Shown in pieces: positions 1 to 64,000 of a DNA stretch of 64,000 nt (positions are counted from its first letter, which is position 1; each line of letters opens with the position of its first letter). The stretch is from assembly GCF_917563915.1 (NCBI RefSeq), contig NZ_CAKJTI010000001.1:1-64000 (forward strand), in the 5' to 3' direction. The notes below the pieces were generated by a model. The model was not told the origin of the DNA, did not search any database, and saw only the letters and a program-made list of their open reading frames with translations. Source of the DNA: Bacillus rhizoplanae (GTDB lineage: Bacteria; Bacillota; Bacilli; Bacillales; Bacillaceae_G). The translations under genes were made by a program, and so were the position numbers.

Positions 1-13
1 CTACAATACATTC

Positions 14-31
14 AACGAATAAAAATTCTAT
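14..31 (+). promoter_or_regulatory. ARG box-like operator upstream of artPQR
   Basis: The segment holds a GAATAAAAATTC core, close to the ArgR/AhrC half-site consensus of Bacillus. It lies about 40 bases before the artP start. A similar ATAAAAATTC core sits before argC at 17985-18002, which supports shared arginine control. Binding is inferred. Confidence 0.5.
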
Positions 32-68
32 AAAATCTTTAAATATACATTAACTAGGAGGAGAAGTA

Positions 69-848
69 ATGAAGAAATTTTTATCCATTTCATTTGCACT
101 TATTTTAATCGTAAGTATATTCGGAGCTTGCAGCAAGCGTGAAGAAGCTGGAAGTACTGATAAAAATAAAGTTTTAGTTATGGGAACTTCTGCAGATTAC
201 AAACCATTTGAATATGTCGATGCGAAAAAGAGTGAAGATATTATCGGTTTTGATATCGATGTTATGAACTATATCAGTAAAGAATTAGGCTATAAAGTTA
301 AAATCAAAGATATGGATTTTAGCGGACTGTTAGCATCATTAGAAGCTGGAAAAGTTGACTTTGTAATGGCTGGACTGACACCGACAGCAGAACGTAAGAA
401 AAACGCTGATTTTACAGATATTTATTTCACGTCAAAAAATTTGATTATTTCTAAAGAAGGTTCAAATATTAAAACATTGCAAGATTTGCAAGGGAAAAAA
501 GTAGGGGTACAAACAGGATCAATTCAAGAAGAAAAGGCAAAAGATCTACAGAAACAAGTATCGTTCCAGTCTGAAGGACGCGATCGTATACCAGAACTAA
601 TTCAAGAAATTCAAGCAGGTCGTTTTGATGCAATTATTTTAGAAGATACAGTAGCAAAAGGATATTTAGAAAAAAATAAAGAGTTAAAGAGTGTAGAAAT
701 TCCGGAAGCTGCGGATGAAGCTGGTTCAGCAATTGCACTTCCGAAAAATAGTGATAAGACAGCGGAGTTTAATAAAGTGATTAAGGAAATGAAAGAAAAT
801 GGAGAAATGGATAAATTAGTGAAGAAATGGTTTGGCGGCGAGCAATAA
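69..848 (+). CDS. artP: Arginine/polar amino-acid ABC transporter, substrate-binding lipoprotein
   Basis: This is the extracellular solute receptor of an amino-acid importer, 259 residues, of the usual length for the SBP_bac_3 family. The N-terminus is a lipoprotein signal ending in FGAC with the lipidated Cys at residue 21. Family motifs include GFDIDVMNYI near residue 62 and the hinge stretch GKKVGVQTGS near 141. A strong aggaggag ribosome site precedes the ATG. The permease and ATPase follow at once, and the order and neighbours match B. subtilis artPQR (yqiXYZ), so arginine is the likely substrate; cystine or another polar residue remains possible. Confidence 0.85.
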   Translation: MKKFLSISFALILIVSIFGACSKREEAGSTDKNKVLVMGTSADYKPFEYVDAKKSEDIIGFDIDVMNYISKELGYKVKIKDMDFSGLLASLEAGKVDFVMAGLTPTAERKKNADFTDIYFTSKNLIISKEGSNIKTLQDLQGKKVGVQTGSIQEEKAKDLQKQVSFQSEGRDRIPELIQEIQAGRFDAIILEDTVAKGYLEKNKELKSVEIPEAADEAGSAIALPKNSDKTAEFNKVIKEMKENGEMDKLVKKWFGGEQ

Positions 849-884
849 GCCGCCTTTCCATATTATGGAGAGGAATGACTTAGG

Positions 885-1544
885 ATGAACTTGGATTTTT
901 CGCAAATTACGCCGTCAATACCATATATGTTAAAGGGCTTAGAAGTAACATTGAAAATTGTTTTTGTAGCTTCTTTGCTCGGCTTTGCGCTAGGTGCGTT
1001 ATTAGCGCTTTGTAAAATTGCCAGAATTAAAGTTTTAAGTATTATTGCTGATTTTTATACATCTATTTTTCGTGGTACACCGCTTGTACTGCAATTAATG
1101 CTTATTTATTACGGTCTTCCTCAAATTACAGGATATGATATTTCAGCATTTTTAGCAGCAGTTTTAGCATTTAGCTTAAACTCCGGTGCATATATGTCAG
1201 AAGTTATTCGCGCTGGAATTCAGGCAGTTGATAAAGGACAAACAGAAGCAGCGATGGCTCTCGGTATTCCATATGGAAAAATGATGCGAAATATTATTTT
1301 TCCGCAAGCATTAAAAAATATTTTACCTGCATTAGTAAATGAGTTTGTTACATTAACGAAAGAGTCGGCAGTTGTTACTGTGATAGGCGCAACAGATTTA
1401 ATGCGCCGCGCATATATTGTTGGCGGAGAGACATTGTCATATTTTGAACCACTTTTATTTGTCGGTATGATTTATTACATCCTTGTTATGATTCTTACAT
1501 TCATCGGCAAAGCGGTTGAAGGGAGAATGAAGAAAAGTGATTAA
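885..1544 (+). CDS. artQ: Arginine/polar amino-acid ABC transporter, permease
   Basis: This is the membrane channel subunit of the importer, 219 residues, of the His/Glu/Gln/Arg permease family. It has about five hydrophobic segments. The loop that contacts the ATPase is visible as [30 protein letters not shown] near residue 120. It starts 36 bases after artP, and its stop overlaps the GTG start of artR by 8 bases, so the three genes are translated as one unit. Substrate assignment rests on the neighbours and on synteny with B. subtilis artQ. Confidence 0.85.
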
Positions 1545-2259
1545 AATTAAAAACCTTCATAAATCGTTTGGAAATAACGAAGTATTAAAAGATATTACAA
1601 CAACAATTGGACAAGGCGAAGTAGTAGCGATTATTGGGCCGTCTGGTTCAGGAAAATCAACGTTTTTACGTTGCATGAATTTATTAGAAGTACCATCGAA
1701 CGGACAAGTTTGGATTGGCAATCAAGAGGTAACAAATCCGAATACAAATATTATGGAAGTTCGTCAGCATGTTGGGATGGTATTTCAGCATTTTCACTTA
1801 TTCCCTCATATGACAGTGTTAGAAAATATTACGTATGCTCCTCTTACGGTAAAAGGTGTCTCAAAGGACGAGGCAGTGAAAAAGGCTGAAGAATTATTAG
1901 AAAAAGTGGGATTACTTGAGAAAAAGGATGCATATCCAAATCGCCTTTCTGGTGGACAAAAACAGCGTGTTGCAATTGCAAGAGCCTTGGCAATGGAACC
2001 GGACGTTATGCTTTTTGATGAACCGACTTCAGCACTGGACCCAGAGATGGTAAAAGAAGTACTGGAAGTTATGAAATCTCTTGCAACGACAGGAATGACG
2101 ATGGCAATTGTTACGCACGAAATGGGCTTTGCAAAAGAAGTAGCAAATCGTGTTCTGTTTTTGGATGGTGGAAAACTTGTAGAAGACGCGAAGCCAGAGC
2201 AATTTTTTACAGCACCGGAAAGCAAACGTGCACAAGAATTTTTGCAAAAAATGTTGTAA
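1537..2259 (+). CDS. artR: Arginine/polar amino-acid ABC transporter, ATPase
   Basis: This is the cytoplasmic ATPase that powers the importer, 240 residues. The Walker A (GPSGSGKST near residue 34), Q-loop ([13 protein letters not shown]), signature ([15 protein letters not shown]), Walker B ([12 protein letters not shown]) and switch His (VTHEMGF) are all present. The start is a GTG that overlaps the artQ stop. A strong hairpin terminator follows, so artPQR forms a closed operon. Confidence 0.9.
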
Positions 2260-2286
2260 CATGTAAAAATTACGTGAATAATAATG

Positions 2287-2316
2287 GAAAAAGGATGACA
2301 TTGTGTCATCCTTTTC
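2287..2316 (+). terminator. Rho-independent terminator of artPQR
   Basis: A stem of AAAGGATGACA with its complement around a TTG loop is followed by a T-rich tail. It lies just after artR and directly abuts the TTTAT end of the next repeat. Confidence 0.85.
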
Positions 2317-2468
2317 TTTATCCCGCATTAACGAGCAGTAAGTCCCCTACCTCAAGATTGAGAGAGATGCGAAGAAGATAGGTGGAGGATAACTGCCCGT
2401 AAAAGCCCGATTGGTTAACCATCAGTGGGGGATGAAAAAAATCTCCACTGATGGAAGTTTCACTGTAT
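2317..2468 (+). repeat. bcr1-like intergenic repeat, full length
   Basis: This 152-base copy starts TTTATCCCGCATTAAC and ends GGAAGTTTCACTGTAT. It has three internal stems: one from the CCCGC/GCCCG ends, one around a CTACCTC...GATAGGTGG arm, and a 3' stem CCATCAGTGG...CCACTGATGG. Length and TTTAT ends agree with the bcr1 family known from the B. cereus group. Other copies lie throughout this window. Confidence 0.8.
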
Positions 2469-2509
2469 ACTTATTTTGAAAGTAGTTCGTACATAATAGG
2501 AGCGTTAAT

Positions 2510-3478
2510 ATGTTTAAAATTGGATATCGAACAGTGAAAACAGCAGCTGGGACTGCCTTGGCTGTGTGGATTGCTCAATTATTTCATTTGGAGTTTTATA
2601 GCACAGCCGGCATTCTTGTTATTTTATGTGTGCAAAATACAAAAAGAAAATCATTAGAAGTATCTATTCATCGCTTTTTAGCTTGTTTACTTTCTATGGT
2701 GTTTGCATTTTTTATTTTTGAATCGATAGGGTATACACCGCTAGCAATTGGACTTCTATTACTTCTGTTTATTCCAACTGCAGTTATGCTTAAGATTCAA
2801 GAGGGGATTGTTACAAGCTCTGTTATTGTTATGCATTTATTTTCATTGCAAAAAATTACGTGGTTGATTGTTGGCAATGAGATTGCTATTTTAACGATTG
2901 GAATTAGTGTCGCTTTGTTAATTAATTTGTACATGCCAAGCGTTGAAAGGGAGTTAAAAGAGTATCAACAAAAAGTGGAATCTAATTTTAAGACGATTCT
3001 GTTTGAAATGGCTGTATATTTAAGAAATCGTGATAGTTTGTGGAATGGGAAAGAGTTAATTGAAACGGAAGAATTACTTGAGAAGGCAAAAGATTTGTCT
3101 TTCAAAAAGCTAGAAAATCAATTTATGCGTGAAGATGATTACTACTATCGTTATTTTCAAATGCGTCAGCAACAGTATGATATTTTAGAAAGAATCATGC
3201 CGCTAGTGGCTTCGTTATCTTGGTCGTATGAACAAGCGAGGATGGTGGCGGATGTAATTGAAAATGTTGGGAATGCAATTCGCCCAGAAAGTACGGGGGT
3301 TATTTCATTAAGGCAACTTCAGGAGATGCGAGAAATCTTTCGAGAAATGCCGCTTCCAGAAACACGAGAAGAATTTGAAATGCGGGCCAAGCTCGTTCAG
3401 CTCGTGTATGAAATAGAACAATATTTACTTATTAAAAGTCGATTCAAAGGGAAATATAACATCAAAGAATTAATATAA
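2510..3478 (+). CDS. yqjA: Aromatic acid exporter family membrane protein (YqjA-like)
   Basis: The N-terminal 140 residues hold about five membrane helices (for instance LAVWIAQLFHLEFYSTAGILVILCVQ near residue 17), and the C-terminal half is a soluble helical domain. This is the layout of the DUF939/ArAE_1 family, 322 residues, near the usual length. Its position right after artPQR matches B. subtilis yqjA. The transported compound is unknown. It ends 17 bases before the next gene, an L,D-transpeptidase, and they may be cotranscribed. The ATG follows a gagcg site of moderate strength. Confidence 0.75.
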   Translation: MFKIGYRTVKTAAGTALAVWIAQLFHLEFYSTAGILVILCVQNTKRKSLEVSIHRFLACLLSMVFAFFIFESIGYTPLAIGLLLLLFIPTAVMLKIQEGIVTSSVIVMHLFSLQKITWLIVGNEIAILTIGISVALLINLYMPSVERELKEYQQKVESNFKTILFEMAVYLRNRDSLWNGKELIETEELLEKAKDLSFKKLENQFMREDDYYYRYFQMRQQQYDILERIMPLVASLSWSYEQARMVADVIENVGNAIRPESTGVISLRQLQEMREIFREMPLPETREEFEMRAKLVQLVYEIEQYLLIKSRFKGKYNIKELI

Positions 3479-3495
3479 GAAGGAAGGAATGAGAT

Positions 3496-4002
3496 ATGCC
3501 ATATCTTCTTTCATTCATATTATTTGTTTCCCTATCGCCGCTTTGGCCGCTCGGTGATAATCCACGTGTTGGCGATCCGCTTATTATCGTCAATAAACAA
3601 ACGAACCAGCTTGCATATATTCATGATGGAAAGATACAAAACACATTCCCAGTTGGGACAGGTAAAACGAATGATTTAACGCCAGAAGGTACATTTGATG
3701 TTGTGATGAAAGTGAAAAATCCATATTATATTGCAAAGAACATCCCAGGTGGTTCACCGGAAAATCCGCTCGGTTCTAGATGGATTGGGTTTAATGCCCG
3801 AGGTACAGATGGTAGTAAATATGGAATACACGGAACAAATCAGCCAAGCTCAATCGGCAAATATGTTTCGCAAGGTTGTGTTCGCATGTATAAAAAAGAT
3901 GTAGAGTATTTATACGATCAGGTTCCGATTGGAACAAAAGTATGGATTGTTAAGTCGAAAAAGTCATTTCAGCAGCTTGCGAAAGAAAAGGGTGCAATAT
4001 GA
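3496..4002 (+). CDS. L,D-transpeptidase (YkuD domain), secreted
   Basis: This is a cell-wall cross-linking or modifying enzyme of the YkuD fold, 168 residues. Residues 1-20 form a hydrophobic signal or anchor. The mature part contains the active-site pattern HGTNQPSSIGKYVSQGCVRM near residues 115-134, with the catalytic Cys in SQGCVRM and the His in YGIHGT. It follows yqjA by 17 bases and is closed by a strong terminator. There is no LysM domain, unlike several Bacillus paralogues, so attachment to the wall must rely on the N-terminal segment. Confidence 0.85.
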   Translation: MPYLLSFILFVSLSPLWPLGDNPRVGDPLIIVNKQTNQLAYIHDGKIQNTFPVGTGKTNDLTPEGTFDVVMKVKNPYYIAKNIPGGSPENPLGSRWIGFNARGTDGSKYGIHGTNQPSSIGKYVSQGCVRMYKKDVEYLYDQVPIGTKVWIVKSKKSFQQLAKEKGAI

Positions 4003-4003
4003 C

Positions 4004-4032
4004 AAAAAGCCAACAGTATATGTTGGCTTTTC
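4004..4032 (+). terminator. Terminator after the L,D-transpeptidase gene
   Basis: An 11-base stem (AAAAGCCAACA with its complement) surrounds a GTATA loop and ends in TTTT. Confidence 0.8.
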
Positions 4033-4119
4033 ATCATATTGCATCTTGTCTTGACATGTGTATATATAGCATGCGTTAATGAGAGGTATATAAAGATCTG
4101 GTGAAAAGGGGTTGCTGTT

Positions 4120-4353
4120 ATATATATAAATCAGAGCTTACCATACATCCAATTTTTTGTAGGTTTTCTTTCCGTTATTGCTTTTATATTGGCTATTTTT
4201 AATATTTTTCCACTCACTATAGCTATCTTTTTTATTTCTCTTCTCAACTTTACTTTTGCAATAGGTGCTTTTTATCAGCGCCATTACAGCAGCTTCGTAC
4301 TAGCACTCGTTATGGGATTTGCATTTAGTATCGCTGGTATTATAATAAAATAA
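4120..4353 (+). pseudogene. 77-codon small membrane-protein frame lacking a normal start codon
   Basis: An uninterrupted frame runs from an ATA codon to a TAA. It encodes about 77 residues with three hydrophobic helices and a basic YQRHY loop. An aaagggg ribosome site lies about 9 bases before the ATA, where an ATG would be expected. No in-frame ATG, GTG or TTG occurs before codon 31. The likely reading is a real gene that lost its ATG by a G-to-A change, or one using a rare ATA start. The family is not recognised. Confidence 0.45.
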
Positions 4354-4374
4354 CAAGGACAAAGTAGCCCTTGT

Positions 4375-4467
4375 TTACCAAAACATACTTATCCCAGTAA
4401 GCAATGTTGTTACAAGCATTGTAATTAACATAACATAAACCATAATTTTTTGAGTTTTTTTATTCAT
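4375..4467 (-). CDS. prli42: Stressosome-associated miniprotein Prli42
   Basis: This 30-residue protein reads MNKKTQKIMVYVMLITMLVT then TLLTGISMFW, with a basic start and a single membrane helix. Size, lysine-rich head and the LLTG...MF tail match Prli42, the Listeria membrane miniprotein that anchors the stressosome and is conserved in Firmicutes. A strong AAGGAGG site lies 6-7 bases before the ATG. The gene is convergent with the frame at 4120-4353; a short ACAAGG/CCTTGT hairpin at 4349-4376 overlaps both stops. The function is taken from the Listeria family member. Confidence 0.75.
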   Translation of the reverse strand: MNKKTQKIMVYVMLITMLVTTLLTGISMFW

Positions 4468-4627
4468 GTTGATCCTCCTTGCGAATCTCTTCTATCTATT
4501 GTAACGAGAAATAAAAAAGGAGACAAGGGATTTAATGTAAATAACCTCTTGTACCATCTCTTTCGAAAATTTTACGAAATTCTGTTATAATAGTCATTGT
4601 TACATACATAACAGGAGGCGCATTCTC

Positions 4628-5746
4628 ATGATTAATCAAGAACGTTTAGTGAATGAATTTATGGAACTTGTGCAAGTAGACTCTGAAACAAAATACGAAG
4701 CTGAAATTTGCAAAGTATTAAAAGAAAAATTCTCTTCTTTAGGCGTTGAAGTATTTGAAGACGATACAATGGGTGAGACTGGTCACTGTGCTGGTAACTT
4801 AGTTTGTACATTACCAGCAACAAAAGAAGGCGTAGATACAATCTACTTTACTTCTCATATGGATACAGTTGTTCCTGGTAAAGGAATTAAGCCGTCTATT
4901 CAAGATGGTTATATCGTATCAGACGGCACAACCATTTTAGGTGCTGATGATAAAGCTGGACTTGCATCTATGTTTGAAGCGATTCGCGTGTTAAAAGAGA
5001 AAAATATTGCGCACGGAAAAATTGAATTCATCATTACAGTTGGTGAAGAATCTGGTCTTGTTGGTGCAAAAGCATTGGATCGTGAGCGTATTACAGCGAA
5101 ATATGGCTATGCATTAGATAGTAATGGAAAAGTTGGAGAAATCGTTGTTGCAGCGCCAACACAAGCAAAAGTAAATGCAATTATTCACGGTAAAACAGCT
5201 CATGCAGGTGTAGCGCCGGAAAAAGGTGTATCTGCAATTACAATTGCCGCAAAATCCATTGCAAAAATGCCACTTGGCCGTATTGATTCTGAAACAACTG
5301 CAAATATCGGCCGCTTTGAAGGCGGTACACAAACAAATATCGTTTGTGACTATGTAGAAATTTTTGCTGAAGCACGTTCCTTAGTAGACGAAAAAATGCA
5401 AGAGCAAGTTCGTAAAATGAAGGAAGCATTTGAATCTACAGCTAAAGAAATGGGCGGACAAGCAGAAGTAAACGTACAAGTAATGTACCCAGGATTTAAA
5501 TTTGCTGATGGTGATCACGTTGTAGAAGTTGCAAAACGTGCTGCTGAAAAAATTGGCCGTACACCATCTCTTCACCAAAGCGGTGGCGGCAGCGATGCAA
5601 ACGTAATTGCTGGTCACGGTATCCCAACAGTAAACTTAGCAGTTGGTTATGAGGAAATTCATACAACAAACGAAAGAATACCTGTTGAAGAATTAGTAAA
5701 AACAGCAGAAATGGTCGTTGCGATTATTGAAGAAGCAGCAAAGTAA
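4628..5746 (+). CDS. yqjE: M20 family peptidase (PepT-like, YqjE)
   Basis: This is a zinc-dependent cytoplasmic di- or tripeptidase of the M20/PepT group, 372 residues. The metal ligands are visible in order: SHMDTVVPG near residue 76, GADDKAGL near 108, GEESGLVGA near 138, DSNG near 161, and the closing His in YEEIHTTNE near 347. The dimerisation domain contains HAGVAPEKG. The start has an aggaggcgc ribosome site. A weak convergent terminator separates it from the disrupted gene beyond. The position matches B. subtilis yqjE. The exact peptide substrate is not settled. Confidence 0.85.
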   Translation: MINQERLVNEFMELVQVDSETKYEAEICKVLKEKFSSLGVEVFEDDTMGETGHCAGNLVCTLPATKEGVDTIYFTSHMDTVVPGKGIKPSIQDGYIVSDGTTILGADDKAGLASMFEAIRVLKEKNIAHGKIEFIITVGEESGLVGAKALDRERITAKYGYALDSNGKVGEIVVAAPTQAKVNAIIHGKTAHAGVAPEKGVSAITIAAKSIAKMPLGRIDSETTANIGRFEGGTQTNIVCDYVEIFAEARSLVDEKMQEQVRKMKEAFESTAKEMGGQAEVNVQVMYPGFKFADGDHVVEVAKRAAEKIGRTPSLHQSGGGSDANVIAGHGIPTVNLAVGYEEIHTTNERIPVEELVKTAEMVVAIIEEAAK

Positions 5747-5751
5747 TGTGG

Positions 5752-5785
5752 AAAAGGAGGTTGGCATAAACGCTAGCCTCTTTTA
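5752..5785. terminator. Bidirectional terminator between yqjE and the minus-strand membrane gene
   Basis: AAAAGGAGGTTGGC pairs with GCTAGCCTCTTTT with two G-U wobbles, followed by TTTT on the plus strand and A-rich sequence before it, so it can work both ways. Confidence 0.6.
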
Positions 5786-6079
5786 TTTTGATTCCACTGC
5801 TCTCACAAGGCGGATAAACCAGTATAGAAAAGTCCATGGAAGAATGTACAAAGTTGAAAATGGCAATAGAGACGAAAGAAGCCCGTGAGCATCAACGCCT
5901 ATGATTGGAAGTAGGTAATAGATGAGCAACAAAAAGAAAACAGATAGTAAAATTAGATAAAGGGGTTTTGGATATGTAGTCATTTCTTTTTTTACATATT
6001 TCCGAAATTCATCCCCATCTTCAAGCGCGTGACGGGCAAAAGCCCAGCGGTAAGGTGGGGATGAATTTCGGTTAGGCAT
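5783..6079 (-). pseudogene. 3' part of a small membrane-protein gene broken by the IscB element; now a chimeric 98-codon frame
   Basis: Residues from RKYVKKEMTTYPKPLYLI onwards encode two membrane helices and a basic tail, a plausible native protein of about 79-85 residues. The first 25 codons (6005-6079) lie inside the inverted-repeat right end of the IscB element. The missing native start lies on the other side of the element at 7599-7634: ATG TTC ACA CGG GAA TTT there joins in frame to CGG AAA TAT GTA here. Translation may now begin at the internal Met of KKEMTTY or not at all. The protein family is not recognised. Confidence 0.7.
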
Positions 6080-7598
6080 AGCCTAACTGATTTGTAAGAA
6101 CTGCCAATTGTTCGTATGGTGTATACGTTCCATATCTGGCATCTTCACTTGCTTATAGGATTTAGAAGGGTTTTGTATATATTGTCCATGTATATCTTGT
6201 ACGTATACCATTTTTCCTGTAAATCCTGTCACAAATCCTACTTGTCCCAATACCTTTACTTTATCACCTAAATAGATTCCATCTATATGTGGTGTATTTT
6301 TCTTGTTCCGTTTTGCACTTGTATTCTTTGTTTCCCTTCCTTTTCTTGCAGTTGCTTCATGCAGGGAGCGTTTTTTCTTTCTAAATTGCTTAATTCGAAA
6401 CTCACCGCTTTGATCATATTCTTGTAGTTGTGTTGAATGGGTAATCGCAATTGCGTCATTTACATGTGTTTTTGATAAACCTAATTCTTTTCGCTTCGGT
6501 GTGGTGTAACTGCCGTACGTAATGTCACAATCTAAACGATTCATGATTTGTAAACGCAATATATTCATAAAGGCAGTCTCTTTATATTGTTTTGGTTTTT
6601 TGAAACTGTGTTTGATTTTCCCTTGATGAAATTTTTGATGGCATTCATCGTGCACTGTTACAAGATTATCTGCCATGTCTGAACCGCCACTGCATCGTTC
6701 AATGATATGATGTGTATGCAAAATGCCACCTTTCTTCTTACAAATTTGACAGGTATATTGATCTCTCGCAAACACGTAATATCTTGTATTCCAAAAGCCA
6801 AAGGCATCCCCTTGTTGATACTCTATTCCTTGTATGTCAGGATTCTTTAGTTTTTGTGCATCAAATTTTCCTACTTTGACAATCACTTTTGGAGATGGTA
6901 ATAACGAGCGAAATATTTCAATCCAATGAATTTGGTTATCCACTCTGCTTTGAACCGATGGCGGCAACCATCCTTCTTTCTTTTTCCGATTGAGAAAACG
7001 TGCTTTTCGATATCTTGTTTTTCGTTGTCTTCTACCTCTGCGTAATGTAGCTCTCAGTGTAAGATTTTCTTTGACGTCCTGACGTAACTCAATGGTTCCT
7101 ATTGTTAGCACTTTGTCTTCAGTGGTAATCGCAATGCCGATATGCTTCGCACCACTATCAACACCGATTGTAACAAATTGTATAGTTTCTCCAGTAGCGT
7201 ATAGTAGTTGAATGGTGAATGGTGTGTATTTCACAATCTTTGCTTTTCCTTGTTTGAGAAGAAGCCGTGCCTTACGAGGACTGCAAGGCATGAGCGGTTC
7301 TCCTCTTAAATTCTTGACAAATACACGCATGTTTTGTCCCTCCTAAGAGTTTGTTTCCCTTCGCCAATGTTTGTAGGTGTTGGCAACTTCTCGTACAAGA
7401 AGGCATGTGGTTGACCGTTCCTTCCCAATCAGAACTGTTACAGAGCCACCATAGAGCCAAGAACTAGGGAATCATTCTTGGGTATGCAACCTACGAACGG
7501 GAGTCCACGAAAGACCGAGGCTAGACAACCAGGGCTTTTTTCAAGCCCCCACTTCAAAACGTGTTAGCGTTTAAGTGGTGGGTAGTTGACCCTCCTTA
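6002..7598 (-). mobile_element. IscB-type IS200/IS605-superfamily element without tnpA
   Basis: The element carries iscB and a long structured leader but no Y1 transposase gene, so it would need TnpA in trans. The right end is a perfect 15-base inverted repeat, CCGAAATTCATCCCC at 6002-6016 and its complement at 6057-6071, enclosing a smaller GGGC/GCCC stem. The left end begins near 7598 with hairpins typical of this superfamily. No target duplication is expected or seen. GAATTT (with CGG nearby) occurs at both junctions, so the exact borders are uncertain by up to 9 bases. Confidence 0.8.
6083..7330 (-). CDS. iscB: IscB RNA-guided nuclease (PLMP, RuvC and HNH domains)
   Basis: IscB proteins are omegaRNA-guided DNA nucleases and the ancestors of Cas9. 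In this 415-residue protein the PLMP domain (GEPLMPCSPRKARLLLKQGKA) is at 10-30, RuvC-I (TIGVDSGAKHIGIAI, Asp58) at 54-68, an Arg-rich bridge helix at 93-118, RuvC-II at 149-157, HNH (HTHHIIERCSGGSDMADNL ... HDECHQKFH) at 205-235, RuvC-III (KTHVNDAIAI, Asp292) near 287-296, and a C-terminal target-adjacent-motif domain. A strong aggaggg site precedes the ATG. The RuvC-II residue expected to be Glu is Lys152, so the RuvC site may be inactive while HNH looks intact. The stop overlaps a GTTAGGC/GCCTAAC hairpin. Confidence 0.9.
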   Translation of the reverse strand: MRVFVKNLRGEPLMPCSPRKARLLLKQGKAKIVKYTPFTIQLLYATGETIQFVTIGVDSGAKHIGIAITTEDKVLTIGTIELRQDVKENLTLRATLRRGRRQRKTRYRKARFLNRKKKEGWLPPSVQSRVDNQIHWIEIFRSLLPSPKVIVKVGKFDAQKLKNPDIQGIEYQQGDAFGFWNTRYYVFARDQYTCQICKKKGGILHTHHIIERCSGGSDMADNLVTVHDECHQKFHQGKIKHSFKKPKQYKETAFMNILRLQIMNRLDCDITYGSYTTPKRKELGLSKTHVNDAIAITHSTQLQEYDQSGEFRIKQFRKKKRSLHEATARKGRETKNTSAKRNKKNTPHIDGIYLGDKVKVLGQVGFVTGFTGKMVYVQDIHGQYIQNPSKSYKQVKMPDMERIHHTNNWQFLQIS

Positions 7599-7614
7599 AA
7601 ATTCCCGTGTGAAC
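7331..7614 (-). ncRNA. Putative omegaRNA of the IscB element, with donor-site guide at its 5' end
   Basis: The non-coding stretch just upstream of iscB holds a series of stems on the minus strand: a long CCCACCACTT...AAGTGGGGG hairpin with an inner AAACG/CGTTT (about 7545-7585), GGGCTT/AAGCCC (7532-7548), and CCAAGAA/TTCTTGG (7457-7481). In known IscB systems this is where the omegaRNA lies, with its guide taken from the host DNA flanking the left end. Here that would be the interrupted gene's first codons at about 7599-7614. The exact 5' and 3' ends are inferred. Confidence 0.65.
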
Positions 7615-7634
7615 ATACTTCTATATATTAACAA
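7599..7634 (-). pseudogene. 5' fragment of the membrane-protein gene interrupted by the IscB element
   Basis: On the minus strand an ATG at 7616 reads M-F-T-R-E-F before the element's TAA. An in-frame TTG at 7634, preceded by a ggagaggag site, is a possible earlier start. Removing the element restores one frame with the piece at 5783-6010. Confidence 0.55.
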
Positions 7635-7651
7635 TTCTCTCCTCTCCAATA

Positions 7652-7695
7652 TTGATTTTTTTATAATGTTTTTGATAAAATAAGAACAAATGTTC
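7652..7695 (+). promoter_or_regulatory. SOS box and promoter region of dinB
   Basis: GAACAAATGTTC at 7684-7695 is a perfect match to the Bacillus LexA (DinR) consensus GAACN4GTTC. It lies 16 bases before the dinB start. A TTGATT at 7652 and an A/T-rich -10 near 7675 form a plausible SigA promoter whose start point the LexA site would cover. Confidence 0.8.
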
Positions 7696-7711
7696 CTGTG
7701 AGGTGAGGAAA

Positions 7712-8950
7712 ATGCGCGAAATGTATCCGAAAAATGGCCGCGTCATTTTGCATGTTGATATGAATTGTTTTTATGCATCTGTTGAAATCGCACATGATGC
7801 ATCGTTGCAAGGTAAAGCGTTAGCGATAGCTGGGAATGCGAAGGAACGGAAAGGAATTATTGTAACGTGCAGTTATGAAGCAAGGGCGAAGGGAATTCGT
7901 GCGACAATGCCTGTTTGGGAAGCAAAACGATTATGTCCGGAACTTGTTATAAAACATCCAAACTTTGAGTTATACAGAGAGGCTTCTTTTGCTTTGTTTC
8001 AAATTCTTGCGCGGTTTACAGAAAAAATCCAACCTGTTTCAATCGATGAAGGGTATTTAGATATTACAGATTGCTATGGGCTCGGTTCACCGTTAGAAAT
8101 TGCTCAAATGATTCAACAAACATTACTAACAGAATTACAGCTTCCATGCAGCATTGGGATTGCTCCAAACTTATTTCTAGCAAAAACAGCCTCTGATATG
8201 AAAAAGCCGCTAGGTATTACAGTGCTTCGTAAACGTGATGTACAAGAGCTTCTTTGGCCGCTTCCAGTTAAAAAGATGCATGGGATTGGGAAGAAAACAG
8301 CAGAAAAATTAAAAGATGTACATATACATACGATTGGTGACTTAGCCGCTGGAAAATCTCATATTATTCGTTCTGTGATTGGAAATCATGGGCTGGATTT
8401 GCAAAAACGTGCAAATGGCATAGACAATAGAGATGTTGATCCAAGTCAAATGGGACAATATAAAACGATCGGAAATTCTATAACGCTGCCAAAAGATGTG
8501 GACGAAGAGAAGGAATTGCTAGATATGTTAGAGCGCTTATCTCAATCTGTGAGCCGAAGATTACAAAAACGTGCTCTCGTTACATATAATATTCAAATTA
8601 TGATTAAATACTATAATCGCCGAACGATTACGCGCAGTAAAATATTAGAAAATGCAATTTGGGAATCACCAGATATTTTTCAAGCAACAATAAGGCTATG
8701 GAAAAAACATTGGGATGGTGATCCTGTGAGATTACTTGGCATTACTGCCTGTGAATTAGAATGGAAAACAGAAGCGATTAAGCAGCTTGATTTATTTTCT
8801 TTTGAAGAAGATGCGAAGGCAGAACCGCTTTTGACAGTGATGGAACAACTAAATAGTAAATATGGTACGAAGGTTATTCAGCACGGCAGTCAAGTGTTTC
8901 GACAACAAGAGAGAACATTTCAGCAGAATTTAGAGAATAAATTTATATGA
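7712..8950 (+). CDS. dinB: DNA polymerase IV (Y family, DinB/YqjH)
   Basis: This is an error-prone translesion polymerase, 412 residues. The palm motif LHVDMNCFYASVE is near residue 12 and the catalytic SIDEGYLDIT near 111; helix-hairpin-helix GIGKKTAEKL is near 190; the little-finger domain follows. It ends in QLDLFSFE near 370, which resembles a sliding-clamp-binding motif. The ATG at 7712 was chosen because aggtgagg lies just before it; an upstream in-frame GTG at 7703 overlaps that site. The perfect SOS box predicts LexA repression and damage induction. The location fits B. subtilis yqjH (polY1). Confidence 0.9.
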   Translation: MREMYPKNGRVILHVDMNCFYASVEIAHDASLQGKALAIAGNAKERKGIIVTCSYEARAKGIRATMPVWEAKRLCPELVIKHPNFELYREASFALFQILARFTEKIQPVSIDEGYLDITDCYGLGSPLEIAQMIQQTLLTELQLPCSIGIAPNLFLAKTASDMKKPLGITVLRKRDVQELLWPLPVKKMHGIGKKTAEKLKDVHIHTIGDLAAGKSHIIRSVIGNHGLDLQKRANGIDNRDVDPSQMGQYKTIGNSITLPKDVDEEKELLDMLERLSQSVSRRLQKRALVTYNIQIMIKYYNRRTITRSKILENAIWESPDIFQATIRLWKKHWDGDPVRLLGITACELEWKTEAIKQLDLFSFEEDAKAEPLLTVMEQLNSKYGTKVIQHGSQVFRQQERTFQQNLENKFI

Positions 8951-8980
8951 AACATTAATATGTAATAGCATTTGCTATAG

Positions 8981-9015
8981 AAAAATCTCGCAGGAGGTAT
9001 CTTCTGCGAGATTTT
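8981..9015. terminator. Terminator after dinB
   Basis: A 15-base stem, AAAATCTCGCAGGAG with its complement, ends in TTTT and is A-rich on the other side. It can serve dinB and the convergent lipoprotein gene. Confidence 0.85.
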
Positions 9016-9079
9016 AGAGACAATAAAATTTTTCTTAAGAAATATGATAAATTGTTGTTAATACTTTTTAAATTCACTT

Positions 9080-9601
9080 TTAACGAGCGGTAGGGAATAC
9101 TCTTTTAACGGCTTCATTAAATTCTTCAACTAACCCTTCTACTGGCTCGCCTCGCTTGATTTTTTCTGCATAGTCCCTCATCCGATTGGCAAAATCAGGG
9201 TTTGACGATACAAATACATTTCGAATATCTGGATCTGTAGCTCTTACTTGATCGGCAATTTTCTTTTCTAGCTGATCTGTTATGTTTCCTTGTACTCCAT
9301 TTTTTAAGACAACTGCAACATAGGCATTGTTGTTTGTAACGATAACATTTGCCTGGTCGACTTCATCTAATTCAGCAATTCGGTCAGCGGCCTTATTAGC
9401 CACTTCTAGTCGTGGTTGATTGTTATCATTTATGCGATTATTTCTATTGTCCCGAGCACCAACATTGCTTCCCTCGTATCGAACATTTTGCATTGCATTA
9501 TCTTTACGATTGTTCAAAGCTTTTTCTTTTTGATTTCCTGCGCATCCAAACAATGAAATAATTGATAGAAAAAATACAACAAGGATGTTTATTTTTTTCA
9601 T
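9080..9601 (-). CDS. YhcN/YlaJ family spore lipoprotein
   Basis: This 173-residue lipoprotein has a signal ending LFGC with Cys20 as the lipid site, then an Asn/Arg-rich linker, then the conserved YhcN/YlaJ domain (RLEVANKAADRIAELDEVDQANVIVTNNNAYVAVVL near 85-119). Relatives are sporulation or germination lipoproteins of the spore membrane. A gaggagcata site precedes the ATG. The family role is known only in outline, and the specific paralogue is not assigned. Confidence 0.8.
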   Translation of the reverse strand: MKKINILVVFFLSIISLFGCAGNQKEKALNNRKDNAMQNVRYEGSNVGARDNRNNRINDNNQPRLEVANKAADRIAELDEVDQANVIVTNNNAYVAVVLKNGVQGNITDQLEKKIADQVRATDPDIRNVFVSSNPDFANRMRDYAEKIKRGEPVEGLVEEFNEAVKRVFPTAR

Positions 9602-9686
9602 GTATGCTCCTCCTTACTCGATTTTATATTTTAAAATGACCAATTCTTTGGTTTTTATGCGTAAATCATGGAAGAATCATATGAAA

Positions 9687-9739
9687 ATAAAGTGAAACTT
9701 CCATCAGTGGGGGGCATACTGAACGTTAATGCGGGATAA
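9687..9739 (-). repeat. Short 53-base bcr1-like derivative
   Basis: It keeps both ends (ATAAAGTGAAACTTCC ... GCGGGATAA on the plus strand) but lacks the whole middle. Two further copies with the same architecture lie at 36343-36396 and 48456-48508. The rest of the 319-base gap 9602-9920 holds only the hairpin at 9790. Confidence 0.7.
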
Positions 9740-9789
9740 TTTAAAGGTACTATTATGTGGAAGAGATTGAATACTTTGAAGTGCACTGA

Positions 9790-9816
9790 GAAAGGCTGGC
9801 AAAATGCCAGCCTTTC
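9790..9816. terminator. Hairpin downstream of the minus-strand gene at 9921
   Basis: A 12-base perfect stem GAAAGGCTGGCA/TGCCAGCCTTTC with an AAA loop. The T tail is short on both strands, so termination is probable but not certain. Confidence 0.5.
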
Positions 9817-9920
9817 ATATTTAAAATTAAGCTAAGAGCTTGTATATAAAGTCTTCTCTTCAGCGTACAATACATTTTTAAGCTTTACTTAATCCACAAT
9901 CGTTATTAATTTTGATTCTA

Positions 9921-10211
9921 TTACTTCTTTTGTTTATTTGGAGTTATTTCATTACCAAATTCCACATTTGCCAAATTTAAATTGTTTGGCATAACTGTTC
10001 TTGTTGTATTTTGAAGGCCTCGAAAGAAACGTTGAGCTGGCCGCATCATATTGAAGTTTCGGCGTGCTGCTAAACCAAAAACTGTTCCTATACCTAGTAA
10101 AGAAATCCAAATCCAATTTCGAGTGTTTCGTCTATTTCTAAACAATCGGAACACTCGCTGAGTTCCTCTTCTAAAAGCGAATAATGATATGAACCATCTT
10201 AGAATATTCAT
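9921..10211 (-). CDS. Small basic membrane protein of unknown function
   Basis: This 96-residue protein is not recognised. The N-terminal 30 residues are strongly basic (RRGTQRVFRLFRNRRNTRN) around two hydrophobic stretches (ILRWFISLFAF, and WIWISLLGIGTVFGLAA near 33-49). An Asn/Arg-rich C-terminus follows. A clear aaggag site precedes the ATG. It may be a sporulation-type small protein like other basic single-helix Bacillus proteins, but nothing in the sequence proves this. Confidence 0.6.
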   Translation of the reverse strand: MNILRWFISLFAFRRGTQRVFRLFRNRRNTRNWIWISLLGIGTVFGLAARRNFNMMRPAQRFFRGLQNTTRTVMPNNLNLANVEFGNEITPNKQKK

Positions 10212-10391
10212 GTTCGACTCCTTGTAGAAAAATTTATGAATAGATATTAAGCTCCATTCTACATGATTTATATTGCGAAATTTATGGAGATTTATGATGG
10301 CAACTTATGTTAATGTATTTTCCAGAATATAAAAAGAAAAGCTTCGTATAATAACAGAAGTTAATGTAAAGGCAATGAGGTGATTACATAC

Positions 10392-11165
10392 ATGCCAATG
10401 TTGGATGTGGACGGTAGCAGCCTATACTATACCGTAAAGGGAAAAGGAATTCCTATTGTTTTTATTCATCCTCCTGTACTCACTTCTGTAAATTTTGAGT
10501 ACCAAGTAGAAGAATTATCTCAAAAGTTTCAAGTTGTTACTTTTGATATTAGAGGTCACGGAAGAAGTCAGTATTCAAAACAATCGATAACTTATCCATT
10601 GATTGCTGAAGATATTAGATGTTTATTGGATTATTTGAACATCAAAAGAGCATTCATATGTGGGTATTCAACTGGAAGTTCTGTCGTATTGGAATTTTTG
10701 TTGCATTATGCCGAAAGGGCCTTTGGGGGTATTGTAATCGGAGGGATGCCAGAAGTAAAGGATAACCATCTAAAGAAAAAAATTTCTTTAGGTATGACAC
10801 TTGCAAGAGCACGAGCTATTCATGTTCTGGCATTGTCTATTGCATGGAGCAATTCGAATACACAGAAATTATTCGTAAAGATGTTTAAAGAAGCGCGAAA
10901 AGGAAATGCGAAAAATATTGAACAATATTATCGTTATAGTTTGCAGTATAATTGTACAAGTCAGCTCAGAAAGATTAAGCTTCCTGTTTTGTTAGTTTAT
11001 GGTAAGGAAGATAAACCACTTTACAGTTATGCGAAGCTACTGAATGAAAAATTGCCATGTAATAACTTAAATTTTATTGATAATGTAAAGCATCAGATTC
11101 CTACAAAAGCAGCGAAGGATTTAAATGAAATGATTAAGCAATTTGTAACAATACATAACAATTGA
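10392..11165 (+). CDS. yqjL: Alpha/beta hydrolase (YqjL-like)
   Basis: This is a soluble alpha/beta-fold hydrolase of 257 residues. The oxyanion region reads VFIHPPVL near 24, the nucleophile elbow is GYSTGS near 95, the acid lies in LLVYGKEDKPL near 207, and the catalytic His is in VKHQIP near 239. The start at 10392 was chosen over an in-frame GTG at 10380 because aatgagg then sits in the ribosome-site position. A TATAAT-like -10 lies near 10350. Position between dinB and rnz fits B. subtilis yqjL, reported as a stress-related hydrolase; the substrate is unknown. Confidence 0.75.
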   Translation: MPMLDVDGSSLYYTVKGKGIPIVFIHPPVLTSVNFEYQVEELSQKFQVVTFDIRGHGRSQYSKQSITYPLIAEDIRCLLDYLNIKRAFICGYSTGSSVVLEFLLHYAERAFGGIVIGGMPEVKDNHLKKKISLGMTLARARAIHVLALSIAWSNSNTQKLFVKMFKEARKGNAKNIEQYYRYSLQYNCTSQLRKIKLPVLLVYGKEDKPLYSYAKLLNEKLPCNNLNFIDNVKHQIPTKAAKDLNEMIKQFVTIHNN

Positions 11166-11178
11166 TAGGCATTTTGTA

Positions 11179-11256
11179 TTTATCCCCCACCGATTGGTTC
11201 AACTAACCATCAGTGGGGGATGAAGAAGATTCCCACTGATGGAAGTTTCACTTTAT
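11179..11256 (+). repeat. bcr1-like repeat, 78-base copy lacking the 5' stems
   Basis: It runs from TTTATCCCCCAC to TTCACTTTAT and keeps the GATTGGTTCAACTAACC bridge and the CCATCAGTGG 3' stem. The remaining gap up to 11505 shows only the terminator at 11454. Confidence 0.75.
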
Positions 11257-11453
11257 CACTCATATGCTCCTTATCTTCTACATTACTTAATATTTTTATG
11301 GAATATATAAGGATAATGTTTACAGGAGATTAACTTTTAGGGATTTTTCAAGATGATAAATCCGTGATTTGTATGCATCATAATTCAAAAACGGTACCTG
11401 TTTAGGTACTTCATTTTGTGTTTAAACAAATTGTTTTGCTTATTCATCCCAAC

Positions 11454-11485
11454 ATAAAAAGGTATCGGAAGCCGATACCTTTTTA
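11454..11485 (-). terminator. Terminator of the minus-strand gene at 11506
   Basis: ATAAAAAGGTATCGG pairs perfectly with its complement around AAG, giving a T-run on either strand. Confidence 0.8.
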
Positions 11486-11505
11486 TGCTTTAACACGTAA
11501 ACATA

Positions 11506-11757
11506 TTATGACATAGAAGGACTTTCGTAAAATACAATGTCTGTATTGGTTGGTGTAGAAATGCGCTGTGCATAATATGTGATGGAAGAAGAGATGTATT
11601 CTGGTACCGCTTGAACTGTATGCAATGCTATATATTCATGAATTAATTCTTTTAATGTAGACCATTGTAATTCTGCTGGTGTTTCAGAAATAAATGAACT
11701 TACCCAGCGATCAAAAGAAGAAGAAAAGTCAGTTTGTAAACGAAATACTTCTTTCAT
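11506..11757 (-). CDS. Hypothetical small protein
   Basis: This protein of about 83 residues has no recognised domain and no signal peptide or membrane helix. It is moderately acidic and contains LKELIHEYIALHTVQAVPEYISSSITYYAQRI. The ATG at 11757 is preferred because aaggtgg lies 8 bases before it; an in-frame GTG at 11769 overlaps that site. A strong terminator follows. It lies divergently next to rnz, in the place where Bacillus genomes often carry small yqz genes. Confidence 0.6.
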   Translation of the reverse strand: MKEVFRLQTDFSSSFDRWVSSFISETPAELQWSTLKELIHEYIALHTVQAVPEYISSSITYYAQRISTPTNTDIVFYESPSMS

Positions 11758-11947
11758 TGTTTCAGCCACCTTGTATAAATAATAGTATTATTTTACTACA
11801 AAAAACGAACGAGTGTGAAGTTTTTTGTGATAAATGTTCGTATTATATAGTTGTCTAGATGAGTGATTTATACAAAGTTTATTTGCCATTTTTGTTTATA
11901 TTCCGTAAGATAGCGATAGATATTATGAAATGCTTGGAGGATGCAAC

Positions 11948-12871
11948 GTGGAATTTGTATTTTTAGGAACGGGAGCTGGTGTTCCTTCAAAGGGAAGAAA
12001 TGTATCAGCGATAGCTTTGCAATTATTAGAAGAACGAGGTGCAACGTGGCTATTTGACTGCGGTGAGGCAACGCAGCATCAAATTTTACATACATCAGTG
12101 CGTCCGCGTCGCATTGAGAAAATATTTATTACGCATTTGCACGGGGATCATATTTTTGGATTGCCAGGTTTGTTAGGCAGCCGTTCTTTTCAGGGAGGAA
12201 CAACTCCGTTAACTGTATATGGCCCAAAAGGGATTAAACAGTTTGTTGAAGTAGCGTTGGCAGTGAGTACAACACATGTAAAATACCCGATAGAGATTAT
12301 AGAAATTACCGAAGAAGGTATTGTATATGAAGATAAGCAATTTCTTGTGGAAACGAAACGATTGTCACACGGCATTGAATGTTTTGGCTATCGTATTGTA
12401 GAAAAGGATATTCCAGGGCATCTTCTTGTAGAGAAACTATTAGAGGAAGGAATTAAACCGGGACCAATCTTTAAGCGGTTAAAGGATGGAGAAACAGTAG
12501 AGAGTGAGGATAGGCGTATACTTTGCGGAAAGGATTTCATTGGACCACCTCAAAAGGGACGAATTATTACAATTTTAGGAGATACACGTTATTGTGAAGC
12601 GAGTATTGAATTAGCACAAGATGCTGATGTACTTATACATGAAGCGACGTTCGGTGCCGAAGATTCACAGCAAGCTTATGATTATTACCATTCTACAACA
12701 CAGCAAGCAGCGAATATTGCGTTGCAGGCAAATGTAAAACAAATGATTTTAACTCATATTAGCTCTCGTTATCAAGGTGAAGCGTGTAAAATGCTCGTCG
12801 AAGAAGCGAAACAAGTATTTCCAAACACGGAAATTGCAGCGGATTTGAAACGTTTTCCTGTATCAAGATAA
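11948..12871 (+). CDS. rnz: Ribonuclease Z
   Basis: This zinc endonuclease matures the 3' ends of CCA-less tRNA precursors. It has 307 residues, the usual size of the short (ZS) form. Motifs are the His-rich [15 protein letters not shown] near residue 60, GDTRYCEAS near 212, HEATFG near 230, and the HISSRYQ box near 269. The exosite arm is present ([12 protein letters not shown]). The GTG at 11948 is chosen because ttggagg lies 7 bases before it; an in-frame ATG at 11930 lacks a site. It corresponds to B. subtilis yqjK. Confidence 0.95.
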
Positions 12872-12920
12872 TGAAAAAACCATGACAGAGATAACGTATG
12901 TATCTGTCATGGTTTTTTCA
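12872..12920 (+). terminator. Terminator after rnz
   Basis: An 18-base perfect stem (TGAAAAAACCATGACAGA with its complement) directly follows the stop codon. Confidence 0.85.
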
Positions 12921-13270
12921 TTATATCGTTCTTGTAAAATAGAGAAGAACTATTAACGGGAGTGTATGAAAAGTTCGTGCTTAATTTGAAATATTAAAAA
13001 GTTTAAATTCTGTAAAAAAAGAGATATAATGAAAGCGTATTCATTGTATTTGTACGTTATAAATTTATGTTTTGTTTGTTTTTGTAAAAAAATGAAGTAA
13101 ATCAAGAAGTGACAAGATGATTCTTATATATTATGATAGCTGATGGTGTGTATTAGTTTATTGAATTGATTCTATAAATTTATTAGTACAAATAGAAAAA
13201 CAAAAAAGCAGCAGATTAATAGATTATTAGTAAGTAACTTTTTCATAATGAAGATTTAGGGGGAACTGTT
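12921..13270 (+). promoter_or_regulatory. Upstream region of sdaAB-sdaAA
   Basis: This 350-base AT-rich gap contains TTTAAA at 13002 and TATAAT at 13025 with a 17-base spacer, a weak SigA-type promoter. If used, it gives a leader of about 240 bases. I saw no riboswitch consensus or terminator in it and no plausible small gene. Confidence 0.4.
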
Positions 13271-13930
13271 ATGAAATATCGCTCAGTTTTTGATATTATT
13301 GGTCCAGTTATGATTGGTCCATCTAGTTCGCATACTGCAGGTGCAGCAAGAATGGGGCAAGTTGCTCGTCAGCTGTTCCGTCATGAACCTGAGAAAATTA
13401 TCATTTCTTTATACGGTTCGTTTGCGAAAACGTATCGAGGTCACGGTACGGATGTAGCACTCGTTGGGGGCATACTAGGATTTGAAACGGATGATCCTCG
13501 TATTCCACAAGCACTTGAAATTGCCAAAGCAAGTGGAATTGACGTTACATTTATTGAAGAAGAAGCACAAGCAGTGCATCCAAATACAGCGAAAATTCGT
13601 TTGTACAAAGATGAGGATGAAATTGAAGTGGTTGCTTGCTCAATCGGCGGCGGGAAAATTGAAGTTGTGGAGCTAAATGGATTTGATTTGCAATTAACAG
13701 GTACAAGTCCGGCGCTCCTTATCGTAAATAATGACCGTTTCGGAGCAATTGCTTCTGTTACATCTATTCTTGCAAAGCACGAAGTCAATATTAGCATGAT
13801 GAGTGTTTCACGTAAGGAAAAAGGAAGAAAAGCATTAATGGTTATTGAAACGGATGAATTGTTAGCAAATGAAATAATCGAGGAAATTAAAGCGCAGTCA
13901 AATATTTGTCAAGTAACAATTATGGATTAA
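13271..13930 (+). CDS. sdaAB: L-serine dehydratase, beta subunit
   Basis: With SdaAA it forms the iron-sulfur L-serine deaminase that yields pyruvate and ammonia. It has 219 residues. The N-terminal part carries MIGPSSSHTAGAARMG near 15-30, a hallmark of the family, and GHGTDVALVGGILGF near 57. The C-terminal 70 residues form an ACT domain (PALLIVNNDRFGAIASVTSILAKHEVNISMMSVSR), which probably senses serine. A gggggaa site precedes the ATG. sdaAA follows 18 bases later. Confidence 0.92.
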   Translation: MKYRSVFDIIGPVMIGPSSSHTAGAARMGQVARQLFRHEPEKIIISLYGSFAKTYRGHGTDVALVGGILGFETDDPRIPQALEIAKASGIDVTFIEEEAQAVHPNTAKIRLYKDEDEIEVVACSIGGGKIEVVELNGFDLQLTGTSPALLIVNNDRFGAIASVTSILAKHEVNISMMSVSRKEKGRKALMVIETDELLANEIIEEIKAQSNICQVTIMD

Positions 13931-13948
13931 TAGCAGGGGGGACACAAC

Positions 13949-14827
13949 ATGTTTCGGAACGTAGCGGAACTGGTTGCACAAGCAGAAGAGAAAAACGTAA
14001 AAATCGCAGAGATTATGATTCAATGTGAAATGGAAACAAGAAACCTTTCTCGTGAAGAAGTAATCGCTGGTATGGAAAAAAATTTAGTTGTAATGGAAAA
14101 AGCAGTTGAGCGTGGAATTCAAGGCGTAAAATCTCCGACTGGACTGACTGGTGGAGATGCAGTGAAAGTACAAGCGTACATGAAAAGCGGAAAAGGGTTG
14201 TCTGGGGATACAATTTTAGATGCGGTAAGTAAAGCTGTCGCAACGAATGAAGTAAACGCTGCTATGGGTATTATTTGCGCGACGCCAACAGCTGGTTCAG
14301 CTGGAACAGTACCAGGTGTGTTATTTGCGCTAAAAGAAAAATTAAACCCAACACGTGAAGAAATGATTGAATTTCTATTTACAGCTGGTGCGTTTGGTAT
14401 GGTTGTAGCTAACAATGCTTGCATTGCTGGGGCATCTGGTGGATGCCAAGCGGAAGTTGGTTCAGCAAGTGGTATGGCAGCGGCAGCAGCTGTTGAAATG
14501 GCTGGAGGTACACAAGAACAGGCAGCAACAGCGATGAGTATTGCACTTAAAAACATGCTCGGTTTAGTATGTGATCCTGTTGCAGGTCTTGTAGAAGTAC
14601 CGTGTGTAAAACGCAATGCAGCTGGCGCATCAAATGCGATGATTGCAGCTGATTTATCATTAGCTGGTGTAACGAGTGCCATTCCATGTGATGAAGTAAT
14701 TGAGGCAATGTACCGTATCGGGCAAACGATGCCAAGTGCGCTTCGTGAAACAGCAGAAGGCGGTCTTGCGGCAACGCCAACAGGGCGCCGTTTACAAGAA
14801 GAAATTTTTGGGAAGAAAAGTAAATAA
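13949..14827 (+). CDS. sdaAA: L-serine dehydratase, alpha subunit
   Basis: This is the catalytic iron-sulfur subunit, 292 residues. Conserved Cys residues that can hold the 4Fe-4S cluster are seen in GIICATPTAGSAGT near 108, NNACIAGASGGCQAEVG near 153 and CDPVAGLVEVPCVKRNAA near 210. It is separated from sdaAB by 18 bases with a strong gcagggggg site, and a terminator follows the stop, so the two genes form one operon. Confidence 0.93.
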   Translation: MFRNVAELVAQAEEKNVKIAEIMIQCEMETRNLSREEVIAGMEKNLVVMEKAVERGIQGVKSPTGLTGGDAVKVQAYMKSGKGLSGDTILDAVSKAVATNEVNAAMGIICATPTAGSAGTVPGVLFALKEKLNPTREEMIEFLFTAGAFGMVVANNACIAGASGGCQAEVGSASGMAAAAAVEMAGGTQEQAATAMSIALKNMLGLVCDPVAGLVEVPCVKRNAAGASNAMIAADLSLAGVTSAIPCDEVIEAMYRIGQTMPSALRETAEGGLAATPTGRRLQEEIFGKKSK

Positions 14828-14831
14828 AAAG

Positions 14832-14859
14832 AACCTTGCTTACCTAGCAAGGTTTTTTA
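14832..14859. terminator. Terminator between sdaAA and proI
   Basis: AACCTTGCT/AGCAAGGTT around TACCT, followed by a T run on the plus strand. Confidence 0.8.
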
Positions 14860-14860
14860 T

Positions 14861-15700
14861 TTACTTTTCATTTACAAATTTCTCTAAAGTTTCACCAAGC
14901 TCGTGAGAACGTTTTGTTGCTTCTGTAATACATTGAATAAGCGCTTCTTGAAATTGAAAGCTTTTCAATACTTCAATACCAGCTTCTGTCGTTCCTCCTG
15001 GTGATGTAATTTCTTTTCGTAATATGGAAGGGTGCTTTGTATTTGTTTTCAACATCTCTGCAGCACCAATCATTGTTTGGAGAATAAGTGATTTTGCAAC
15101 AGTTTCCTCTAAGCCGATTTGTTTTGCTGCGTTTTCCATCGCTTCGACAACGTAATAAATATAAGCTGGTCCACTTCCTGACAAAGCGGTCACAGCGTGC
15201 ATATGCTTTTCTTCTACAACAGAAACAAGACCAATCGTTTTAAAAAGTGTTTTTGCAAGCATGATATGTTCTTCTTTTGCATGAACAGAAGGAGAAATAG
15301 CAGTAGCGGATTTTAAAATTGCCGATGATGTATTTGGCATTGCCCGGATGATAGGAACATTTTTTTGTAATAAATTAGTAATGGATGTCGTAGATACACC
15401 TGCTAATAATGAAATGATTAATTGATTCTCTGTAATGTAATCTTGTAATGGATTAAGAGCTTCCACAACATCTTTTGGTTTCATTGCTAAAAATATGATA
15501 TCGGCATGAGAAAGCAGCTCTTTTTTATCATGTGTACCATTTACTCCGTAGCGCTGATGTAACTCTTGTAGTCTTCTTTCATTGGAGCGATTACTGACAG
15601 TAATTTGTTCTCCTTTTACAACGTGAGCTTGTAATAATCCGGCAATCGTAGCTTCGGCAATTGAACCTGCACCGACAAAAGCAATTTTTTGTAGTGACAT
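14861..15700 (-). CDS. proI: Pyrroline-5-carboxylate reductase (ProI)
   Basis: This enzyme performs the last step of proline synthesis, reducing pyrroline-5-carboxylate with NAD(P)H. It has 279 residues. The Rossmann motif IAFVGAGSIAEATIAG is at 6-21; IFLAMKPKDV is near 70; the C-terminal dimer helix carries VTALSGSGPAYIYYVVEAM near 168 and EVTSPGGTTEAGIEVL near 228 (seen as EITSPGG). An aaaggagga site precedes the ATG. Location matches B. subtilis proI (yqjO). Confidence 0.92.
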   Translation of the reverse strand: MSLQKIAFVGAGSIAEATIAGLLQAHVVKGEQITVSNRSNERRLQELHQRYGVNGTHDKKELLSHADIIFLAMKPKDVVEALNPLQDYITENQLIISLLAGVSTTSITNLLQKNVPIIRAMPNTSSAILKSATAISPSVHAKEEHIMLAKTLFKTIGLVSVVEEKHMHAVTALSGSGPAYIYYVVEAMENAAKQIGLEETVAKSLILQTMIGAAEMLKTNTKHPSILRKEITSPGGTTEAGIEVLKSFQFQEALIQCITEATKRSHELGETLEKFVNEK

Positions 15701-15872
15701 GATGAGTCCTCCTTTTACTATGTATATGAGAATAACTTATAAATTTACATACATTCGGTTTTTTATAGAAAATCCCTCCTTTTTATCTGAAAATAATGAC
15801 AAATTTTTATGTAAGATGTAAACTGAAGGAAGATTCATTTTTTGAAACGGAAAGAAAGAGGGGCGAATATGT

Positions 15873-16823
15873 ATGACAGTCATTCATCGAATGGAAATTC
15901 CTGTTCCATTTGCGGTTGAAGTAGTCAATGTTTTTTTAGTAGAGGGAGAGACACTTACATTAATTGATACAGGAACAAATACAGAAGAAGCGAGACTTGC
16001 ACTGGAGAAGCAACTAGGTGCGTTAGGATATCGGGTAGAAGATATTGAAACGGTTGTTCTTACACACCATCATGCAGATCATTGCGGATTATTGGATATA
16101 TTTTCTGAACGAACAAATATTGTTGGACATCCGTGGAATGAACCGTGGATTACACAAGATCCGCAATTTCTAAAGCGTTATCAACAGTTCTTTTTAGAAG
16201 TATCTGTGCAGTTTGGGGTTCCAGAAGTCTTGTTACCACAAGGTGCATTGTTAACGAAAACACTGATTTATTCTTGTAAACGTTCGCTTACACATACTGT
16301 ACGAGAAGGAGATAGTATTGCTTCTTTACCTGAGTTTACGGTGATTGAAACACCGGGGCATGCCTCTACTCATATTTCTTTATACCGTGAAAGAGATGGG
16401 TTGTTAATTGGCGGGGATGCGCTGATTGGACATATTTCTTCTAATCCAATTCTAGAGCCGCCATATGAGGGAGAAACAGAACGAGCACAACCGATGCTGC
16501 AGTACAATGAAACATTAAAGCGTTTAGCTCGTATGAATATTTCACGTGTTTTATCAGGGCATGGAGAAGATGTTCTTGATGTGAAAGGGCTGGTAAATGA
16601 GCGATTACAAAAACAAGGGGCAAGAGCTTTTAAAGTATTAAATTTATTAAAAGAACAACCGATGACAGCATTCGAGGTGTGTGTCAAACTATTTCCTACG
16701 TTATATGAAAAGCAGTTGCCGCTTACAATCTCTGAAACAGTTGGACAATTAGACTTTTTAGCATATAATCAACAAGTGATGATTGATAAGTCATCAGAAC
16801 AATGGATTTACTATGCAAAGTAG
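15873..16823 (+). CDS. yqjP: Metallo-beta-lactamase fold hydrolase (YqjP-like)
   Basis: This is a 316-residue MBL-fold hydrolase. The zinc-binding motif TVVLTHHHADHCGL is near 62; further ligands lie in ETPGHASTHIS near 165, GGDAL near 180, and SGHGED near 226. A C-terminal winged-helix-like part follows (LKEQPMTAFEVCVKLFP). It resembles the hydrolase group that includes LACTB2-like proteins. The stop abuts the next gene by one base, so yqjP and yqjQ are coupled. The substrate is unknown. Confidence 0.8.
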   Translation: MTVIHRMEIPVPFAVEVVNVFLVEGETLTLIDTGTNTEEARLALEKQLGALGYRVEDIETVVLTHHHADHCGLLDIFSERTNIVGHPWNEPWITQDPQFLKRYQQFFLEVSVQFGVPEVLLPQGALLTKTLIYSCKRSLTHTVREGDSIASLPEFTVIETPGHASTHISLYRERDGLLIGGDALIGHISSNPILEPPYEGETERAQPMLQYNETLKRLARMNISRVLSGHGEDVLDVKGLVNERLQKQGARAFKVLNLLKEQPMTAFEVCVKLFPTLYEKQLPLTISETVGQLDFLAYNQQVMIDKSSEQWIYYAK

Positions 16824-16832
16824 GTGACAGCC

Positions 16833-17627
16833 ATGAGCCGACGTTTACAAGACAAAGTAATCGTCATCACAGGAGCTTCAAGTGGAATTGGAGAAGAGCT
16901 AGCGATGCAAGTAGCGGAGCAAGGTGCAATCACTGTACTAATTGCTCGTACAGAAGAAAAACTGCGAGCGCTTAAGCAAAAAATTGAAACAGCATATCGT
17001 ACTTCTTGTCATTACTATGTTTTGGATGTAAGTAATGAAGAAGAAGTGGAGCGTGTTTTTACACAAGTACTTCAGGATATAGGGCATATTGATGTATTAG
17101 TCAATAATGCTGGTTTTGGTGTTTTTAAAACATTTGCTGATGCATCCGTGCAAGAAGTAAAGGATATATTCGATGTAAATGTATTTGGTTTAGTAGCATG
17201 TACGAAGGCAGTTTTGACTCATATGATTGAACAAGGTAGTGGACATATTGTGAATATCGCTTCACTAGCAGGGAAAATTGCAACGCCGAAATCAAGTGCA
17301 TATGCAGCAACAAAGCATGCAGTATTAGGATTTACAAATAGTTTGCGCATGGAACTTGCAAATACAAACATTACTGTAACAGCAATTAATCCAGGTCCAA
17401 TTGATACAAACTTCCATACGATAGCAGATCAATCTGGTACATACGTAAAAAGTGTCGGACGTTACATATTAAAACCAAATTATGTAGCGCAGCAAATTGT
17501 AAAAGCAATCGAAATGAAAAAGCGTGAAGTAAATTTACCGAAGTGGATGAATTTAGGACCGATTATTTTTTCATTGTTTCCAAGGTTATTCGAGCGTGTA
17601 GCTGGAAAATCATTAAGTAAAAAATAG
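16833..17627 (+). CDS. yqjQ: Short-chain dehydrogenase/reductase (YqjQ-like)
   Basis: This is a classical SDR oxidoreductase of 264 residues. The cofactor motif VITGASSGIGEELA is near 11, NNAGFGVF is near 90, and the catalytic Ser and YxxxK lie in NIASLAGKIATPKSSAYAATKHA near 139. The ATG at 16833 is preferred because taggtga, which overlaps the yqjP stop, then serves as ribosome site; a GTG at 16824 is the alternative. Position and partner match B. subtilis yqjQ. A strong terminator follows. Confidence 0.82.
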   Translation: MSRRLQDKVIVITGASSGIGEELAMQVAEQGAITVLIARTEEKLRALKQKIETAYRTSCHYYVLDVSNEEEVERVFTQVLQDIGHIDVLVNNAGFGVFKTFADASVQEVKDIFDVNVFGLVACTKAVLTHMIEQGSGHIVNIASLAGKIATPKSSAYAATKHAVLGFTNSLRMELANTNITVTAINPGPIDTNFHTIADQSGTYVKSVGRYILKPNYVAQQIVKAIEMKKREVNLPKWMNLGPIIFSLFPRLFERVAGKSLSKK

Positions 17628-17659
17628 GAGATTCTCTTTTTGAGAATCTCCTATTTTTT
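17621..17659. terminator. Terminator after yqjQ
   Basis: AAAATAGGAGATTCTC pairs with its complement around TTTTT and is followed by a T run. Confidence 0.85.
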
Positions 17660-17720
17660 ATTAATTAAATTTTTTATTGCTGATTTTAGTTCAATATTTT
17701 CTTTGGAATAATGTCCGTCT

Positions 17721-17906
17721 TTAAGATAACGTAATATATTCGTATACAACATCCTCTATAGCCTCATACAAATCAATCTCTGTATTATTAGAAACTATGT
17801 TTTGAATACGTTTTATAAGCATTTTATAGTCTTCTTGTGAAGTTGGCGTGCATTGATATTGTTGAAAACTTTTTATAATCATTTTTTGGATTAGTTTTTC
17901 ATTCAT
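17721..17906 (-). CDS. yqzH: YqzH-like small protein
   Basis: This soluble, helical protein of 61 residues begins MNEKLIQKMIIKSFQQYQCT and ends IEDVVYEYITLS. The start at 17906 has aggtgggg 6 bases before it; a longer frame from a GTG at 17918 overlaps that site. Size and location between yqjQ and the following genes resemble the YqzH family of Bacillus. The function is unknown. Confidence 0.55.
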   Translation of the reverse strand: MNEKLIQKMIIKSFQQYQCTPTSQEDYKMLIKRIQNIVSNNTEIDLYEAIEDVVYEYITLS

Positions 17907-17984
17907 GATTTTCCCCACCTACATGTATATATGTATTGTTTTTATTGTACTTGAATTAGAAAAGAAAGTCTTTATATTGTTGTT

Positions 17985-18002
17985 TTTGCATAAAAATTCA
18001 TT
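17985..18002 (+). promoter_or_regulatory. ARG box upstream of argCJBDF
   Basis: The reverse strand reads AATGAATTTTTATGCAAA, one mismatch from the core of the ArgR/AhrC consensus. It lies about 75 bases before the argC promoter -35. A second weaker AT-rich match overlaps the promoter near 18055-18075. Confidence 0.6.
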
Positions 18003-18075
18003 CGTTTTAAAAGTTTTATTAGTAAAATGACTTTATTTATCGATTTTTATTATTTAAAAATTTATAAATATTTAA

Positions 18076-18104
18076 TTGACTCTATAAATATACAATATTA
18101 TAAT
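18076..18104 (+). promoter_or_regulatory. SigA promoter of argCJBDF
   Basis: TTGACT at 18076-18081 and TATAAT at 18099-18104 are separated by exactly 17 bases, 35 bases before the argC start. Confidence 0.8.
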
Positions 18105-18138
18105 CATACTTAAATCTAAAAGGTAATGAGGAGGAATT

Positions 18139-19176
18139 ATGAAAGCGGCAATTATTGGGGCGACTGGATACGGAGGACTTGAGCTTTTACGGTTATTAAC
18201 ACATCATCCAAGCTTTACAGTGACATCAGTACATTCTTTTTCGCAAATTGGAGAAGTCATGACAGCACCTTATCCCCATTTATCTACTTTTGTTTCTCAT
18301 ACATTAGCAGAGGTAGATGTTGAAGGGATTGCGAAAGAAGCAGATCTTGTATTTTTAGCAACACCGGCTGGGGTGTCAGCAAATTTGACTCCAAGTTTAC
18401 TAGAAGCGGGTATGAGAGTTATTGATTTATCAGGAGATTTTCGAATTCGAAAGCCGTTTATATATGAAGAGTGGTATAAAAAAGAAGCTGCGAAAGAAGA
18501 AGTGTTACAACAAGCTGTGTATGGATTAACGGAGTGGAAAAAAGGTGAGATCGCAACAGCAAACTTAATTGCGAATCCAGGATGTTATGCAACTGCAACA
18601 TTACTGGCGGCAGCTCCTTTAGTAAAAAACGGAATAATTGAAGTGGATTCACTTATTATTGATGCAAAATCAGGAGTTTCTGGAGCTGGAAAGACACCAA
18701 CAAGTATGACGCATTTCCCAGAAATGCACGATAATTTATACATTTATAAAGTAAATGAACATCAGCATGTTCCGGAAATTGAGCAAATGTTACAAGAGTG
18801 GGATGAGAGCATGAAACCAATCACATTTAGTACACACCTTATTCCGATTACAAGGGGAATTATGGTAACACTCTATGCAAAGGCAAAGCAAGAGATAACA
18901 GATGTTACACTTCAGCAAATTTATGAAGAGAGTTATTGTCACTCACCGTTTGTAAGAATACGAGAAAAGGGAGTTTTTCCAAGCCCGAAAGAAGTAAGGG
19001 GATCTAACTTTTGTGATATCGGAACAGCTTACGATAAGCGGACGGGACGAATTACGATTGTAGCAGTCATTGATAATGTAATGAAGGGTGCAGCTGGGCA
19101 GGCGGTACAAAATGCAAATATATTGGCAGGAGTGAAAGAAACGGAGAATTTACATTTAATGCCGCTATATCCGTAA
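18139..19176 (+). CDS. argC: N-acetyl-gamma-glutamyl-phosphate reductase
   Basis: This is the third step of arginine synthesis, reducing N-acetylglutamyl phosphate to the semialdehyde. It has 345 residues. The nucleotide motif IIGATGYGGLELLRLL is at 5-20 and the catalytic Cys lies in ANPGCYATATLL near 150. SGVSGAGKTP is near 180 and the HQHVPEIEQ substrate region near 212. It is the first gene of argCJBDF with a gaggagg site; argJ starts 12 bases after it. Confidence 0.95.
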   Translation: MKAAIIGATGYGGLELLRLLTHHPSFTVTSVHSFSQIGEVMTAPYPHLSTFVSHTLAEVDVEGIAKEADLVFLATPAGVSANLTPSLLEAGMRVIDLSGDFRIRKPFIYEEWYKKEAAKEEVLQQAVYGLTEWKKGEIATANLIANPGCYATATLLAAAPLVKNGIIEVDSLIIDAKSGVSGAGKTPTSMTHFPEMHDNLYIYKVNEHQHVPEIEQMLQEWDESMKPITFSTHLIPITRGIMVTLYAKAKQEITDVTLQQIYEESYCHSPFVRIREKGVFPSPKEVRGSNFCDIGTAYDKRTGRITIVAVIDNVMKGAAGQAVQNANILAGVKETENLHLMPLYP

Positions 19177-19188
19177 GGGGGAAGAATC

Positions 19189-20412
19189 ATGATTGAAACA
19201 TTATTATGCACGAAGATAGAAAACGGTTCGATTGTAACACCAAAAGGATTTGCAGCAATTGGAATTCATGCAGGGTTAAGAAAAGAGAGAAAAGATATAG
19301 GAGCAATTGTGTGTGAAGTGCCAGCTAGCTGTGCGGCTGTTTATACACAAAATCAATTTCAAGCAGCTCCTCTTATTGTTACGAAAGAAAGTATTGCTGC
19401 CAAGGAAAAATTACAAGCAATTATTGTCAATAGTGCAAATGCAAATTCTTGTACAGGCGAACAAGGACTACAAGATGCATATGAAATGCGTACCTTAGCA
19501 GCTAAGCAGTTTCATTTAGAGGAGCATTATGTTGCGGTAGCGTCTACAGGAGTCATTGGGGAGCCTCTGCCAATGGAGAAAGTGAGAAATGGTATTTCTT
19601 TTTTACAACCATCAAAAGAAGTAGAGATTGCGGCATCATTTTATGAAGCGATTTTGACAACAGATTTAGTTGCGAAACAATCGTGCTATAAGCTCTCTAT
19701 TGAAGGAAAAGAAGTTGCAATTGCCGGGGCTGCAAAAGGTTCAGGGATGATTCACCCGAATATGGCAACGATGCTTGGGTTTATTACGACTGATGTAAAT
19801 ATAGAAAGTGAAGCGTTGCAAAGAGCGTTATCTCAAATTACGAATCACACATTTAATCAAATTACAGTCGATGGAGATACATCTACAAATGATATGGTAC
19901 TTGTTATGGCAAGCGGCCTATCAAACACAACTGCAATATGTGAAGAACATCCAGAATGGGAGAAGTTTTTGATGGCACTTGAAAAGGTGTGTGAAGATTT
20001 AGCAAAGCAAATTGCGAAAGATGGAGAAGGGGCAACAAAGTTAATTGAAGTAAATGTGCATGGCACACGCACTGTAGAAGAAGCAAATATGATTGCGAAG
20101 AAAATTGTCGGTTCCAATCTTGTAAAAGTAGCTGTATACGGCGAAGATGCAAACTGGGGCCGTATTATTAGCGCAATTGGACAAAGCGGCATTGTAATTG
20201 AAACGAGTACGGTGGATATTAATGTTCAGTCGATTGCAGTATTAAAAGGTAGTGAACCGCAACATTTTTCAGAAGAAGAGATGAAACAACTGTTACAGCA
20301 ATCAGAGATTGTTATAGATGTATATGTACATCTTGGCAAAGCCAGTGGAAGAGCATGGGGATGCGATTTAAGTTATGAATATGTGAAAATTAATGCTTGT
20401 TATCGCACATAA
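19189..20412 (+). CDS. argJ: Bifunctional ornithine acetyltransferase / N-acetylglutamate synthase
   Basis: ArgJ moves the acetyl group from acetylornithine to glutamate and so recycles it. The protein has 407 residues. The self-cleavage site KGSGMIHPNMATMLGFI near 185-201 gives the alpha and beta chains, with the Thr nucleophile in MATML. The C-terminal NWGRIISAIGQSG and CHWGCDLSYEYVKINA-like end (here RAWGCDLSYEYVKINA) are typical. A gtaaggggg site precedes the ATG. Confidence 0.95.
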   Translation: MIETLLCTKIENGSIVTPKGFAAIGIHAGLRKERKDIGAIVCEVPASCAAVYTQNQFQAAPLIVTKESIAAKEKLQAIIVNSANANSCTGEQGLQDAYEMRTLAAKQFHLEEHYVAVASTGVIGEPLPMEKVRNGISFLQPSKEVEIAASFYEAILTTDLVAKQSCYKLSIEGKEVAIAGAAKGSGMIHPNMATMLGFITTDVNIESEALQRALSQITNHTFNQITVDGDTSTNDMVLVMASGLSNTTAICEEHPEWEKFLMALEKVCEDLAKQIAKDGEGATKLIEVNVHGTRTVEEANMIAKKIVGSNLVKVAVYGEDANWGRIISAIGQSGIVIETSTVDINVQSIAVLKGSEPQHFSEEEMKQLLQQSEIVIDVYVHLGKASGRAWGCDLSYEYVKINACYRT

Positions 20413-20423
20413 GGAGAGAAGAA

Positions 20424-21218
20424 ATGAGAGAGCGTATTGTAATAAAGTGTGGCGGTAGTATGTTAGCTCGTTTAGGCGAAACATTTTTTCAATGTATGAA
20501 ACAAATGGTAGAAATATATGACGTAATTGTTGTTCATGGCGGTGGGCCTGAAATTGATGCAATGCTAAACAAATTAAGTATCCCAATTGAAAAGAAAGAT
20601 GGACTGCGTGTAACAACAGCAGAGGTAATGGAAGTTGTGCAAATGGTTTTATGCGGTAGTACAAATAAGACATTTGTTTCAAAGTTAAATGAACAAGAAC
20701 TTGGAGCAATTGGATTATCCGGCTGTGATGGAAAGTTATTGCAAGTTGTTCCGTTAGAAGAGAAGTTTGGCTTTGTCGGTGAAGTACAATATGTTCAAAC
20801 AATGCTACTAGAACATTTGTTAGTAAATCAGTTTATTCCTGTTGTTGCACCAGTTGGAGTCATGGGTGGACAGGTATACAACGTCAATGCAGATACAGCG
20901 GCAGCAGCAATTGCGACAGCGATGAATGCGGCTAAGTTAATTTTTATTACAGATGTAGATGGGGTCATATGTAAGGAGCAGCTCCTTGCGAAAGCAGATG
21001 AAAGGCAGCTTCTAGACCTTATAGATAATGGAACGATTACTGGCGGAATGATTCCGAAAGTGAAAGCAGCACTAAAGTCACTAGAACTAGGTGTAAAGGA
21101 TGTTGTAATTGTAAACGGTACACAACGTTTTCTGACAAATAAAGGAGATTGGATTGGTACAACAATAAAAAAAGGGGGGATCTATAATGGGACAGCATGT
21201 TTTTCCAACATACAGTAG
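20424..21218 (+). CDS. argB: Acetylglutamate kinase
   Basis: This is the second step of arginine synthesis, phosphorylating N-acetylglutamate. It has 264 residues. The phosphate-binding motifs VIKCGGSML near 5 and [13 protein letters not shown] near 40 are clear, as is FITDVDGV near 174. The ATG at 20424 is chosen because aaggagag lies before it; an in-frame ATG at 20397 lies within argJ. The 3' end overlaps argD by 32 bases, so the last about 10 residues ([11 protein letters not shown]) are read from the argD start region in another frame. Confidence 0.93.
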
Positions 21219-22341
21219 ACGAAACATTGAAATTGTAAAAGGTAGCGGCACAAAGGTTACAGATAAACACGGAAAGCAATATTTAGATTTCACTTCTGGA
21301 ATTGCGGTATGCAATTTAGGACATTGTCATCCAGAGGTGGTAAATGCTGTGGAAGAACAGTTAAAGACAATATGGCATATTTCAAATTTATTTCCACATA
21401 CAGTACAAGAAGAAGTCGCTGCATTGTTAACGAAAGATCGAGAATTAGACTATGCATTTTTTTGTAATAGCGGAGCTGAAGCGAATGAAGCCGCGCTGAA
21501 ATTAGCGCGTAAGCATACAGGGAAATCAGTCGTGATTACGTGTAAACAATCGTTTCACGGACGAACGTTTGGAACAATGAGTGCAACAGGACAATCTAAA
21601 ATCCATGATGGATTCGGCCCGCTCCTCCCAAGTTTTCTGCATCTTCCTTTTAATGATATTGCTGCGTTTCAAGAAGCGATGAATGAAGAAGTCGCAGCTG
21701 TTATGGTTGAAGTTGTGCAGGGAGAAGGTGGCGTTCTTCCTGCAGATATCACATTTTTACGAGAAATCGAGAAGTTGTGTCATGCGTACGGGGCACTTTA
21801 TATCATTGATGAAGTGCAAACAGGAATCGGAAGAACAGGGACATTATTTGCATATGAACAAATGGGGATTTCTCCCGATATTGTCACCGTTGCAAAAGCA
21901 CTTGGGAATGGTATTCCAGTTGGAGCGATGCTTGGTAAGAAAGAGTTAGGATCTGTTTTTTCCCCGGGAACGCATGGTTCGACGTTTGGTGGGAATTTTA
22001 TCGCTATGACAGCTGCAAAAGAAGTATTACAAATTATTTCACAGTCTTCTTTTTTGCAAGAAGTACAAGAAAAGGGAGCATATTTTTTACGAAAATTACA
22101 AGAAGAATTACAGGATATGAATTGGATTATTGATATTCGCGGGAAAGGGCTTATGATTGGGGTTGTTTGTAAGGGAGAAGTTAGCGCTATGATAGCGGCG
22201 TTAGAGCAAGAAGGGCTTCTTGTTTTGCAAGCTGGGCCCAATGTACTGCGTATATTACCGCCACTTATCGTAACGAAAGAAGAAATCGATGAAGCAGTGC
22301 ATATGATGAATCGTGTATGTAAACAAGTATTGATTAAATAG
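21187..22341 (+). CDS. argD: Acetylornithine aminotransferase
   Basis: This PLP enzyme converts N-acetylglutamate semialdehyde to acetylornithine. It has 384 residues of class III aminotransferase fold. [18 protein letters not shown] is near 98, the PLP aspartate in [13 protein letters not shown] near 210, and the Schiff-base Lys in [14 protein letters not shown] near 240. The start overlaps argB, and a ggggggatct site lies ahead of the ATG. Confidence 0.94.
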
Positions 22342-22354
22342 AGGGGGAATTCGT

Positions 22355-23305
22355 ATGAAAACAATGTCTGTACCTAAACTTCAAACAAAGGATATTTTAA
22401 CATTAGAAGAATTAACGAAAGAAGAAATAATTGCAATTATTGAATTTGCGAAGTATGTAAAAAAAGAAAAAACATTGGCCTTGTTAAATGGTAAAATTTT
22501 AGGATTAATCTTTGACAAACATTCTACTCGTACGCGTGTATCATTTGAAGCTGGTATGATTCAGCTTGGAGGACATGGTATGTTTTTAAGCGGGAAAGAA
22601 TTGCAGCTCGGCAGAGGAGAAAGCATTGCAGATACGGCCAAAGTGTTGTCACAATATATTGACGGAATTATGATACGAACATTTTCACATGCAGAAGTAG
22701 AAGAATTAGCAAAGGAAGCGACAATTCCAATTATTAATGGATTAACAGATGATCACCATCCATGTCAAGCGCTTGCGGATTTAATGACGATTTATGAAGA
22801 AGTGAATACATTCCAAGATATCAAACTTGCTTATGTTGGAGATGGAAATAATGTTTGTCATTCATTGCTGCTTGCGAGTGCGAAAGTGGGAATGAATATT
22901 ACAGTTGCAACGCCTCCAGGATATGAAGCGGATGAAGAGATTGTGAAACGTGCGATAGAAATTGCAAAGGGAACAGGAGCTAAAATTGAAGTTACGTATA
23001 ATCCAAAAGAAGCTGTTAAAGAAGCAGATTTTATTTATACAGACGTTTGGATGAGCATGGGTCAAGAAGATAGTAAGGAGAAATATGAATTATTTCAGCC
23101 ATATCAAGTAAACGAGCAGCTCACTCAGTATGCAAAATCAACCTATCGTTTCTTACATTGTTTGCCCGCTCATCGTGAAGAAGAAGTAACCGCAGCAATT
23201 ATTGATGGACCACAATCAATTGTATTTCAGCAAGCCGGCAATCGTTTGCATGTACAAAAGGCATTATTAGTCAGTTTATTACAAGAAAAACAACCTTCTT
23301 CATAA
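22355..23305 (+). CDS. argF: Ornithine carbamoyltransferase
   Basis: This enzyme joins carbamoyl phosphate and ornithine to citrulline. It has 316 residues. The carbamoyl-phosphate loop [11 protein letters not shown] is near 51, HPCQALADL near 132, the ornithine SMG loop in VWMSMGQE near 229, and [10 protein letters not shown] near 266. It closes the argCJBDF operon; the terminator stem includes the stop codon. No carAB, argG or argH lies in this window. Confidence 0.95.
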
Positions 23306-23322
23306 TAGAAGGTTGTTTTTTA
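23286..23322 (+). terminator. Terminator of argCJBDF
   Basis: AAAAACAACCTTCT pairs with AGAAGGTTGTTTTT; the argF TAA is in the loop. Confidence 0.9.
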
Positions 23323-23409
23323 TTCAAAATGTCTTATTGAGATTTCGCATTTTCTCTTTGTATACTTTATAATAGTAAATAACAGAAAAATATAAGAGAG
23401 ATGATTCAG

Positions 23410-23961
23410 ATGCGAGTAACTAAGAAAACGTATTCATTCTTTCAGCGTATTTGGCGAGGAATGAAGTTAAATTATTATAAATTATTACGTGCACCAGAAG
23501 GTGCGAAAATTGTATCAAGAGGATTTGCTGTTGGTTTTGGAATAGAAATGCTAGTTATTCATACAGCCTCTCTCGTATATCTTATTTTTTATCCGCTCGT
23601 TCGATTATTGAAAGGTTCGTTTCCTGCAGCTGTTATCGGTAATCTTATTGGAAAAGCAACATTTTTACCTGTTATTCTAATTCCTTTCGCACATGCACTT
23701 GGAAAACTTATTTATCCATTTGAAGTAAAAACAATGCCGTATCACCACTATACAATAAAAGACTTTTTTTCAAGTGATGGGCTAACGGTGTTAAGAAACC
23801 TATTACAAAACGAATTGTATGTAATAATCGGAATGACAATTATAGGAATTGTATTCGGCATACTTGCTTATTTTGTTATGTACTATTTATACGAGAAAAA
23901 CCGCAAACTGAGATTGACAAGAAGAAAGAAACAAATAAAAAGGCCCATTACACAAATATAA
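23410..23961 (+). CDS. DUF2062 domain membrane protein
   Basis: This 183-residue protein carries the DUF2062 pattern (basic head, then GAKIVSRGFAVGFGIEMLVIHTASLVYLIFYPLVRLLKGSFPAAVIGNLIGKATFLP near 37-93) with three or four hydrophobic segments and a very basic tail (RKLRLTRRKKQIKR). An in-frame ATG at 23401 is an alternative start. A TATAAT lies about 40 bases before. The function is unknown; it is a single gene behind argF. Confidence 0.7.
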   Translation: MRVTKKTYSFFQRIWRGMKLNYYKLLRAPEGAKIVSRGFAVGFGIEMLVIHTASLVYLIFYPLVRLLKGSFPAAVIGNLIGKATFLPVILIPFAHALGKLIYPFEVKTMPYHHYTIKDFFSSDGLTVLRNLLQNELYVIIGMTIIGIVFGILAYFVMYYLYEKNRKLRLTRRKKQIKRPITQI

Positions 23962-24015
23962 TGAATGCACATCAAATTTCCCTTTTGAATATGCTTTTAA
24001 AAAGGGGGGAAGTTG

Positions 24016-24171
24016 ATGTTTTTTTCTTATTATGCTCCTAGGTACTATCCGCATATTGTATATTATTCTGTCCCATACGTAAGACAGATGCAACCATCAC
24101 AAGAAAATAAACCGTATTTAACTACTTGGCCGTATTCCAATGTATATTATGGAAATTATTACGAAACATAA
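24016..24171 (+). CDS. Tyrosine-rich 51-residue protein
   Basis: The frame starts at an ATG preceded by a strong aaagggggg site and ends in a TAA that leads into a terminator. Tyr makes up about a quarter of residues, in pairs (SYYAPRYYPHIVYYSVPYV ... VYYGNYYET). No domain is recognised. Tyr-rich small proteins in Bacillus are often spore-coat components that can be cross-linked, but that is only a suggestion here. Confidence 0.6.
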   Translation: MFFSYYAPRYYPHIVYYSVPYVRQMQPSQENKPYLTTWPYSNVYYGNYYET

Positions 24172-24197
24172 AGCTGCTTCTAGATAGAAGCAGCTTT
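24170..24197. terminator. Convergent terminator between the Tyr-rich gene and the MarR gene
   Basis: AAAGCTGCTTCT/AGAAGCAGCTTT around AGAT overlaps the ends of both genes. Confidence 0.8.
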
Positions 24198-24642
24198 ATA
24201 TATTTGCTTTCATAATTAAGTTTTGAATTGTTTGTAGCGAATGGGTAAGTTGTTCCCGGTCGCTTGCTGATAACGTTTGTAAATTTTCTTTCAGTTTTTC
24301 TAAAAGGAATTGTTTGTATTGATTTACTAATAATTTCCCTTCAGCTGTAAGAGACATTAAAATAACACGCCGATCTTTTTCGCTATAATGGCGCTCTACA
24401 AGTTCTTCTTGAATGAGTTTGTTTAGCAATGGTGTCATATTCGGTCTCGAAATAGCTAGACGTTTTCCGATTTCTGAAACTGCTAATGTATCTCGTTCAT
24501 GCAATAACAATAACACCTGTGTATGTGATGGTGGCATATGTCGACGAGAAGAGAACTCTCCAGGAAGCATAAACTTGCGATAAAAAAGAGGCACTAACGA
24601 AAGAAGATGATCAACGATACGCTCCCACTCACGTGACTCCAT
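24196..24642 (-). CDS. MarR family transcriptional regulator
   Basis: This 148-residue winged-helix protein shows the MarR layout: dimer helix at the N-terminus, DNA-binding helices LAVSEIGKRLAISRPNMTPLLNKLIQEELVERHYSEKDRRVILMSLTAEG near 53-102, then a C-terminal dimer helix. The wing DRRVILMSLT is typical. A gaaggggg site precedes the ATG. No target gene is evident nearby; the regulator may act on itself or at a distance. Confidence 0.85.
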   Translation of the reverse strand: MESREWERIVDHLLSLVPLFYRKFMLPGEFSSRRHMPPSHTQVLLLLHERDTLAVSEIGKRLAISRPNMTPLLNKLIQEELVERHYSEKDRRVILMSLTAEGKLLVNQYKQFLLEKLKENLQTLSASDREQLTHSLQTIQNLIMKANI

Positions 24643-24709
24643 ATAACAGGCCCCCTTCTATTCTTATTGTAACAAAAAATCAAGATGTATAAAAATAGAA
24701 TTATTTGCT

Positions 24710-24838
24710 TTTATATTGATTCCGCTCAAACAAGCGGTATGTGTGAGTGGTACAAGATGGAAGCCCGTCTGTAAGGGCCCGATTGGTTCAACTAACCATA
24801 AGTAGGAAAACCGCCTACTTATGGAAGTTTCACTTTAT
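24710..24838 (+). repeat. bcr1-like repeat, variant stem copy
   Basis: The copy has CCGCTC...GCGG at its 5' side and the common GCCCGATTGGTTCAACTAACC. Its 3' stem is CATAAGTAGG/CCTACTTATG instead of CATCAGTGG/CCACTGATG. It ends TTTCACTTTAT inside the end of the SGNH hydrolase gene. The 5' border is uncertain by about 10 bases. Confidence 0.7.
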
Positions 24839-25598
24839 ATGATAACACTTGCTGTGCAAAGGATTCTGCAATTTTTTCATATCCTTTATCATTCGGATGA
24901 ACTTGGTCGTATAGTAAGTCTTTTTGATCAGTTGGTAATAATTTGCGAATTGGTAATACGAATGAAGGCTGATTTTCTTTTGAAATCGAATATATTGTTT
25001 TGTTCCAGCTATCTAAGAAAACATTTGCGTAAGAAGCAATGGAATCTTCGAGCTTTAATGGGTTATAGAGCTCAGAGAAAATGAGGAGTGCATTCGGATT
25101 AGACATACGAATGGTCTTTACGATGTTTTGTAAATCTCGTTCAAAACGATCTTTTTCTTCATTTAATAATTTCATTCCTTCCATAATACCAACATTTCTG
25201 TTTATGTGTAAAATGTTATTCCCACCAATACTAATTGTAATAATGTGGGCATCTTTTATTTTTTGTTTTACTTCTTCTGTTTGTATCATTTGAAGTAAAC
25301 CATCTGTTGTTAAACCATTTACAGCAAGGTTATCGACGGTAATTTGTTTTTGTAATTGCTCTTCTAATGTATGAGAAGCAATTTGTGTATATCCACCTTG
25401 TGTAGACCCGTAGCCTTTTGCGAGAGAATCGCCTAAGACAAGGTGATGAAGTGTTGCATCTGTTTGTGAATCAATCCAGTGCGGAGCAGTTGCTGCTGGA
25501 GATTCCTTTTGAACATTTGTCTCATGGTTCTTTTCATAATACAAAAATGTAATGATAAGAAGGAGGAGACAAAGTGCAGATAAAATGATCTTTTTCAT
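24819..25598 (-). CDS. SGNH/GDSL hydrolase, membrane-anchored or secreted
   Basis: This is a GDSL-type esterase or lipase of 259 residues. Residues 1-22 are a hydrophobic signal or anchor. Block I reads LVLGDSLAKGYGS near 53 with the nucleophile Ser, block III is SIGGNN near 122, and block V is DQVHPNDKGY near 237, with the catalytic Asp and His. The last six codons (YKVKLP) and stop come from the bcr1-like repeat, so the native end has been replaced. A strong aaggaggat site precedes the ATG. The substrate is unknown. Confidence 0.85.
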   Translation of the reverse strand: MKKIILSALCLLLLIITFLYYEKNHETNVQKESPAATAPHWIDSQTDATLHHLVLGDSLAKGYGSTQGGYTQIASHTLEEQLQKQITVDNLAVNGLTTDGLLQMIQTEEVKQKIKDAHIITISIGGNNILHINRNVGIMEGMKLLNEEKDRFERDLQNIVKTIRMSNPNALLIFSELYNPLKLEDSIASYANVFLDSWNKTIYSISKENQPSFVLPIRKLLPTDQKDLLYDQVHPNDKGYEKIAESFAQQVLSYKVKLP

Positions 25599-25895
25599 CG
25601 TTATATCCTCCTTATAAATGGTTATTGTACCATATTCATTAGAAGAAGTAATGGAGTAGGCATTATGACTTCAAAAAATTTTTACATTATTTTTACAGAA
25701 AATTTGTAGAAGTCTGTCAAAATTCGTTGACGATATAAATTACTGTTCGTTATGATAAATATCAGACGGGTAGATTTATTATGTTCTCACAAGAAGTAAG
25801 ACAACTAACTTCTTTAAGAATGTGATGGTGTGAAGGGATACACACCTAATATTCTACTTTGTTGCAGGGGATTATTTTATAAGGGGGATTTTTTT

Positions 25896-28094
25896 GTGAG
25901 AAAATCAACAAAAACGTTGGCTGGTGCTGCGCTTGCATTAGGAGTTATTGCTCCGCAAATATGGCCTACACCTGTATATGCAGAGGAAGAGGGAAGTACT
26001 GTAAAACTAAGAATATTAGAAACGTCTGATATTCATGTAAACTTAATGAACTATGATTACTATCAAACAAAAACAGATAATAAAGTAGGATTAGTTCAAA
26101 CTGCGACTCTTGTTAATCAAGCGAGGGGAGAGTCGAAAAACTCTGTTTTATTTGATGATGGAGACGCGCTGCAAGGAACACCACTTGGTGATTATGTAGC
26201 AAAAGTAAAAGGGGTAGATGGAGACTATGTGCATCCATTATATCGTTTAATGAACATGATGAAGTATGACGTTATTTCTCTTGGCAACCACGAGTTTAAC
26301 TACGGTTTAGACTTCTTAAACAAAGCGATTAGCAAAACAGAGTTTCCTGTGATTAACTCTAATGTATACATAGATGATAAAGATAATAATGAAGAAAATG
26401 ATAAAAACTATTTCGAACCGTACCATATATTTGAAAAAGAAGTAGAAGATGAGTCTGGTCAGAAACATAAAGTGAAAATTGGTGTAATGGGCTTTGTTCC
26501 ACCGCAAATTATGAGCTGGGATAAAGCAAATTTAGAAGGAAAAGTAAAAGCGAAAGATATTGTAGAAACAGGGGAAAAACTGGTTCCAAAAATGAAAGCG
26601 GAAGGTGCAGATATTATTGTTGCATTGGCGCACTCTGGCATTGATAAGAGTGGATACAATATTGGAATGGAGAATGCTTCTTTTTATTTAACGAATATTC
26701 CTGGTGTCGATGCGGTATTAACAGGACATTCCCATGCGGTTGTAACCGATACATTTAATGGTGTTCCGGTTGTAATGCCTGGTGCTTTTGGGAGTAACTT
26801 AGGAATTATTGATATGGAATTGAAGCAAGTCAATGGAAAATGGGAAGTACAAAAAGATAAATCTAAACCTTCTGTTCGTCCAATTGCAGATAGTAAAGGA
26901 AATGCTTTAGTAGAATCAGATCAATCTTTAGTAGAAGCAGTGAAGGACGATCATGAAGCGACAATTAAATATGTAAATACACCAGTTGGTGAAACAACAG
27001 CACCAATTAATAGTTATTTTGCGCTTGTACAAGATGATCCATCTGTTCAACTTGTAACAAATGCACAAAAGTGGTATACAGAGCAGAAGATGAAGGGTAC
27101 AAAATTTGAAGGTATGCCAATTTTATCGGCAGGTGCACCGTTTAAAGCGGGTGGACGTAACGGATCTACATATTATACAGATATTCCAGCTGGAACGCTT
27201 GCAATTAAAAACGTTGCGGACTTATACGTATATCCAAATACATTATATGCAGTGAAAATAAATGGCGCTCAGTTGAAAGATTGGTTAGAAATGTCTGCTG
27301 GTCAATTTAACCAAATCGATCCAAGCAAAACAGATGAGCAAAAATTAGTGAATATAAATTATCCAACATATAATTTTGATATATTAGATGGCGTTAAATA
27401 TGAAATTGATGTAACGCAGCCAGCAAAGTTTGATAAAGATGGGAAAATTATAAATGAAGCTGCCAATCGTATTATCAATCTAACGTATGAGGGAAAATCT
27501 GTAGCGGATAACCAAGAATTTATTGTAGCAACAAATAATTACCGTGGTAGCAGCCAAACATTCCCAGGTGTGAGTAAAGGTGAAGTCATTTTACAATCTC
27601 CTGATGAAACGCGTCAAATTATTGTAGAATATATGAAACAAATGAAAACAATTAACCCGACAGCAGATAAAAACTGGACGTTTAAAACAGTTACTGGTGA
27701 GAAATTGAATGTCACATTTGATTCGTCTCCAAACGCCCAAAAATATATAGCAAAAGATGGGGATATTTCTTATGTTGGTCCATCAGAAAATGAATTTGCG
27801 AAATATGCAATTGATTTAACGAAAAAGAATGAATCAACTGGTGGAGATAATGAGACTGAAAAACCAACAACGCCACCAGATAATAATAACGGCGGTGATC
27901 AGCCGAAAACGCCAGCAGATAATAATGGTGGCGAAGATAAACCAACAACGGTGGATTCAGAACAAAATCAAAAGGAAACAGATAATAGCTTGCCGAATAC
28001 AGGAGCGAATGTGTTTACGACATTAGCAGCAGGACTAGCATGTATTGGTGCAGGTGCGCTAGCACTATTTAGAAGAAAGAAATTAAATAAATAA
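25896..28094 (+). CDS. Cell-wall-anchored 5'-nucleotidase / 2',3'-cyclic-nucleotide phosphodiesterase
   Basis: This surface enzyme removes phosphate from extracellular nucleotides. It has 732 residues. The signal peptide ends near PVYAEE (about residue 30). The metallophosphatase motifs are ETSDIHVNL, DDGDALQGT, GNHEFNYG and GHSHAV, all in the first 280 residues. A 5'-nucleotidase C-terminal domain follows (GAPFKAGGRNGS ... TDIPAGTLAIKNV). A Pro/Asn/Gly-rich wall-spanning linker precedes the sortase signal LPNTG, a hydrophobic helix and RRKKLNK. The GTG at 25896 behind aaggggga gives a proper signal; the frame is open further upstream to 25830. Confidence 0.88.
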   Translation: MRKSTKTLAGAALALGVIAPQIWPTPVYAEEEGSTVKLRILETSDIHVNLMNYDYYQTKTDNKVGLVQTATLVNQARGESKNSVLFDDGDALQGTPLGDYVAKVKGVDGDYVHPLYRLMNMMKYDVISLGNHEFNYGLDFLNKAISKTEFPVINSNVYIDDKDNNEENDKNYFEPYHIFEKEVEDESGQKHKVKIGVMGFVPPQIMSWDKANLEGKVKAKDIVETGEKLVPKMKAEGADIIVALAHSGIDKSGYNIGMENASFYLTNIPGVDAVLTGHSHAVVTDTFNGVPVVMPGAFGSNLGIIDMELKQVNGKWEVQKDKSKPSVRPIADSKGNALVESDQSLVEAVKDDHEATIKYVNTPVGETTAPINSYFALVQDDPSVQLVTNAQKWYTEQKMKGTKFEGMPILSAGAPFKAGGRNGSTYYTDIPAGTLAIKNVADLYVYPNTLYAVKINGAQLKDWLEMSAGQFNQIDPSKTDEQKLVNINYPTYNFDILDGVKYEIDVTQPAKFDKDGKIINEAANRIINLTYEGKSVADNQEFIVATNNYRGSSQTFPGVSKGEVILQSPDETRQIIVEYMKQMKTINPTADKNWTFKTVTGEKLNVTFDSSPNAQKYIAKDGDISYVGPSENEFAKYAIDLTKKNESTGGDNETEKPTTPPDNNNGGDQPKTPADNNGGEDKPTTVDSEQNQKETDNSLPNTGANVFTTLAAGLACIGAGALALFRRKKLNK

Positions 28095-28095
28095 T

Positions 28096-28137
28096 AAAGA
28101 AAAGTCCACTGCTAAGCAGCAGCGGACTTTTCTTTAT
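28096..28137. terminator. Convergent terminator between the 5'-nucleotidase gene and nhaC
   Basis: AAAGAAAAGTCC and its complement, with inner CTGCT/AGCAG pairing, end in T-rich sequence on both strands. Confidence 0.85.
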
Positions 28138-29482
28138 TCCATGAAAGGCCAAAACCTGTGAATCCCACGAGTAAAGTGATAATTGGGCAAAGTAAGCAGA
28201 AAACTGTGTATGGAAGGTAGCTCACCGTTGGTACGTTTAGGACACTTGTCAGAAACACACCACTAACTCCCCATGGTACAAGTGGATTAATAACTGTACC
28301 GGCATCTTCTAATACACGTGATAGATTGCGGCGTTTTAATCCCATCTCATCGTATTTTTCTGCAAATGCTTGACCTGGTAAGATGATTGATAAGTATTGT
28401 TCGCCAAGTAAAAAGTTAACACCGATTGCAGTAATTGCTGTCGAGAAGATTAAACGTCCGCTCGTAGTGACAAAGCTTGCAATTGCTGCCATAAGCTGTT
28501 TGATAATTCCCATCTCTTGTAGTAATCCTCCCATGCCAAGTGAAAGGAAAATAAGAGCAACAGACATTAACATACTTTGTAACCCGCCGCGTGTTAATAA
28601 ACTATCAATGTCTTTTACACCTGTATGCGATACATATCCGTTTTGCATAATGTTGATTAAATTTGCAAGAGATGTATTTGGAGTAAAGATAAATAAAATG
28701 ATAATACCTGAGATAATACCAGCAAGTAAAGTTGGAACTGCTGGAACTTTTTTTACAGCTAATACAAATAGCACAAGAACTGGCAGTAAAGTAATTACAG
28801 AAATTGTTGCATGTTCTTGTAATGTTTCTGTGAAAGATCCAAACTGAAGTTTTCCAGAAGTGCCTTTCCCAAGAATGAAGAAAATAACGAGTGAAATAAT
28901 AAATGCCGGTACAGTCGTCCAAAGCATATTTCGAATATGGTCAAACATGTCTACTTTAGAGACAGCTGGTGCTAAGTTTGTTGTATCAGAAAGAGGTGAC
29001 ATTTTGTCTCCAAAGAAGGATCCAGAAATAACAGCACCAGCAACTAAAGCAGCGTCGTAGCCAAGAGCACTTCCCATTCCCATGAAAGCAATTCCAACTG
29101 TAGCAGCTGTTGTAAAGGCACTGCCAATACTAGTGCCGATAATAGAACATACGATAAAGACCGTTGGTAAGAAGATTTTCGGTGAAACAATTTGAAAACC
29201 GTACACCATTAATGTTGGAATTGTCCCTGCAGCAATCCAAACGCTAATTAATACACCGACAAGTAAAAAGATAAAAATAGATGGCAGACCAGCTGAAATA
29301 CCATTTCTCATTCCTGTTTCCATAACAGACCATGGTATTTTCTTTGCGAATCCAAACGCTAATAATATGACAATCCCAAATAAAATAGGAATATGAGGCA
29401 TAACTTGTAATTGAATGACGCTAAAGCCGATACAGAAAAAGATAAGAGCTGTTAATATAATGGATGCTCGTTTTGAAATCAT
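28112..29482 (-). CDS. NhaC family antiporter, T-box controlled (possible tyrosine transporter)
   Basis: This is a polytopic membrane protein of 456 residues with about 11 hydrophobic segments, of the NhaC Na+/H+ antiporter family. GSFFGDKMSPLSDTTNLAP near 166-184 is a family hallmark, and SIGSAFTTAATVG near 120 is typical. A gggagga site precedes the ATG. Its leader is a T-box, which in Firmicutes usually controls amino-acid genes; NhaC homologues with Tyr T-boxes have been proposed as tyrosine carriers. The true substrate is therefore uncertain. Confidence 0.82.
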   Translation of the reverse strand: MISKRASIILTALIFFCIGFSVIQLQVMPHIPILFGIVILLAFGFAKKIPWSVMETGMRNGISAGLPSIFIFLLVGVLISVWIAAGTIPTLMVYGFQIVSPKIFLPTVFIVCSIIGTSIGSAFTTAATVGIAFMGMGSALGYDAALVAGAVISGSFFGDKMSPLSDTTNLAPAVSKVDMFDHIRNMLWTTVPAFIISLVIFFILGKGTSGKLQFGSFTETLQEHATISVITLLPVLVLFVLAVKKVPAVPTLLAGIISGIIILFIFTPNTSLANLINIMQNGYVSHTGVKDIDSLLTRGGLQSMLMSVALIFLSLGMGGLLQEMGIIKQLMAAIASFVTTSGRLIFSTAITAIGVNFLLGEQYLSIILPGQAFAEKYDEMGLKRRNLSRVLEDAGTVINPLVPWGVSGVFLTSVLNVPTVSYLPYTVFCLLCPIITLLVGFTGFGLSWNKEKSAAA

Positions 29483-29597
29483 GATAATAAATCCTCCCTA
29501 GTTGTTATGTTTTACTATGATTTGAAAAAATGCGCCAATATCGAATGATTCCCCCGGCCGTTGAAAATCGCATACTACTTCTCTCCTTTTTTGAAAA

Positions 29598-29651
29598 TAA
29601 AAAATGCCCCTGCAATATATGCAGGGACGAAAATGATCGCGGTACCACCCT
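29598..29651 (-). promoter_or_regulatory. Second T-box antiterminator/terminator module before nhaC
   Basis: On the minus strand it has the T-box sequence AGGGTGGTACCGCGATC (29635-29651) followed by CGTCCCTGCA...TGCAGGGGCA and a T run. Only about 50 bases separate it from the first terminator, so it has no stem I of its own. It looks like a tandem copy of the 3' half of the leader. Confidence 0.8.
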
Positions 29652-29704
29652 AGCTTATGAAATGTATGTATGACAATTAAAGGTATACACCGATTAATCA
29701 AAAT

Positions 29705-29945
29705 AAAAAACGCCCCTGCAGTATATGCAGGGACGAAAATATCGCGGTACCACCCTAAATTGTGAAACAAAAAACATTTCACCACTTTGCAGAAATAACG
29801 GTCTGTAACCGTCTTTCACTACTCCAACTGTTTCGTAAAAGAAGCTTAAGGGGGTAATTCATACTCCGTTCTGTACTGATTCGCACCAACCATCAGCTCT
29901 CTGAAAGCATGAAACGAAATACTACTAAATCCTATCATTGCCGAT
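29705..29945 (-). promoter_or_regulatory. T-box leader of nhaC (full, first module)
   Basis: Reading on the minus strand, stem I contains AGAGAGCTGATGGTTGGTG and CGAATCAG, then GTATGAATTACCCCC, where UAC is the best candidate specifier (Tyr). The T-box AGGGTGGTACCGCGAT is at 29741-29756. The terminator CGTCCCTGCA...TGCAGGGGCG with T run lies at 29705-29733. Uncharged tRNA would be expected to favour the antiterminator. The specifier is inferred from the alignment of the loop. Confidence 0.85.
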
Positions 29946-29965
29946 TCATATCATGTTAGTAAATT

Positions 29966-29993
29966 TTTATCATAAAAAAGAGAAGGATGTCAA
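29966..29993 (-). promoter_or_regulatory. Promoter of the nhaC T-box transcript
   Basis: On the minus strand TTGACA (29988-29993) and GATAAA (29966-29971) are 16 bases apart, just upstream of the T-box stem I. Confidence 0.6.
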
Positions 29994-30090
29994 CAGTTAT
30001 TTTTGAATTTATACGATAGGAATAATATAAAGAAAATTAACACAAATCTCAATATTGTACGTTATAATGAACGAGGAAGGAGGATAAAAT

Positions 30091-30438
30091 ATGAAGATGA
30101 AAATTATGATTGTTTCTATGTTATTCACAATCGTTGGTGGTGCTGGAATTTATACAGCGCTTGCAGCACCACCTAGTTTGATAAAGACAAGTGTTGGAAA
30201 ACCAAAAGAAACAGTACAACAAAATAAAGAAGAAAAAATGCAGAAAACAGCAGATAAATTAGGAGTTTCTACAGAAGGAAAACCAAAAGAACAGATCCAA
30301 AAAGAAATGGATGCAGTGCGTTATGAAAAGCGACAAGAGCTTCTTCGAGAGCATGCAAAAGAATTGGGAATTGAAATAGAAGGCAAAACAGATGAACAAT
30401 TGATTCAGGAGATTGGTAAAATTCAGCACGGTAAATAG
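30091..30438 (+). CDS. Small secreted protein with two EGK repeats
   Basis: This 115-residue protein has a signal peptide (MKMKIMIVSMLFTIVGGAGIYTALA). The mature part is charged and helical with two related units, DKLGVSTEGKPKEQIQKEM near 55 and KELGIEIEGKTDEQLIQEI near 91. No known family is assigned. The 93-residue protein at 36611, beyond the biotin operon, carries the same unit (EYFGIETEGKDLKEVDREL). A strong aaggagga site precedes the ATG. The role is unknown. Confidence 0.7.
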   Translation: MKMKIMIVSMLFTIVGGAGIYTALAAPPSLIKTSVGKPKETVQQNKEEKMQKTADKLGVSTEGKPKEQIQKEMDAVRYEKRQELLREHAKELGIEIEGKTDEQLIQEIGKIQHGK

Positions 30439-30440
30439 GG

Positions 30441-30470
30441 CGGCTTATCATATGATAAGCCGTTCTTTTT
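30441..30470 (+). terminator. Terminator after the small secreted protein gene
   Basis: CGGCTTATCA/TGATAAGCCG is followed by TTCTTTTTT. Confidence 0.85.
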
Positions 30471-30515
30471 TAAGAATATTATTGTTTGAAAAAGAATTGA
30501 CAGTGTTTGCTTTAT

Positions 30516-30548
30516 AATGTTAACCTTAAATAAAAATAAGTTAACATT
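30516..30548 (+). promoter_or_regulatory. BirA operator of the biotin operon
   Basis: AATGTTAAC and GTTAACATT form a perfect 9-base inverted repeat with a 15-base spacer, the form of Gram-positive BirA sites. A TTGACA at 30498 and TATAAT at 30513 are close by. The first half-site overlaps that -10, so biotinyl-BirA binding should block transcription. Confidence 0.85.
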
Positions 30549-30561
30549 AGAGGTGGCAATC

Positions 30562-33818
<3,257 letters not shown>

Positions 33819-33822
<4 letters not shown>

Positions 33823-34568
33823 AGCAATTTAGTCTTGTGCTTATTCCTGGATGGGGCATGGAGGAACAAATTTGGGAGTCGTTCCTTCCATATGTACATG
33901 ATTTTCCAGTACACGTTGTTCATTGGCGGAATGTTGAAGACCAACAGGATTTTGAACGACGAATTATAGAGGTAGCTAAAGATAAAGAAGTGATTTTAAT
34001 TGGCTGGTCACTTGGTGCATTGGCAACCCTTCAAGTTTATAATTCATTGCAAACGAAAGGGATCGTTTTATTAGGAGGAACAGCGAAATTTACAATGGAC
34101 TCTGATTATGTACATGGATGGAAAGAGTCTTTTGTCGAAAGAATGAAACGAAGTCTTCTCAAACAAAAAGATGCTACGTTGAAAAAATTTTATGTAAGCA
34201 TGTTTTCAAAGGCGGAGCAGGAAATTGGAGAGGAGCAGGCATTTCTAAAAATAGCTGAGGGGTTTCAAGGTGATTCGATTGACTCTTTGCAATGTGGACT
34301 TGAGTACTTAATAAAAACAGATGCAAGAGAACAGCTGCAGCAAATAGATGTTCCGTTATTACTTTTTCATGGAAAAGCTGATGCCATTTGTCCTCTGTCT
34401 GCAGCGCAATATATATGCGAAAAAACAAATGCATCGCTAACGATTATAGAGGAAGCTGGACATGCACTTTGTTTCACGCATCCAGAACGATGTGCTAAAG
34501 AAATTTTACAGTTTGTAAAGGAGATACAACAAAATGATCAACAAGCCGTTGTTACAAAAACGATTTAA
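33819..34568 (+). CDS. bioH: Pimeloyl-ACP methyl ester esterase-like alpha/beta hydrolase (BioH)
   Basis: In the BioC-BioH route this enzyme removes the methyl cap from pimeloyl-ACP. It has 249 residues. [10 protein letters not shown] is near 9, the nucleophile motif GWSLGA near 66, the acid in [10 protein letters not shown] near 187, and His in EAGHALCF near 215. The ATG overlaps the bioF stop (ATGA) and a ggaggaagg site lies before it. Operon position next to bioC supports the role; sequence similarity to E. coli BioH is limited. Confidence 0.82.
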
Positions 34569-35391
34569 TCAAGCTGCTGTATCTTATGATCAATATGCAA
34601 ATGTACAAAAAAAGATGGCAAACCAGCTGCTTGTTTATATGAAAAAACATTACGATGCAGCGGCGCAAATCCGTATTTTAGAGCTTGGATGCGGCACAGG
34701 TTATGTAACAGAGAAACTAGCGACATCTTTTCCAAATGCGACGATTACAGCTGTGGATTTTGCAGAAAGTATGATTGCGAAAGCAAAAACGCAGTGCAAT
34801 ATGGAGTCTGTTACATTTCGATGTGAAGACATTGAACATATGAAACTTTATGAACAATATGATGTGATGATATCCAATGCAACGTTTCAATGGTTAAACG
34901 ATTTATCGGCTACGTTAGCGAATTTATATAATCATTTACATGAAGATGGTGTGCTACTATTTTCGACGTTTGGAAATAAAACATTTCATGAGCTTCATAC
35001 ATCATTTCAGCGTGCAAAAACAGCGTGTGCAATAGCTGATGCAACAACTGTAGGCCAAACTTTTTTAACAGGACTACAGTTGCAAGAGTTATGTAAAAGA
35101 ATAATGGGGGATATACATGTTGCTGAAACGTGTTACATAGAAACATTTGCTACAGTTCGTGAATTTTTACAATCCATTCGTAAAGTTGGGGCTACGAACA
35201 GTAATGAAGGATCCTATTGCCAAAGTCCGTCTATCTTTCGCAATATGCTTCGCATATATGAACGAGATTTTATGGAAGATGGAAGAATTGCAGCAACATA
35301 TCATGCTTTATTTTCTTATATGAAAAAAGAGGGGAAGAGAATAAATGAAACATGTACAAACGAAAACAAATTGGAAGCAAATCGCATCTGA
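34534..35391 (+). CDS. bioC: Malonyl-ACP O-methyltransferase (BioC)
   Basis: BioC methylates malonyl-ACP (or -CoA) so that it can enter fatty-acid elongation towards pimelate. It has 285 residues with a class I SAM fold: LELGCGTGYVTEKLA near 49, AVDFAESMIAKA near 73, and MISNATFQWLNDL near 110. It overlaps bioH by 35 bases and bioB by 47 bases at its two ends. Its last residues (TNENKLEANRI) come from the bioB start region in another frame. Confidence 0.92.
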   Translation: MINKPLLQKRFNQAAVSYDQYANVQKKMANQLLVYMKKHYDAAAQIRILELGCGTGYVTEKLATSFPNATITAVDFAESMIAKAKTQCNMESVTFRCEDIEHMKLYEQYDVMISNATFQWLNDLSATLANLYNHLHEDGVLLFSTFGNKTFHELHTSFQRAKTACAIADATTVGQTFLTGLQLQELCKRIMGDIHVAETCYIETFATVREFLQSIRKVGATNSNEGSYCQSPSIFRNMLRIYERDFMEDGRIAATYHALFSYMKKEGKRINETCTNENKLEANRI

Positions 35392-36343
35392 GGTAGTGCA
35401 AGGAAGAGCTGTAACGAAAGAAGAAGCGCTGAACATTTTGCAAGCAAATGATGAAGAAATTTTAGAAATTATGAATGCTGCGTATGTGATTCGTCATCAT
35501 TATTTTGGGAAAAAAGTAAAACTAAATATGATTATTAATACAAAATCTGGTCTATGCCCGGAGGATTGTGGGTATTGTTCCCAATCAATCGTATCAGAGG
35601 CTCCCATTGATAAGTATGCTTGGTTAACGCAAGAGAAGATTGTAGAAGGTGCACATGAAGCGATTCGACGCAAGGCAGGTACATATTGTATTGTTGCTTC
35701 CGGCCGCCGTCCAACTAATAAAGAAGTAGAACATGTCATTGGAGCGGTAAAAGAAATCCGTGATACGACTGATTTGAAGATTTGCTGTTGTTTAGGATTT
35801 TTAAATGAAGATCAAGCGCAGCGTCTTGCGGAAGCTGGGGTGCATCGTTACAATCATAATTTAAATACGCATGTAGATAATTATGAGAGTATTTGCTCAA
35901 CTCATACGTACGACGATCGTGTTGATACAGTTGAAAAAGCGAAGCATGCGGGTATATCACCATGTTCGGGTGCTATTTTCGGAATGGGAGAAACGAAGGA
36001 GCAACGTGTAGAAATTGCATTTGAATTAAAACGCATAGATGCGGATTCTATCCCATGTAATTTCCTTGTTGCTGTAAATGGAACGCCGCTAGAAGGGCAA
36101 AAAGAATTAACACCAGTAGAGTGCTTGAAAGTATTAGCAATGATGCGCTTTGCGAATCCGTCAAAAGAAATTCGGATTTCTGGCGGACGTGAAATTAACT
36201 TACGTTCCGTTCAACCGCTTGGTTTATTTGCTGCAAACTCAATCTTTGTTGGTGATTATTTAACGACAGCTGGCCAAGAGCCAACAGCAGACTGGGGAAT
36301 CATTGAAGATTTAGGGTTTGAAATTGAGGAATGTGCGTTGTAA
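35345..36343 (+). CDS. bioB: Biotin synthase
   Basis: BioB is a radical-SAM enzyme that inserts sulfur into dethiobiotin. It has 332 residues. The radical-SAM CxxxCxxC is GLCPEDCGYCSQS near 67-79. The 2Fe-2S ligands lie in LKICCCLGF near 145 and SPCSGAIFGMGET near 204, and the late conserved Arg is in RISGGREINLR near 280. It is the last gene of bioADFHCB. Its stop overlaps the ATAAA border of a short bcr1-like repeat, and the terminator lies after that repeat. Confidence 0.95.
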   Translation: MKHVQTKTNWKQIASEVVQGRAVTKEEALNILQANDEEILEIMNAAYVIRHHYFGKKVKLNMIINTKSGLCPEDCGYCSQSIVSEAPIDKYAWLTQEKIVEGAHEAIRRKAGTYCIVASGRRPTNKEVEHVIGAVKEIRDTTDLKICCCLGFLNEDQAQRLAEAGVHRYNHNLNTHVDNYESICSTHTYDDRVDTVEKAKHAGISPCSGAIFGMGETKEQRVEIAFELKRIDADSIPCNFLVAVNGTPLEGQKELTPVECLKVLAMMRFANPSKEIRISGGREINLRSVQPLGLFAANSIFVGDYLTTAGQEPTADWGIIEDLGFEIEECAL

Positions 36344-36396
36344 TAAAGTGAAACTTCCATCAGTGGGGGGCTTACTGCCCGTTAATACGGGATAAA
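36343..36396 (-). repeat. Short 54-base bcr1-like derivative after bioB
   Basis: ATAAAGTGAAACTTCCATCAGTGGGGGG is joined directly to TTACTGCCCGTTAATACGGGATAAA; the middle is missing. It separates bioB from its terminator. Confidence 0.7.
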
Positions 36397-36439
36397 GTTA
36401 CATGGATTGTAGCTGTGAGAAGTCAATAAAGATTAGGAA

Positions 36440-36470
36440 GAAAGCTCTTGATATAGGAGCTTTCTTTTTT
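36440..36470 (+). terminator. Terminator of the biotin operon
   Basis: GAAAGCTC/GAGCTTTC with a 9-base loop and six or more T. Confidence 0.8.
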
Positions 36471-36610
36471 GTAAATAAAATGTAATAAAACGTATATAAC
36501 CCCTGTGGCCATTCAATTTGTAAGGCGATGAACATGATATGCAGCCGAATTTCCCGCTCCGCAATTGTACATAGTAAGAGAGAAATCAACAATGGTTTGG
36601 AGAGATTTGC

Positions 36611-36892
36611 ATGCATAAATATATATTAGCAATTATGAGCTTTCTTATTTTGTTAAAAGCAATTAGTGCAGACCCAGTGAAAGCAATTGAAAATCCTGAA
36701 CAGAAAGATATGCAGGCGAGAATTGAGCAGCATTTTCGGCATCAAGCTGAGTATTTTGGGATTGAAACAGAAGGAAAAGATTTAAAAGAAGTGGACAGAG
36801 AGCTTCATATTGCGCAAGAGGAACAGAGAAGAGAAAAAATGAGAAAGCAAAAAGAGGCCGAAGCCTCTTTTGGTTGTTTGCTCGAAACCTAA
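36611..36892 (+). CDS. Small secreted protein with one EGK repeat
   Basis: This 93-residue protein has a short hydrophobic signal (LAIMSFLILLKAISA) and a charged helical body with YFGIETEGKDLKEVDRELHIAQEEQRREKMRKQKE, related to the repeats of the protein at 30091. The final codons read through a GAGGCCGAAGCCTC hairpin with TTTT (36852-36871), which looks like the gene's own terminator. The stop falls just before a bcr1-like repeat, so the natural stop may have been lost. The function is unknown. Confidence 0.55.
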   Translation: MHKYILAIMSFLILLKAISADPVKAIENPEQKDMQARIEQHFRHQAEYFGIETEGKDLKEVDRELHIAQEEQRREKMRKQKEAEASFGCLLET

Positions 36893-36968
36893 CCAGCCAT
36901 AAGAGCCCGATTGGTTCAACTAACCTCTTGTGAGGAAAAGCACCTCACAAAAGGAAGTTTCACTTTAT
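36890..36968 (+). repeat. bcr1-like repeat, 5'-truncated copy
   Basis: It begins at ACCAGCCATAAGAGCCCG and ends TTTCACTTTAT. The 3' stem is CTTGTGAGG/CCTCACAA(A)AG. It is joined head to tail with the next copy and shares its TTTAT. Confidence 0.75.
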
Positions 36969-37090
36969 CCCGCTCAAACGGCTGGTAAGAAGCAAGAGCA
37001 GGAAGAACATCTAACCAGCCATAAGAGCCCGATTGGTTCAACTAACCTTTTGTGAGGAAAAGCACCTCACAAAAGGAAGTTTCACTTTAT
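36964..37090 (+). repeat. bcr1-like repeat, 127-base variant copy
   Basis: TTTATCCCGCTC opens the copy; a CGGCTGGT...ACCAGCC stem and a CTTTTGTGAGG/CCTCACAAAAG stem follow. It ends TTTCACTTTAT, where the TTA is the reverse complement of the ribH stop codon. Confidence 0.8.
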
Positions 37091-37548
37091 GCCCATTGGC
37101 GGGATAGGTTTGCCATTTCAATGGCTGCAACAGCAGATTCCCAGCCTTTATTTCCAGCTTTTGTACCAGCACGTTCAATTGCCTGTTCAATTGTTTCTGT
37201 TGTTAATACGCCGAAGATAACAGGGATTTCTGTTTGTAATGAAAGAGAAGCCACACCTTTTGCAACTTCATTACAAACATAATCATAATGCGTTGTTGCA
37301 CCGCGGATTACTGTTCCAAGTGTAATAACTGCATCGTATTTTCCGCTGTTTGCCATTTTCTTCGCGATTAATGGAATTTCAAATGCACCAGGAACCCAAG
37401 CGACATCAATGTTATTTTCTTCTACTCCGTGACGCTTTAAACCGTCTAATGCACCGCCTAATAGTTTGCTTGTAATAAATTCGTTAAAACGACCAACAAC
37501 AATACCTACTTTTAATCCTGTACCAACTAAATGACCTTCGAATACCAT
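37087..37548 (-). CDS. ribH: 6,7-dimethyl-8-ribityllumazine synthase
   Basis: RibH makes the lumazine precursor of riboflavin and forms a capsid-like shell. It has 153 residues. [17 protein letters not shown] near 14, the PGAFEIPL near 54, [20 protein letters not shown] near 79, and [20 protein letters not shown] near 112 are all typical. It is the last gene of ribD-ribE-ribBA-ribH. Its stop TAA lies in the ATAAA border of a bcr1-like repeat, and no separate terminator is seen; the repeat's stems may take that role. Confidence 0.95.
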
Positions 37549-37570
37549 AATGTATCTCTCCCTTAATCTA

Positions 37571-38764
37571 TTATAAATTTAATAAATGACCTAATTTTGT
37601 TGATTTGGTTTGTAAATATGCCTTATTTTCTTCTTTTGCCGGCATTTGCAACGGTACGCGTTCGACAACTTCTAGATCATAACCTTGTAAGCCTGCAATT
37701 TTACGTGGGTTATTTGTTAAGAGACGAAGTTGTTGTAATCCTAAATCTTTTAAAATTTGTGCACCAATACCATAATCGCGAAGATCAGCTGCAAAGCCAA
37801 GCTTTTCATTTGCTTCTACAGTATCGTAACCTTCTTCTTGCAGCTTATATGCTCGTAATTTATTAAGCAGTCCAATGCCGCGTCCTTCTTGACGCATGTA
37901 TAGAAGAACTCCTTTTCCTTCTCGTTCAATTTGAGCGAGAGCGGCATGAAGCTGCGGACCGCAGTCGCAGCGGCAAGACCCAAATACATCGCCAGTTAAA
38001 CATTCAGAATGGACGCGTACAAGAGTTGGTTCACCTGTGGAAATATCTCCTTTTATAAGAGCAATATGTTCTTTATCGTCAAGAGAATTGGAATAGCCAA
38101 TTGCTTGGAATGTACCAAATTCCGTTGGTAAAGTAATTTCCACTTCGCGCTGTACTAACGTTTCATGATGACGGCGATATGCAATTAAGTCCTCAATTGT
38201 AATCATTTTGAGATTAAATTGCTTTGCGATTTCTAATAAATCAGGTACTCGTGCCATCGTGCCATCTTCATTTATAATTTCACAAATGACGCCTGCTGGT
38301 TCTGCACCGCATAATTTTGCTAAATCTACAGCAGCCTCTGTATGCCCAGCGCGGCGGAGAACACCACCTGCTTTTGCGATTAAAGGGAAAATATGTCCAG
38401 GACGTTTAAAATCACTTGCTTTCGCCTTTGGGTTTAATAGTTCGCGTACAGTTGTCGCACGTTCATGAGCACTAATACCAGTTGTTGTTGAAATGTGATC
38501 GATGCTAACTGTAAAGGCGGTGCCGTGAGAATCTGTATTATGTGAAACCATTGGCTCTAATTCCAAACGATCAGCATATTTCTCTGTAATTGGGACACAT
38601 ACAAGACCGCGCCCGTGTGTAATCATAAAATTGATTGTTTCCGGTGTAATATACTCAGCTAAGGCAATAAAGTCCCCTTCGTTTTCTCTATGTTCATCAT
38701 CACAAACGATGACAACTTTTCCTTGCTTTAAATCTTCTAGCGCTTCTTCAATACGATGAAACAT
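37571..38764 (-). CDS. ribBA: Bifunctional DHBP synthase / GTP cyclohydrolase II
   Basis: RibBA makes both precursors of lumazine. It has 397 residues. The N-terminal RibB half carries [16 protein letters not shown] near 26, [13 protein letters not shown] near 137 and [13 protein letters not shown] near 156. The C-terminal RibA half carries the zinc site [20 protein letters not shown] near 254 and [10 protein letters not shown] near 293. The ATG at 38764 has gggagg upstream; the open frame extends further but lacks a good site. Confidence 0.94.
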
Positions 38765-38777
38765 TTCATTTCCTCCC

Positions 38778-39422
38778 TTATAAGAATCCCTTGTCTTGTA
38801 AAAAGCTTTCTGTAAGTGAGCTTTTTTTAGGTGTTGGCTGCGTAATAAAACGTTCAATATATTTTCCAATCATATCGCACTCAATATTCACGATATCGCC
38901 GGCAGTTTTCTTGCCGATTACTGACTGACTTAATGTGTGTGGAATGAGAGAGATTGTGATGGAAGATTCATCAACACCAAAAATCGTAAGACTCGTACCA
39001 TCAATGGCAACGGATCCTTTTTGTAAACAATAACGAAGTAGTTCATTTGGTAATTGTATTTTGTAATATACGGCATTAAAGCTCCGTTTTTTATCAATAA
39101 TTGTTCCAATACCGTCAATGTGCCCTGTAACGAAATGCCCACCGAAGCGCCCGTTTGCACTCATAGCTCGCTCTAAATTTACTTTTGCACCGCGGCTAAG
39201 AGTTTGCAGTGAAGTTGCTCGCATCGTCTCTGGCATGACATCAACGGTAAAAGAGTGTGCTGTAAAAGAAGTGACGGTTAAACATATCCCGTTTACAGCA
39301 ATGCTGTCACCTAAGTTTACGTCTGACAAAATCGTTTGCGCCGAAATTGTAAGTTGCATTGCTTCACCGGTTTGTTGCATGTTAGCGATTGTTCCGAGTT
39401 CCTCAACAATTCCTGTGAACAT
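38778..39422 (-). CDS. ribE: Riboflavin synthase, alpha chain
   Basis: RibE converts two lumazine molecules into riboflavin. It has 214 residues as two homologous barrels. The N-terminal [19 protein letters not shown] near 49, and the repeat-two [12 protein letters not shown] near 101 and GTSLTI near 148 are typical. The ATG at 39422 has gaggtgcc before it and overlaps the 3' end of ribD by 20 bases. Confidence 0.94.
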
Positions 39423-40515
39423 AAGGCACCTCTTTTCTTGGAGTGGCAACTACTTTTATATCATCGCCGATTTGTTCCATCGATTGAATGTGCAAGGTAA
39501 GTGCATCTTGCAGTTTTGTGAAACCATTTCCGCCAAACCATGTTGGAGCTTCTTTACCACCAATTAGTTTTGGACTAATATACGTAATCAGTTCATGAAA
39601 ACATTTTGCTTCTAAGAAACTTGCATGAATAGTTTGTCCGCCTTCGACAAAAAGAGAAAGAATATTTTTTTCTCCAAGAAGATCAAGCAGTTCGTTTATT
39701 TCAATGTTACTCGTCTTCATTTGCAGTACAGATACCATATTAGATTGGAATTTTGCAATTTTCTCTTTGGAAACGCCATTTCCAACAACAATCCATGTTG
39801 GAACCTCTCCGTCTGTAATCACATGAGATGAAAGTGGAGTTCGCAAATGCGTGTCAAGTACGACGCGAATCGGATTTTTTCCACCATTTACAAGGCGCGT
39901 AGTTAAATGCGGATTATCGGTAATTATTGTATTTACACCAACGAGAATGGCATCGTGTGTATGGCGATAACGATGTACATCAGCGCGCGATGATTCACCT
40001 GTAATCCATTTACTTTCTCCTGTACGAGTAGCGATTTTTCCATCTAGACTCATTGCTGTTTTTAAGGTTACAAATGGGCGCTTTGTTTTCATGTAGTGAA
40101 AAAAGTAACGATTTAATTCTTTTGCTTCTTTTTCGAGTACACCAATTGTTACGTCAATTCCAGCTTCCCGTAAACGCTTGACACCTCGACCTGAAACGAG
40201 TGGGTTACTATCGAGTACTGCGATGACCACTCGTTTGACGTTTTTGGCTATAAGTAAATCACAGCAAGGAGGCGTTCTTCCGTGATGACTGCACGGTTCT
40301 AATGTTACGTACACTGTTGCACCATGAGCTTGTTCACCCGCCATCTGAAGAGCGTGAACTTCTGCGTGTTCAGTTCCTGCTCGTAAATGGGCTCCTACTC
40401 CAATGATATTTCCATCTTTTACAACAACAGCACCGACCATTGGATTAGGACTTGTTTGACCAGCTGTATTTTTTGCTAATTGCAAAGCAAGTGCCATATA
40501 TTCTTGATCTGTCAT
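39403..40515 (-). CDS. ribD: Bifunctional riboflavin deaminase/reductase RibD
   Basis: RibD carries out the deamination and reduction steps of riboflavin synthesis. It has 370 residues. The N-terminal zinc deaminase has TEHAEVHALQMA near 48 and LEPCSHHGRTPPC near 72. The C-terminal reductase has FVTLKTAMSLDGKIATRTGESKWITG near 147 and LFVEGGQTIHASFL near 294. It is the first gene of the rib operon, under an FMN riboswitch. An agaggtga site precedes the ATG. Confidence 0.95.
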   Translation of the reverse strand: MTDQEYMALALQLAKNTAGQTSPNPMVGAVVVKDGNIIGVGAHLRAGTEHAEVHALQMAGEQAHGATVYVTLEPCSHHGRTPPCCDLLIAKNVKRVVIAVLDSNPLVSGRGVKRLREAGIDVTIGVLEKEAKELNRYFFHYMKTKRPFVTLKTAMSLDGKIATRTGESKWITGESSRADVHRYRHTHDAILVGVNTIITDNPHLTTRLVNGGKNPIRVVLDTHLRTPLSSHVITDGEVPTWIVVGNGVSKEKIAKFQSNMVSVLQMKTSNIEINELLDLLGEKNILSLFVEGGQTIHASFLEAKCFHELITYISPKLIGGKEAPTWFGGNGFTKLQDALTLHIQSMEQIGDDIKVVATPRKEVPYVHRNC

Positions 40516-40537
40516 AAACTCACCTCTCTAAAAAAAA

Positions 40538-40570
40538 TCAAAAAACCCCAAGGACATAATCCTTGGGGTG
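40538..40570 (-). terminator. Riboswitch terminator before ribD
   Basis: On the minus strand ACCCCAAGGA/TCCTTGGGGT with TTATG loop is followed by TTTTTT, only about 25 bases before ribD. It is the probable off-state terminator of the FMN leader. Confidence 0.85.
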
Positions 40571-40818
40571 AGAGAGACGATGTTTCTAGAAATATAAGAA
40601 GGATACGAGAGTCTACTTAAGAAACCTAGCAATTATTGATATGTTTGCGTAGAAAAGAAGCCAAGCAAATATCTACTTTTTCACATGCTAGTGTTATCGT
40701 GTTATTTCAGCAGAGAAACAGATGGTATACGAAAAGAAACATATGTATGTCTAAAAATAAACAATACAAATGTGCATGCTGAAATAAACGTTGTATCCTA
40801 TTATACGTACTAGAAAAC

Positions 40819-40960
40819 ATATCCTTCTCCCATCCAGACTATACTGTCGGCTCTAGATTCTCACTAGATCCACCGTTTTCAACTTGAAAGCGGGTCACGG
40901 ACTTAGAAGTGTGAACTTCATCACCGCCGGTTGGGAATTTCACCCGACCCCGAAGGATGC
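40819..40960 (-). promoter_or_regulatory. FMN riboswitch (RFN element) of the rib operon
   Basis: On the minus strand the conserved blocks occur in order: ATCCTTCGGGGTCGGGTG, AATTCCCAACCGGCGGTGA, AGTCCGTGACCCGC, and GACAGTATAGTCTGGATGGG, closed by GAAGGAT pairing with the first ATCCTTC. A TATAAT-type -10 lies at 40972-40977. About 250 bases (40571-40818) separate the aptamer from the terminator; I saw no gene there. Confidence 0.95.
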
Positions 40961-41127
40961 TGTTTGCTCACATTATAGCACAAAAAAGAAAAAAGGCTAT
41001 AAAAAATATTTGAATGTGAAGAATTGCATGAAAATAAAGAAGGAGCTAAAGCTACATTAGCGGCGGGATTAATTTGCTATACTAGTGTAGAAAAGGTTTT
41101 ATATCGTGTTTAAAACGAGGTGAGAGT

Positions 41128-41535
41128 ATGAAAAAATATATTGCTGTAGGAATAGGCGGTATTATTGGAGCTTTAGCTCGCTATGGAGTAGGCCAATTGC
41201 TTGAACCAACATCTTTTGCTGTTTTCCCGTTAGCAACATGGTTAGCCAATATGAGTGGTAGCTTTTTATTAGCATTTTTAACGATGTCTGTTTTTCGGAT
41301 GAAACAAGTTTCACCGCTTATGATAAGTGCCGTTGGTACAGGAATAATTGGTTCATTTACAACATTTTCAACATTTAGCGTGGATACGCTGAAGCTATTG
41401 CAGCATGAGGCGTTCACAATGGCTTTTTTATATGTGAGTGCGAGTATGATAGGGGGATTATTTTTCGCTTTTGGCGGATTTTATGTTGGGAATGTGCTAT
41501 ATGAACGCGGTATGAGGAAAGAAGGAAACATATGA
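41128..41535 (+). CDS. crcB1: Fluoride channel subunit CrcB (first copy)
   Basis: This is a half-channel for fluoride export, 135 residues with four membrane helices. GGIIGALARYGVGQL near 9, the NMSGSFLLAFL near 46, and GIIGSFTTFSTFSVDTLKLL near 74 are the family signature, including the central Na+ and Phe-box region. It overlaps the second copy by 4 bases (ATGA), which suggests a heterodimer. I saw no fluoride riboswitch upstream. Confidence 0.92.
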   Translation: MKKYIAVGIGGIIGALARYGVGQLLEPTSFAVFPLATWLANMSGSFLLAFLTMSVFRMKQVSPLMISAVGTGIIGSFTTFSTFSVDTLKLLQHEAFTMAFLYVSASMIGGLFFAFGGFYVGNVLYERGMRKEGNI

Positions 41536-41885
41536 ATATTCTACTTGTCAGTATCGGGGGCTTTTTCGGTGCAATTGCACGTTTTTTTATTAGTACTGTA
41601 GCAAAAGAGAAGTACGGAAATACTTTCCCTTATGGAACATTTTTTATAAATATAATCGGCTCATTTTTACTTGGTATATTATATGGTGCTGAAGTAGCTA
41701 AAATGTGGATATTGTTATGTGGTACAGGGTTTATGGGAGCATTTACGACGTTTTCAACATATCAGCTAGAAATGGTTCAACTTATACATACACGAGAAGG
41801 ACAAAAGGCATTACTATATTTTGTTATGAGTTATGCAATAGGTATTGGCAGTGCTTTTGTTGGATTTTATATTGGGAACATGTAA
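41532..41885 (+). CDS. crcB2: Fluoride channel subunit CrcB (second copy)
   Basis: This is the partner half-channel, 117 residues with four helices. GGFFGAIARFFIST near 9, NIIGSFLLGILYG near 40 and GFMGAFTTFSTYQLEMVQL near 64 match CrcB. It begins inside the last codons of crcB1 and a strong bidirectional terminator follows. Confidence 0.92.
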   Translation: MNILLVSIGGFFGAIARFFISTVAKEKYGNTFPYGTFFINIIGSFLLGILYGAEVAKMWILLCGTGFMGAFTTFSTYQLEMVQLIHTREGQKALLYFVMSYAIGIGSAFVGFYIGNM

Positions 41886-41924
41886 AAACACGCGCACATT
41901 TTTTTGTGCGCGTGTTTTTATTAT
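41884..41924. terminator. Convergent terminator between crcB2 and the CDGSH gene
   Basis: AAAAACACGCGCACA pairs perfectly with its complement around TTTTTT. Confidence 0.9.
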
Positions 41925-42124
41925 TCTTTCGGTGCGCGTACAGTAGACTCAAATTTTCCTTTGTGTGAACCATCGCAATACGGCATATTTTGGGATAACC
42001 CGCAGCGGCATAGAGAAAATGCCGGTTTAGCTGGAAATACATTTCCTTCAGCATCGATTAGTTCCACATCCCCTGTAATACGGAACGAACCATTATTATT
42101 TACTTTAATTTGTACTTTCTCCAT
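41921..42124 (-). CDS. CDGSH iron-sulfur domain protein
   Basis: This 67-residue protein contains LCRCGLSQNMPYCDGSH (near 38-54), the three-Cys, one-His pattern that binds a 2Fe-2S cluster in mitoNEET-like proteins. It has no membrane helix, so it is cytoplasmic. A gtaaggaggtg site precedes the ATG. The physiological partner is not known. Confidence 0.88.
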   Translation of the reverse strand: MEKVQIKVNNNGSFRITGDVELIDAEGNVFPAKPAFSLCRCGLSQNMPYCDGSHKGKFESTVRAPKE

Positions 42125-42267
42125 TGTTACACCTCCTTACCAAACGCTTATGTCTATCATATACTTACTAGAATTACTTGACAATGTTTAGAAACAATGC
42201 TTTTTGTGAGAAAATAGAAATGATATAATAAGTCATATACTGAAAAGATATTAAGGTGAACATAAAC

Positions 42268-42510
42268 ATGAACAAACAATTACGTACATTACAAAACATT
42301 GCAAAAGAGCGAACGTGGGTATCGTTTTTAAACAATAATCATCCATACAGCTTACTTCATTGGTCGATTGCTGGTGTACAGCAAGAAGTGAAGGATGTAT
42401 GGTTATTACAAGATGAAGTAACATTTCAAACAACAGAATTCCCATCGCTTGATGAAGCGGTAAAATGGATTTCTGAAAATATGGATCAAGTTACAGACGT
42501 ATTGGCGTAA
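42268..42510 (+). CDS. yqkC: YqkC-like protein (DUF2552 type)
   Basis: This soluble 80-residue protein reads [41 protein letters not shown] and ends [18 protein letters not shown]. Size and position, followed by yqkD, fit the B. subtilis yqkC family of unknown function. The ATG at 42268 is chosen because ttaaggtga lies before it; a GTG at 42256 overlaps that site. Confidence 0.65.
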
Positions 42511-42572
42511 CATAAGCTTGCTATTAAGTAGGTACTTGACATAATAAGACTTCTGTTGTTGGTTGAGATAGG

Positions 42573-42612
42573 AAAAAGGCTAATTCATTAAGGGATGAAT
42601 TAGCCTTTTTTT
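42573..42612 (+). terminator. Terminator after yqkC
   Basis: AAAAAGGCTAATTCAT/ATGAATTAGCCTTTTT with a TAAGGG loop and T run. Confidence 0.88.
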
Positions 42613-42628
42613 GTGTAATTTCACAGGT

Positions 42629-42739
42629 TTTATCCCGCATTAACGGACAGTAATACCCTTACCTCAAGATTCAGAGAAGAGCGAAGAAGATAGGTGGGGG
42701 ATAACTGCTGGCATGTGCCTGATGGAAGTTTCACTTTAT
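42629..42739 (+). repeat. bcr1-like repeat, 111-base copy
   Basis: TTTATCCCGCATTAACGG to TTTCACTTTAT. The 5' and second stems are kept; most of the 3' stem arm is deleted (GGCATGTGCCTGATGGAAG). Confidence 0.75.
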
Positions 42740-42810
42740 TCCATATGTATAAAAACGTACAATGTGTACATCATACAATCGATAGAAACAGCAAAAGAAG
42801 GTGGAAGTTG

Positions 42811-43269
42811 TTGCGGAAACGATTGAGCATAATAAGTATCATCATGTGTTTTTGTATTGCCGGATGTAATAGAGAGGAACAGGTTAATAAATCAAGTGTC
42901 AAAGGGGTTTTATCCGCCGATCAAATCGAATTTGATATTAAAAATATAAGCCGTGTAGCGCAGTATGATGTGTGGACTGCGAAACAAAACCACACGCTTC
43001 TTGTTATAAACTTTTCTTTAAAAAACAATAGAAACAAAAGTATTGTTGTTAAACCTGCTCAGTTTAATGTTATTTCAACGACTGGAAAAATATACGGGGT
43101 CGTTCAAACGAAAAGGAATCCAAGTATATTGCATGATAGAAGGCTAAAATCATACGATTCATTGCAAACGAGCATTATATTTGAAATGCCTAAAGAAGAG
43201 GTGGAATCTGAATTGTTGTTTGCTCCTGATTTTGCTAAAGATGAACCGATAGTTCTTTCGCTAAAATAA
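42811..43269 (+). CDS. DUF4352-type lipoprotein
   Basis: This is a lipoprotein of about 152 residues. The signal RKRLSIISIIMCFCIAGC has its lipid Cys at residue 19. The body is a beta-sandwich-like domain (TLLVINFSLKNNRNKSIVVKPAQFNVISTTGKIYGV), as in DUF4352 proteins. The TTG at 42811 (or 42808) behind agaaggtgg gives a clean lipoprotein signal; the frame is open upstream only because it runs into the repeat. The function is unknown. Confidence 0.65.
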   Translation: MRKRLSIISIIMCFCIAGCNREEQVNKSSVKGVLSADQIEFDIKNISRVAQYDVWTAKQNHTLLVINFSLKNNRNKSIVVKPAQFNVISTTGKIYGVVQTKRNPSILHDRRLKSYDSLQTSIIFEMPKEEVESELLFAPDFAKDEPIVLSLK

Positions 43270-43355
43270 AATAGAACTTCCATCAGTGGGAGTTTTTTTA
43301 TTCTCCACTGATGGAAAGCTCTCACTAATCAGGTTCTTACTGCCCAAAAGTAGCG
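43266..43355 (-). repeat. Degenerate bcr1-like repeat
   Basis: The reverse orientation shows CTTCCATCAGTGGGAG, a T-rich loop and CTCCACTGATGGAAAG, then TTACTGCCC near the far end. The hairpin lies just after the lipoprotein stop and may end its transcript. Confidence 0.6.
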
Positions 43356-43360
43356 AAGTA

Positions 43361-43388
43361 AAAAACAGGCTTATGCAAGCCTGTTTTT
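43361..43388 (-). terminator. Terminator of yqkD
   Basis: AAAAACAGGCTT/AAGCCTGTTTTT around ATGC; the yqkD stop lies within the stem. Confidence 0.8.
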
Positions 43389-44294
43389 TGTTTCGTTTAC
43401 GTATGTTGTTAAAAATTGATCAATTGCCGATTCATATTCTTCTTTATTTTCTGCATAAGAACAAGCGTGAGCGCCTTTTTCTGCAATAAAGAGTTCTTTT
43501 GCGCCTTCTTTTGCTTCATGCAATGCTTGTGTCATTTTGCATAAAATGTATTCATCGTCTTTACTATGGATGAACAACACAGGATTTTTAATGTTTTTTA
43601 CACAATCAATTGGAGAAATTTCACGAATTGTATAACCATCGCGCACTTTTAAAAGTGTATTAGCTATTGGTAAAAGAGGCCATTTCGGCAAATGGAACTC
43701 AACCTTTAAACGGTAATGAAGCTGCTCATAAAAGTCAGAGAATGGACAGTCGGCAATGTAAAAGTCAGCACCGTCCTCGACCATACCTGCATATTGTAAT
43801 AATGTTGCTGCTCCCATTGATTCACCATGAATACCAAGTGTAATATTTGAACCGAAGCGTTGTTTGAGCCAATCTACTACCGTTTTTAAATCGTGTTTTT
43901 CATAATAGCCGTAACTTGTTGTTTTTCCTCCTGTTTGTCCGTGACGGCGATGATCGTAAATAAATACATTGAATCCTCTGTTTAAAAATAAATTCGCATA
44001 TTTTACTGAGTTCATTTTGTTGACGGTTACGCCGTGACAAAAAATCATGAACTTATTTGAATGGCTAGTAGGAATATAGTAACCATGAATGTCATAACCA
44101 AATTGCGAAGAGAGGTATACTTCTTCTTTCTGTAGAGCTTCAAAATCCTCCAAGCGAAAATGCTGTTTTGTTTCACGGTCTAAAATTTCTTTTTCTGTTT
44201 TTTTCTTTAAATACATGACTGTATTCGTGAAGAAAATACCAATCCCAATAAGAGTACCCAATACCGTTAGTAATGCTGTCCAAAACGCTTTCAT
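43371..44294 (-). CDS. yqkD: Alpha/beta hydrolase with N-terminal membrane anchor (YqkD-like)
   Basis: This 307-residue hydrolase begins with a membrane helix (FWTALLTVLGTLIGIGIFFTNTVMYL). The alpha/beta fold follows: MIFCHGVTVNK near 84, YDHRRHGQTGG near 113, nucleophile GIHGESMGAATLL near 154, acid in HSKDDEYI near 246 and His in GAHACSY near 276. Gene order beside yqkC and before yqkE supports the name. The substrate is unknown. Confidence 0.82.
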   Translation of the reverse strand: MKAFWTALLTVLGTLIGIGIFFTNTVMYLKKKTEKEILDRETKQHFRLEDFEALQKEEVYLSSQFGYDIHGYYIPTSHSNKFMIFCHGVTVNKMNSVKYANLFLNRGFNVFIYDHRRHGQTGGKTTSYGYYEKHDLKTVVDWLKQRFGSNITLGIHGESMGAATLLQYAGMVEDGADFYIADCPFSDFYEQLHYRLKVEFHLPKWPLLPIANTLLKVRDGYTIREISPIDCVKNIKNPVLFIHSKDDEYILCKMTQALHEAKEGAKELFIAEKGAHACSYAENKEEYESAIDQFLTTYVNETKNRLA

Positions 44295-44372
44295 ACTCCA
44301 TCCTCCAAGCTACAATACATATGATACAATTATATTGTATCATAACAATCTGTAAAGGTGAGAGAAGTGAGT

Positions 44373-44864
44373 ATGATGAGAATTCAAAATATAACAGCAG
44401 AGATGCGAGAAGAAATTGGTCAATTTATGCAAGAAAATTGGGGCAGTACTGTAATGGTTTCAAGAGGACATATTCATCAATTAGATCGATTACCAGGGTT
44501 TCTTGTAGTGGAAAATAACGAAATAATAGGAATTATCACATATTATATCATTGATAAAAATTGTGAAATTGTATCACTTGATAGTTTCAAAGAAAAAAGA
44601 GGGATTGGTACACAGCTTGTAGAGTCTGTAATAGATGCGGCAAAGAAACAATTTTGTGAAAAAATTTGGCTTATCACGACAAATGATAATGTAAATGCGA
44701 TGCGATTTTACCAGAAACGAGGATTTACTATGACAAATCTATACATAGATGGTGTACAAGAAGCTCGTAAGTTGAAACGAGAAATTCCGATTATTGGCTA
44801 TGAGGGGATTCCAATCTTACATGAAATTGAGTTTGAAAAAAAAATATGTCAAATTAAAAGTTAG
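44373..44864 (+). CDS. GNAT family N-acetyltransferase
   Basis: This protein of 163 residues has the GNAT fold. FLVVENNEIIGIITYYI near 40, the acetyl-CoA loop SFKEKRGIGTQLVESVI near 70, and NVNAMRFYQKRGFTM near 105 are visible. An upstream in-frame GTG at 44358 and an ATG at 44376 are possible alternative starts. The substrate is unknown. It stands alone, divergent from yqkD. Confidence 0.8.
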   Translation: MMRIQNITAEMREEIGQFMQENWGSTVMVSRGHIHQLDRLPGFLVVENNEIIGIITYYIIDKNCEIVSLDSFKEKRGIGTQLVESVIDAAKKQFCEKIWLITTNDNVNAMRFYQKRGFTMTNLYIDGVQEARKLKREIPIIGYEGIPILHEIEFEKKICQIKS

Positions 44865-45044
44865 ATAGACTAAAATATATGCTCTTATTTTATAAATAGG
44901 AAGTTTTTTTATTATAGGAATTTATTAGGAGAAAATGAATGTGATAATTACATGAATGTGCTAATTTGATAATTTCACAGACTAGTATACATCATATATA
45001 ATTACAATGATTCTAATGATTAGGATGAGAAAAGGAGAGATGAG

Positions 45045-46211
45045 ATGATATTTTTCTTTCAATTAGCAGTAATTTTGCTAAGTACAAAGCTTGCGGGTGA
45101 CTTAAGTGTCAGGCTAGGGCAACCGTCTGTACTTGGAAAACTTATTGTTGGTATTGTGATTGGTCCAGCAGTATTGGGATTAATTGATAATACAGATTTA
45201 CTGAAGCAATTAAGTGAAGTCGGGGTTATTCTCCTCATGTTTATGGCTGGTTTAGAAACGGATTTAAAGGAACTAAATGAAAATCGCAATTCTTCTTTAG
45301 CAGTAGCAGTGGGTGGAATTATTATGCCGTTTCTAGGTGGCTATGTTGCCGGTCTGATTATGGGAATGGAGCAAGCAAATGCAGTCTTTTTAGGCTTACT
45401 TCTTTGTGCAACTAGCGTTAGTATCTCTGTGCAAACGCTTCGGGATTTAGGGAAAATGAAAACGCGCGAAAGTACAACAATGCTTGGCGCAGCTGTGTTT
45501 GATGATATCCTTGTTGTTATTTTGCTTGCTTTTGCCATGAGTTTCTTAGGTGCAGGTGATGTGAATCTAACGATGATTATTTTGAAAAAGGTTGTCTTCT
45601 TCGCAGCTATTATCCTAATCGGATGGAAAGGTGTTCCAATGATTATGCGCTGGCTTTCTCCGCTTCGTGTGTCAGAATCTATTATTAGCGCAGCCCTTAT
45701 TATTTGTTTCTCCTTCGCTTATTTTGGAGAATTACTAGGAATAGCGGGAATTATCGGAGCGTTTGCGGCAGGGATTGCTATCTCCCAAACAGATTATAAA
45801 CATGAAGTTGAGAAGAAAGTTGAACCAATTGCCTATGCAATGTTTGTTCCTATTTTCTTTGTAAGTATTGGGATGAATATTACGTTTGCAGGACTTGGAG
45901 ATAAAGTTTGGTTTATCGTCATTTTAACAGTAATTGCTGTGTTAACGAAATTGATTGGTTGTGGCCTTGGAGCACGTATGACAGGTTTTGATTTACAGTC
46001 TTCTACAATCATTGGATCTGGAATGATTTCACGTGGCGAAGTAGCCTTGATTATTGCAGGACAAGGTTTAGCTTCAGGATTATTAGCGCAAGATTACTTT
46101 ACAGCGATTGTTATTGTTGTTATTTTGACAACGATGATTACACCGCCGATGTTGAAGAAAACATTTGCGATAAAAGACAAGCAATTGAAAGAGGAAAGAA
46201 GTGCAATGTAA
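45045..46211 (+). CDS. Monovalent cation:proton antiporter-2 (CPA2) family protein
   Basis: This is a polytopic transporter of 388 residues with about 12 hydrophobic segments, related to NapA/KefB. RLGQPSVLGKLIVGIVIGPAVLG near 23, LMFMAGLETDLKEL near 65, GAAVFDDILVVILLAF near 148, and FVPIFFVSIGMNI near 267 are typical. No RCK/TrkA domain is attached. A gagatgag site precedes the ATG. It probably exchanges Na+ or K+ for H+. The terminator stem includes its stop. Confidence 0.85.
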   Translation: MIFFFQLAVILLSTKLAGDLSVRLGQPSVLGKLIVGIVIGPAVLGLIDNTDLLKQLSEVGVILLMFMAGLETDLKELNENRNSSLAVAVGGIIMPFLGGYVAGLIMGMEQANAVFLGLLLCATSVSISVQTLRDLGKMKTRESTTMLGAAVFDDILVVILLAFAMSFLGAGDVNLTMIILKKVVFFAAIILIGWKGVPMIMRWLSPLRVSESIISAALIICFSFAYFGELLGIAGIIGAFAAGIAISQTDYKHEVEKKVEPIAYAMFVPIFFVSIGMNITFAGLGDKVWFIVILTVIAVLTKLIGCGLGARMTGFDLQSSTIIGSGMISRGEVALIIAGQGLASGLLAQDYFTAIVIVVILTTMITPPMLKKTFAIKDKQLKEERSAM

Positions 46212-46226
46212 GCACTTCTTTTTTTT
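46197..46226 (+). terminator. Terminator of the CPA2 antiporter gene
   Basis: AGAAGTGC/GCACTTCT followed by a long T run; the stop codon is in the loop. Confidence 0.85.
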
Positions 46227-46326
46227 ATGTAACAATTTTCAGAAATATATAACAATAACCTTGACGTAGGCTTTATTTTGTTTTACGGTGAAATTGTAAA
46301 CCATTTCCATGTTAAGGGGTGAAGAT

Positions 46327-47271
46327 GTGGCAACGATACGCGATGTTGCAAAGTTGGCAGGAGTTTCAGTCGCAACAGTTTCACGAGTATTAAATGAAAA
46401 AGGGTATGTACATGAAGATACGGTAAAACAAGTGAAGAAAGCAATTGAGGAGTTGCAATATAGACCAAATGCGGTGGCCAAGGCGCTATTTAAAAAATCT
46501 TCTACGATGATTGCTCTGCTTGTACCTGATTTACAAGACCCGGCATCCTTACCATTACTTACAGTTATTGAAGAAGAAGCTTACAAAGAAGGATATCAAA
46601 TTATTATATGCAATATGAAACATAAGCGTGGTTACATGGATGTATTGGAACAAAATAATATTGCAGGTGTTATTATGACACGTGATGTATATGAAAGCTT
46701 GCAAAAAGAAATAACATCAGTTCCGTTTGTAATTGTAGATTCGGTCGAGGGGTTTTCTTTACATTATTATAATGCAGCGATACAAGCTGTTTCTATTCTA
46801 GAAGAGAAAGGATGTCAGTTTCTTGCCTATATTCATGAAGAAACAAATAATGAAGCGATGGAAGAACATTTCACTGGTTTTTTAGACGCGGTTTGGGAGA
46901 GGAAGATATCTTACCGAGTTATAAAAACGCATAGGGAAGAGACAGATTCAGAACAAATAGCTGTGGAGGTATTACAAAAATATCCATACATAGATGGTAT
47001 CATTACTTGTAGCGATATTGTAGGGATCGGCTTTATTCGTGCTGCACAAAAGCTTTATATCTCTATTCCGAAACATTTACAAGTTATTGGTTTAAATGGA
47101 ATTGTACAAGGGGAGTGGTCTACGCCAGCTTTAACGACAATTGCCCAGCCGATAACAAGTGTAGGAGCACTTGCTATTCATAAGTTAATTGCAAAAATAA
47201 AAAAGGTGGAATATAACCAAGAGGTAGCTGATTTGGATTTCGTTCTAATTGAGAGAGAATCAACAAAGTAA
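46327..47271 (+). CDS. LacI family transcriptional regulator
   Basis: This repressor-type protein has 314 residues. The N-terminal helix-turn-helix reads ATIRDVAKLAGVSVATVSRVLNEKGYVHEDT, the LacI/GalR signature. The sugar-binding-like core follows, with LVPDLQDPASLPLLTVIEEEAYKEGYQIIICNMKH near 60. The GTG at 46327 behind aggggtga is chosen over an ATG at 46309. No sugar operon is adjacent, so ligand and target are unknown. Confidence 0.88.
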   Translation: MATIRDVAKLAGVSVATVSRVLNEKGYVHEDTVKQVKKAIEELQYRPNAVAKALFKKSSTMIALLVPDLQDPASLPLLTVIEEEAYKEGYQIIICNMKHKRGYMDVLEQNNIAGVIMTRDVYESLQKEITSVPFVIVDSVEGFSLHYYNAAIQAVSILEEKGCQFLAYIHEETNNEAMEEHFTGFLDAVWERKISYRVIKTHREETDSEQIAVEVLQKYPYIDGIITCSDIVGIGFIRAAQKLYISIPKHLQVIGLNGIVQGEWSTPALTTIAQPITSVGALAIHKLIAKIKKVEYNQEVADLDFVLIERESTK

Positions 47272-47300
47272 AAGGTGCGTGAGAACACGCGCCTTTTTTT
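47270..47300 (+). terminator. Terminator after the LacI gene
   Basis: AAGGTGCGTG pairs with CACGCGCCTT (one mismatch) and ends in seven T. Confidence 0.75.
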
Positions 47301-47301
47301 C

Positions 47302-47356
47302 TATTTTGTTACTCGTAGGCAGTAGGAGTCTGATTGATGAAATTTTCACTTAATCA
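47302..47356 (+). repeat. Degenerate short bcr1-like remnant
   Basis: GGCAGTAGGAGTCTGATTGATGAAATTTTCACTTAAT resembles the 53-base short form but with many changes. It overlaps the 3' end of the next hydrolase gene. Confidence 0.35.
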
Positions 47357-48355
47357 AGGGTGCAGTAAGAAGTGTTCTTGTTTAATATCAAGTAACGTTG
47401 CTGCAAAACGTGTATGTTCTTCAAAATTTGGAGAATGAGCTGAGTTCGGAAACCAAATCATTTTTTTTATAGGTGCGTTAAGAACATCGCAATATTGTTG
47501 TACAAGTGCATAAGGCGTTTGATAGTCATAGCGTCCAGAACAAAAATAGACAGGAAATGAAACGCTCGGCACTTGTGAAAAGAAATCAATCGCTAACATT
47601 TCTTTCCATAATTCTCCAGATTTCATATTTCCGCTAAAAAATTTAATCCAATCTATCCATGTGTATTCAGGGGATAGAAACCCTTTTCGAATGAAAGAAA
47701 AGAATGTCCCATTTTGAATAGCTCCACCAAAGATACCGAGCCATTTCCTTTGGATAAGTAGTCTCCTTTTATCAAGAAATGGAGGCTTTCCAAGCTTTTT
47801 TAAAGAAGCAAGTGCACGGGTATGTCCGCGCTGCTTTGCGGATCGAATTAAATGTTCAAAAAGCAGTTCCTCATTTTGTTTCATATGCACAATTTGGCCA
47901 ACTCCGATATATGCTTCAATGTATTGGGGAGATTGCTGTGCAGCAAATAATCCAATGATGCTGCCCCAAGAGTGTCCAAGAAGAAATAATTTCCTTTTTT
48001 GAAACCTTTTTAGAAGATAATCGATTATTTTATGTGTATCTAAAATGAATTGTTCAATTGTTAGCGATTCTTTGGAATCTCGCCACGAAAAGGATTTTCC
48101 TGCTCCGCGCTGATCCCAGTTGACAACAATAAAATGTTTCTCAAGTTCTGTTTGAAAATGGCGTACAAAGCCAATTTGAGCCATTCCTGGTCCACCGTGT
48201 AAGCATAATAAAAGAGGTTGATTGAGATCTTGTCCACGAATGAGCAACGATTGTTTTCGATTATTTATAAGAACATTTTCAATTGTAGCAATACTATTTG
48301 AGATGTGTTTTTTATTTTTATCGTAAAAAGAGGGGGTGCTACTGCGACTGAACAT
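47354..48355 (-). CDS. Alpha/beta hydrolase (prolyl iminopeptidase-like)
   Basis: This 333-residue hydrolase resembles S33 peptidases. LCLHGGPGMAQIGFVRHF near 51, NWDQRGAGKSF near 79, and nucleophile GHSWGSIIGLF near 124 are visible; the catalytic Asp and His lie in GRYDYQTPY near 272 and NSAHSPNFEE near 305. The ATG at 48355 is chosen because aaaggaggt lies 8 bases before it; the frame opens further to 48409. Peptidase activity is inferred from motifs only. Confidence 0.8.
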   Translation of the reverse strand: MFSRSSTPSFYDKNKKHISNSIATIENVLINNRKQSLLIRGQDLNQPLLLCLHGGPGMAQIGFVRHFQTELEKHFIVVNWDQRGAGKSFSWRDSKESLTIEQFILDTHKIIDYLLKRFQKRKLFLLGHSWGSIIGLFAAQQSPQYIEAYIGVGQIVHMKQNEELLFEHLIRSAKQRGHTRALASLKKLGKPPFLDKRRLLIQRKWLGIFGGAIQNGTFFSFIRKGFLSPEYTWIDWIKFFSGNMKSGELWKEMLAIDFFSQVPSVSFPVYFCSGRYDYQTPYALVQQYCDVLNAPIKKMIWFPNSAHSPNFEEHTRFAATLLDIKQEHFLLHP

Positions 48356-48455
48356 GAGAACGACCTCCTTTTGACTGCGATATACTGAACAGTGCTGTTT
48401 TTTCATCATATACTAAATATGCTAATAAGAAATTATTGTATCATAACATAGTAAT

Positions 48456-48508
48456 TTTATCCCGCATTAACAAGCAGTAAGCTCTCAGTGATAGAAGTTT
48501 CACGTTAT
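48456..48508 (+). repeat. Short 53-base bcr1-like derivative
   Basis: TTTATCCCGCATTAAC is joined to AAGCTCTCAGTGATAGAAGTTTCACGTTAT. It has the same overall form as the copies at 9687 and 36343. Confidence 0.65.
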
Positions 48509-48536
48509 CCTATGTTTAATAGAGAGGAGGGAGGAG

Positions 48537-48992
48537 GTGGAAATTGGTGAAATTATTGATCGTTTAAATAATCATGAACCGATAGCAATTGTTGCGAAAC
48601 GACTGGAAATGAGTCCATATACACTATCAAAAAAATTACGATTACTCGGATATGGATATGATAGTGAGCAGAAAAAAAGGGTATTTGTTGGAGAAGGGGA
48701 AGAGCCTCGTCATTTACAATTAAAAGAAGCTGTAAGTCTACAGCAGGAAAAAATAGATTATCAGCGCCTCATTTATGAGCAATTGCAACATATTTATGAG
48801 TTGTTGCAAAAACGCGAATATGGAATACGTATCACGTCCGTGGAACAAGAAGAGAAAAAAAAACGTACATTTTCTCTTTCTAAACAAGTATTAGAACAAT
48901 TAGATTGTTTTTCTGTTAGAAATGGTGTGCATAAGTCTAAACTTGTAGAAATTGCACTGAAAGAATATTTAGAAAGATATCGTGAAGGATAA
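48537..48992 (+). CDS. Putative DNA-binding protein with N-terminal HTH and C-terminal ribbon-helix-helix
   Basis: This 151-residue protein is not assigned to a named family. Residues 1-45 look like a helix-turn-helix (EPIAIVAKRLEMSPYTLSKKLRLLGYGY). A coiled region (LQQEKIDYQRLIYEQLQHIYELLQKREYG) follows. Residues 105-150 (KKRTFSLSKQVLEQLDCFSVRNGVHKSKLVEIALKEYLERY) fit a CopG-like ribbon-helix-helix. The GTG start lies right behind agaggagggaggag. A hairpin follows its stop. Confidence 0.6.
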   Translation: MEIGEIIDRLNNHEPIAIVAKRLEMSPYTLSKKLRLLGYGYDSEQKKRVFVGEGEEPRHLQLKEAVSLQQEKIDYQRLIYEQLQHIYELLQKREYGIRITSVEQEEKKKRTFSLSKQVLEQLDCFSVRNGVHKSKLVEIALKEYLERYREG

Positions 48993-49019
48993 TAAAAGCG
49001 GGATTTCCCGCTTTTATCC
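48993..49019 (+). terminator. Terminator after the HTH/RHH gene
   Basis: ATAAAAGCGGG/CCCGCTTTTAT around ATTT, a perfect stem with a short T tail. Confidence 0.7.
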
Positions 49020-49098
49020 TGCTATTTGCAGGCAGTAAGATTTAAAAGAAGAACTTCCTGTAGAAGCTTGATTTCTTCCACTTATGAAAGTTGTATGC
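49014..49098 (+). repeat. Degenerate bcr1-like repeat
   Basis: TTTATCCTGCTATTTGCAGGCAGTAAG at the 5' side and CTTATGAAAGTTGTATGCTAT at the 3' side resemble a decayed copy lying 8 bases before the end of the nucleotidase gene. Confidence 0.4.
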
Positions 49099-49106
49099 TA
49101 TAACGG

Positions 49107-50696
49107 CTAATTTATTTTTTGAACACGCCCTTCAATTTTTGCTTCGATCGGTGATTTTGCCTGCTTCACATAATCTACTAACGCATCTAAATCATTTGGT
49201 CCTGTTTCTGTATTTGTTCCATTTTTAAATGAAACAAAACCATCCCCGCCAGAAGCTAAAAAGGCATTCGCTACGACAGTATATGTTTGCGAATCAACAA
49301 GGGCTTCGCCGTTTGATAAGCTTACATCAATTACTTTTTCACCAACTGCTTTGTTAGCGTCCCATTTGTACGTGATGCCAGAGATTTGGAGCATACGTGT
49401 TTTATCTTTTTGCCACTGCTGATTTAAAATGTCCCGAATATCTTTTCCAGTCAATGTTGATTTTATTAATTGGTTGCCAAAAGGCTGAATGCCATATAGT
49501 TCTCCCCATGTAATATCTCCTGCATCTAAATCGTTGCGAATACCGCCAGGATTCATAAGAGCAATTTGTCCGTTCATCGCACTGCGCTGTGCATCTGCAA
49601 TTAAGTTACCAAGTGTTGTCTCTCCAGCAGGTGATTCTTTTCTGTCTAAAGCAGTTGCAGCTTTACCGACAACTTCATTTACAAGTGGAGCGACTTTTTC
49701 AGCATACTGCTCGACTTTTTTCTTAATTTGTGGATCAGGTTGAATGCCATCGTGAAATGTTGTAACAATCTCAGCCTTTTTCTCTACAATATCTTTTGTT
49801 TTCTTATCAATTTTTAAGTCAACGTCTGCGAAAGCTGTACCGTACGAATAAGCTTGTACAAGAAGTTTTCCATTTACAGTTCCATTTACATATGCATGGT
49901 TATGGCCGCCAAAAATGACATCGACTTCTGGATCGGTATTTTGAGCTAAACGAACGAGATCCCCATCTGTAATTCCTTTATCATCCGTTGTACCAGGATT
50001 GTGTGCTAATACAACAATTGCTTTTACACCTAATCGTTTTAATTGTTGTGCAGACTTGTTAATTGCTGCTACTTCATCTGTGAACTTTACGTTTTCAACC
50101 ATTTTAGGCATAACGATGCTTGGTGTTTCTGTTGTGAGGACACCAATAAAGCCGACTGGAACTCCTTGTACCATTTTTACTGTAAATGGCGGTAAAAATA
50201 AGCGTCCCGTTGTCTTATTATAGACATTGGCTGCAACGTAAGGGAACTGAGCACCTTTAAATTTTCCAGTTTTTTCATGATATCCACCGTAAATAAGGCG
50301 GCGCATTTCGTCTATACCTTCGTCAAATTCATGGTTTCCAATTGTTGCAACATCAAATCCAAGATCATTGAAAATATCAATTGTTGGCTCATCTTGTAAT
50401 AAAGCAGAAATTGGTGGACTTGCTCCAACTGCATCTCCGGCATGAACAAGTAGCGTATTTGGATTTTGTTTTTCGCGATCTCGCAAGTATGCAGCTAAGT
50501 AATCGACGCCACCTGCTTCCTTATTGTTTATTTTTTTTACTGTGTTTAATTGACCGTGGAAGTCATTAATGCCCAGCATTTGAACATCAATGTAACGATT
50601 TTCTTGTGTTGGTATAGAAGTTGGTTGAGCTGCAAATACACTTGAAAATGTGACTGTACTCAAAACAGCAACTGCAGGTATAATTTTTCTCCACAT
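49107..50696 (-). CDS. Secreted 5'-nucleotidase family metallophosphatase
   Basis: This 529-residue exported enzyme has a signal peptide (MWRKIIPAVAVLSTVTFSSVFAAQ). The metallophosphatase motifs are GINDFHGQL near 43, VHAGDAVGASPP near 84, GNHEFDEG near 120 and GGHNHAYVNG near 257. The C-terminal substrate domain (GNLIADAQRSAM ... LMNPGGIRNDLDAGDITWGELYGIQPFGN) is complete. Unlike the protein at 25896 it has no LPXTG signal, so it is probably released or loosely held. It should strip phosphate from external nucleotides. Confidence 0.87.
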   Translation of the reverse strand: MWRKIIPAVAVLSTVTFSSVFAAQPTSIPTQENRYIDVQMLGINDFHGQLNTVKKINNKEAGGVDYLAAYLRDREKQNPNTLLVHAGDAVGASPPISALLQDEPTIDIFNDLGFDVATIGNHEFDEGIDEMRRLIYGGYHEKTGKFKGAQFPYVAANVYNKTTGRLFLPPFTVKMVQGVPVGFIGVLTTETPSIVMPKMVENVKFTDEVAAINKSAQQLKRLGVKAIVVLAHNPGTTDDKGITDGDLVRLAQNTDPEVDVIFGGHNHAYVNGTVNGKLLVQAYSYGTAFADVDLKIDKKTKDIVEKKAEIVTTFHDGIQPDPQIKKKVEQYAEKVAPLVNEVVGKAATALDRKESPAGETTLGNLIADAQRSAMNGQIALMNPGGIRNDLDAGDITWGELYGIQPFGNQLIKSTLTGKDIRDILNQQWQKDKTRMLQISGITYKWDANKAVGEKVIDVSLSNGEALVDSQTYTVVANAFLASGGDGFVSFKNGTNTETGPNDLDALVDYVKQAKSPIEAKIEGRVQKIN

Positions 50697-50992
50697 GTTT
50701 TTTGTTTCTCCCCTTTATATAAATCTGACATCATACGACATCATTTTAATAGATTATGAGAAAACAATCTATATAAAATTCTATATTTTAAGAAAATTTA
50801 TAAAACTCCTTCTTTTTATTTTTATATAGAAAATAAATCATTAATTATGGATGATTAACTGTTTTGCATTTTCATGTGGAATTGGAGCTGGGATTCGCGC
50901 AACTTAATAGAGATACAGATACAGCTCTTGTGGTTGCTGGTAAATTGCACTTTCTACTATAATAAAGAAAAAAAGTAAAAGGTGATCTGGTT

Positions 50993-51247
50993 ATGGCGAA
51001 AAAAAAACAAAAGCAAGCACAAACAGGAATGAAGATGGAAAAGGAAACAGTAACAATTGGAGACCAATTGAACGAAGCATTAATGAAGCAGCTGAAAAGT
51101 AAACAAAAAGAGCTAAAAGAGCAAGAAGAGCAGAAAAAAGAAATAGAGTTAGAGAGAAAGCGTAAAGAACAGCGTGAGCGCGAAAAAAATAAATCATTTG
51201 AAGAATTATTAGGTGAAAGTAGTTTGTCATGGAAAGATTTTAAATAA
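50993..51247 (+). CDS. yqkE: YqkE-like charged coiled-coil protein
   Basis: This 84-residue protein is rich in Lys, Glu and Gln. The middle (QLKSKQKELKEQEEQKKEIELERKRKEQREREKN) is a long charged helix or coiled coil, and it ends with the conserved-looking KSFEELLGESSLSWKDFK. Size, composition and place before yqkF match the YqkE family of unknown function. An aaaggtgat site precedes the ATG. Confidence 0.75.
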   Translation: MAKKKQKQAQTGMKMEKETVTIGDQLNEALMKQLKSKQKELKEQEEQKKEIELERKRKEQREREKNKSFEELLGESSLSWKDFK

Positions 51248-51277
51248 GAAACGAATATAAAGGAGAATAGATGAAGA

Positions 51278-51317
51278 AAAAATAACGTGCCATATATGTG
51301 TGGCACGTTATTTTTAT
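51278..51317. terminator. Convergent terminator between yqkE and the quinone reductase gene
   Basis: AAAAATAACGTGCCA/TGGCACGTTATTTTT around TATATGTG. Confidence 0.9.
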
Positions 51318-51324
51318 AATTATT

Positions 51325-52290
51325 TTATGGAAGTAATAAAATTTTCCCTGTGCTTTTTCTACTTTCTAAATAATGATGTGCTTTTGCGCCTTCGTTTAAG
51401 GAAAATGTAGTTGGCTTGGATAACTTGATTTTTCCTTGTTGAATCCATGTAAACAGCTCTTCAGAACGAAGAACACGCTCTTTATGAGAAGTGAGTACAT
51501 TCCATAGATCACCGCCGGTTAACGCCTTAGATGTATCCATAAGCATGCGCGGGTCTACAGGCGCTGGATCGCCTCCTGCCATTCCGTAAAAAACAACGGT
51601 TCCCCCAATACGTGTTGCTTCAAAGCTATCCATCAACGTAGAACCAACAGATTCATATACGACATCTACACCTTTTCCGTTAGTCGCATGGATGACTTTC
51701 TGTTTCCAGTCATCCTCATACAAAAAGGTCCAGTCTGCGCCAACTTCTTCGGCAGCTTTTGCTTTTTGCATAGAAGAGGTAAGCGCAATCACTTTACCGC
51801 CTAGTAATTTGATAATTTGTACAAGAAGTTGTCCTACACCACCGGCAGCAGCGTGTACGAGTACAATGTCTCCTTCCTTTACTGCATAGCTATCGCGAGT
51901 TAAGTAGTGAGCTGTTAAACCTTGCAGTAAAATAGAAGCAGCTGTTTCATGTGAAATATGATTAGGAAGTGGAATTGCTTTCTCTATTGGAACTGCTACA
52001 AGCTCTGCATTTGCATATGGAACATCTGCAAATGCAATAGAATCTCCTTGCTTTATGGTCGTAATATTATTTCCTACCATTTCTACAATTCCAGCGCCTT
52101 CGTAACCTAAAATGTATGGTGGTTGACCAGCAAGGTGATAATTTCCTTTTCTTCTATAAACATCGGCAAAATTTAAGCCAATTGCTGTCATTTTTACAAG
52201 AATGTCATTAGGTCCGATAACAGGATTAGGGATTTCTTTATATTGTAATACTTCTGGTTCTCCAAATGTGTTAAATACAAGAGCTTTCAT
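51325..52290 (-). CDS. NADPH:quinone oxidoreductase (zeta-crystallin/QorA-like)
   Basis: This is a medium-chain dehydrogenase of 321 residues without zinc ligands. GLNFADVYRRKGNY near 37, GYEGAGIVEMVG near 62, the cofactor motif VHAAAGGVGQLLVQIIKLLGGKVIALT near 144, and the C-terminal HHYLESRKSTGKILL are typical of quinone oxidoreductases. A agagggaaa site precedes the ATG. It probably reduces quinones or electrophilic alkenals; the exact substrate is not set. Confidence 0.85.
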   Translation of the reverse strand: MKALVFNTFGEPEVLQYKEIPNPVIGPNDILVKMTAIGLNFADVYRRKGNYHLAGQPPYILGYEGAGIVEMVGNNITTIKQGDSIAFADVPYANAELVAVPIEKAIPLPNHISHETAASILLQGLTAHYLTRDSYAVKEGDIVLVHAAAGGVGQLLVQIIKLLGGKVIALTSSMQKAKAAEEVGADWTFLYEDDWKQKVIHATNGKGVDVVYESVGSTLMDSFEATRIGGTVVFYGMAGGDPAPVDPRMLMDTSKALTGGDLWNVLTSHKERVLRSEELFTWIQQGKIKLSKPTTFSLNEGAKAHHYLESRKSTGKILLLP

Positions 52291-52439
52291 CTTTTTCCCT
52301 CTACTTTGTGTATTTTGTTTTACGCTTACACTGTAAGATAAAAGGATGAAGAAAGCAAGAAATTACTCTTTGAAAAAAGCGAGAAAAGGTTGTTTATATA
52401 AAATGAAACAACAATATATAAATCCATTTTAATTTTTTA

Positions 52440-52572
52440 ACATAGAGGCCGCTGCTATGTAGAAGAAAACATGACCTGCACTTGCTTTCTCCTTTTGTTT
52501 TCACTCTTGCATGTGGCAGGAAAAGGCCCTGACCGCTTTTATGCATGGCCAAATGCTCTTGCCCATCTAAAA
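52440..52572. other. Structured intergenic segment of higher GC content, unexplained
   Basis: Within the 428-base gap 52291-52718 this part is visibly richer in G and C than its surroundings. It contains ACATAG/CTATGT pairing around AGGCCGCTG and a larger fold with TGCATGTGGCAGG ... CCTGACCGC...ATGCATG. On the minus strand short frames exist (for example MGKSIWPCIKAVRAFSCHMQ plus one residue) but lack a convincing ribosome site. It could be an RNA gene, a decayed element or a dispersed repeat. Confidence 0.4.
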
Positions 52573-52718
52573 AGAAATAGTTATTTAAGTCGGTTTTTCA
52601 ATTTGTATTTATATACTTCCTTCTAGTTTCTTAACATAACAAGATTATGTAAACAAATCGCTTTTTTTTTGACTTTTTATTTTTTTCTTGTTGAAATGGA
52701 GTAAAGGAGGAGTTTTTT

Positions 52719-53546
52719 ATGCAAATTCCAACAACAACACTTCATAACGGTGTGAAAATGCCAATGTTAGGCTTAGGAGTATATAAAGCAAAAGAAGGAG
52801 AGGAAGTAAAACGAGCGGTACAGACTGCGTTAGAGGTCGGATACCGTGCAATTGATACAGCTACTATTTATGAAAATGAAAGCGGTGTCGGAGAGGCGAT
52901 TCGTGAATTTGGAATTGCTCGTGAAGAGCTTTTTATTACAACGAAAGTATGGAACGATGAACAAGGATATGAAACGACGCTTAAAGCATTCGAAACAAGT
53001 TTAAAAAAGTTACAGATGGATTATGTAGATTTATATTTAATCCATTGGCCAATACGTGGAAAGTATGTGGATACATATCGCGCTCTTGAAAAATTGTATG
53101 AAGAAGGAAAAGTACGTGCGATTGGTGTGTCAAACTTCCATATTCATCATTTAAAACATTTATTGGCGAATTGTCATATTAAACCAATGGTGAATCAAGT
53201 CGAACTTCATCCGATGTTAGCACAATTTGAACTTCGCAATTTTTGTCAGCAAGAACAAATTCAAATGGAGGCATGGAGTCCGCTTATGCGAGGCGGAGAG
53301 GTATTTGAACATCCGGTTATTCAAGAGATTGCTAAAAAATATGGGAAAACACCTGCTCAAGTTATTTTACGCTGGGATATTCAAAGTGGGATTGTAACAA
53401 TTCCAAAATCTGTTACACCTTCTCGCATTGCAGAGAATTTTCATGTTTTCGATTTTTCATTAACGGAAGAAGAAGTACAGCAAATTGATAAACTAGATTG
53501 TAATAAGCGTTCAGGAACAAATCCAGAGAAATACGATACGATGTAA
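52719..53546 (+). CDS. Aldo/keto reductase (YvgN/YtbE-like)
   Basis: This NADPH-dependent carbonyl reductase has 275 residues. The AKR motifs are GYRAIDTATIYENESGVGEAI near 42-62 (Asp46 and Tyr51 of the tetrad), the Lys in TTKVW near 79, His in LIHWPI near 108, and the C-terminal IPKSVTPSRIAEN near 229. Size and motifs match glyoxal or methylglyoxal reductases of Bacillus. A taaaggaggag site precedes the ATG. Confidence 0.87.
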   Translation: MQIPTTTLHNGVKMPMLGLGVYKAKEGEEVKRAVQTALEVGYRAIDTATIYENESGVGEAIREFGIAREELFITTKVWNDEQGYETTLKAFETSLKKLQMDYVDLYLIHWPIRGKYVDTYRALEKLYEEGKVRAIGVSNFHIHHLKHLLANCHIKPMVNQVELHPMLAQFELRNFCQQEQIQMEAWSPLMRGGEVFEHPVIQEIAKKYGKTPAQVILRWDIQSGIVTIPKSVTPSRIAENFHVFDFSLTEEEVQQIDKLDCNKRSGTNPEKYDTM

Positions 53547-53578
53547 AAAAGCTACCGATTTTTCGGTAGCTTTTTTTA
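53545..53578. terminator. Convergent terminator between the two aldo/keto reductase genes
   Basis: AAAAAAGCTACCGA/TCGGTAGCTTTTTT around TTTT. Confidence 0.9.
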
Positions 53579-54490
53579 TCGGTGAGATTCATATTTATCA
53601 AATTTTACAAGTGCTTGTATGTTTTTGTATTGTTCGTCTGTCAATGAATTTGTAGTGCCTGCTTTTATGTTCTCACGTAATTGGTCAATTGAGCTTGCAC
53701 CTGGAATGAGAGCTGCAATTGTCGGAGTATGTAGGCAATATTGAAGCGCGGTTTCTGTTAGAGAGCGCTCATTTGTTATTTCTTTCACACGAGATACGAT
53801 GTGTTTTACTTCATCGTAATTGTAAGAGAGATAGTCTTTTTCTTTCACTTTAGCTAATTTTTGTTCATTGTTACTAGTTAATAAGCCTTTTGCGAGTGGA
53901 CCGCGGGTAATGACGCTAATATTGTGTTCTTGCAAGAATGGGAACCATTCTTCTGGGCGGCGGTTTAATATGTTATATTCCATTAAAACACTTACCATAT
54001 TAGAACGCTTTGCATATTGGCGAATGACATTAGGACGGATGGAAGAAATCCCGTAATGACGAATGATTCCTTCTTGTTTTAGTTCTTCAAATGTTTCAAT
54101 GACTTCGTCAATATTATCTTCAATTGTTCCGCCATGTAGCTGATATAAATCGATATAATCCGTTTTTAATCGGCGCAGGCTTTCTTTTACTTCCTCTTTT
54201 ATATATGCCTTAGAAGGGTCCCAAGACCAACCGTTTTTTTCTTCTGTCCAGCGGTTCCCAACTTTTGTAGCAAGTACAACTTGCTCTCGTTTTCCTTGTA
54301 ACGCTTTTCCAACAAACTCTTCATTTAATCCATAATTGTATAAATCGGCTGTATCTAAAAAATTAATACCTAAATCTAACGCTTCATGAATGATTTGAAT
54401 GGCTTCTGTTTCATTTGTCCCAAGTGACATACATCCAAGTCCAATTTCACTTACATATAAATCTGAATTTCCTAATTTACGTGTTTTCAT
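53576..54490 (-). CDS. yqkF: Aldo/keto reductase (YqkF-like)
   Basis: This oxidoreductase has 304 residues of the AKR11-type group. MKTRKLGNSDLYVSEIGLGCMSLGT opens it; INFLDTADLYNYGLNEEFVGKAL near 45, VVLATKVGNRW near 76, DLYQLHGG near 119, and IPGASSIDQLRENIKA near 264 are typical. The ATG at 54490 has aaggaggg before it; the longer open frame to 54595 overlaps mciZ. Location between yqkE and nudF matches B. subtilis yqkF. The substrate is unknown. Confidence 0.85.
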   Translation of the reverse strand: MKTRKLGNSDLYVSEIGLGCMSLGTNETEAIQIIHEALDLGINFLDTADLYNYGLNEEFVGKALQGKREQVVLATKVGNRWTEEKNGWSWDPSKAYIKEEVKESLRRLKTDYIDLYQLHGGTIEDNIDEVIETFEELKQEGIIRHYGISSIRPNVIRQYAKRSNMVSVLMEYNILNRRPEEWFPFLQEHNISVITRGPLAKGLLTSNNEQKLAKVKEKDYLSYNYDEVKHIVSRVKEITNERSLTETALQYCLHTPTIAALIPGASSIDQLRENIKAGTTNSLTDEQYKNIQALVKFDKYESHR

Positions 54491-54542
54491 AATTCCCTCC
54501 TTACTTTTATTGTACGAAAGCGTAAGGAGTTTCACAAACACT

Positions 54543-54671
54543 TTACCTTTGTGTATTTGTAATCCAGTCATGAACAGTTTTATAACGTTGTTCATATTGT
54601 TTTAGCATATGACGAATTTCCCAAGCTTTTCCGACTAACGTTACTCGATTTGGTAAAATATACACTTTCAT
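54543..54671 (-). CDS. mciZ: MciZ, mother-cell inhibitor of FtsZ
   Basis: This 42-residue protein starts MKVYILPNRVTLVGKAWEIR and continues with HMLKQYEQRYKTVHDWI. It closely follows B. subtilis MciZ, whose core is also VLVGKAWEIR...VKDWI, and it sits at the same place between yqkF and nudF. MciZ caps FtsZ filaments in the mother cell during sporulation. An aaaggag site lies 10 bases before the ATG. A SigE-like promoter lies upstream at 54700-54728. Confidence 0.88.
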   Translation of the reverse strand: MKVYILPNRVTLVGKAWEIRHMLKQYEQRYKTVHDWITNTQR

Positions 54672-54699
54672 TTTCGTCTCGCTCCTTTCAATGTGCTAG

Positions 54700-54728
54700 A
54701 ATGTATGAAGAAAGACTAGGAAATAGAA
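54700..54728 (-). promoter_or_regulatory. Putative SigE promoter of mciZ
   Basis: On the minus strand CATACATT (54700-54707) fits the SigE -10 CATACANT; 13 bases upstream a TCTATTT resembles the -35. B. subtilis mciZ is SigE dependent. The site overlaps the leader of the divergent nudF gene. Confidence 0.6.
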
Positions 54729-54745
54729 CAGGGAGATGAAGTCTT

Positions 54746-55285
54746 ATGAGTAATCTTGAAGAAAGAACGATTGCGACTGAGCCTATTTTTGATGGAAGAG
54801 TAATTAAAGTTCGTGTTGATGAAGTAGTATTGCCAAATGGTGAGACGAGTAAACGTGAAATTGTGAAGCATCCTGGTGCGGTAGCGATTATTGCAATTAC
54901 AGATGACGAGAAAATTGTGTTAGTTGAACAGTATCGCAAAGCGATGGAAAAAGCGCTTGTAGAAATTCCTGCTGGAAAGTTAGAGCAGGGAGAAAAACCT
55001 GAAGTAACAGCAATTCGTGAATTAGAGGAAGAAACAGGGTACATATGTGATAACATGAAGCTCATTACGTCATTCTACACATCACCAGGGTTTGCAGATG
55101 AAATTGTATATGTATATGAAGCGACTGGTTTGAAGAAGAAGGAAGACAAAGCGGATCTTGATGAGGATGAGTTTGTTGAGTTAATGGAAGTATCATTAGA
55201 AGAAGCGCTGCAACTAATAAAAGAGCAACGTATTCATGATGCAAAGACAATGTTTGCAATTCAATATTTACAATTGAAAAAATAA
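54746..55285 (+). CDS. nudF: ADP-ribose pyrophosphatase (Nudix)
   Basis: NudF hydrolyses ADP-ribose to AMP and ribose phosphate. It has 179 residues. The Nudix box GKLEQGEKPEVTAIRELEEETGY (near 77-99) has all conserved Glu and Gly. VEQYRKAMEKALVEIPAGKLE and the later TSFYTSPGFADEIVYVYEAT are typical of this group. An agggagat site precedes the ATG. It matches B. subtilis nudF (yqkG). Confidence 0.93.
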   Translation: MSNLEERTIATEPIFDGRVIKVRVDEVVLPNGETSKREIVKHPGAVAIIAITDDEKIVLVEQYRKAMEKALVEIPAGKLEQGEKPEVTAIRELEEETGYICDNMKLITSFYTSPGFADEIVYVYEATGLKKKEDKADLDEDEFVELMEVSLEEALQLIKEQRIHDAKTMFAIQYLQLKK

Positions 55286-55314
55286 ACACTCGCTTTATGC
55301 GAGTGTTTATTTTT
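55284..55314 (+). terminator. Terminator after nudF
   Basis: AATAAACACTCGC/GCGAGTGTTTATT around TTTAT, followed by T. Confidence 0.88.
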
Positions 55315-55351
55315 GTGAAATTTGAAGATGACTAGCTGTAGCGTCTCTTTT

Positions 55352-55503
55352 TTTATCCCGCATTAACGGGCAATAAGCCCTCCACCTTAAGATTCAGAGA
55401 GAAGCAAAGAAGATAGGTAGGGGATAACTGCTGGCATGCGCCCGATTGGTTCAACTAACCTTTTGTGAGGAAAAACGTCTCACAAAAGGAAGTTTCACTT
55501 TAT
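55352..55503 (+). repeat. bcr1-like intergenic repeat, full length
   Basis: This 152-base copy runs from TTTATCCCGCATTAACGG to TTTCACTTTAT. The first two stems resemble the copy at 2317, but the 3' stem is CTTTTGTGAGG/CTCACAAAAG. The closing TTTAT holds the stop codon of the next gene on the minus strand. Confidence 0.8.
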
Positions 55504-56051
55504 TGTATTTTTGCATATACACATGTATCACGTAAACTACCATCAGGAGCAAGGAAGTCATTTTCTAGCGTACCTTCTAGAATAAACTCCAGGCGCTCTG
55601 CTACTAATCGTGCATTTGTATTATTGGCATCACAGCGAATTTCAAGTCGTTTCGCTCTGAGTTTATCGAAGGCGAATTGAATAGCCCCTTTTAATGCTTC
55701 TGTCATATACCCTTGTTTTGTGTAAGAGCTATGAAGCCAGAAGCTGATAGAAAACTTTGGAATATCCCAGTTTTCTGGGTGAAGTGTGAGTGCCCCGATG
55801 AATGTACCTGTTGTTTTATCATATAGATGAAACGGTAATGTTTCTCGAAGTAAAAATTTTCCATGAGCGGCTCTAACTGCTGCTTCTGCCGTTTCTTCAG
55901 TTTCATGTGCAATAGACATCCATGGCTGTAGTTCCTCTAAAGAAGTTTGAATTGCTTCATAAACTTCTGCTCCATCGCCGGGGAACGGTTTACGCACCTG
56001 CAGGCGCTCGGTCTGAAATAATGTTGGAAAATCTAATAATAGTTGTTTCAA
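55500..56051 (-). CDS. RimJ/RimL-type GNAT acetyltransferase
   Basis: This 183-residue acetyltransferase begins TERLQVRKPFPGDGAEVYEAI near 14. Further motifs are GTFIGALTLHPENWDIPKFSISFWLHSSYTKQGYMTEALKGAIQFAF near 90-136 (acetyl-CoA loop) and NNTNARLVAERLEFILEGTLENDFLAPDGSLRDTCVYA near 142. The start is a TTG behind aggaggga. The stop TAA lies in the border of the bcr1-like repeat. Relatives acetylate ribosomal proteins or small amines; the target here is unknown. Confidence 0.85.
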   Translation of the reverse strand: MKQLLLDFPTLFQTERLQVRKPFPGDGAEVYEAIQTSLEELQPWMSIAHETEETAEAAVRAAHGKFLLRETLPFHLYDKTTGTFIGALTLHPENWDIPKFSISFWLHSSYTKQGYMTEALKGAIQFAFDKLRAKRLEIRCDANNTNARLVAERLEFILEGTLENDFLAPDGSLRDTCVYAKIQ

Positions 56052-56175
56052 AAGAAATCCCTCCTATTCTCTACCTTTAAGTTTAGCAAAGTGGCGTGGA
56101 ATTTCAATGCTAATTCGTCATACTTTTTTCTTTCTATCATACATTTTAGTAAGAGGAAGAACGGGGGGACGTAAT

Positions 56176-56826
56176 ATGCTGAGGAAATCGTCTTGGCAAG
56201 ATCGTGTAACATATCATGTACAGGAACACGCTTCATTATATGTATTTGTAGCTGTCCTTTTATTAATGGGAGTTATTTTTGGAGCGATCCTTGTGAATAG
56301 TTTACAAATAAGTCAAAAACAAGATTTGTATTTTTATTTAAGTCGTTTTTTTGGACAAGTTTCCAAAGGGCAATTTGCAAATGCAGGTGAGATGTTTCGT
56401 GAAAGCTACTTATCACAACTGAAATATATTGGTTTTATTTGGATTTTAGGTATTTCCATTATTGGTTTGCCTCTTATTTTTATTTTATTATTTTTAAAAG
56501 GAGTGGTTGTTGGATTTACAGTAGGTTTCTTAGTAAGTCAACTTGGTTGGAACGGCTTATTATTAGCATTTGTGGCTGTACTTCCACAAAATTTAATTAT
56601 TATCCCAACATTTCTTATTATGACGACGATCGCCGCTAGCTTTTCCTTGCGCATGATTCGTCATCAATTTATTCGAAAAGTAAATGAGCCTCTATTACCA
56701 CTTTTTATCCGCTACACTTGCTTTTTTCTTATTATCGGTGCAGCGCTAGCGATTGCTTCAGGGATTGAAGCTTATGCATCGCCAATTTTTATGAAACAAG
56801 TCATGGAGACTATTAACAAAAAATAA
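56176..56826 (+). CDS. spoIIM: Stage II sporulation protein M
   Basis: SpoIIM is part of the SpoIIDMP machine that drives peptidoglycan work in engulfment. It has 216 residues with five membrane helices. The N-terminal RKSSWQDRVTYHVQEHASLYVFVAVLLLMGVIFGAILVNSL and FVAVLPQNLIIIPTFLI near 137 are family-typical. The ATG at 56176 has gggggga before it; the frame extends to 56107 without support. Its place before fur matches B. subtilis. Confidence 0.92.
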   Translation: MLRKSSWQDRVTYHVQEHASLYVFVAVLLLMGVIFGAILVNSLQISQKQDLYFYLSRFFGQVSKGQFANAGEMFRESYLSQLKYIGFIWILGISIIGLPLIFILLFLKGVVVGFTVGFLVSQLGWNGLLLAFVAVLPQNLIIIPTFLIMTTIAASFSLRMIRHQFIRKVNEPLLPLFIRYTCFFLIIGAALAIASGIEAYASPIFMKQVMETINKK

Positions 56827-56834
56827 TTATATTT

Positions 56835-56849
56835 TGATAATTATTATCA
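56835..56849 (+). promoter_or_regulatory. Fur box upstream of fur
   Basis: TGATAATTATTATCA is a perfect 7-1-7 inverted repeat and matches the Bacillus Fur consensus. It lies 23 bases before the -35 of the fur promoter, so autoregulation is likely; PerR or Zur boxes differ. Confidence 0.75.
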
Positions 56850-56871
56850 AGTAATTTTGATTATTTTTCTT

Positions 56872-56899
56872 TTGACAGTTTCCCTTCTTCTGATATAAT
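56872..56899 (+). promoter_or_regulatory. SigA promoter of fur
   Basis: TTGACA at 56872-56877 and TATAAT at 56894-56899 with a 16-base spacer lie 34 bases before the start codon. Confidence 0.8.
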
Positions 56900-56933
56900 G
56901 GGGTAAGAGTGGCGAGGGAGGGAGTAGTACCGA

Positions 56934-57389
56934 ATGGAAGAAAGAATTGATCGAATTAAAAAGCAATTGCATGCAGCGAGTTATAAGTTAACACCACAAC
57001 GTGAAGCTACGGTTCGCGTGCTGCTAGAAAATGAAGAAGACCATTTAAGCGCGGAAGATGTTTACCTCCTTGTAAAAGAAAAGTCGCCAGAGATCGGACT
57101 TGCAACCGTCTATCGGACTTTGGAATTATTATCCGAGTTAAAGATTGTCGACAAGATTAATTTCGGTGACGGTGTTTCGCGCTATGATCTAAGACAAGAA
57201 GGTGCATCACGTTTTCATCATCATTTAATTTGTACAGAATGTGGTGCAGTAGAAGAAATTCAAGAAGATTTACTTTGTGAAGTAGAAAAAAGAGTAGAAA
57301 ATGAGTGGCGCTTTAAAGTCAAAGACCATCGTTTAACGTTCCATGGTATTTGTGAGAAGTGTCAAGAAAAATTAACAGAAGAAAGTTAA
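56934..57389 (+). CDS. fur: Ferric uptake regulator
   Basis: Fur is the iron-responsive repressor of uptake genes. It has 151 residues. The winged helix runs from YKLTPQREATVRVLLENEEDHLSAEDVYLLVKEKSPEIGLATVYRTLELL (17-66). Metal ligands are FHHHLICTECGAVEEI near 92-107 and the second Cys pair CEKCQEKL near 139. Gene order before yqzK and xerD identifies it as Fur rather than PerR or Zur. A gagggaggg site precedes the ATG. Confidence 0.93.
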   Translation: MEERIDRIKKQLHAASYKLTPQREATVRVLLENEEDHLSAEDVYLLVKEKSPEIGLATVYRTLELLSELKIVDKINFGDGVSRYDLRQEGASRFHHHLICTECGAVEEIQEDLLCEVEKRVENEWRFKVKDHRLTFHGICEKCQEKLTEES

Positions 57390-57422
57390 CCTTTTCCTAT
57401 TTAGTTAGGAAGAGGTTTTTTT
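57388..57422 (+). terminator. Terminator after fur
   Basis: AACCTTTTCCTA/TAGGAAGAGGTT with one wobble, then seven T. A GACTCCCC...GGCGGGAGT hairpin at about 57430-57480 follows and may be a decayed bcr1 arm. Confidence 0.75.
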
Positions 57423-57551
57423 ATTACAAATAGGTAAGACTCCCCGACTTAAGATTTTAGCGAGAGAAGTGGCGGGAGTTTTCATAATTAGGTATAAATG
57501 ATGAAAAGCTTGGCATATGTTGTAATAACATAAATTTTGGAGGAATTTACA

Positions 57552-57782
57552 ATGAGCCGAGCAATTAAAGTTATTTTTGATGGTACGAAAGTATTTTTAT
57601 TGTTTATTAGTTGTACCATTTTGTTTTATTTCGCTATACTATGGATAAATGAAGAGTATGAAAGTTATCATCGTTATGAAAAGCCTAAAGAAGAAATGGT
57701 AGAAAAAGTATCTGAAACAGAGGAGCCTGTGAAAGATGCTTTCGTCAACAGAATGATTTTTTTCTATGAAAATGGGGAGTAG
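57552..57782 (+). CDS. yqzK: YqzK-like small membrane protein (DUF4227)
   Basis: This 76-residue protein has one membrane helix (VFLLFISCTILFYFAILWI) and an acidic tail. It sits between fur and xerD as B. subtilis yqzK does. The ATG at 57552 follows tttggagga; an upstream frame start at 57537 overlaps that site. Its function is unknown. It ends 6 bases before xerD. Confidence 0.78.
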   Translation: MSRAIKVIFDGTKVFLLFISCTILFYFAILWINEEYESYHRYEKPKEEMVEKVSETEEPVKDAFVNRMIFFYENGE

Positions 57783-57788
57783 AGAAGA

Positions 57789-58679
57789 TTGGAAGATCAA
57801 TTACAAGACTTTATTCATTATATGGTTGTTGAAAAAGGATTAGCTCAAAATACAGTTGTATCATATGAGCGTGATCTAAAAAGTTATACGAAGTATTTAC
57901 AAAAAGTAGAACAAATCACATCTTTTCATGATGTAGCGCGCATGCATATTGTGAACTTTTTACATCATCTAAAAGATAATGGGAAATCTTCGAAAACGAT
58001 GGCACGTCACATTGCATCTGTACGGTCGTTTCATCAATTTTTATTGCGTGAACGTGTTGTGGAACATGACCCGTCTGTACATATTGAAACGCCTCAAGGT
58101 GAGCGTAAATTACCAAAAGTATTATCGATTAATGAGGTAGAAGCACTATTGCAAATACCGAAAAGAACGAGTGCATTTGGGATTCGTGATAAGGCTATGT
58201 TAGAGTTATTATATGCAACAGGATTACGTGTTTCTGAATTAATTGAATTAAACTTATCAGATGTACATTTAACAATGGGCTTTGTTCGTTGCGTCGGAAA
58301 GGGAAATAAAGAGAGAATTATCCCTCTCGGTAGTTTAGCGACAGAAGCGATTCAGTATTATATTGAAAAAGGAAGACCGGAACTCTTAGGAAAGAAAATG
58401 GTCGAAGCACTCTTTTTAAATCATCATGGAAACCGTTTATCTCGCCAAGGGTTTTGGAAGATTTTAAAAAGGCTTGCACAAGAAGCAAATATTCAAAAAG
58501 AACTTACACCGCATACATTGCGCCATTCCTTTGCAACGCACTTATTAGAGAATGGAGCAGATTTAAGGGCAGTACAAGAAATGCTTGGCCATGCTGATAT
58601 TTCGACAACACAAATTTATACACATGTTTCAAAAGCTAGATTAAAAGATGTATATAAACAGTTTCATCCAAGGGCATGA
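57789..58679 (+). CDS. xerD: Site-specific tyrosine recombinase XerD
   Basis: XerD resolves chromosome dimers at dif. It has 296 residues. The core-binding domain covers about 1-90. The catalytic domain shows the first Arg in [15 protein letters not shown] near 145, Lys in [12 protein letters not shown] near 169, HxxR in [47 protein letters not shown] near 240-286, with the nucleophile Tyr in QIYTHV. The start is a TTG just after yqzK with a weak agagaag site. The terminator stem overlaps the stop. Confidence 0.93.
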
Positions 58680-58694
58680 GTGTTCATGCCCTTT
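58670..58694 (+). terminator. Terminator of xerD
   Basis: AAGGGCATGA/TCATGCCCTT around GTGT, followed by TTT; the stop is in the stem. Confidence 0.75.
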
Positions 58695-58702
58695 TACTTA
58701 TT

Positions 58703-58855
58703 ATAAAGTGAAACTTCCATCAGTGGGGAGGCATCCCCCACTGATAGTTAGTTGAACCAATAGGGCACATGCCAGCAGTTATTCCCCAACTATCTTCCTC
58801 GCTTCTCTTTTAATCTTGAGGTCGGGGTCTTACTGCCCCAAAATAGCGGGATAAA
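58703..58855 (-). repeat. bcr1-like intergenic repeat, full length, reverse orientation
   Basis: The 153-base copy runs from ATAAAGTGAAACTTCCATCAG to CGGGATAAA on the plus strand. It has all three stems, including CCATCAGTGGGGAGG/CCCCCACTGATAG and the GGTCGGGG arm. Both ATAAA borders are intact. Confidence 0.8.
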
Positions 58856-58966
58856 ATGAAAGCACTTCACAAAAACTTCACAAACATTTCGTACATTGTT
58901 TTCAGCAGAAGGCTAGAATATGAACGTATATTTCCTCTATACTAAGATAGGAAGAAGGAGGAAGTT

Positions 58967-59704
58967 ATGATGAAAAAACTTTTAATTACATTATTTATCA
59001 CAATGCTAGCGTTAGCTGGTTGTAATACGAAATCGGACGAGACAACGAAAAAGAATAAGTCGCTTGAAGAAGTAAAGGTAGAAATAAAAACGAACCCTGA
59101 AACATTAAAGCCGAATGAAAAAGTAGAAGTACAAGCAACTGTTACACAAGGGAAAGAAAAAGTAACAGATGCAGATGATGTAAAGTTTGAAATTTGGAAA
59201 GATGGTGAAGAGAAAAAAGAAATGCTAGACGCGAAGAATAAAGGTAACGGTGTTTATGCAATCGATAAAACATTCCCATCTGATGGTGTTTATCATATTA
59301 TCGCACATACAAATGCACGTGATATGCATGTGATGCCAGAAGTAAAAGTGGCTGTTGGAAATGCAAAAGTTGAGGATACAAAAAAAGAAACAGATGGTCA
59401 TCATGAGGAAGGCCATGACGGTACAATGATTCACTTGATGGCAGACGGCGTAAAAGCAAATACAGAGTCTACAATGAAAGTACATGTAAAACAAAAAGAA
59501 GAAGCATTAACTGGTGCGGAAGTTCAACTTGAAATTTGGAAAGACGGTGCAGAAAAGCATGAGTTTATTCCAGCAAAAGAAGGTAACAAAGGCGAGTATA
59601 CAAGTACTTATACATTTAAAGAAGTAGGAACATATACAGTGAAGGTTCATGTGAGAAAAGGTGATCTTCATGATCATAAAGAAGAAACAGTTGAAGTGAA
59701 ATAA
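58967..59704 (+). CDS. Lipoprotein with two YtkA/FixH-like domains
   Basis: This 245-residue lipoprotein has a signal ending LALAGC (Cys19). Two similar beta-sandwich domains follow: KVEIKTNPETLKPNEKVEVQATVT...FEIWKDGEEKKEM near 32-85 and IHLMADGVKANTESTMKVHVK...LEIWKDGAEKHEF near 150-205. A His-rich linker (ETDGHHEEGHDGTMIH) joins them, and the tail has DLHDHKEE, so metal binding is possible. The domain type is that of YtkA-like proteins. A gaaggaggaag site precedes the ATG. Confidence 0.82.
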   Translation: MMKKLLITLFITMLALAGCNTKSDETTKKNKSLEEVKVEIKTNPETLKPNEKVEVQATVTQGKEKVTDADDVKFEIWKDGEEKKEMLDAKNKGNGVYAIDKTFPSDGVYHIIAHTNARDMHVMPEVKVAVGNAKVEDTKKETDGHHEEGHDGTMIHLMADGVKANTESTMKVHVKQKEEALTGAEVQLEIWKDGAEKHEFIPAKEGNKGEYTSTYTFKEVGTYTVKVHVRKGDLHDHKEETVEVK

Positions 59705-59738
59705 AAAAACGGCTCTTTTAAAGAGCTGTTTTTTTATT
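59705..59738 (+). terminator. Terminator after the YtkA-like lipoprotein gene
   Basis: AAAAACGGCTCTTTTAAAGAGCTGTTTTT forms a stem with one wobble and a T run. Confidence 0.82.
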
Positions 59739-59841
59739 TGTATGTCGAGAAATATATATCGGTTTCATTAGCGCTTCTAGGTAGAATAGATTACAATGAA
59801 AATGTGAAAAAAATAAGAAATGTAATAAAAATTTCTTAAAA

Positions 59842-59888
59842 GGAAAGCGTAAACATGTTATGATAGCAACAGGAGATGTCTGACATCT
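59842..59888 (+). promoter_or_regulatory. Control region of deoB-punA-pdp: cre-like site and palindrome
   Basis: GGAAAGCGTAAACA (59842-59855) matches the CcpA cre consensus at 13 of 14 positions and abuts a TATGAT -10 near 59860. AGATGTC-T-GACATCT (59874-59888) is a perfect 15-base palindrome just after the likely transcription start and resembles a GntR- or DeoR-type operator. Both roles are inferred. Confidence 0.5.
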
Positions 59889-59963
59889 GACTTGGGAGAA
59901 AAGGGAAGTTTTTACATCGATTTGAACATACTACATAAGTAGCATATATAGGAGGTTACAGCT

Positions 59964-61148
59964 GTGAATAAATATAAACGTATTTTTCTTATCGTAATGG
60001 ACTCCGTAGGAATTGGAGAAGCACCAGATGCTGAGAAATATGGCGATAAAGGTTCTGACACACTTGGCCATATTGCAGAGCATATGAACGGATTACAAAT
60101 GCCAAACATGATGAAATTAGGTCTTGGTAACATCCGTGAAATGAAAGGGATTGCAAAAGCAGAGAAGCCACTTGCATATTATACAAAAATGCAAGAAAAA
60201 TCTATGGGAAAAGATACAATGACAGGCCATTGGGAAATTATGGGTCTTTACATTGATACACCGTTTCAAGTATTCCCAGAAGGGTTCCCGAAAGAATTAC
60301 TTGATGAGTTAGAAGCGAAAACAGGACGTAAAATTATTGGGAATAAACCAGCTTCTGGAACGGGAATTTTGGATGAACTTGGACAGGAACATATGGAAAC
60401 TGGCGCATTAATTGTGTACACATCTGCTGATAGCGTATTACAAATTGCTGCTCATGAAGAAGTTGTACCGCTTGAAGAACTATATAACATTTGTAAAATT
60501 GCACGTGAGTTAACACTTGATGAAAAATATATGGTAGGTCGTGTGATTGCTCGTCCATTCGTTGGGGAGCCAGGAAACTTCACACGTACGCCAAACCGTC
60601 ATGATTACGCACTAAAACCATTTGGTCGTACGGTAATGAATGAATTAAAAGATAGTGACTATGATGTTATTGCAATTGGTAAAATCTCTGATATTTATGA
60701 TGGAGAAGGTGTAACGCAATCTCTTCGTACAAAATCTAACATGGATGGCATGGATAAGCTTGCAGATACAGTGAATATGGACTTTACAGGTTTAAGCTTT
60801 GTAAATCTTGTTGACTTTGATGCACTATTCGGTCATCGTCGTGATCCTCAAGGTTATGGAGATGCACTGCAAGAATATGATGCACGTCTTCCTGAAGTAC
60901 TTGAGAAGTTAAAAGAAGACGACTTGTTAATTATTACAGCTGACCATGGTAATGACCCAATTCACCACGGTACAGACCATACACGTGAATATGTACCATT
61001 ATTAGCATATAGTCCAAGCATGAAAGATGGCGGAAAAGAATTACCGCTTCGTCAAACATTTGCTGATATCGGTGCCACAGTTGCAGAAAACTTCGGTGTA
61101 ACAATGCCGAAATACGGAAAAAGCTTTTTGAACGAGTTAGATAAATAA
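59964..61148 (+). CDS. deoB: Phosphopentomutase
   Basis: DeoB interconverts (deoxy)ribose 1- and 5-phosphate. It has 394 residues of the alkaline phosphatase fold. [28 protein letters not shown] near 10-37 and [12 protein letters not shown] near 84 bind metal and phosphate; the late ITADHGNDP near 322 and [13 protein letters not shown] near 333 complete the site. The start is a GTG behind aggaggtt. It heads deoB-punA-pdp (13- and 7-base gaps). Confidence 0.95.
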
Positions 61149-61161
61149 GGAGGAATATCAA

Positions 61162-61983
61162 ATGAATCGCGAGTTAATTTCAAAATCTGCTACATATTTA
61201 AAAGGGAAATTTCAAGAAACACCAACAGTAGGGTTAATCCTTGGTTCAGGTCTAGGTGTATTAGCTGATGAAATCGAAAATGCAGTAGCTGTACCGTACA
61301 GTGAAATTCCTGAGTTTCCTGTATCTACTGTAGAAGGCCATGCTGGTCAACTTGTATTTGGTACACTTCAAGGTGTTACAGTTGTAGCAATGCAAGGTCG
61401 TTTCCATTACTATGAAGGATATGATATGCAAAAAGTAACATTCCCAGTTCGTGTTATGAAAGAGTTAGGAGTAGAAGCAGTTATCGTTACAAACGCAGCC
61501 GGTGGTGTAAATACATCATTTGAGCCAGGCGATTTAATGTTAATTTCAGATCACATTAACTTTATGGGACACAATCCATTAATCGGACCAAATGATTCTG
61601 AGATGGGTGTACGTTTCCCTGATATGTCTGAAGCATACAGTAAAGACCTTCGTAAAATGGCAAAACAAGTTGCTGCTGATTTAAATATTAAAGTACAAGA
61701 AGGCGTATATGTTGCGATGACAGGTCCTGTATATGAAACACCTGCAGAAATTCGTATGATTCGTACAATTGGCGGTGATGCAGTCGGAATGTCAACTGTC
61801 CCAGAAGTTATTGTCGCTGGTCATGCTGGTATGAAAGTACTTGGTATTTCTTGTATTTCAAATATGGCAGCTGGAATTTTAGATCAGCCGCTTCATCATG
61901 ATGAAGTAATTGAAACAACAGAGCGTGTAAAAGCAAACTTCTTAGCACTTGTAAAAGCAATTGTAAAACAAATGAAGGGGTGA
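61162..61983 (+). CDS. punA: Purine nucleoside phosphorylase (trimeric type)
   Basis: This enzyme splits guanosine and inosine with phosphate. It has 273 residues of the trimeric PNP class (B. subtilis PupG). [16 protein letters not shown] near 24, [11 protein letters not shown] near 56, [10 protein letters not shown] near 76, TNAAGGVN near 108, and [11 protein letters not shown] near 211 are diagnostic. A aaggagga site precedes the ATG. Its product ribose 1-phosphate feeds DeoB. Confidence 0.94.
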
Positions 61984-61990
61984 GTTCACA

Positions 61991-63295
61991 ATGAGAATGG
62001 TGGACCTAATTGCAAAAAAACGTGATGACAAAGCATTAACGACAGAAGAAATTAATTTTATCATTGAAGGCTACACAAATGGTGATATTCCAGATTACCA
62101 AATGAGTTCACTTGCAATGGCAATTTTCTTCCAAGATATGAATGAGCAGGAACGTGCTGATTTAACGATGGCAATGGTAAATAGCGGCGATACAATTGAT
62201 TTATCAGCGATCGAAGGAGTAAAAGTAGATAAACATTCAACAGGTGGTGTTGGTGATACAACTACGCTTGTGTTAGGTCCATTAGTGGCTGCTTTAGGTG
62301 TACCAGTTGCGAAAATGTCTGGTCGTGGTCTTGGGCATACAGGTGGTACGATTGATAAATTAGAAGCAGTTCCGGGGTTTCATGTAGAAATTGAAAACGA
62401 GGAATTTATTCGTCTTGTAAATGAAAATAAAATTGCTGTTATTGGTCAAAGCGGAAACTTAACACCTGCTGACAAAAAGTTATATGCACTTCGTGATGTA
62501 ACGGCAACGGTAAACTCTATTCCGTTAATTGCAAGCTCTATTATGAGTAAAAAAATTGCAGCTGGTGCGGATGCAATCGTTCTTGATGTCAAAACAGGTG
62601 CGGGTGCATTTATGAAAACGGACGAGGACGCGAAGCAATTAGCTGAAGCAATGGTTCGCATCGGTAACAATGTTGGCCGTAAAACAATGGCAGTTATTTC
62701 TGATATGAGTCAGCCGCTTGGTGAGGCAATCGGTAACGCTTTAGAAGTGAAAGAAGCGATTGATACATTGCAAGGAAAAGGGCCAAAAGACTTAGAAGAT
62801 TTATGTTTAACGCTTGGAAGTCAAATGGTGTACCTAGCTGGACATGCTTCTTCTTTAGAAAATGCGCGTGAAAAGCTAATCGAAGTCATGAACAACGGAA
62901 AAGCACTAGAAGCATTTAAAACGTTCTTAGCAGCACAAGGCGGCGACGCTTCAGTTGTAGATGATCCTTCTAAATTGCCACAAGCACAATATAAGATTGA
63001 AGTAGAGGCAAAAGAAGATGGATATGTATCTGAAATCGTTGCAGATGAAATTGGAACAGCAGCAATGCTTTTAGGAGCAGGTCGTGCAACGAAAGAATCT
63101 GAAATCGATTTAGCAGTTGGACTTATGCTTCGTAAAAAAGTGGGCGATAGCGTGAAGAAAGGTGAATCGCTTGTAACAATTTACGCGAACCGTGAAAATG
63201 TAGAAGACGTAAAACAAAAAATTTACGAAAACATGAAGGTATCTGCAGAGCATGTAGATGCACCAAAGTTAGTACATGGCATTGTAGAGAAATAA
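61991..63295 (+). CDS. pdp: Pyrimidine-nucleoside phosphorylase
   Basis: This enzyme phosphorolyses uridine and thymidine. It has 434 residues. The family signature [48 protein letters not shown] is near 78-125, with [46 protein letters not shown] near 164-210. The C-terminal domain is complete. It lies 7 bases after punA with a gaaggggtga site and ends the operon. Confidence 0.94.
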
Positions 63296-63323
63296 GATAA
63301 AGTGAAATGCTAATCAGCAGTAT

Positions 63324-63360
63324 AAAAAAAGCTATGGAGTTTTCTCTTTAGCTTTTTTTG
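63324..63360 (+). terminator. Terminator of deoB-punA-pdp
   Basis: AAAAAAAGCTA pairs with TAGCTTTTTTT across a 14-base loop. A short ATAAAGTGAAA...GTATAAA stretch at 63297-63327 may be a last remnant of a bcr1-like repeat. Confidence 0.75.
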
Positions 63361-63384
63361 CTTATAATAATAATGGGTGAAACT

Positions 63385-64000
63385 ATGATAAGAATTTGTG
63401 CAGTAACAAAAGAAAATGAAGTATTATATGATTTGTCATTAGAAGAAACAAAGCGAGAAGATATTGTGTGGTTTTGGCTAGATTTATGTAAACCGACGAA
63501 AGAAGAGTATACATATATTTTACAAGACTATTTCAAATTCCATCCCCTTGCGATTGAAGATTGTTTAGAATATGTACAGAGGCCAAAGGTTGACTTTTAT
63601 GAAGGGTATCACTTTTTAGTTCTTCATGCTTTTAGTGAAGATGGATTAGAGCCGCATGAAATTGATTTATTCGTTAGTGATCATTTTGTTGTATCCTTTC
63701 ACTTTTCGCACAATAAGGCGATTGAACGAGCATGGAATAAACTTGGGGAAAGACAACGTATAAAGAGAAGCACTCTTCATGTAACGCATACAATTATTGA
63801 CCAAATTGTCGATGATTATTTTGCTCCGGTATATTATATTGAAGATCATTTAAATGCAATTGATGACAATTTAACAGGGGATATAGCAAGTACTGTATTA
63901 GAAGAGGTATTTGATATTCGCTCTGATTTATCAAAATTACGAAGAACAATTGTACCAATGCGCGATTTATTGTATCGTATTTTAAATTCAACGCGTTTTC
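63385..64000 (+). CDS. CorA family Mg2+/divalent cation transporter (partial, runs off the window)
   Basis: The frame starts at an ATG behind tgggtga and stays open for 205 codons to the window end, so the 3' part is missing. VWFWLDLCKPTKEE near 28, HPLAIEDCLEYVQRPKVDFYEGYHFLVLHAF near 55-85, and the long helices IIDQIVDDYFAPVYYIEDHLNAIDDNL and FDIRSDLSKLRRTIVPMRDLLYRIL fit the cytoplasmic funnel of CorA. The GMN pore motif would lie beyond the window. The transported ion is not fixed without it. Confidence 0.85.
   Translation, partial: MIRICAVTKENEVLYDLSLEETKREDIVWFWLDLCKPTKEEYTYILQDYFKFHPLAIEDCLEYVQRPKVDFYEGYHFLVLHAFSEDGLEPHEIDLFVSDHFVVSFHFSHNKAIERAWNKLGERQRIKRSTLHVTHTIIDQIVDDYFAPVYYIEDHLNAIDDNLTGDIASTVLEEVFDIRSDLSKLRRTIVPMRDLLYRILNSTRF

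What the first reader, a model, noticed from the sequence alone, without database searches (positions are those of the whole stretch)
5783..7634. IscB element has split a small membrane-protein gene that can be rebuilt in frame
Sequence shows an ATG at 7616 followed by TTC ACA CGG GAA TTT, then the element. After its right end the frame continues CGG AAA TAT GTA AAA AAA GAA ATG to the stop at 5783. Removing the element gives one 79-residue (or slightly longer) frame with two membrane helices. GAATTT and CGG occur at both junctions, leaving a choice of joins that differ by 9 bases but keep frame. IS200/IS605-type insertion without target duplication is established; the clean in-frame scar makes the original gene and the target site visible.
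Basis: partly seen in the sequence, partly recalled or inferred. Interest (0 to 1): 0.78.

Follow-up and report, generated by a model that had tools for sequence, protein, structure and literature searches.

The report
IscB element between ribosome-site and start
A small mobile element carrying an RNA-guided nuclease gene sits just in front of a small membrane-protein gene, apparently between its ribosome-binding site and its start codon, rather than cutting the gene in two as first read.

Summary
The IscB element is real: omega-RNA (HEARO, RF02033) 7590-7349, iscB 7330-6083, right-end hairpin 6071-6002, all minus strand. The split gene rebuilt in frame is not supported. Most related elements begin at GTCAA(C/T), window base 7590, and end about 5-13 bases beyond a right-end hairpin, usually at NTRAA. 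Natural empty sites of three relatives confirm this, without target duplication. GAATTTCGG at 6010-6002 is an arm of the element's hairpin. The left flank's other two frames bring no ATG, GTG or TTG into the junction. The small gene most likely starts at ATG 5983 (66 aa, undamaged). The left flank ends in AAGGAGG, a Shine-Dalgarno sequence, and that ATG lies 11-12 bases after host DNA resumes: the element appears to separate ribosome-binding site from start codon. Two relatives sit in exactly such a gap, with natural empty sites. The window's own empty site could not be fetched; no Bacillus cereus-group genome was reached. IscB here has Lys where 25 of 25 aligned relatives have the RuvC-II Glu.

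The parts
5996..7590 (-). IscB element, about 1595 bases; left end from relatives, right end uncertain by one or two bases
   Evidence: Left end from relatives' GTCAA start and natural empty sites; right end from hairpin plus short linker followed by NTRAA in relatives
7349..7590 (-). omega-RNA scaffold (HEARO, RF02033)
   Evidence: cmscan 93.4 bits, gathering 83, full model 1-211
7591..7607 (-). host left flank that would form the 5' guide of the omega-RNA
   Evidence: abuts the scaffold; a guide of about 17 nt 5' of the scaffold is described for OgeuIscB (PMC9640706 passages); only one match in the window with up to 3 mismatches, itself
7591..7597 (-). AAGGAGG, Shine-Dalgarno sequence at the end of the left host flank
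   Evidence: sequence; AAGGAGG occurs 18 times in both strands of the window; upstream positions not conserved in relatives, so not element
7596..7598 (-).
   Evidence: translation of the left flank in three frames
6083..7330 (-). iscB, 415 aa
   Evidence: NCBIfam NF040563 guided_IscB 358.6 bits, cut-off 175; Pfam RRXRR and HNH
6875..6877 (-). Lys codon (residue 152) at the RuvC-II position that is Glu in 25 of 25 relatives aligned
   Evidence: alignment of 26 IscB proteins; codon AAA
6002..6071 (-). right-end hairpin; its outer 3' arm holds GAATTTCGG
   Evidence: inverted repeat arms 6002-6021 and 6052-6071, 95% complementary
5991..5995 (-). GTAAA, first bases of the right host flank, TAM-like
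   Evidence: NTRAA at the corresponding place in relatives; NTAAA is the TAM of OrufIscB (PMC13180657 passages)
5783..5983 (-). small gene as most likely originally started: 66 aa, hydrophobic, undamaged
   Evidence: in-frame ATG 5983; no ATG, GTG or TTG of the left flank can enter the junction; hydropathy
5783..6079 (-). 98-aa chimeric frame: ATG in the element, 3 bases after the iscB stop, read through the hairpin into the small gene
   Evidence: ORF list

Best explanation
A non-autonomous IscB/omega-RNA element (7590 to about 5996, minus strand) was inserted in sense orientation into the leader of a small membrane-protein gene, between its Shine-Dalgarno sequence (AAGGAGG, 7597-7591) and its start codon (ATG 5983), with no target duplication. 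Shown here: the element, its parts, and the end rule from relatives with natural empty sites. Inferred: the right end to within one or two bases, and the original arrangement of this locus. Likely working (inferred): the omega-RNA guide is the host leader just upstream, so it must be transcribed from the host side, probably from the small gene's own promoter. The guided RNP would recognise the element-free allele (guide match plus GTAAA). A transposase supplied elsewhere would move the element. The small gene loses its own ribosome-binding site and could now only be translated after iscB, by reinitiation at ATG 6079 (98-aa chimera) or at ATG 5983.
For: HEARO and IscB matches. Left end: 18 of 19 sites with a recognised left end start GTCAA and one (L061, placed by hand) ATCAA; the 20 bases upstream carry at most 0.28 bits per position. 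Clean natural empty sites: L098 against L171; L058 site, 16 of 18 loci empty and 2 filled; L060 site, of 14 loci matched 10 examined: 2 filled, 5 empty, 3 uninformative. At the L058 and L060 sites the element lies exactly between a Shine-Dalgarno-like sequence and ATG. All three left-flank frames: one stops at TAA 7598-7596, two are open but without ATG, GTG or TTG. SD-like sequence on the left and ATG of a frame of 45 codons or more within 20 bases on the right: 4 of 18 sites with both ends assigned, the window included, against 122 of 7455 NTRAA positions (1.6%) in background DNA, or 183 of 7455 (2.5%) if GTG and TTG count.
Against: The window's own empty site was not found in any collection reached. 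Whether the 66-aa frame is a gene is unproven: its codon score lies within random windows and an antisense frame scores higher, and no relative was found. The gap from AAGGAGG to ATG would be 11-12 bases; 42 of 46 long mechanical ORFs of the window with an SD-like motif have 4-13, mean 7.1. Of the 17 other sites with both ends, 14 are not in such a gap. Not every related left end is GTCAA: L039, L045 and L063 show other letters. No minus-strand promoter-like site was found between element and dinB.
Confidence: 0.7

Rival explanations
1. One reading: the element interrupts the coding sequence of a small membrane protein that starts at ATG 7616, and the two parts are in frame.
For: The letters are there and the frame can be described if the element starts right after GAATTT and ends before or after GAATTTCGG.
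Against: Requires TAAGGAGG upstream of GTCAAC to be element, although the 20 upstream positions are not conserved in 19 sites, and GAATTTCGG, an arm of the element's hairpin, to be host. With the left end shared by relatives the frame stops at 7598-7596.
Confidence: 0.06
2. The element's right end is immediately before ATG 5983 (the linker would be 18 bases), as in relatives that insert directly in front of ATGAA.
For: Relatives at the L058 and L060 sites insert exactly in front of ATGAA with linkers of 12-13 bases containing TATAAA.
Against: The closer relatives L096 and L098 have linkers of 7-8 bases followed by NTAAA. AAGGAGG would then touch the ATG with no spacing, and the motif would be ATGAC.
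Confidence: 0.12
3. The 66-aa frame is not a gene; the element sits in a plain intergenic region between pepT and dinB.
For: No relative of the protein found; codon score uninformative; in L037 (Bacillus sp. ISL-18) pepT and dinB are only 73 bases apart.
Against: A full AAGGAGG at the left junction and an ATG frame just past the right one: such a pairing of SD-like sequence and ATG frame is found at only 1.6-2.5% of comparable positions; the product is strongly hydrophobic over much of its length.
Confidence: 0.17

Closest known systems
IscB / OMEGA elements with HEARO omega-RNA (RF02033, NF040563)
   Same: Single iscB gene preceded by the omega-RNA, guide position at the host flank, TAM-like motif on the other flank, no target duplication in relatives with empty sites
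   Different: RuvC-II Glu is Lys here; sits between a Shine-Dalgarno sequence and a start codon
OrufIscB / NovaIscB
   Same: NTAAA TAM (PMC13180657, passages) fits the GTAAA, TTAAA and CTAAA right flanks of this group
   Different: OrufIscB is 492 aa by that paper; only the motif was compared
IS200/IS605 family
   Same: Hairpin right end; insertion without target duplication in relatives
   Different: No long frame other than iscB inside the element, so no tnpA; target sequence and transposase not identified

Membership tests
IscB (RNA-guided endonuclease, OMEGA) | Protein matches the curated IscB model above its cut-off | tested here: met
   NF040563 358.6 bits against 175
IscB (RNA-guided endonuclease, OMEGA) | HEARO omega-RNA directly upstream on the same strand | tested here: met
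   RF02033 93.4 bits, 7590-7349
IscB (RNA-guided endonuclease, OMEGA) | RuvC-I Asp, HNH histidines, RuvC-III His/Asp present | tested here: met
   GVDSG, HTHH, HVNDA in the alignment; roles of these residues are recalled
IscB (RNA-guided endonuclease, OMEGA) | RuvC-II Glu (needed for a working RuvC site, not for family membership) | tested here: not met
   Lys 152; Glu in 25 of 25 relatives aligned
IscB (RNA-guided endonuclease, OMEGA) | RNA-guided cleavage activity | not testable with these tools
   needs biochemistry
IS200/IS605 insertion sequence | Y1 transposase TnpA inside the element | tested here: not met
   the only long frame between 5996 and 7590 is iscB; the short frames were not scanned with profiles
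IS200/IS605 insertion sequence | Insertion without target duplication | tested here: inconclusive
   clean in three relatives with empty sites; not testable in the window itself
IS200/IS605 insertion sequence | Subterminal hairpins at both ends | tested here: inconclusive
   right-end hairpin found; left end lies in the folded omega-RNA, not analysed separately

The most novel reading that the evidence does not exclude
IscB elements tend to settle, in sense orientation, in the gap between Shine-Dalgarno sequence and start codon. Their right-hand motif (ATGAA, NTAAA) is what that gap or the start codon offers, and the 5' guide of the omega-RNA is then transcribed from the host gene's promoter, so the element borrows that promoter to make its guide and links its fate to a translated gene. 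In the window it did this with an IscB whose RuvC site appears disabled, that is, perhaps a natural nicking enzyme.
Probability: 0.3. Interest if true: 0.55.

Novelty: new member of a known kind. Interest (0 to 1): 0.36.

Why it matters
It corrects a split-gene reading and gives a usable rule for element ends (GTCAA on the left; hairpin, short linker and NTRAA on the right) backed by natural empty sites of relatives. It also points to a testable idea: that IscB elements use host leaders, with promoter and ribosome-binding site, to get their guide RNA made. Automatic annotation of this locus would probably call a 98-aa chimeric protein that starts inside the element (inference).

Tried and rejected
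Searching the small protein in genome contigs and viral contigs gave no relative; a local tblastn without low-complexity filter against the loci held by then gave only hits with E 0.13 or worse. The second genome-contig scan (dinB) and draws of 398 genomes of the class and 43 of one family with PepT and dinB showed nothing closer than 85% (PepT) or about 60% (dinB), so the locus's own empty site was not available. DNA searches with the element in plasmids (near) and phages (distant) found nothing; protein searches found 12 plasmid and 4 phage records, all under 60%. The small-gene flank had no match among plasmids, a short pattern from it none in viral contigs, and PepT none in viral contigs. 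L096 against L110: left flank 66% alike up to about the left end, right flank not alignable, so not used. L111/L116 and L112/L118: left junction exact, but only the first five or six right-flank bases agree before the host sequences diverge, so partial support only. Of 11 other plasmids matching the L111 flank, three were fetched. Short viral patterns for empty sites of L041, L047 and L038 returned only the contigs already known. Codon test of the 66-aa frame: uninformative, with an antisense frame scoring higher. A first automatic choice of left ends mis-placed several, the window's among them, and was replaced, in which 12 of 31 entries got no left end and were left out. Among these 12, L040, L058, L059, L076 and L077 do show GTCAA by eye; L045 and L063 do not. 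L039, whose left end also lacks GTCAA, was not among the 31. The left-end letters are conserved partly by construction, because they were the search pattern; only the lack of conservation upstream is informative. L080 has an SD-like left flank and ATGAAA on the right but no frame of 45 codons, and L114 has a start codon but no SD-like sequence; neither was counted.

Full report
What was checked. The window around 4800-8800 was read and its frames listed. On the minus strand lie a HEARO omega-RNA (7590-7349, 93.4 bits), an IscB gene (7330-6083, 358.6 bits to guided_IscB; RRXRR and HNH in Pfam) and a right-end hairpin (arms 6002-6021 and 6052-6071). On either side are a PepT-like peptidase gene (4628-5746, plus) and dinB (7703-8950, plus). 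The host is most likely of the Bacillus cereus group: PepT matches the solved chain 3gb0_A over its full length (733 bits). That 3gb0 is from B. cereus is recalled, not shown by the call.

The element's ends. Elements related to this one were gathered from viral contigs, whole genomes and plasmids. In most of them the omega-RNA region starts with GTCAA(C/T), and what lies upstream differs from site to site; L039, L045 and L063 show other letters there. Over 19 sites with a recognised left end (18 GTCAA, one ATCAA placed by hand; 12 of 31 entries dropped), the 20 upstream positions carry at most 0.28 bits each. At the right end a hairpin, judged by eye, is followed by an unlike linker of about 5-13 bases and then by TTAAA, CTAAA, TTGAA or ATGAA in most cases.

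Natural empty sites confirm this. For L098, genome G410 (L171) has the two host sides adjacent: the left side ends where GTCAAC begins and the right side resumes at TTAAA, with one base of ambiguity and no duplication. For the L058 site, 18 of 19 genomes of that genus matched; 2 of these 18 loci hold the element and 16 are empty, and the host resumes at ATGAA in 15 of them, with a small difference in L121. For the L060 site, 14 of 19 genomes matched and 10 of the 14 loci were examined: 2 filled, 5 empty and informative, 3 whose alignment ends before the site. For two Ligilactobacillus plasmids the left junction is exact, but the right host side agrees with the empty copy only for five or six bases before it diverges.

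Applied to the window, the left end is base 7590. The right end is close to 5996, after a linker of six bases, with host DNA resuming as GTAAA at 5995. One base further is also possible, and a right end directly before ATG 5983 is less likely. NTAAA is the TAM reported for OrufIscB (PMC13180657, passages seen).

The right copy is an arm of the element's hairpin. The left copy is followed, in host DNA, by TAAGGAGG; the frame from ATG 7616 ends there at TAA 7598-7596. The other two frames of the left flank are open into the junction but contain no ATG, GTG or TTG after their last stop. So, with this left end, no upstream start of the common kinds can have fed the small gene, and its first start in host DNA is ATG 5983, giving 66 residues to the stop at 5783, all on one side of the element.

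The new reading. The left flank ends in AAGGAGG. This heptamer occurs 18 times in the two strands of the window, 1.4 per 10,000 positions. The ATG lies 12 bases (or 11) after host DNA resumes; 42 of 46 long mechanical ORFs with an SD-like motif have a gap of 4-13, mean 7.1, so this is at the long end. An insertion between Shine-Dalgarno sequence and start codon is the simplest account. The same arrangement is seen with natural empty sites at the L058 and L060 sites, and L062 lies between AAAGGA and the ATG of a frame that looks like a lipoprotein (by eye; no empty site sought). In all, 4 of 18 sites with both ends assigned, the window included, show an SD-like sequence on the left and an ATG of at least 45 codons within 20 bases on the right, against 122 of 7455 NTRAA positions (1.6%) in background DNA from the window and fetched loci, or 183 of 7455 (2.5%) if GTG and TTG count. 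At the 2.5% rate the binomial figure for 4 of 18 is 0.0008, and for 3 of 17 without the window 0.008. The sample is small, its ends were set by hand, and L058 and L060 come from one genus, so these are guides only.

How it probably works (inference). The IscB guide is the stretch just 5' of the omega-RNA scaffold, about 17 bases (PMC9640706, passages seen), and here that stretch is host leader. It must be transcribed from outside the element. Sense insertion into a leader provides a promoter. In 16 of 19 sites the open frame on the left was longer in the sense direction, some by a slim margin, which fits but is weak evidence. No minus-strand promoter-like site was found between the element and dinB by a simple scan, whose 6 hits in the whole region are no more than chance gives. 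Few HEARO nucleases are found beside TnpA (PMC9755519, passages seen), so mobilisation in trans is likely; the only long frame inside this element is iscB. After insertion the small gene lacks its own ribosome-binding site. The iscB stop and an ATG at 6079 are three bases apart, and that frame runs through the hairpin into the small gene, so reinitiation could make a 98-residue chimera.

The nuclease. Among 26 aligned IscB proteins, the window's and 25 chosen from the loci held, the RuvC-II position is Glu in 25 of 25 relatives and Lys (AAA, 6877-6875) in the window. RuvC-I, HNH and RuvC-III residues are present. That this Glu is catalytic is established knowledge of RuvC-type nucleases, recalled. 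The enzyme may nick through HNH only or be decaying.

Limits. No genome of the cereus group appears to have been reached (best PepT 85%; best dinB about 60%), so the empty site of this locus is untested. The small protein has no relative in the collections scanned, and its codon score is uninformative, an antisense frame scoring higher.

Literature. Four searches on HEARO or IscB with target, start codon and Shine-Dalgarno terms were seen as listings cut at 10-15 papers each; none of the titles or abstract starts listed states the leader placement. I recall that the first description of HEARO in 2009 reported integration beside ATGA or GTGA, which would overlap with the start-codon cases; it was not read here. 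I therefore claim only a new member of a known kind.

Noticed in passing
window 6875-6877 (-): IscB residue 152 is Lys where 25 of 25 aligned relatives have the RuvC-II Glu; possible natural nickase or decaying enzyme.
   Followed up: partly
window 7684-7697 (+): AGAACAAATGTTCC in front of dinB looks like a LexA/DinR (SOS) box; the match to the Bacillus consensus is recalled, no tool tested it.
   Followed up: no
window 5753-5784 (+): Terminator-like hairpin of 13 pairs with a T tail on the plus strand, after pepT, overlapping the small frame's stop on the other strand.
   Followed up: no
L058 1277-2791 and L060 1276-2791, empty loci among L121-L144: Two IscB elements in one genus lie exactly between an SD-like sequence and ATG of different genes, with natural empty copies in congeners.
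   Followed up: yes
L060 1501-2844: The iscB frame runs past the element's right end and overlaps the start of the host gene in another frame, which might couple their translation.
   Followed up: no
L111/L116 and L112/L118: In two Ligilactobacillus plasmids the host sequence diverges from the empty copy right after the TAM-like bases on the right side, as if an adjacent stretch had been lost.
   Followed up: partly
L171 1374-1429: A sequence 76% like the right end of the L098 element lies downstream of the empty site in G410, perhaps a remnant.
   Followed up: no
L056 (G087): An IscB about 58-60% identical to the window's has no HEARO match at gathering score and no GTCAAC left end in the 330 bases upstream that were read.
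   Followed up: no
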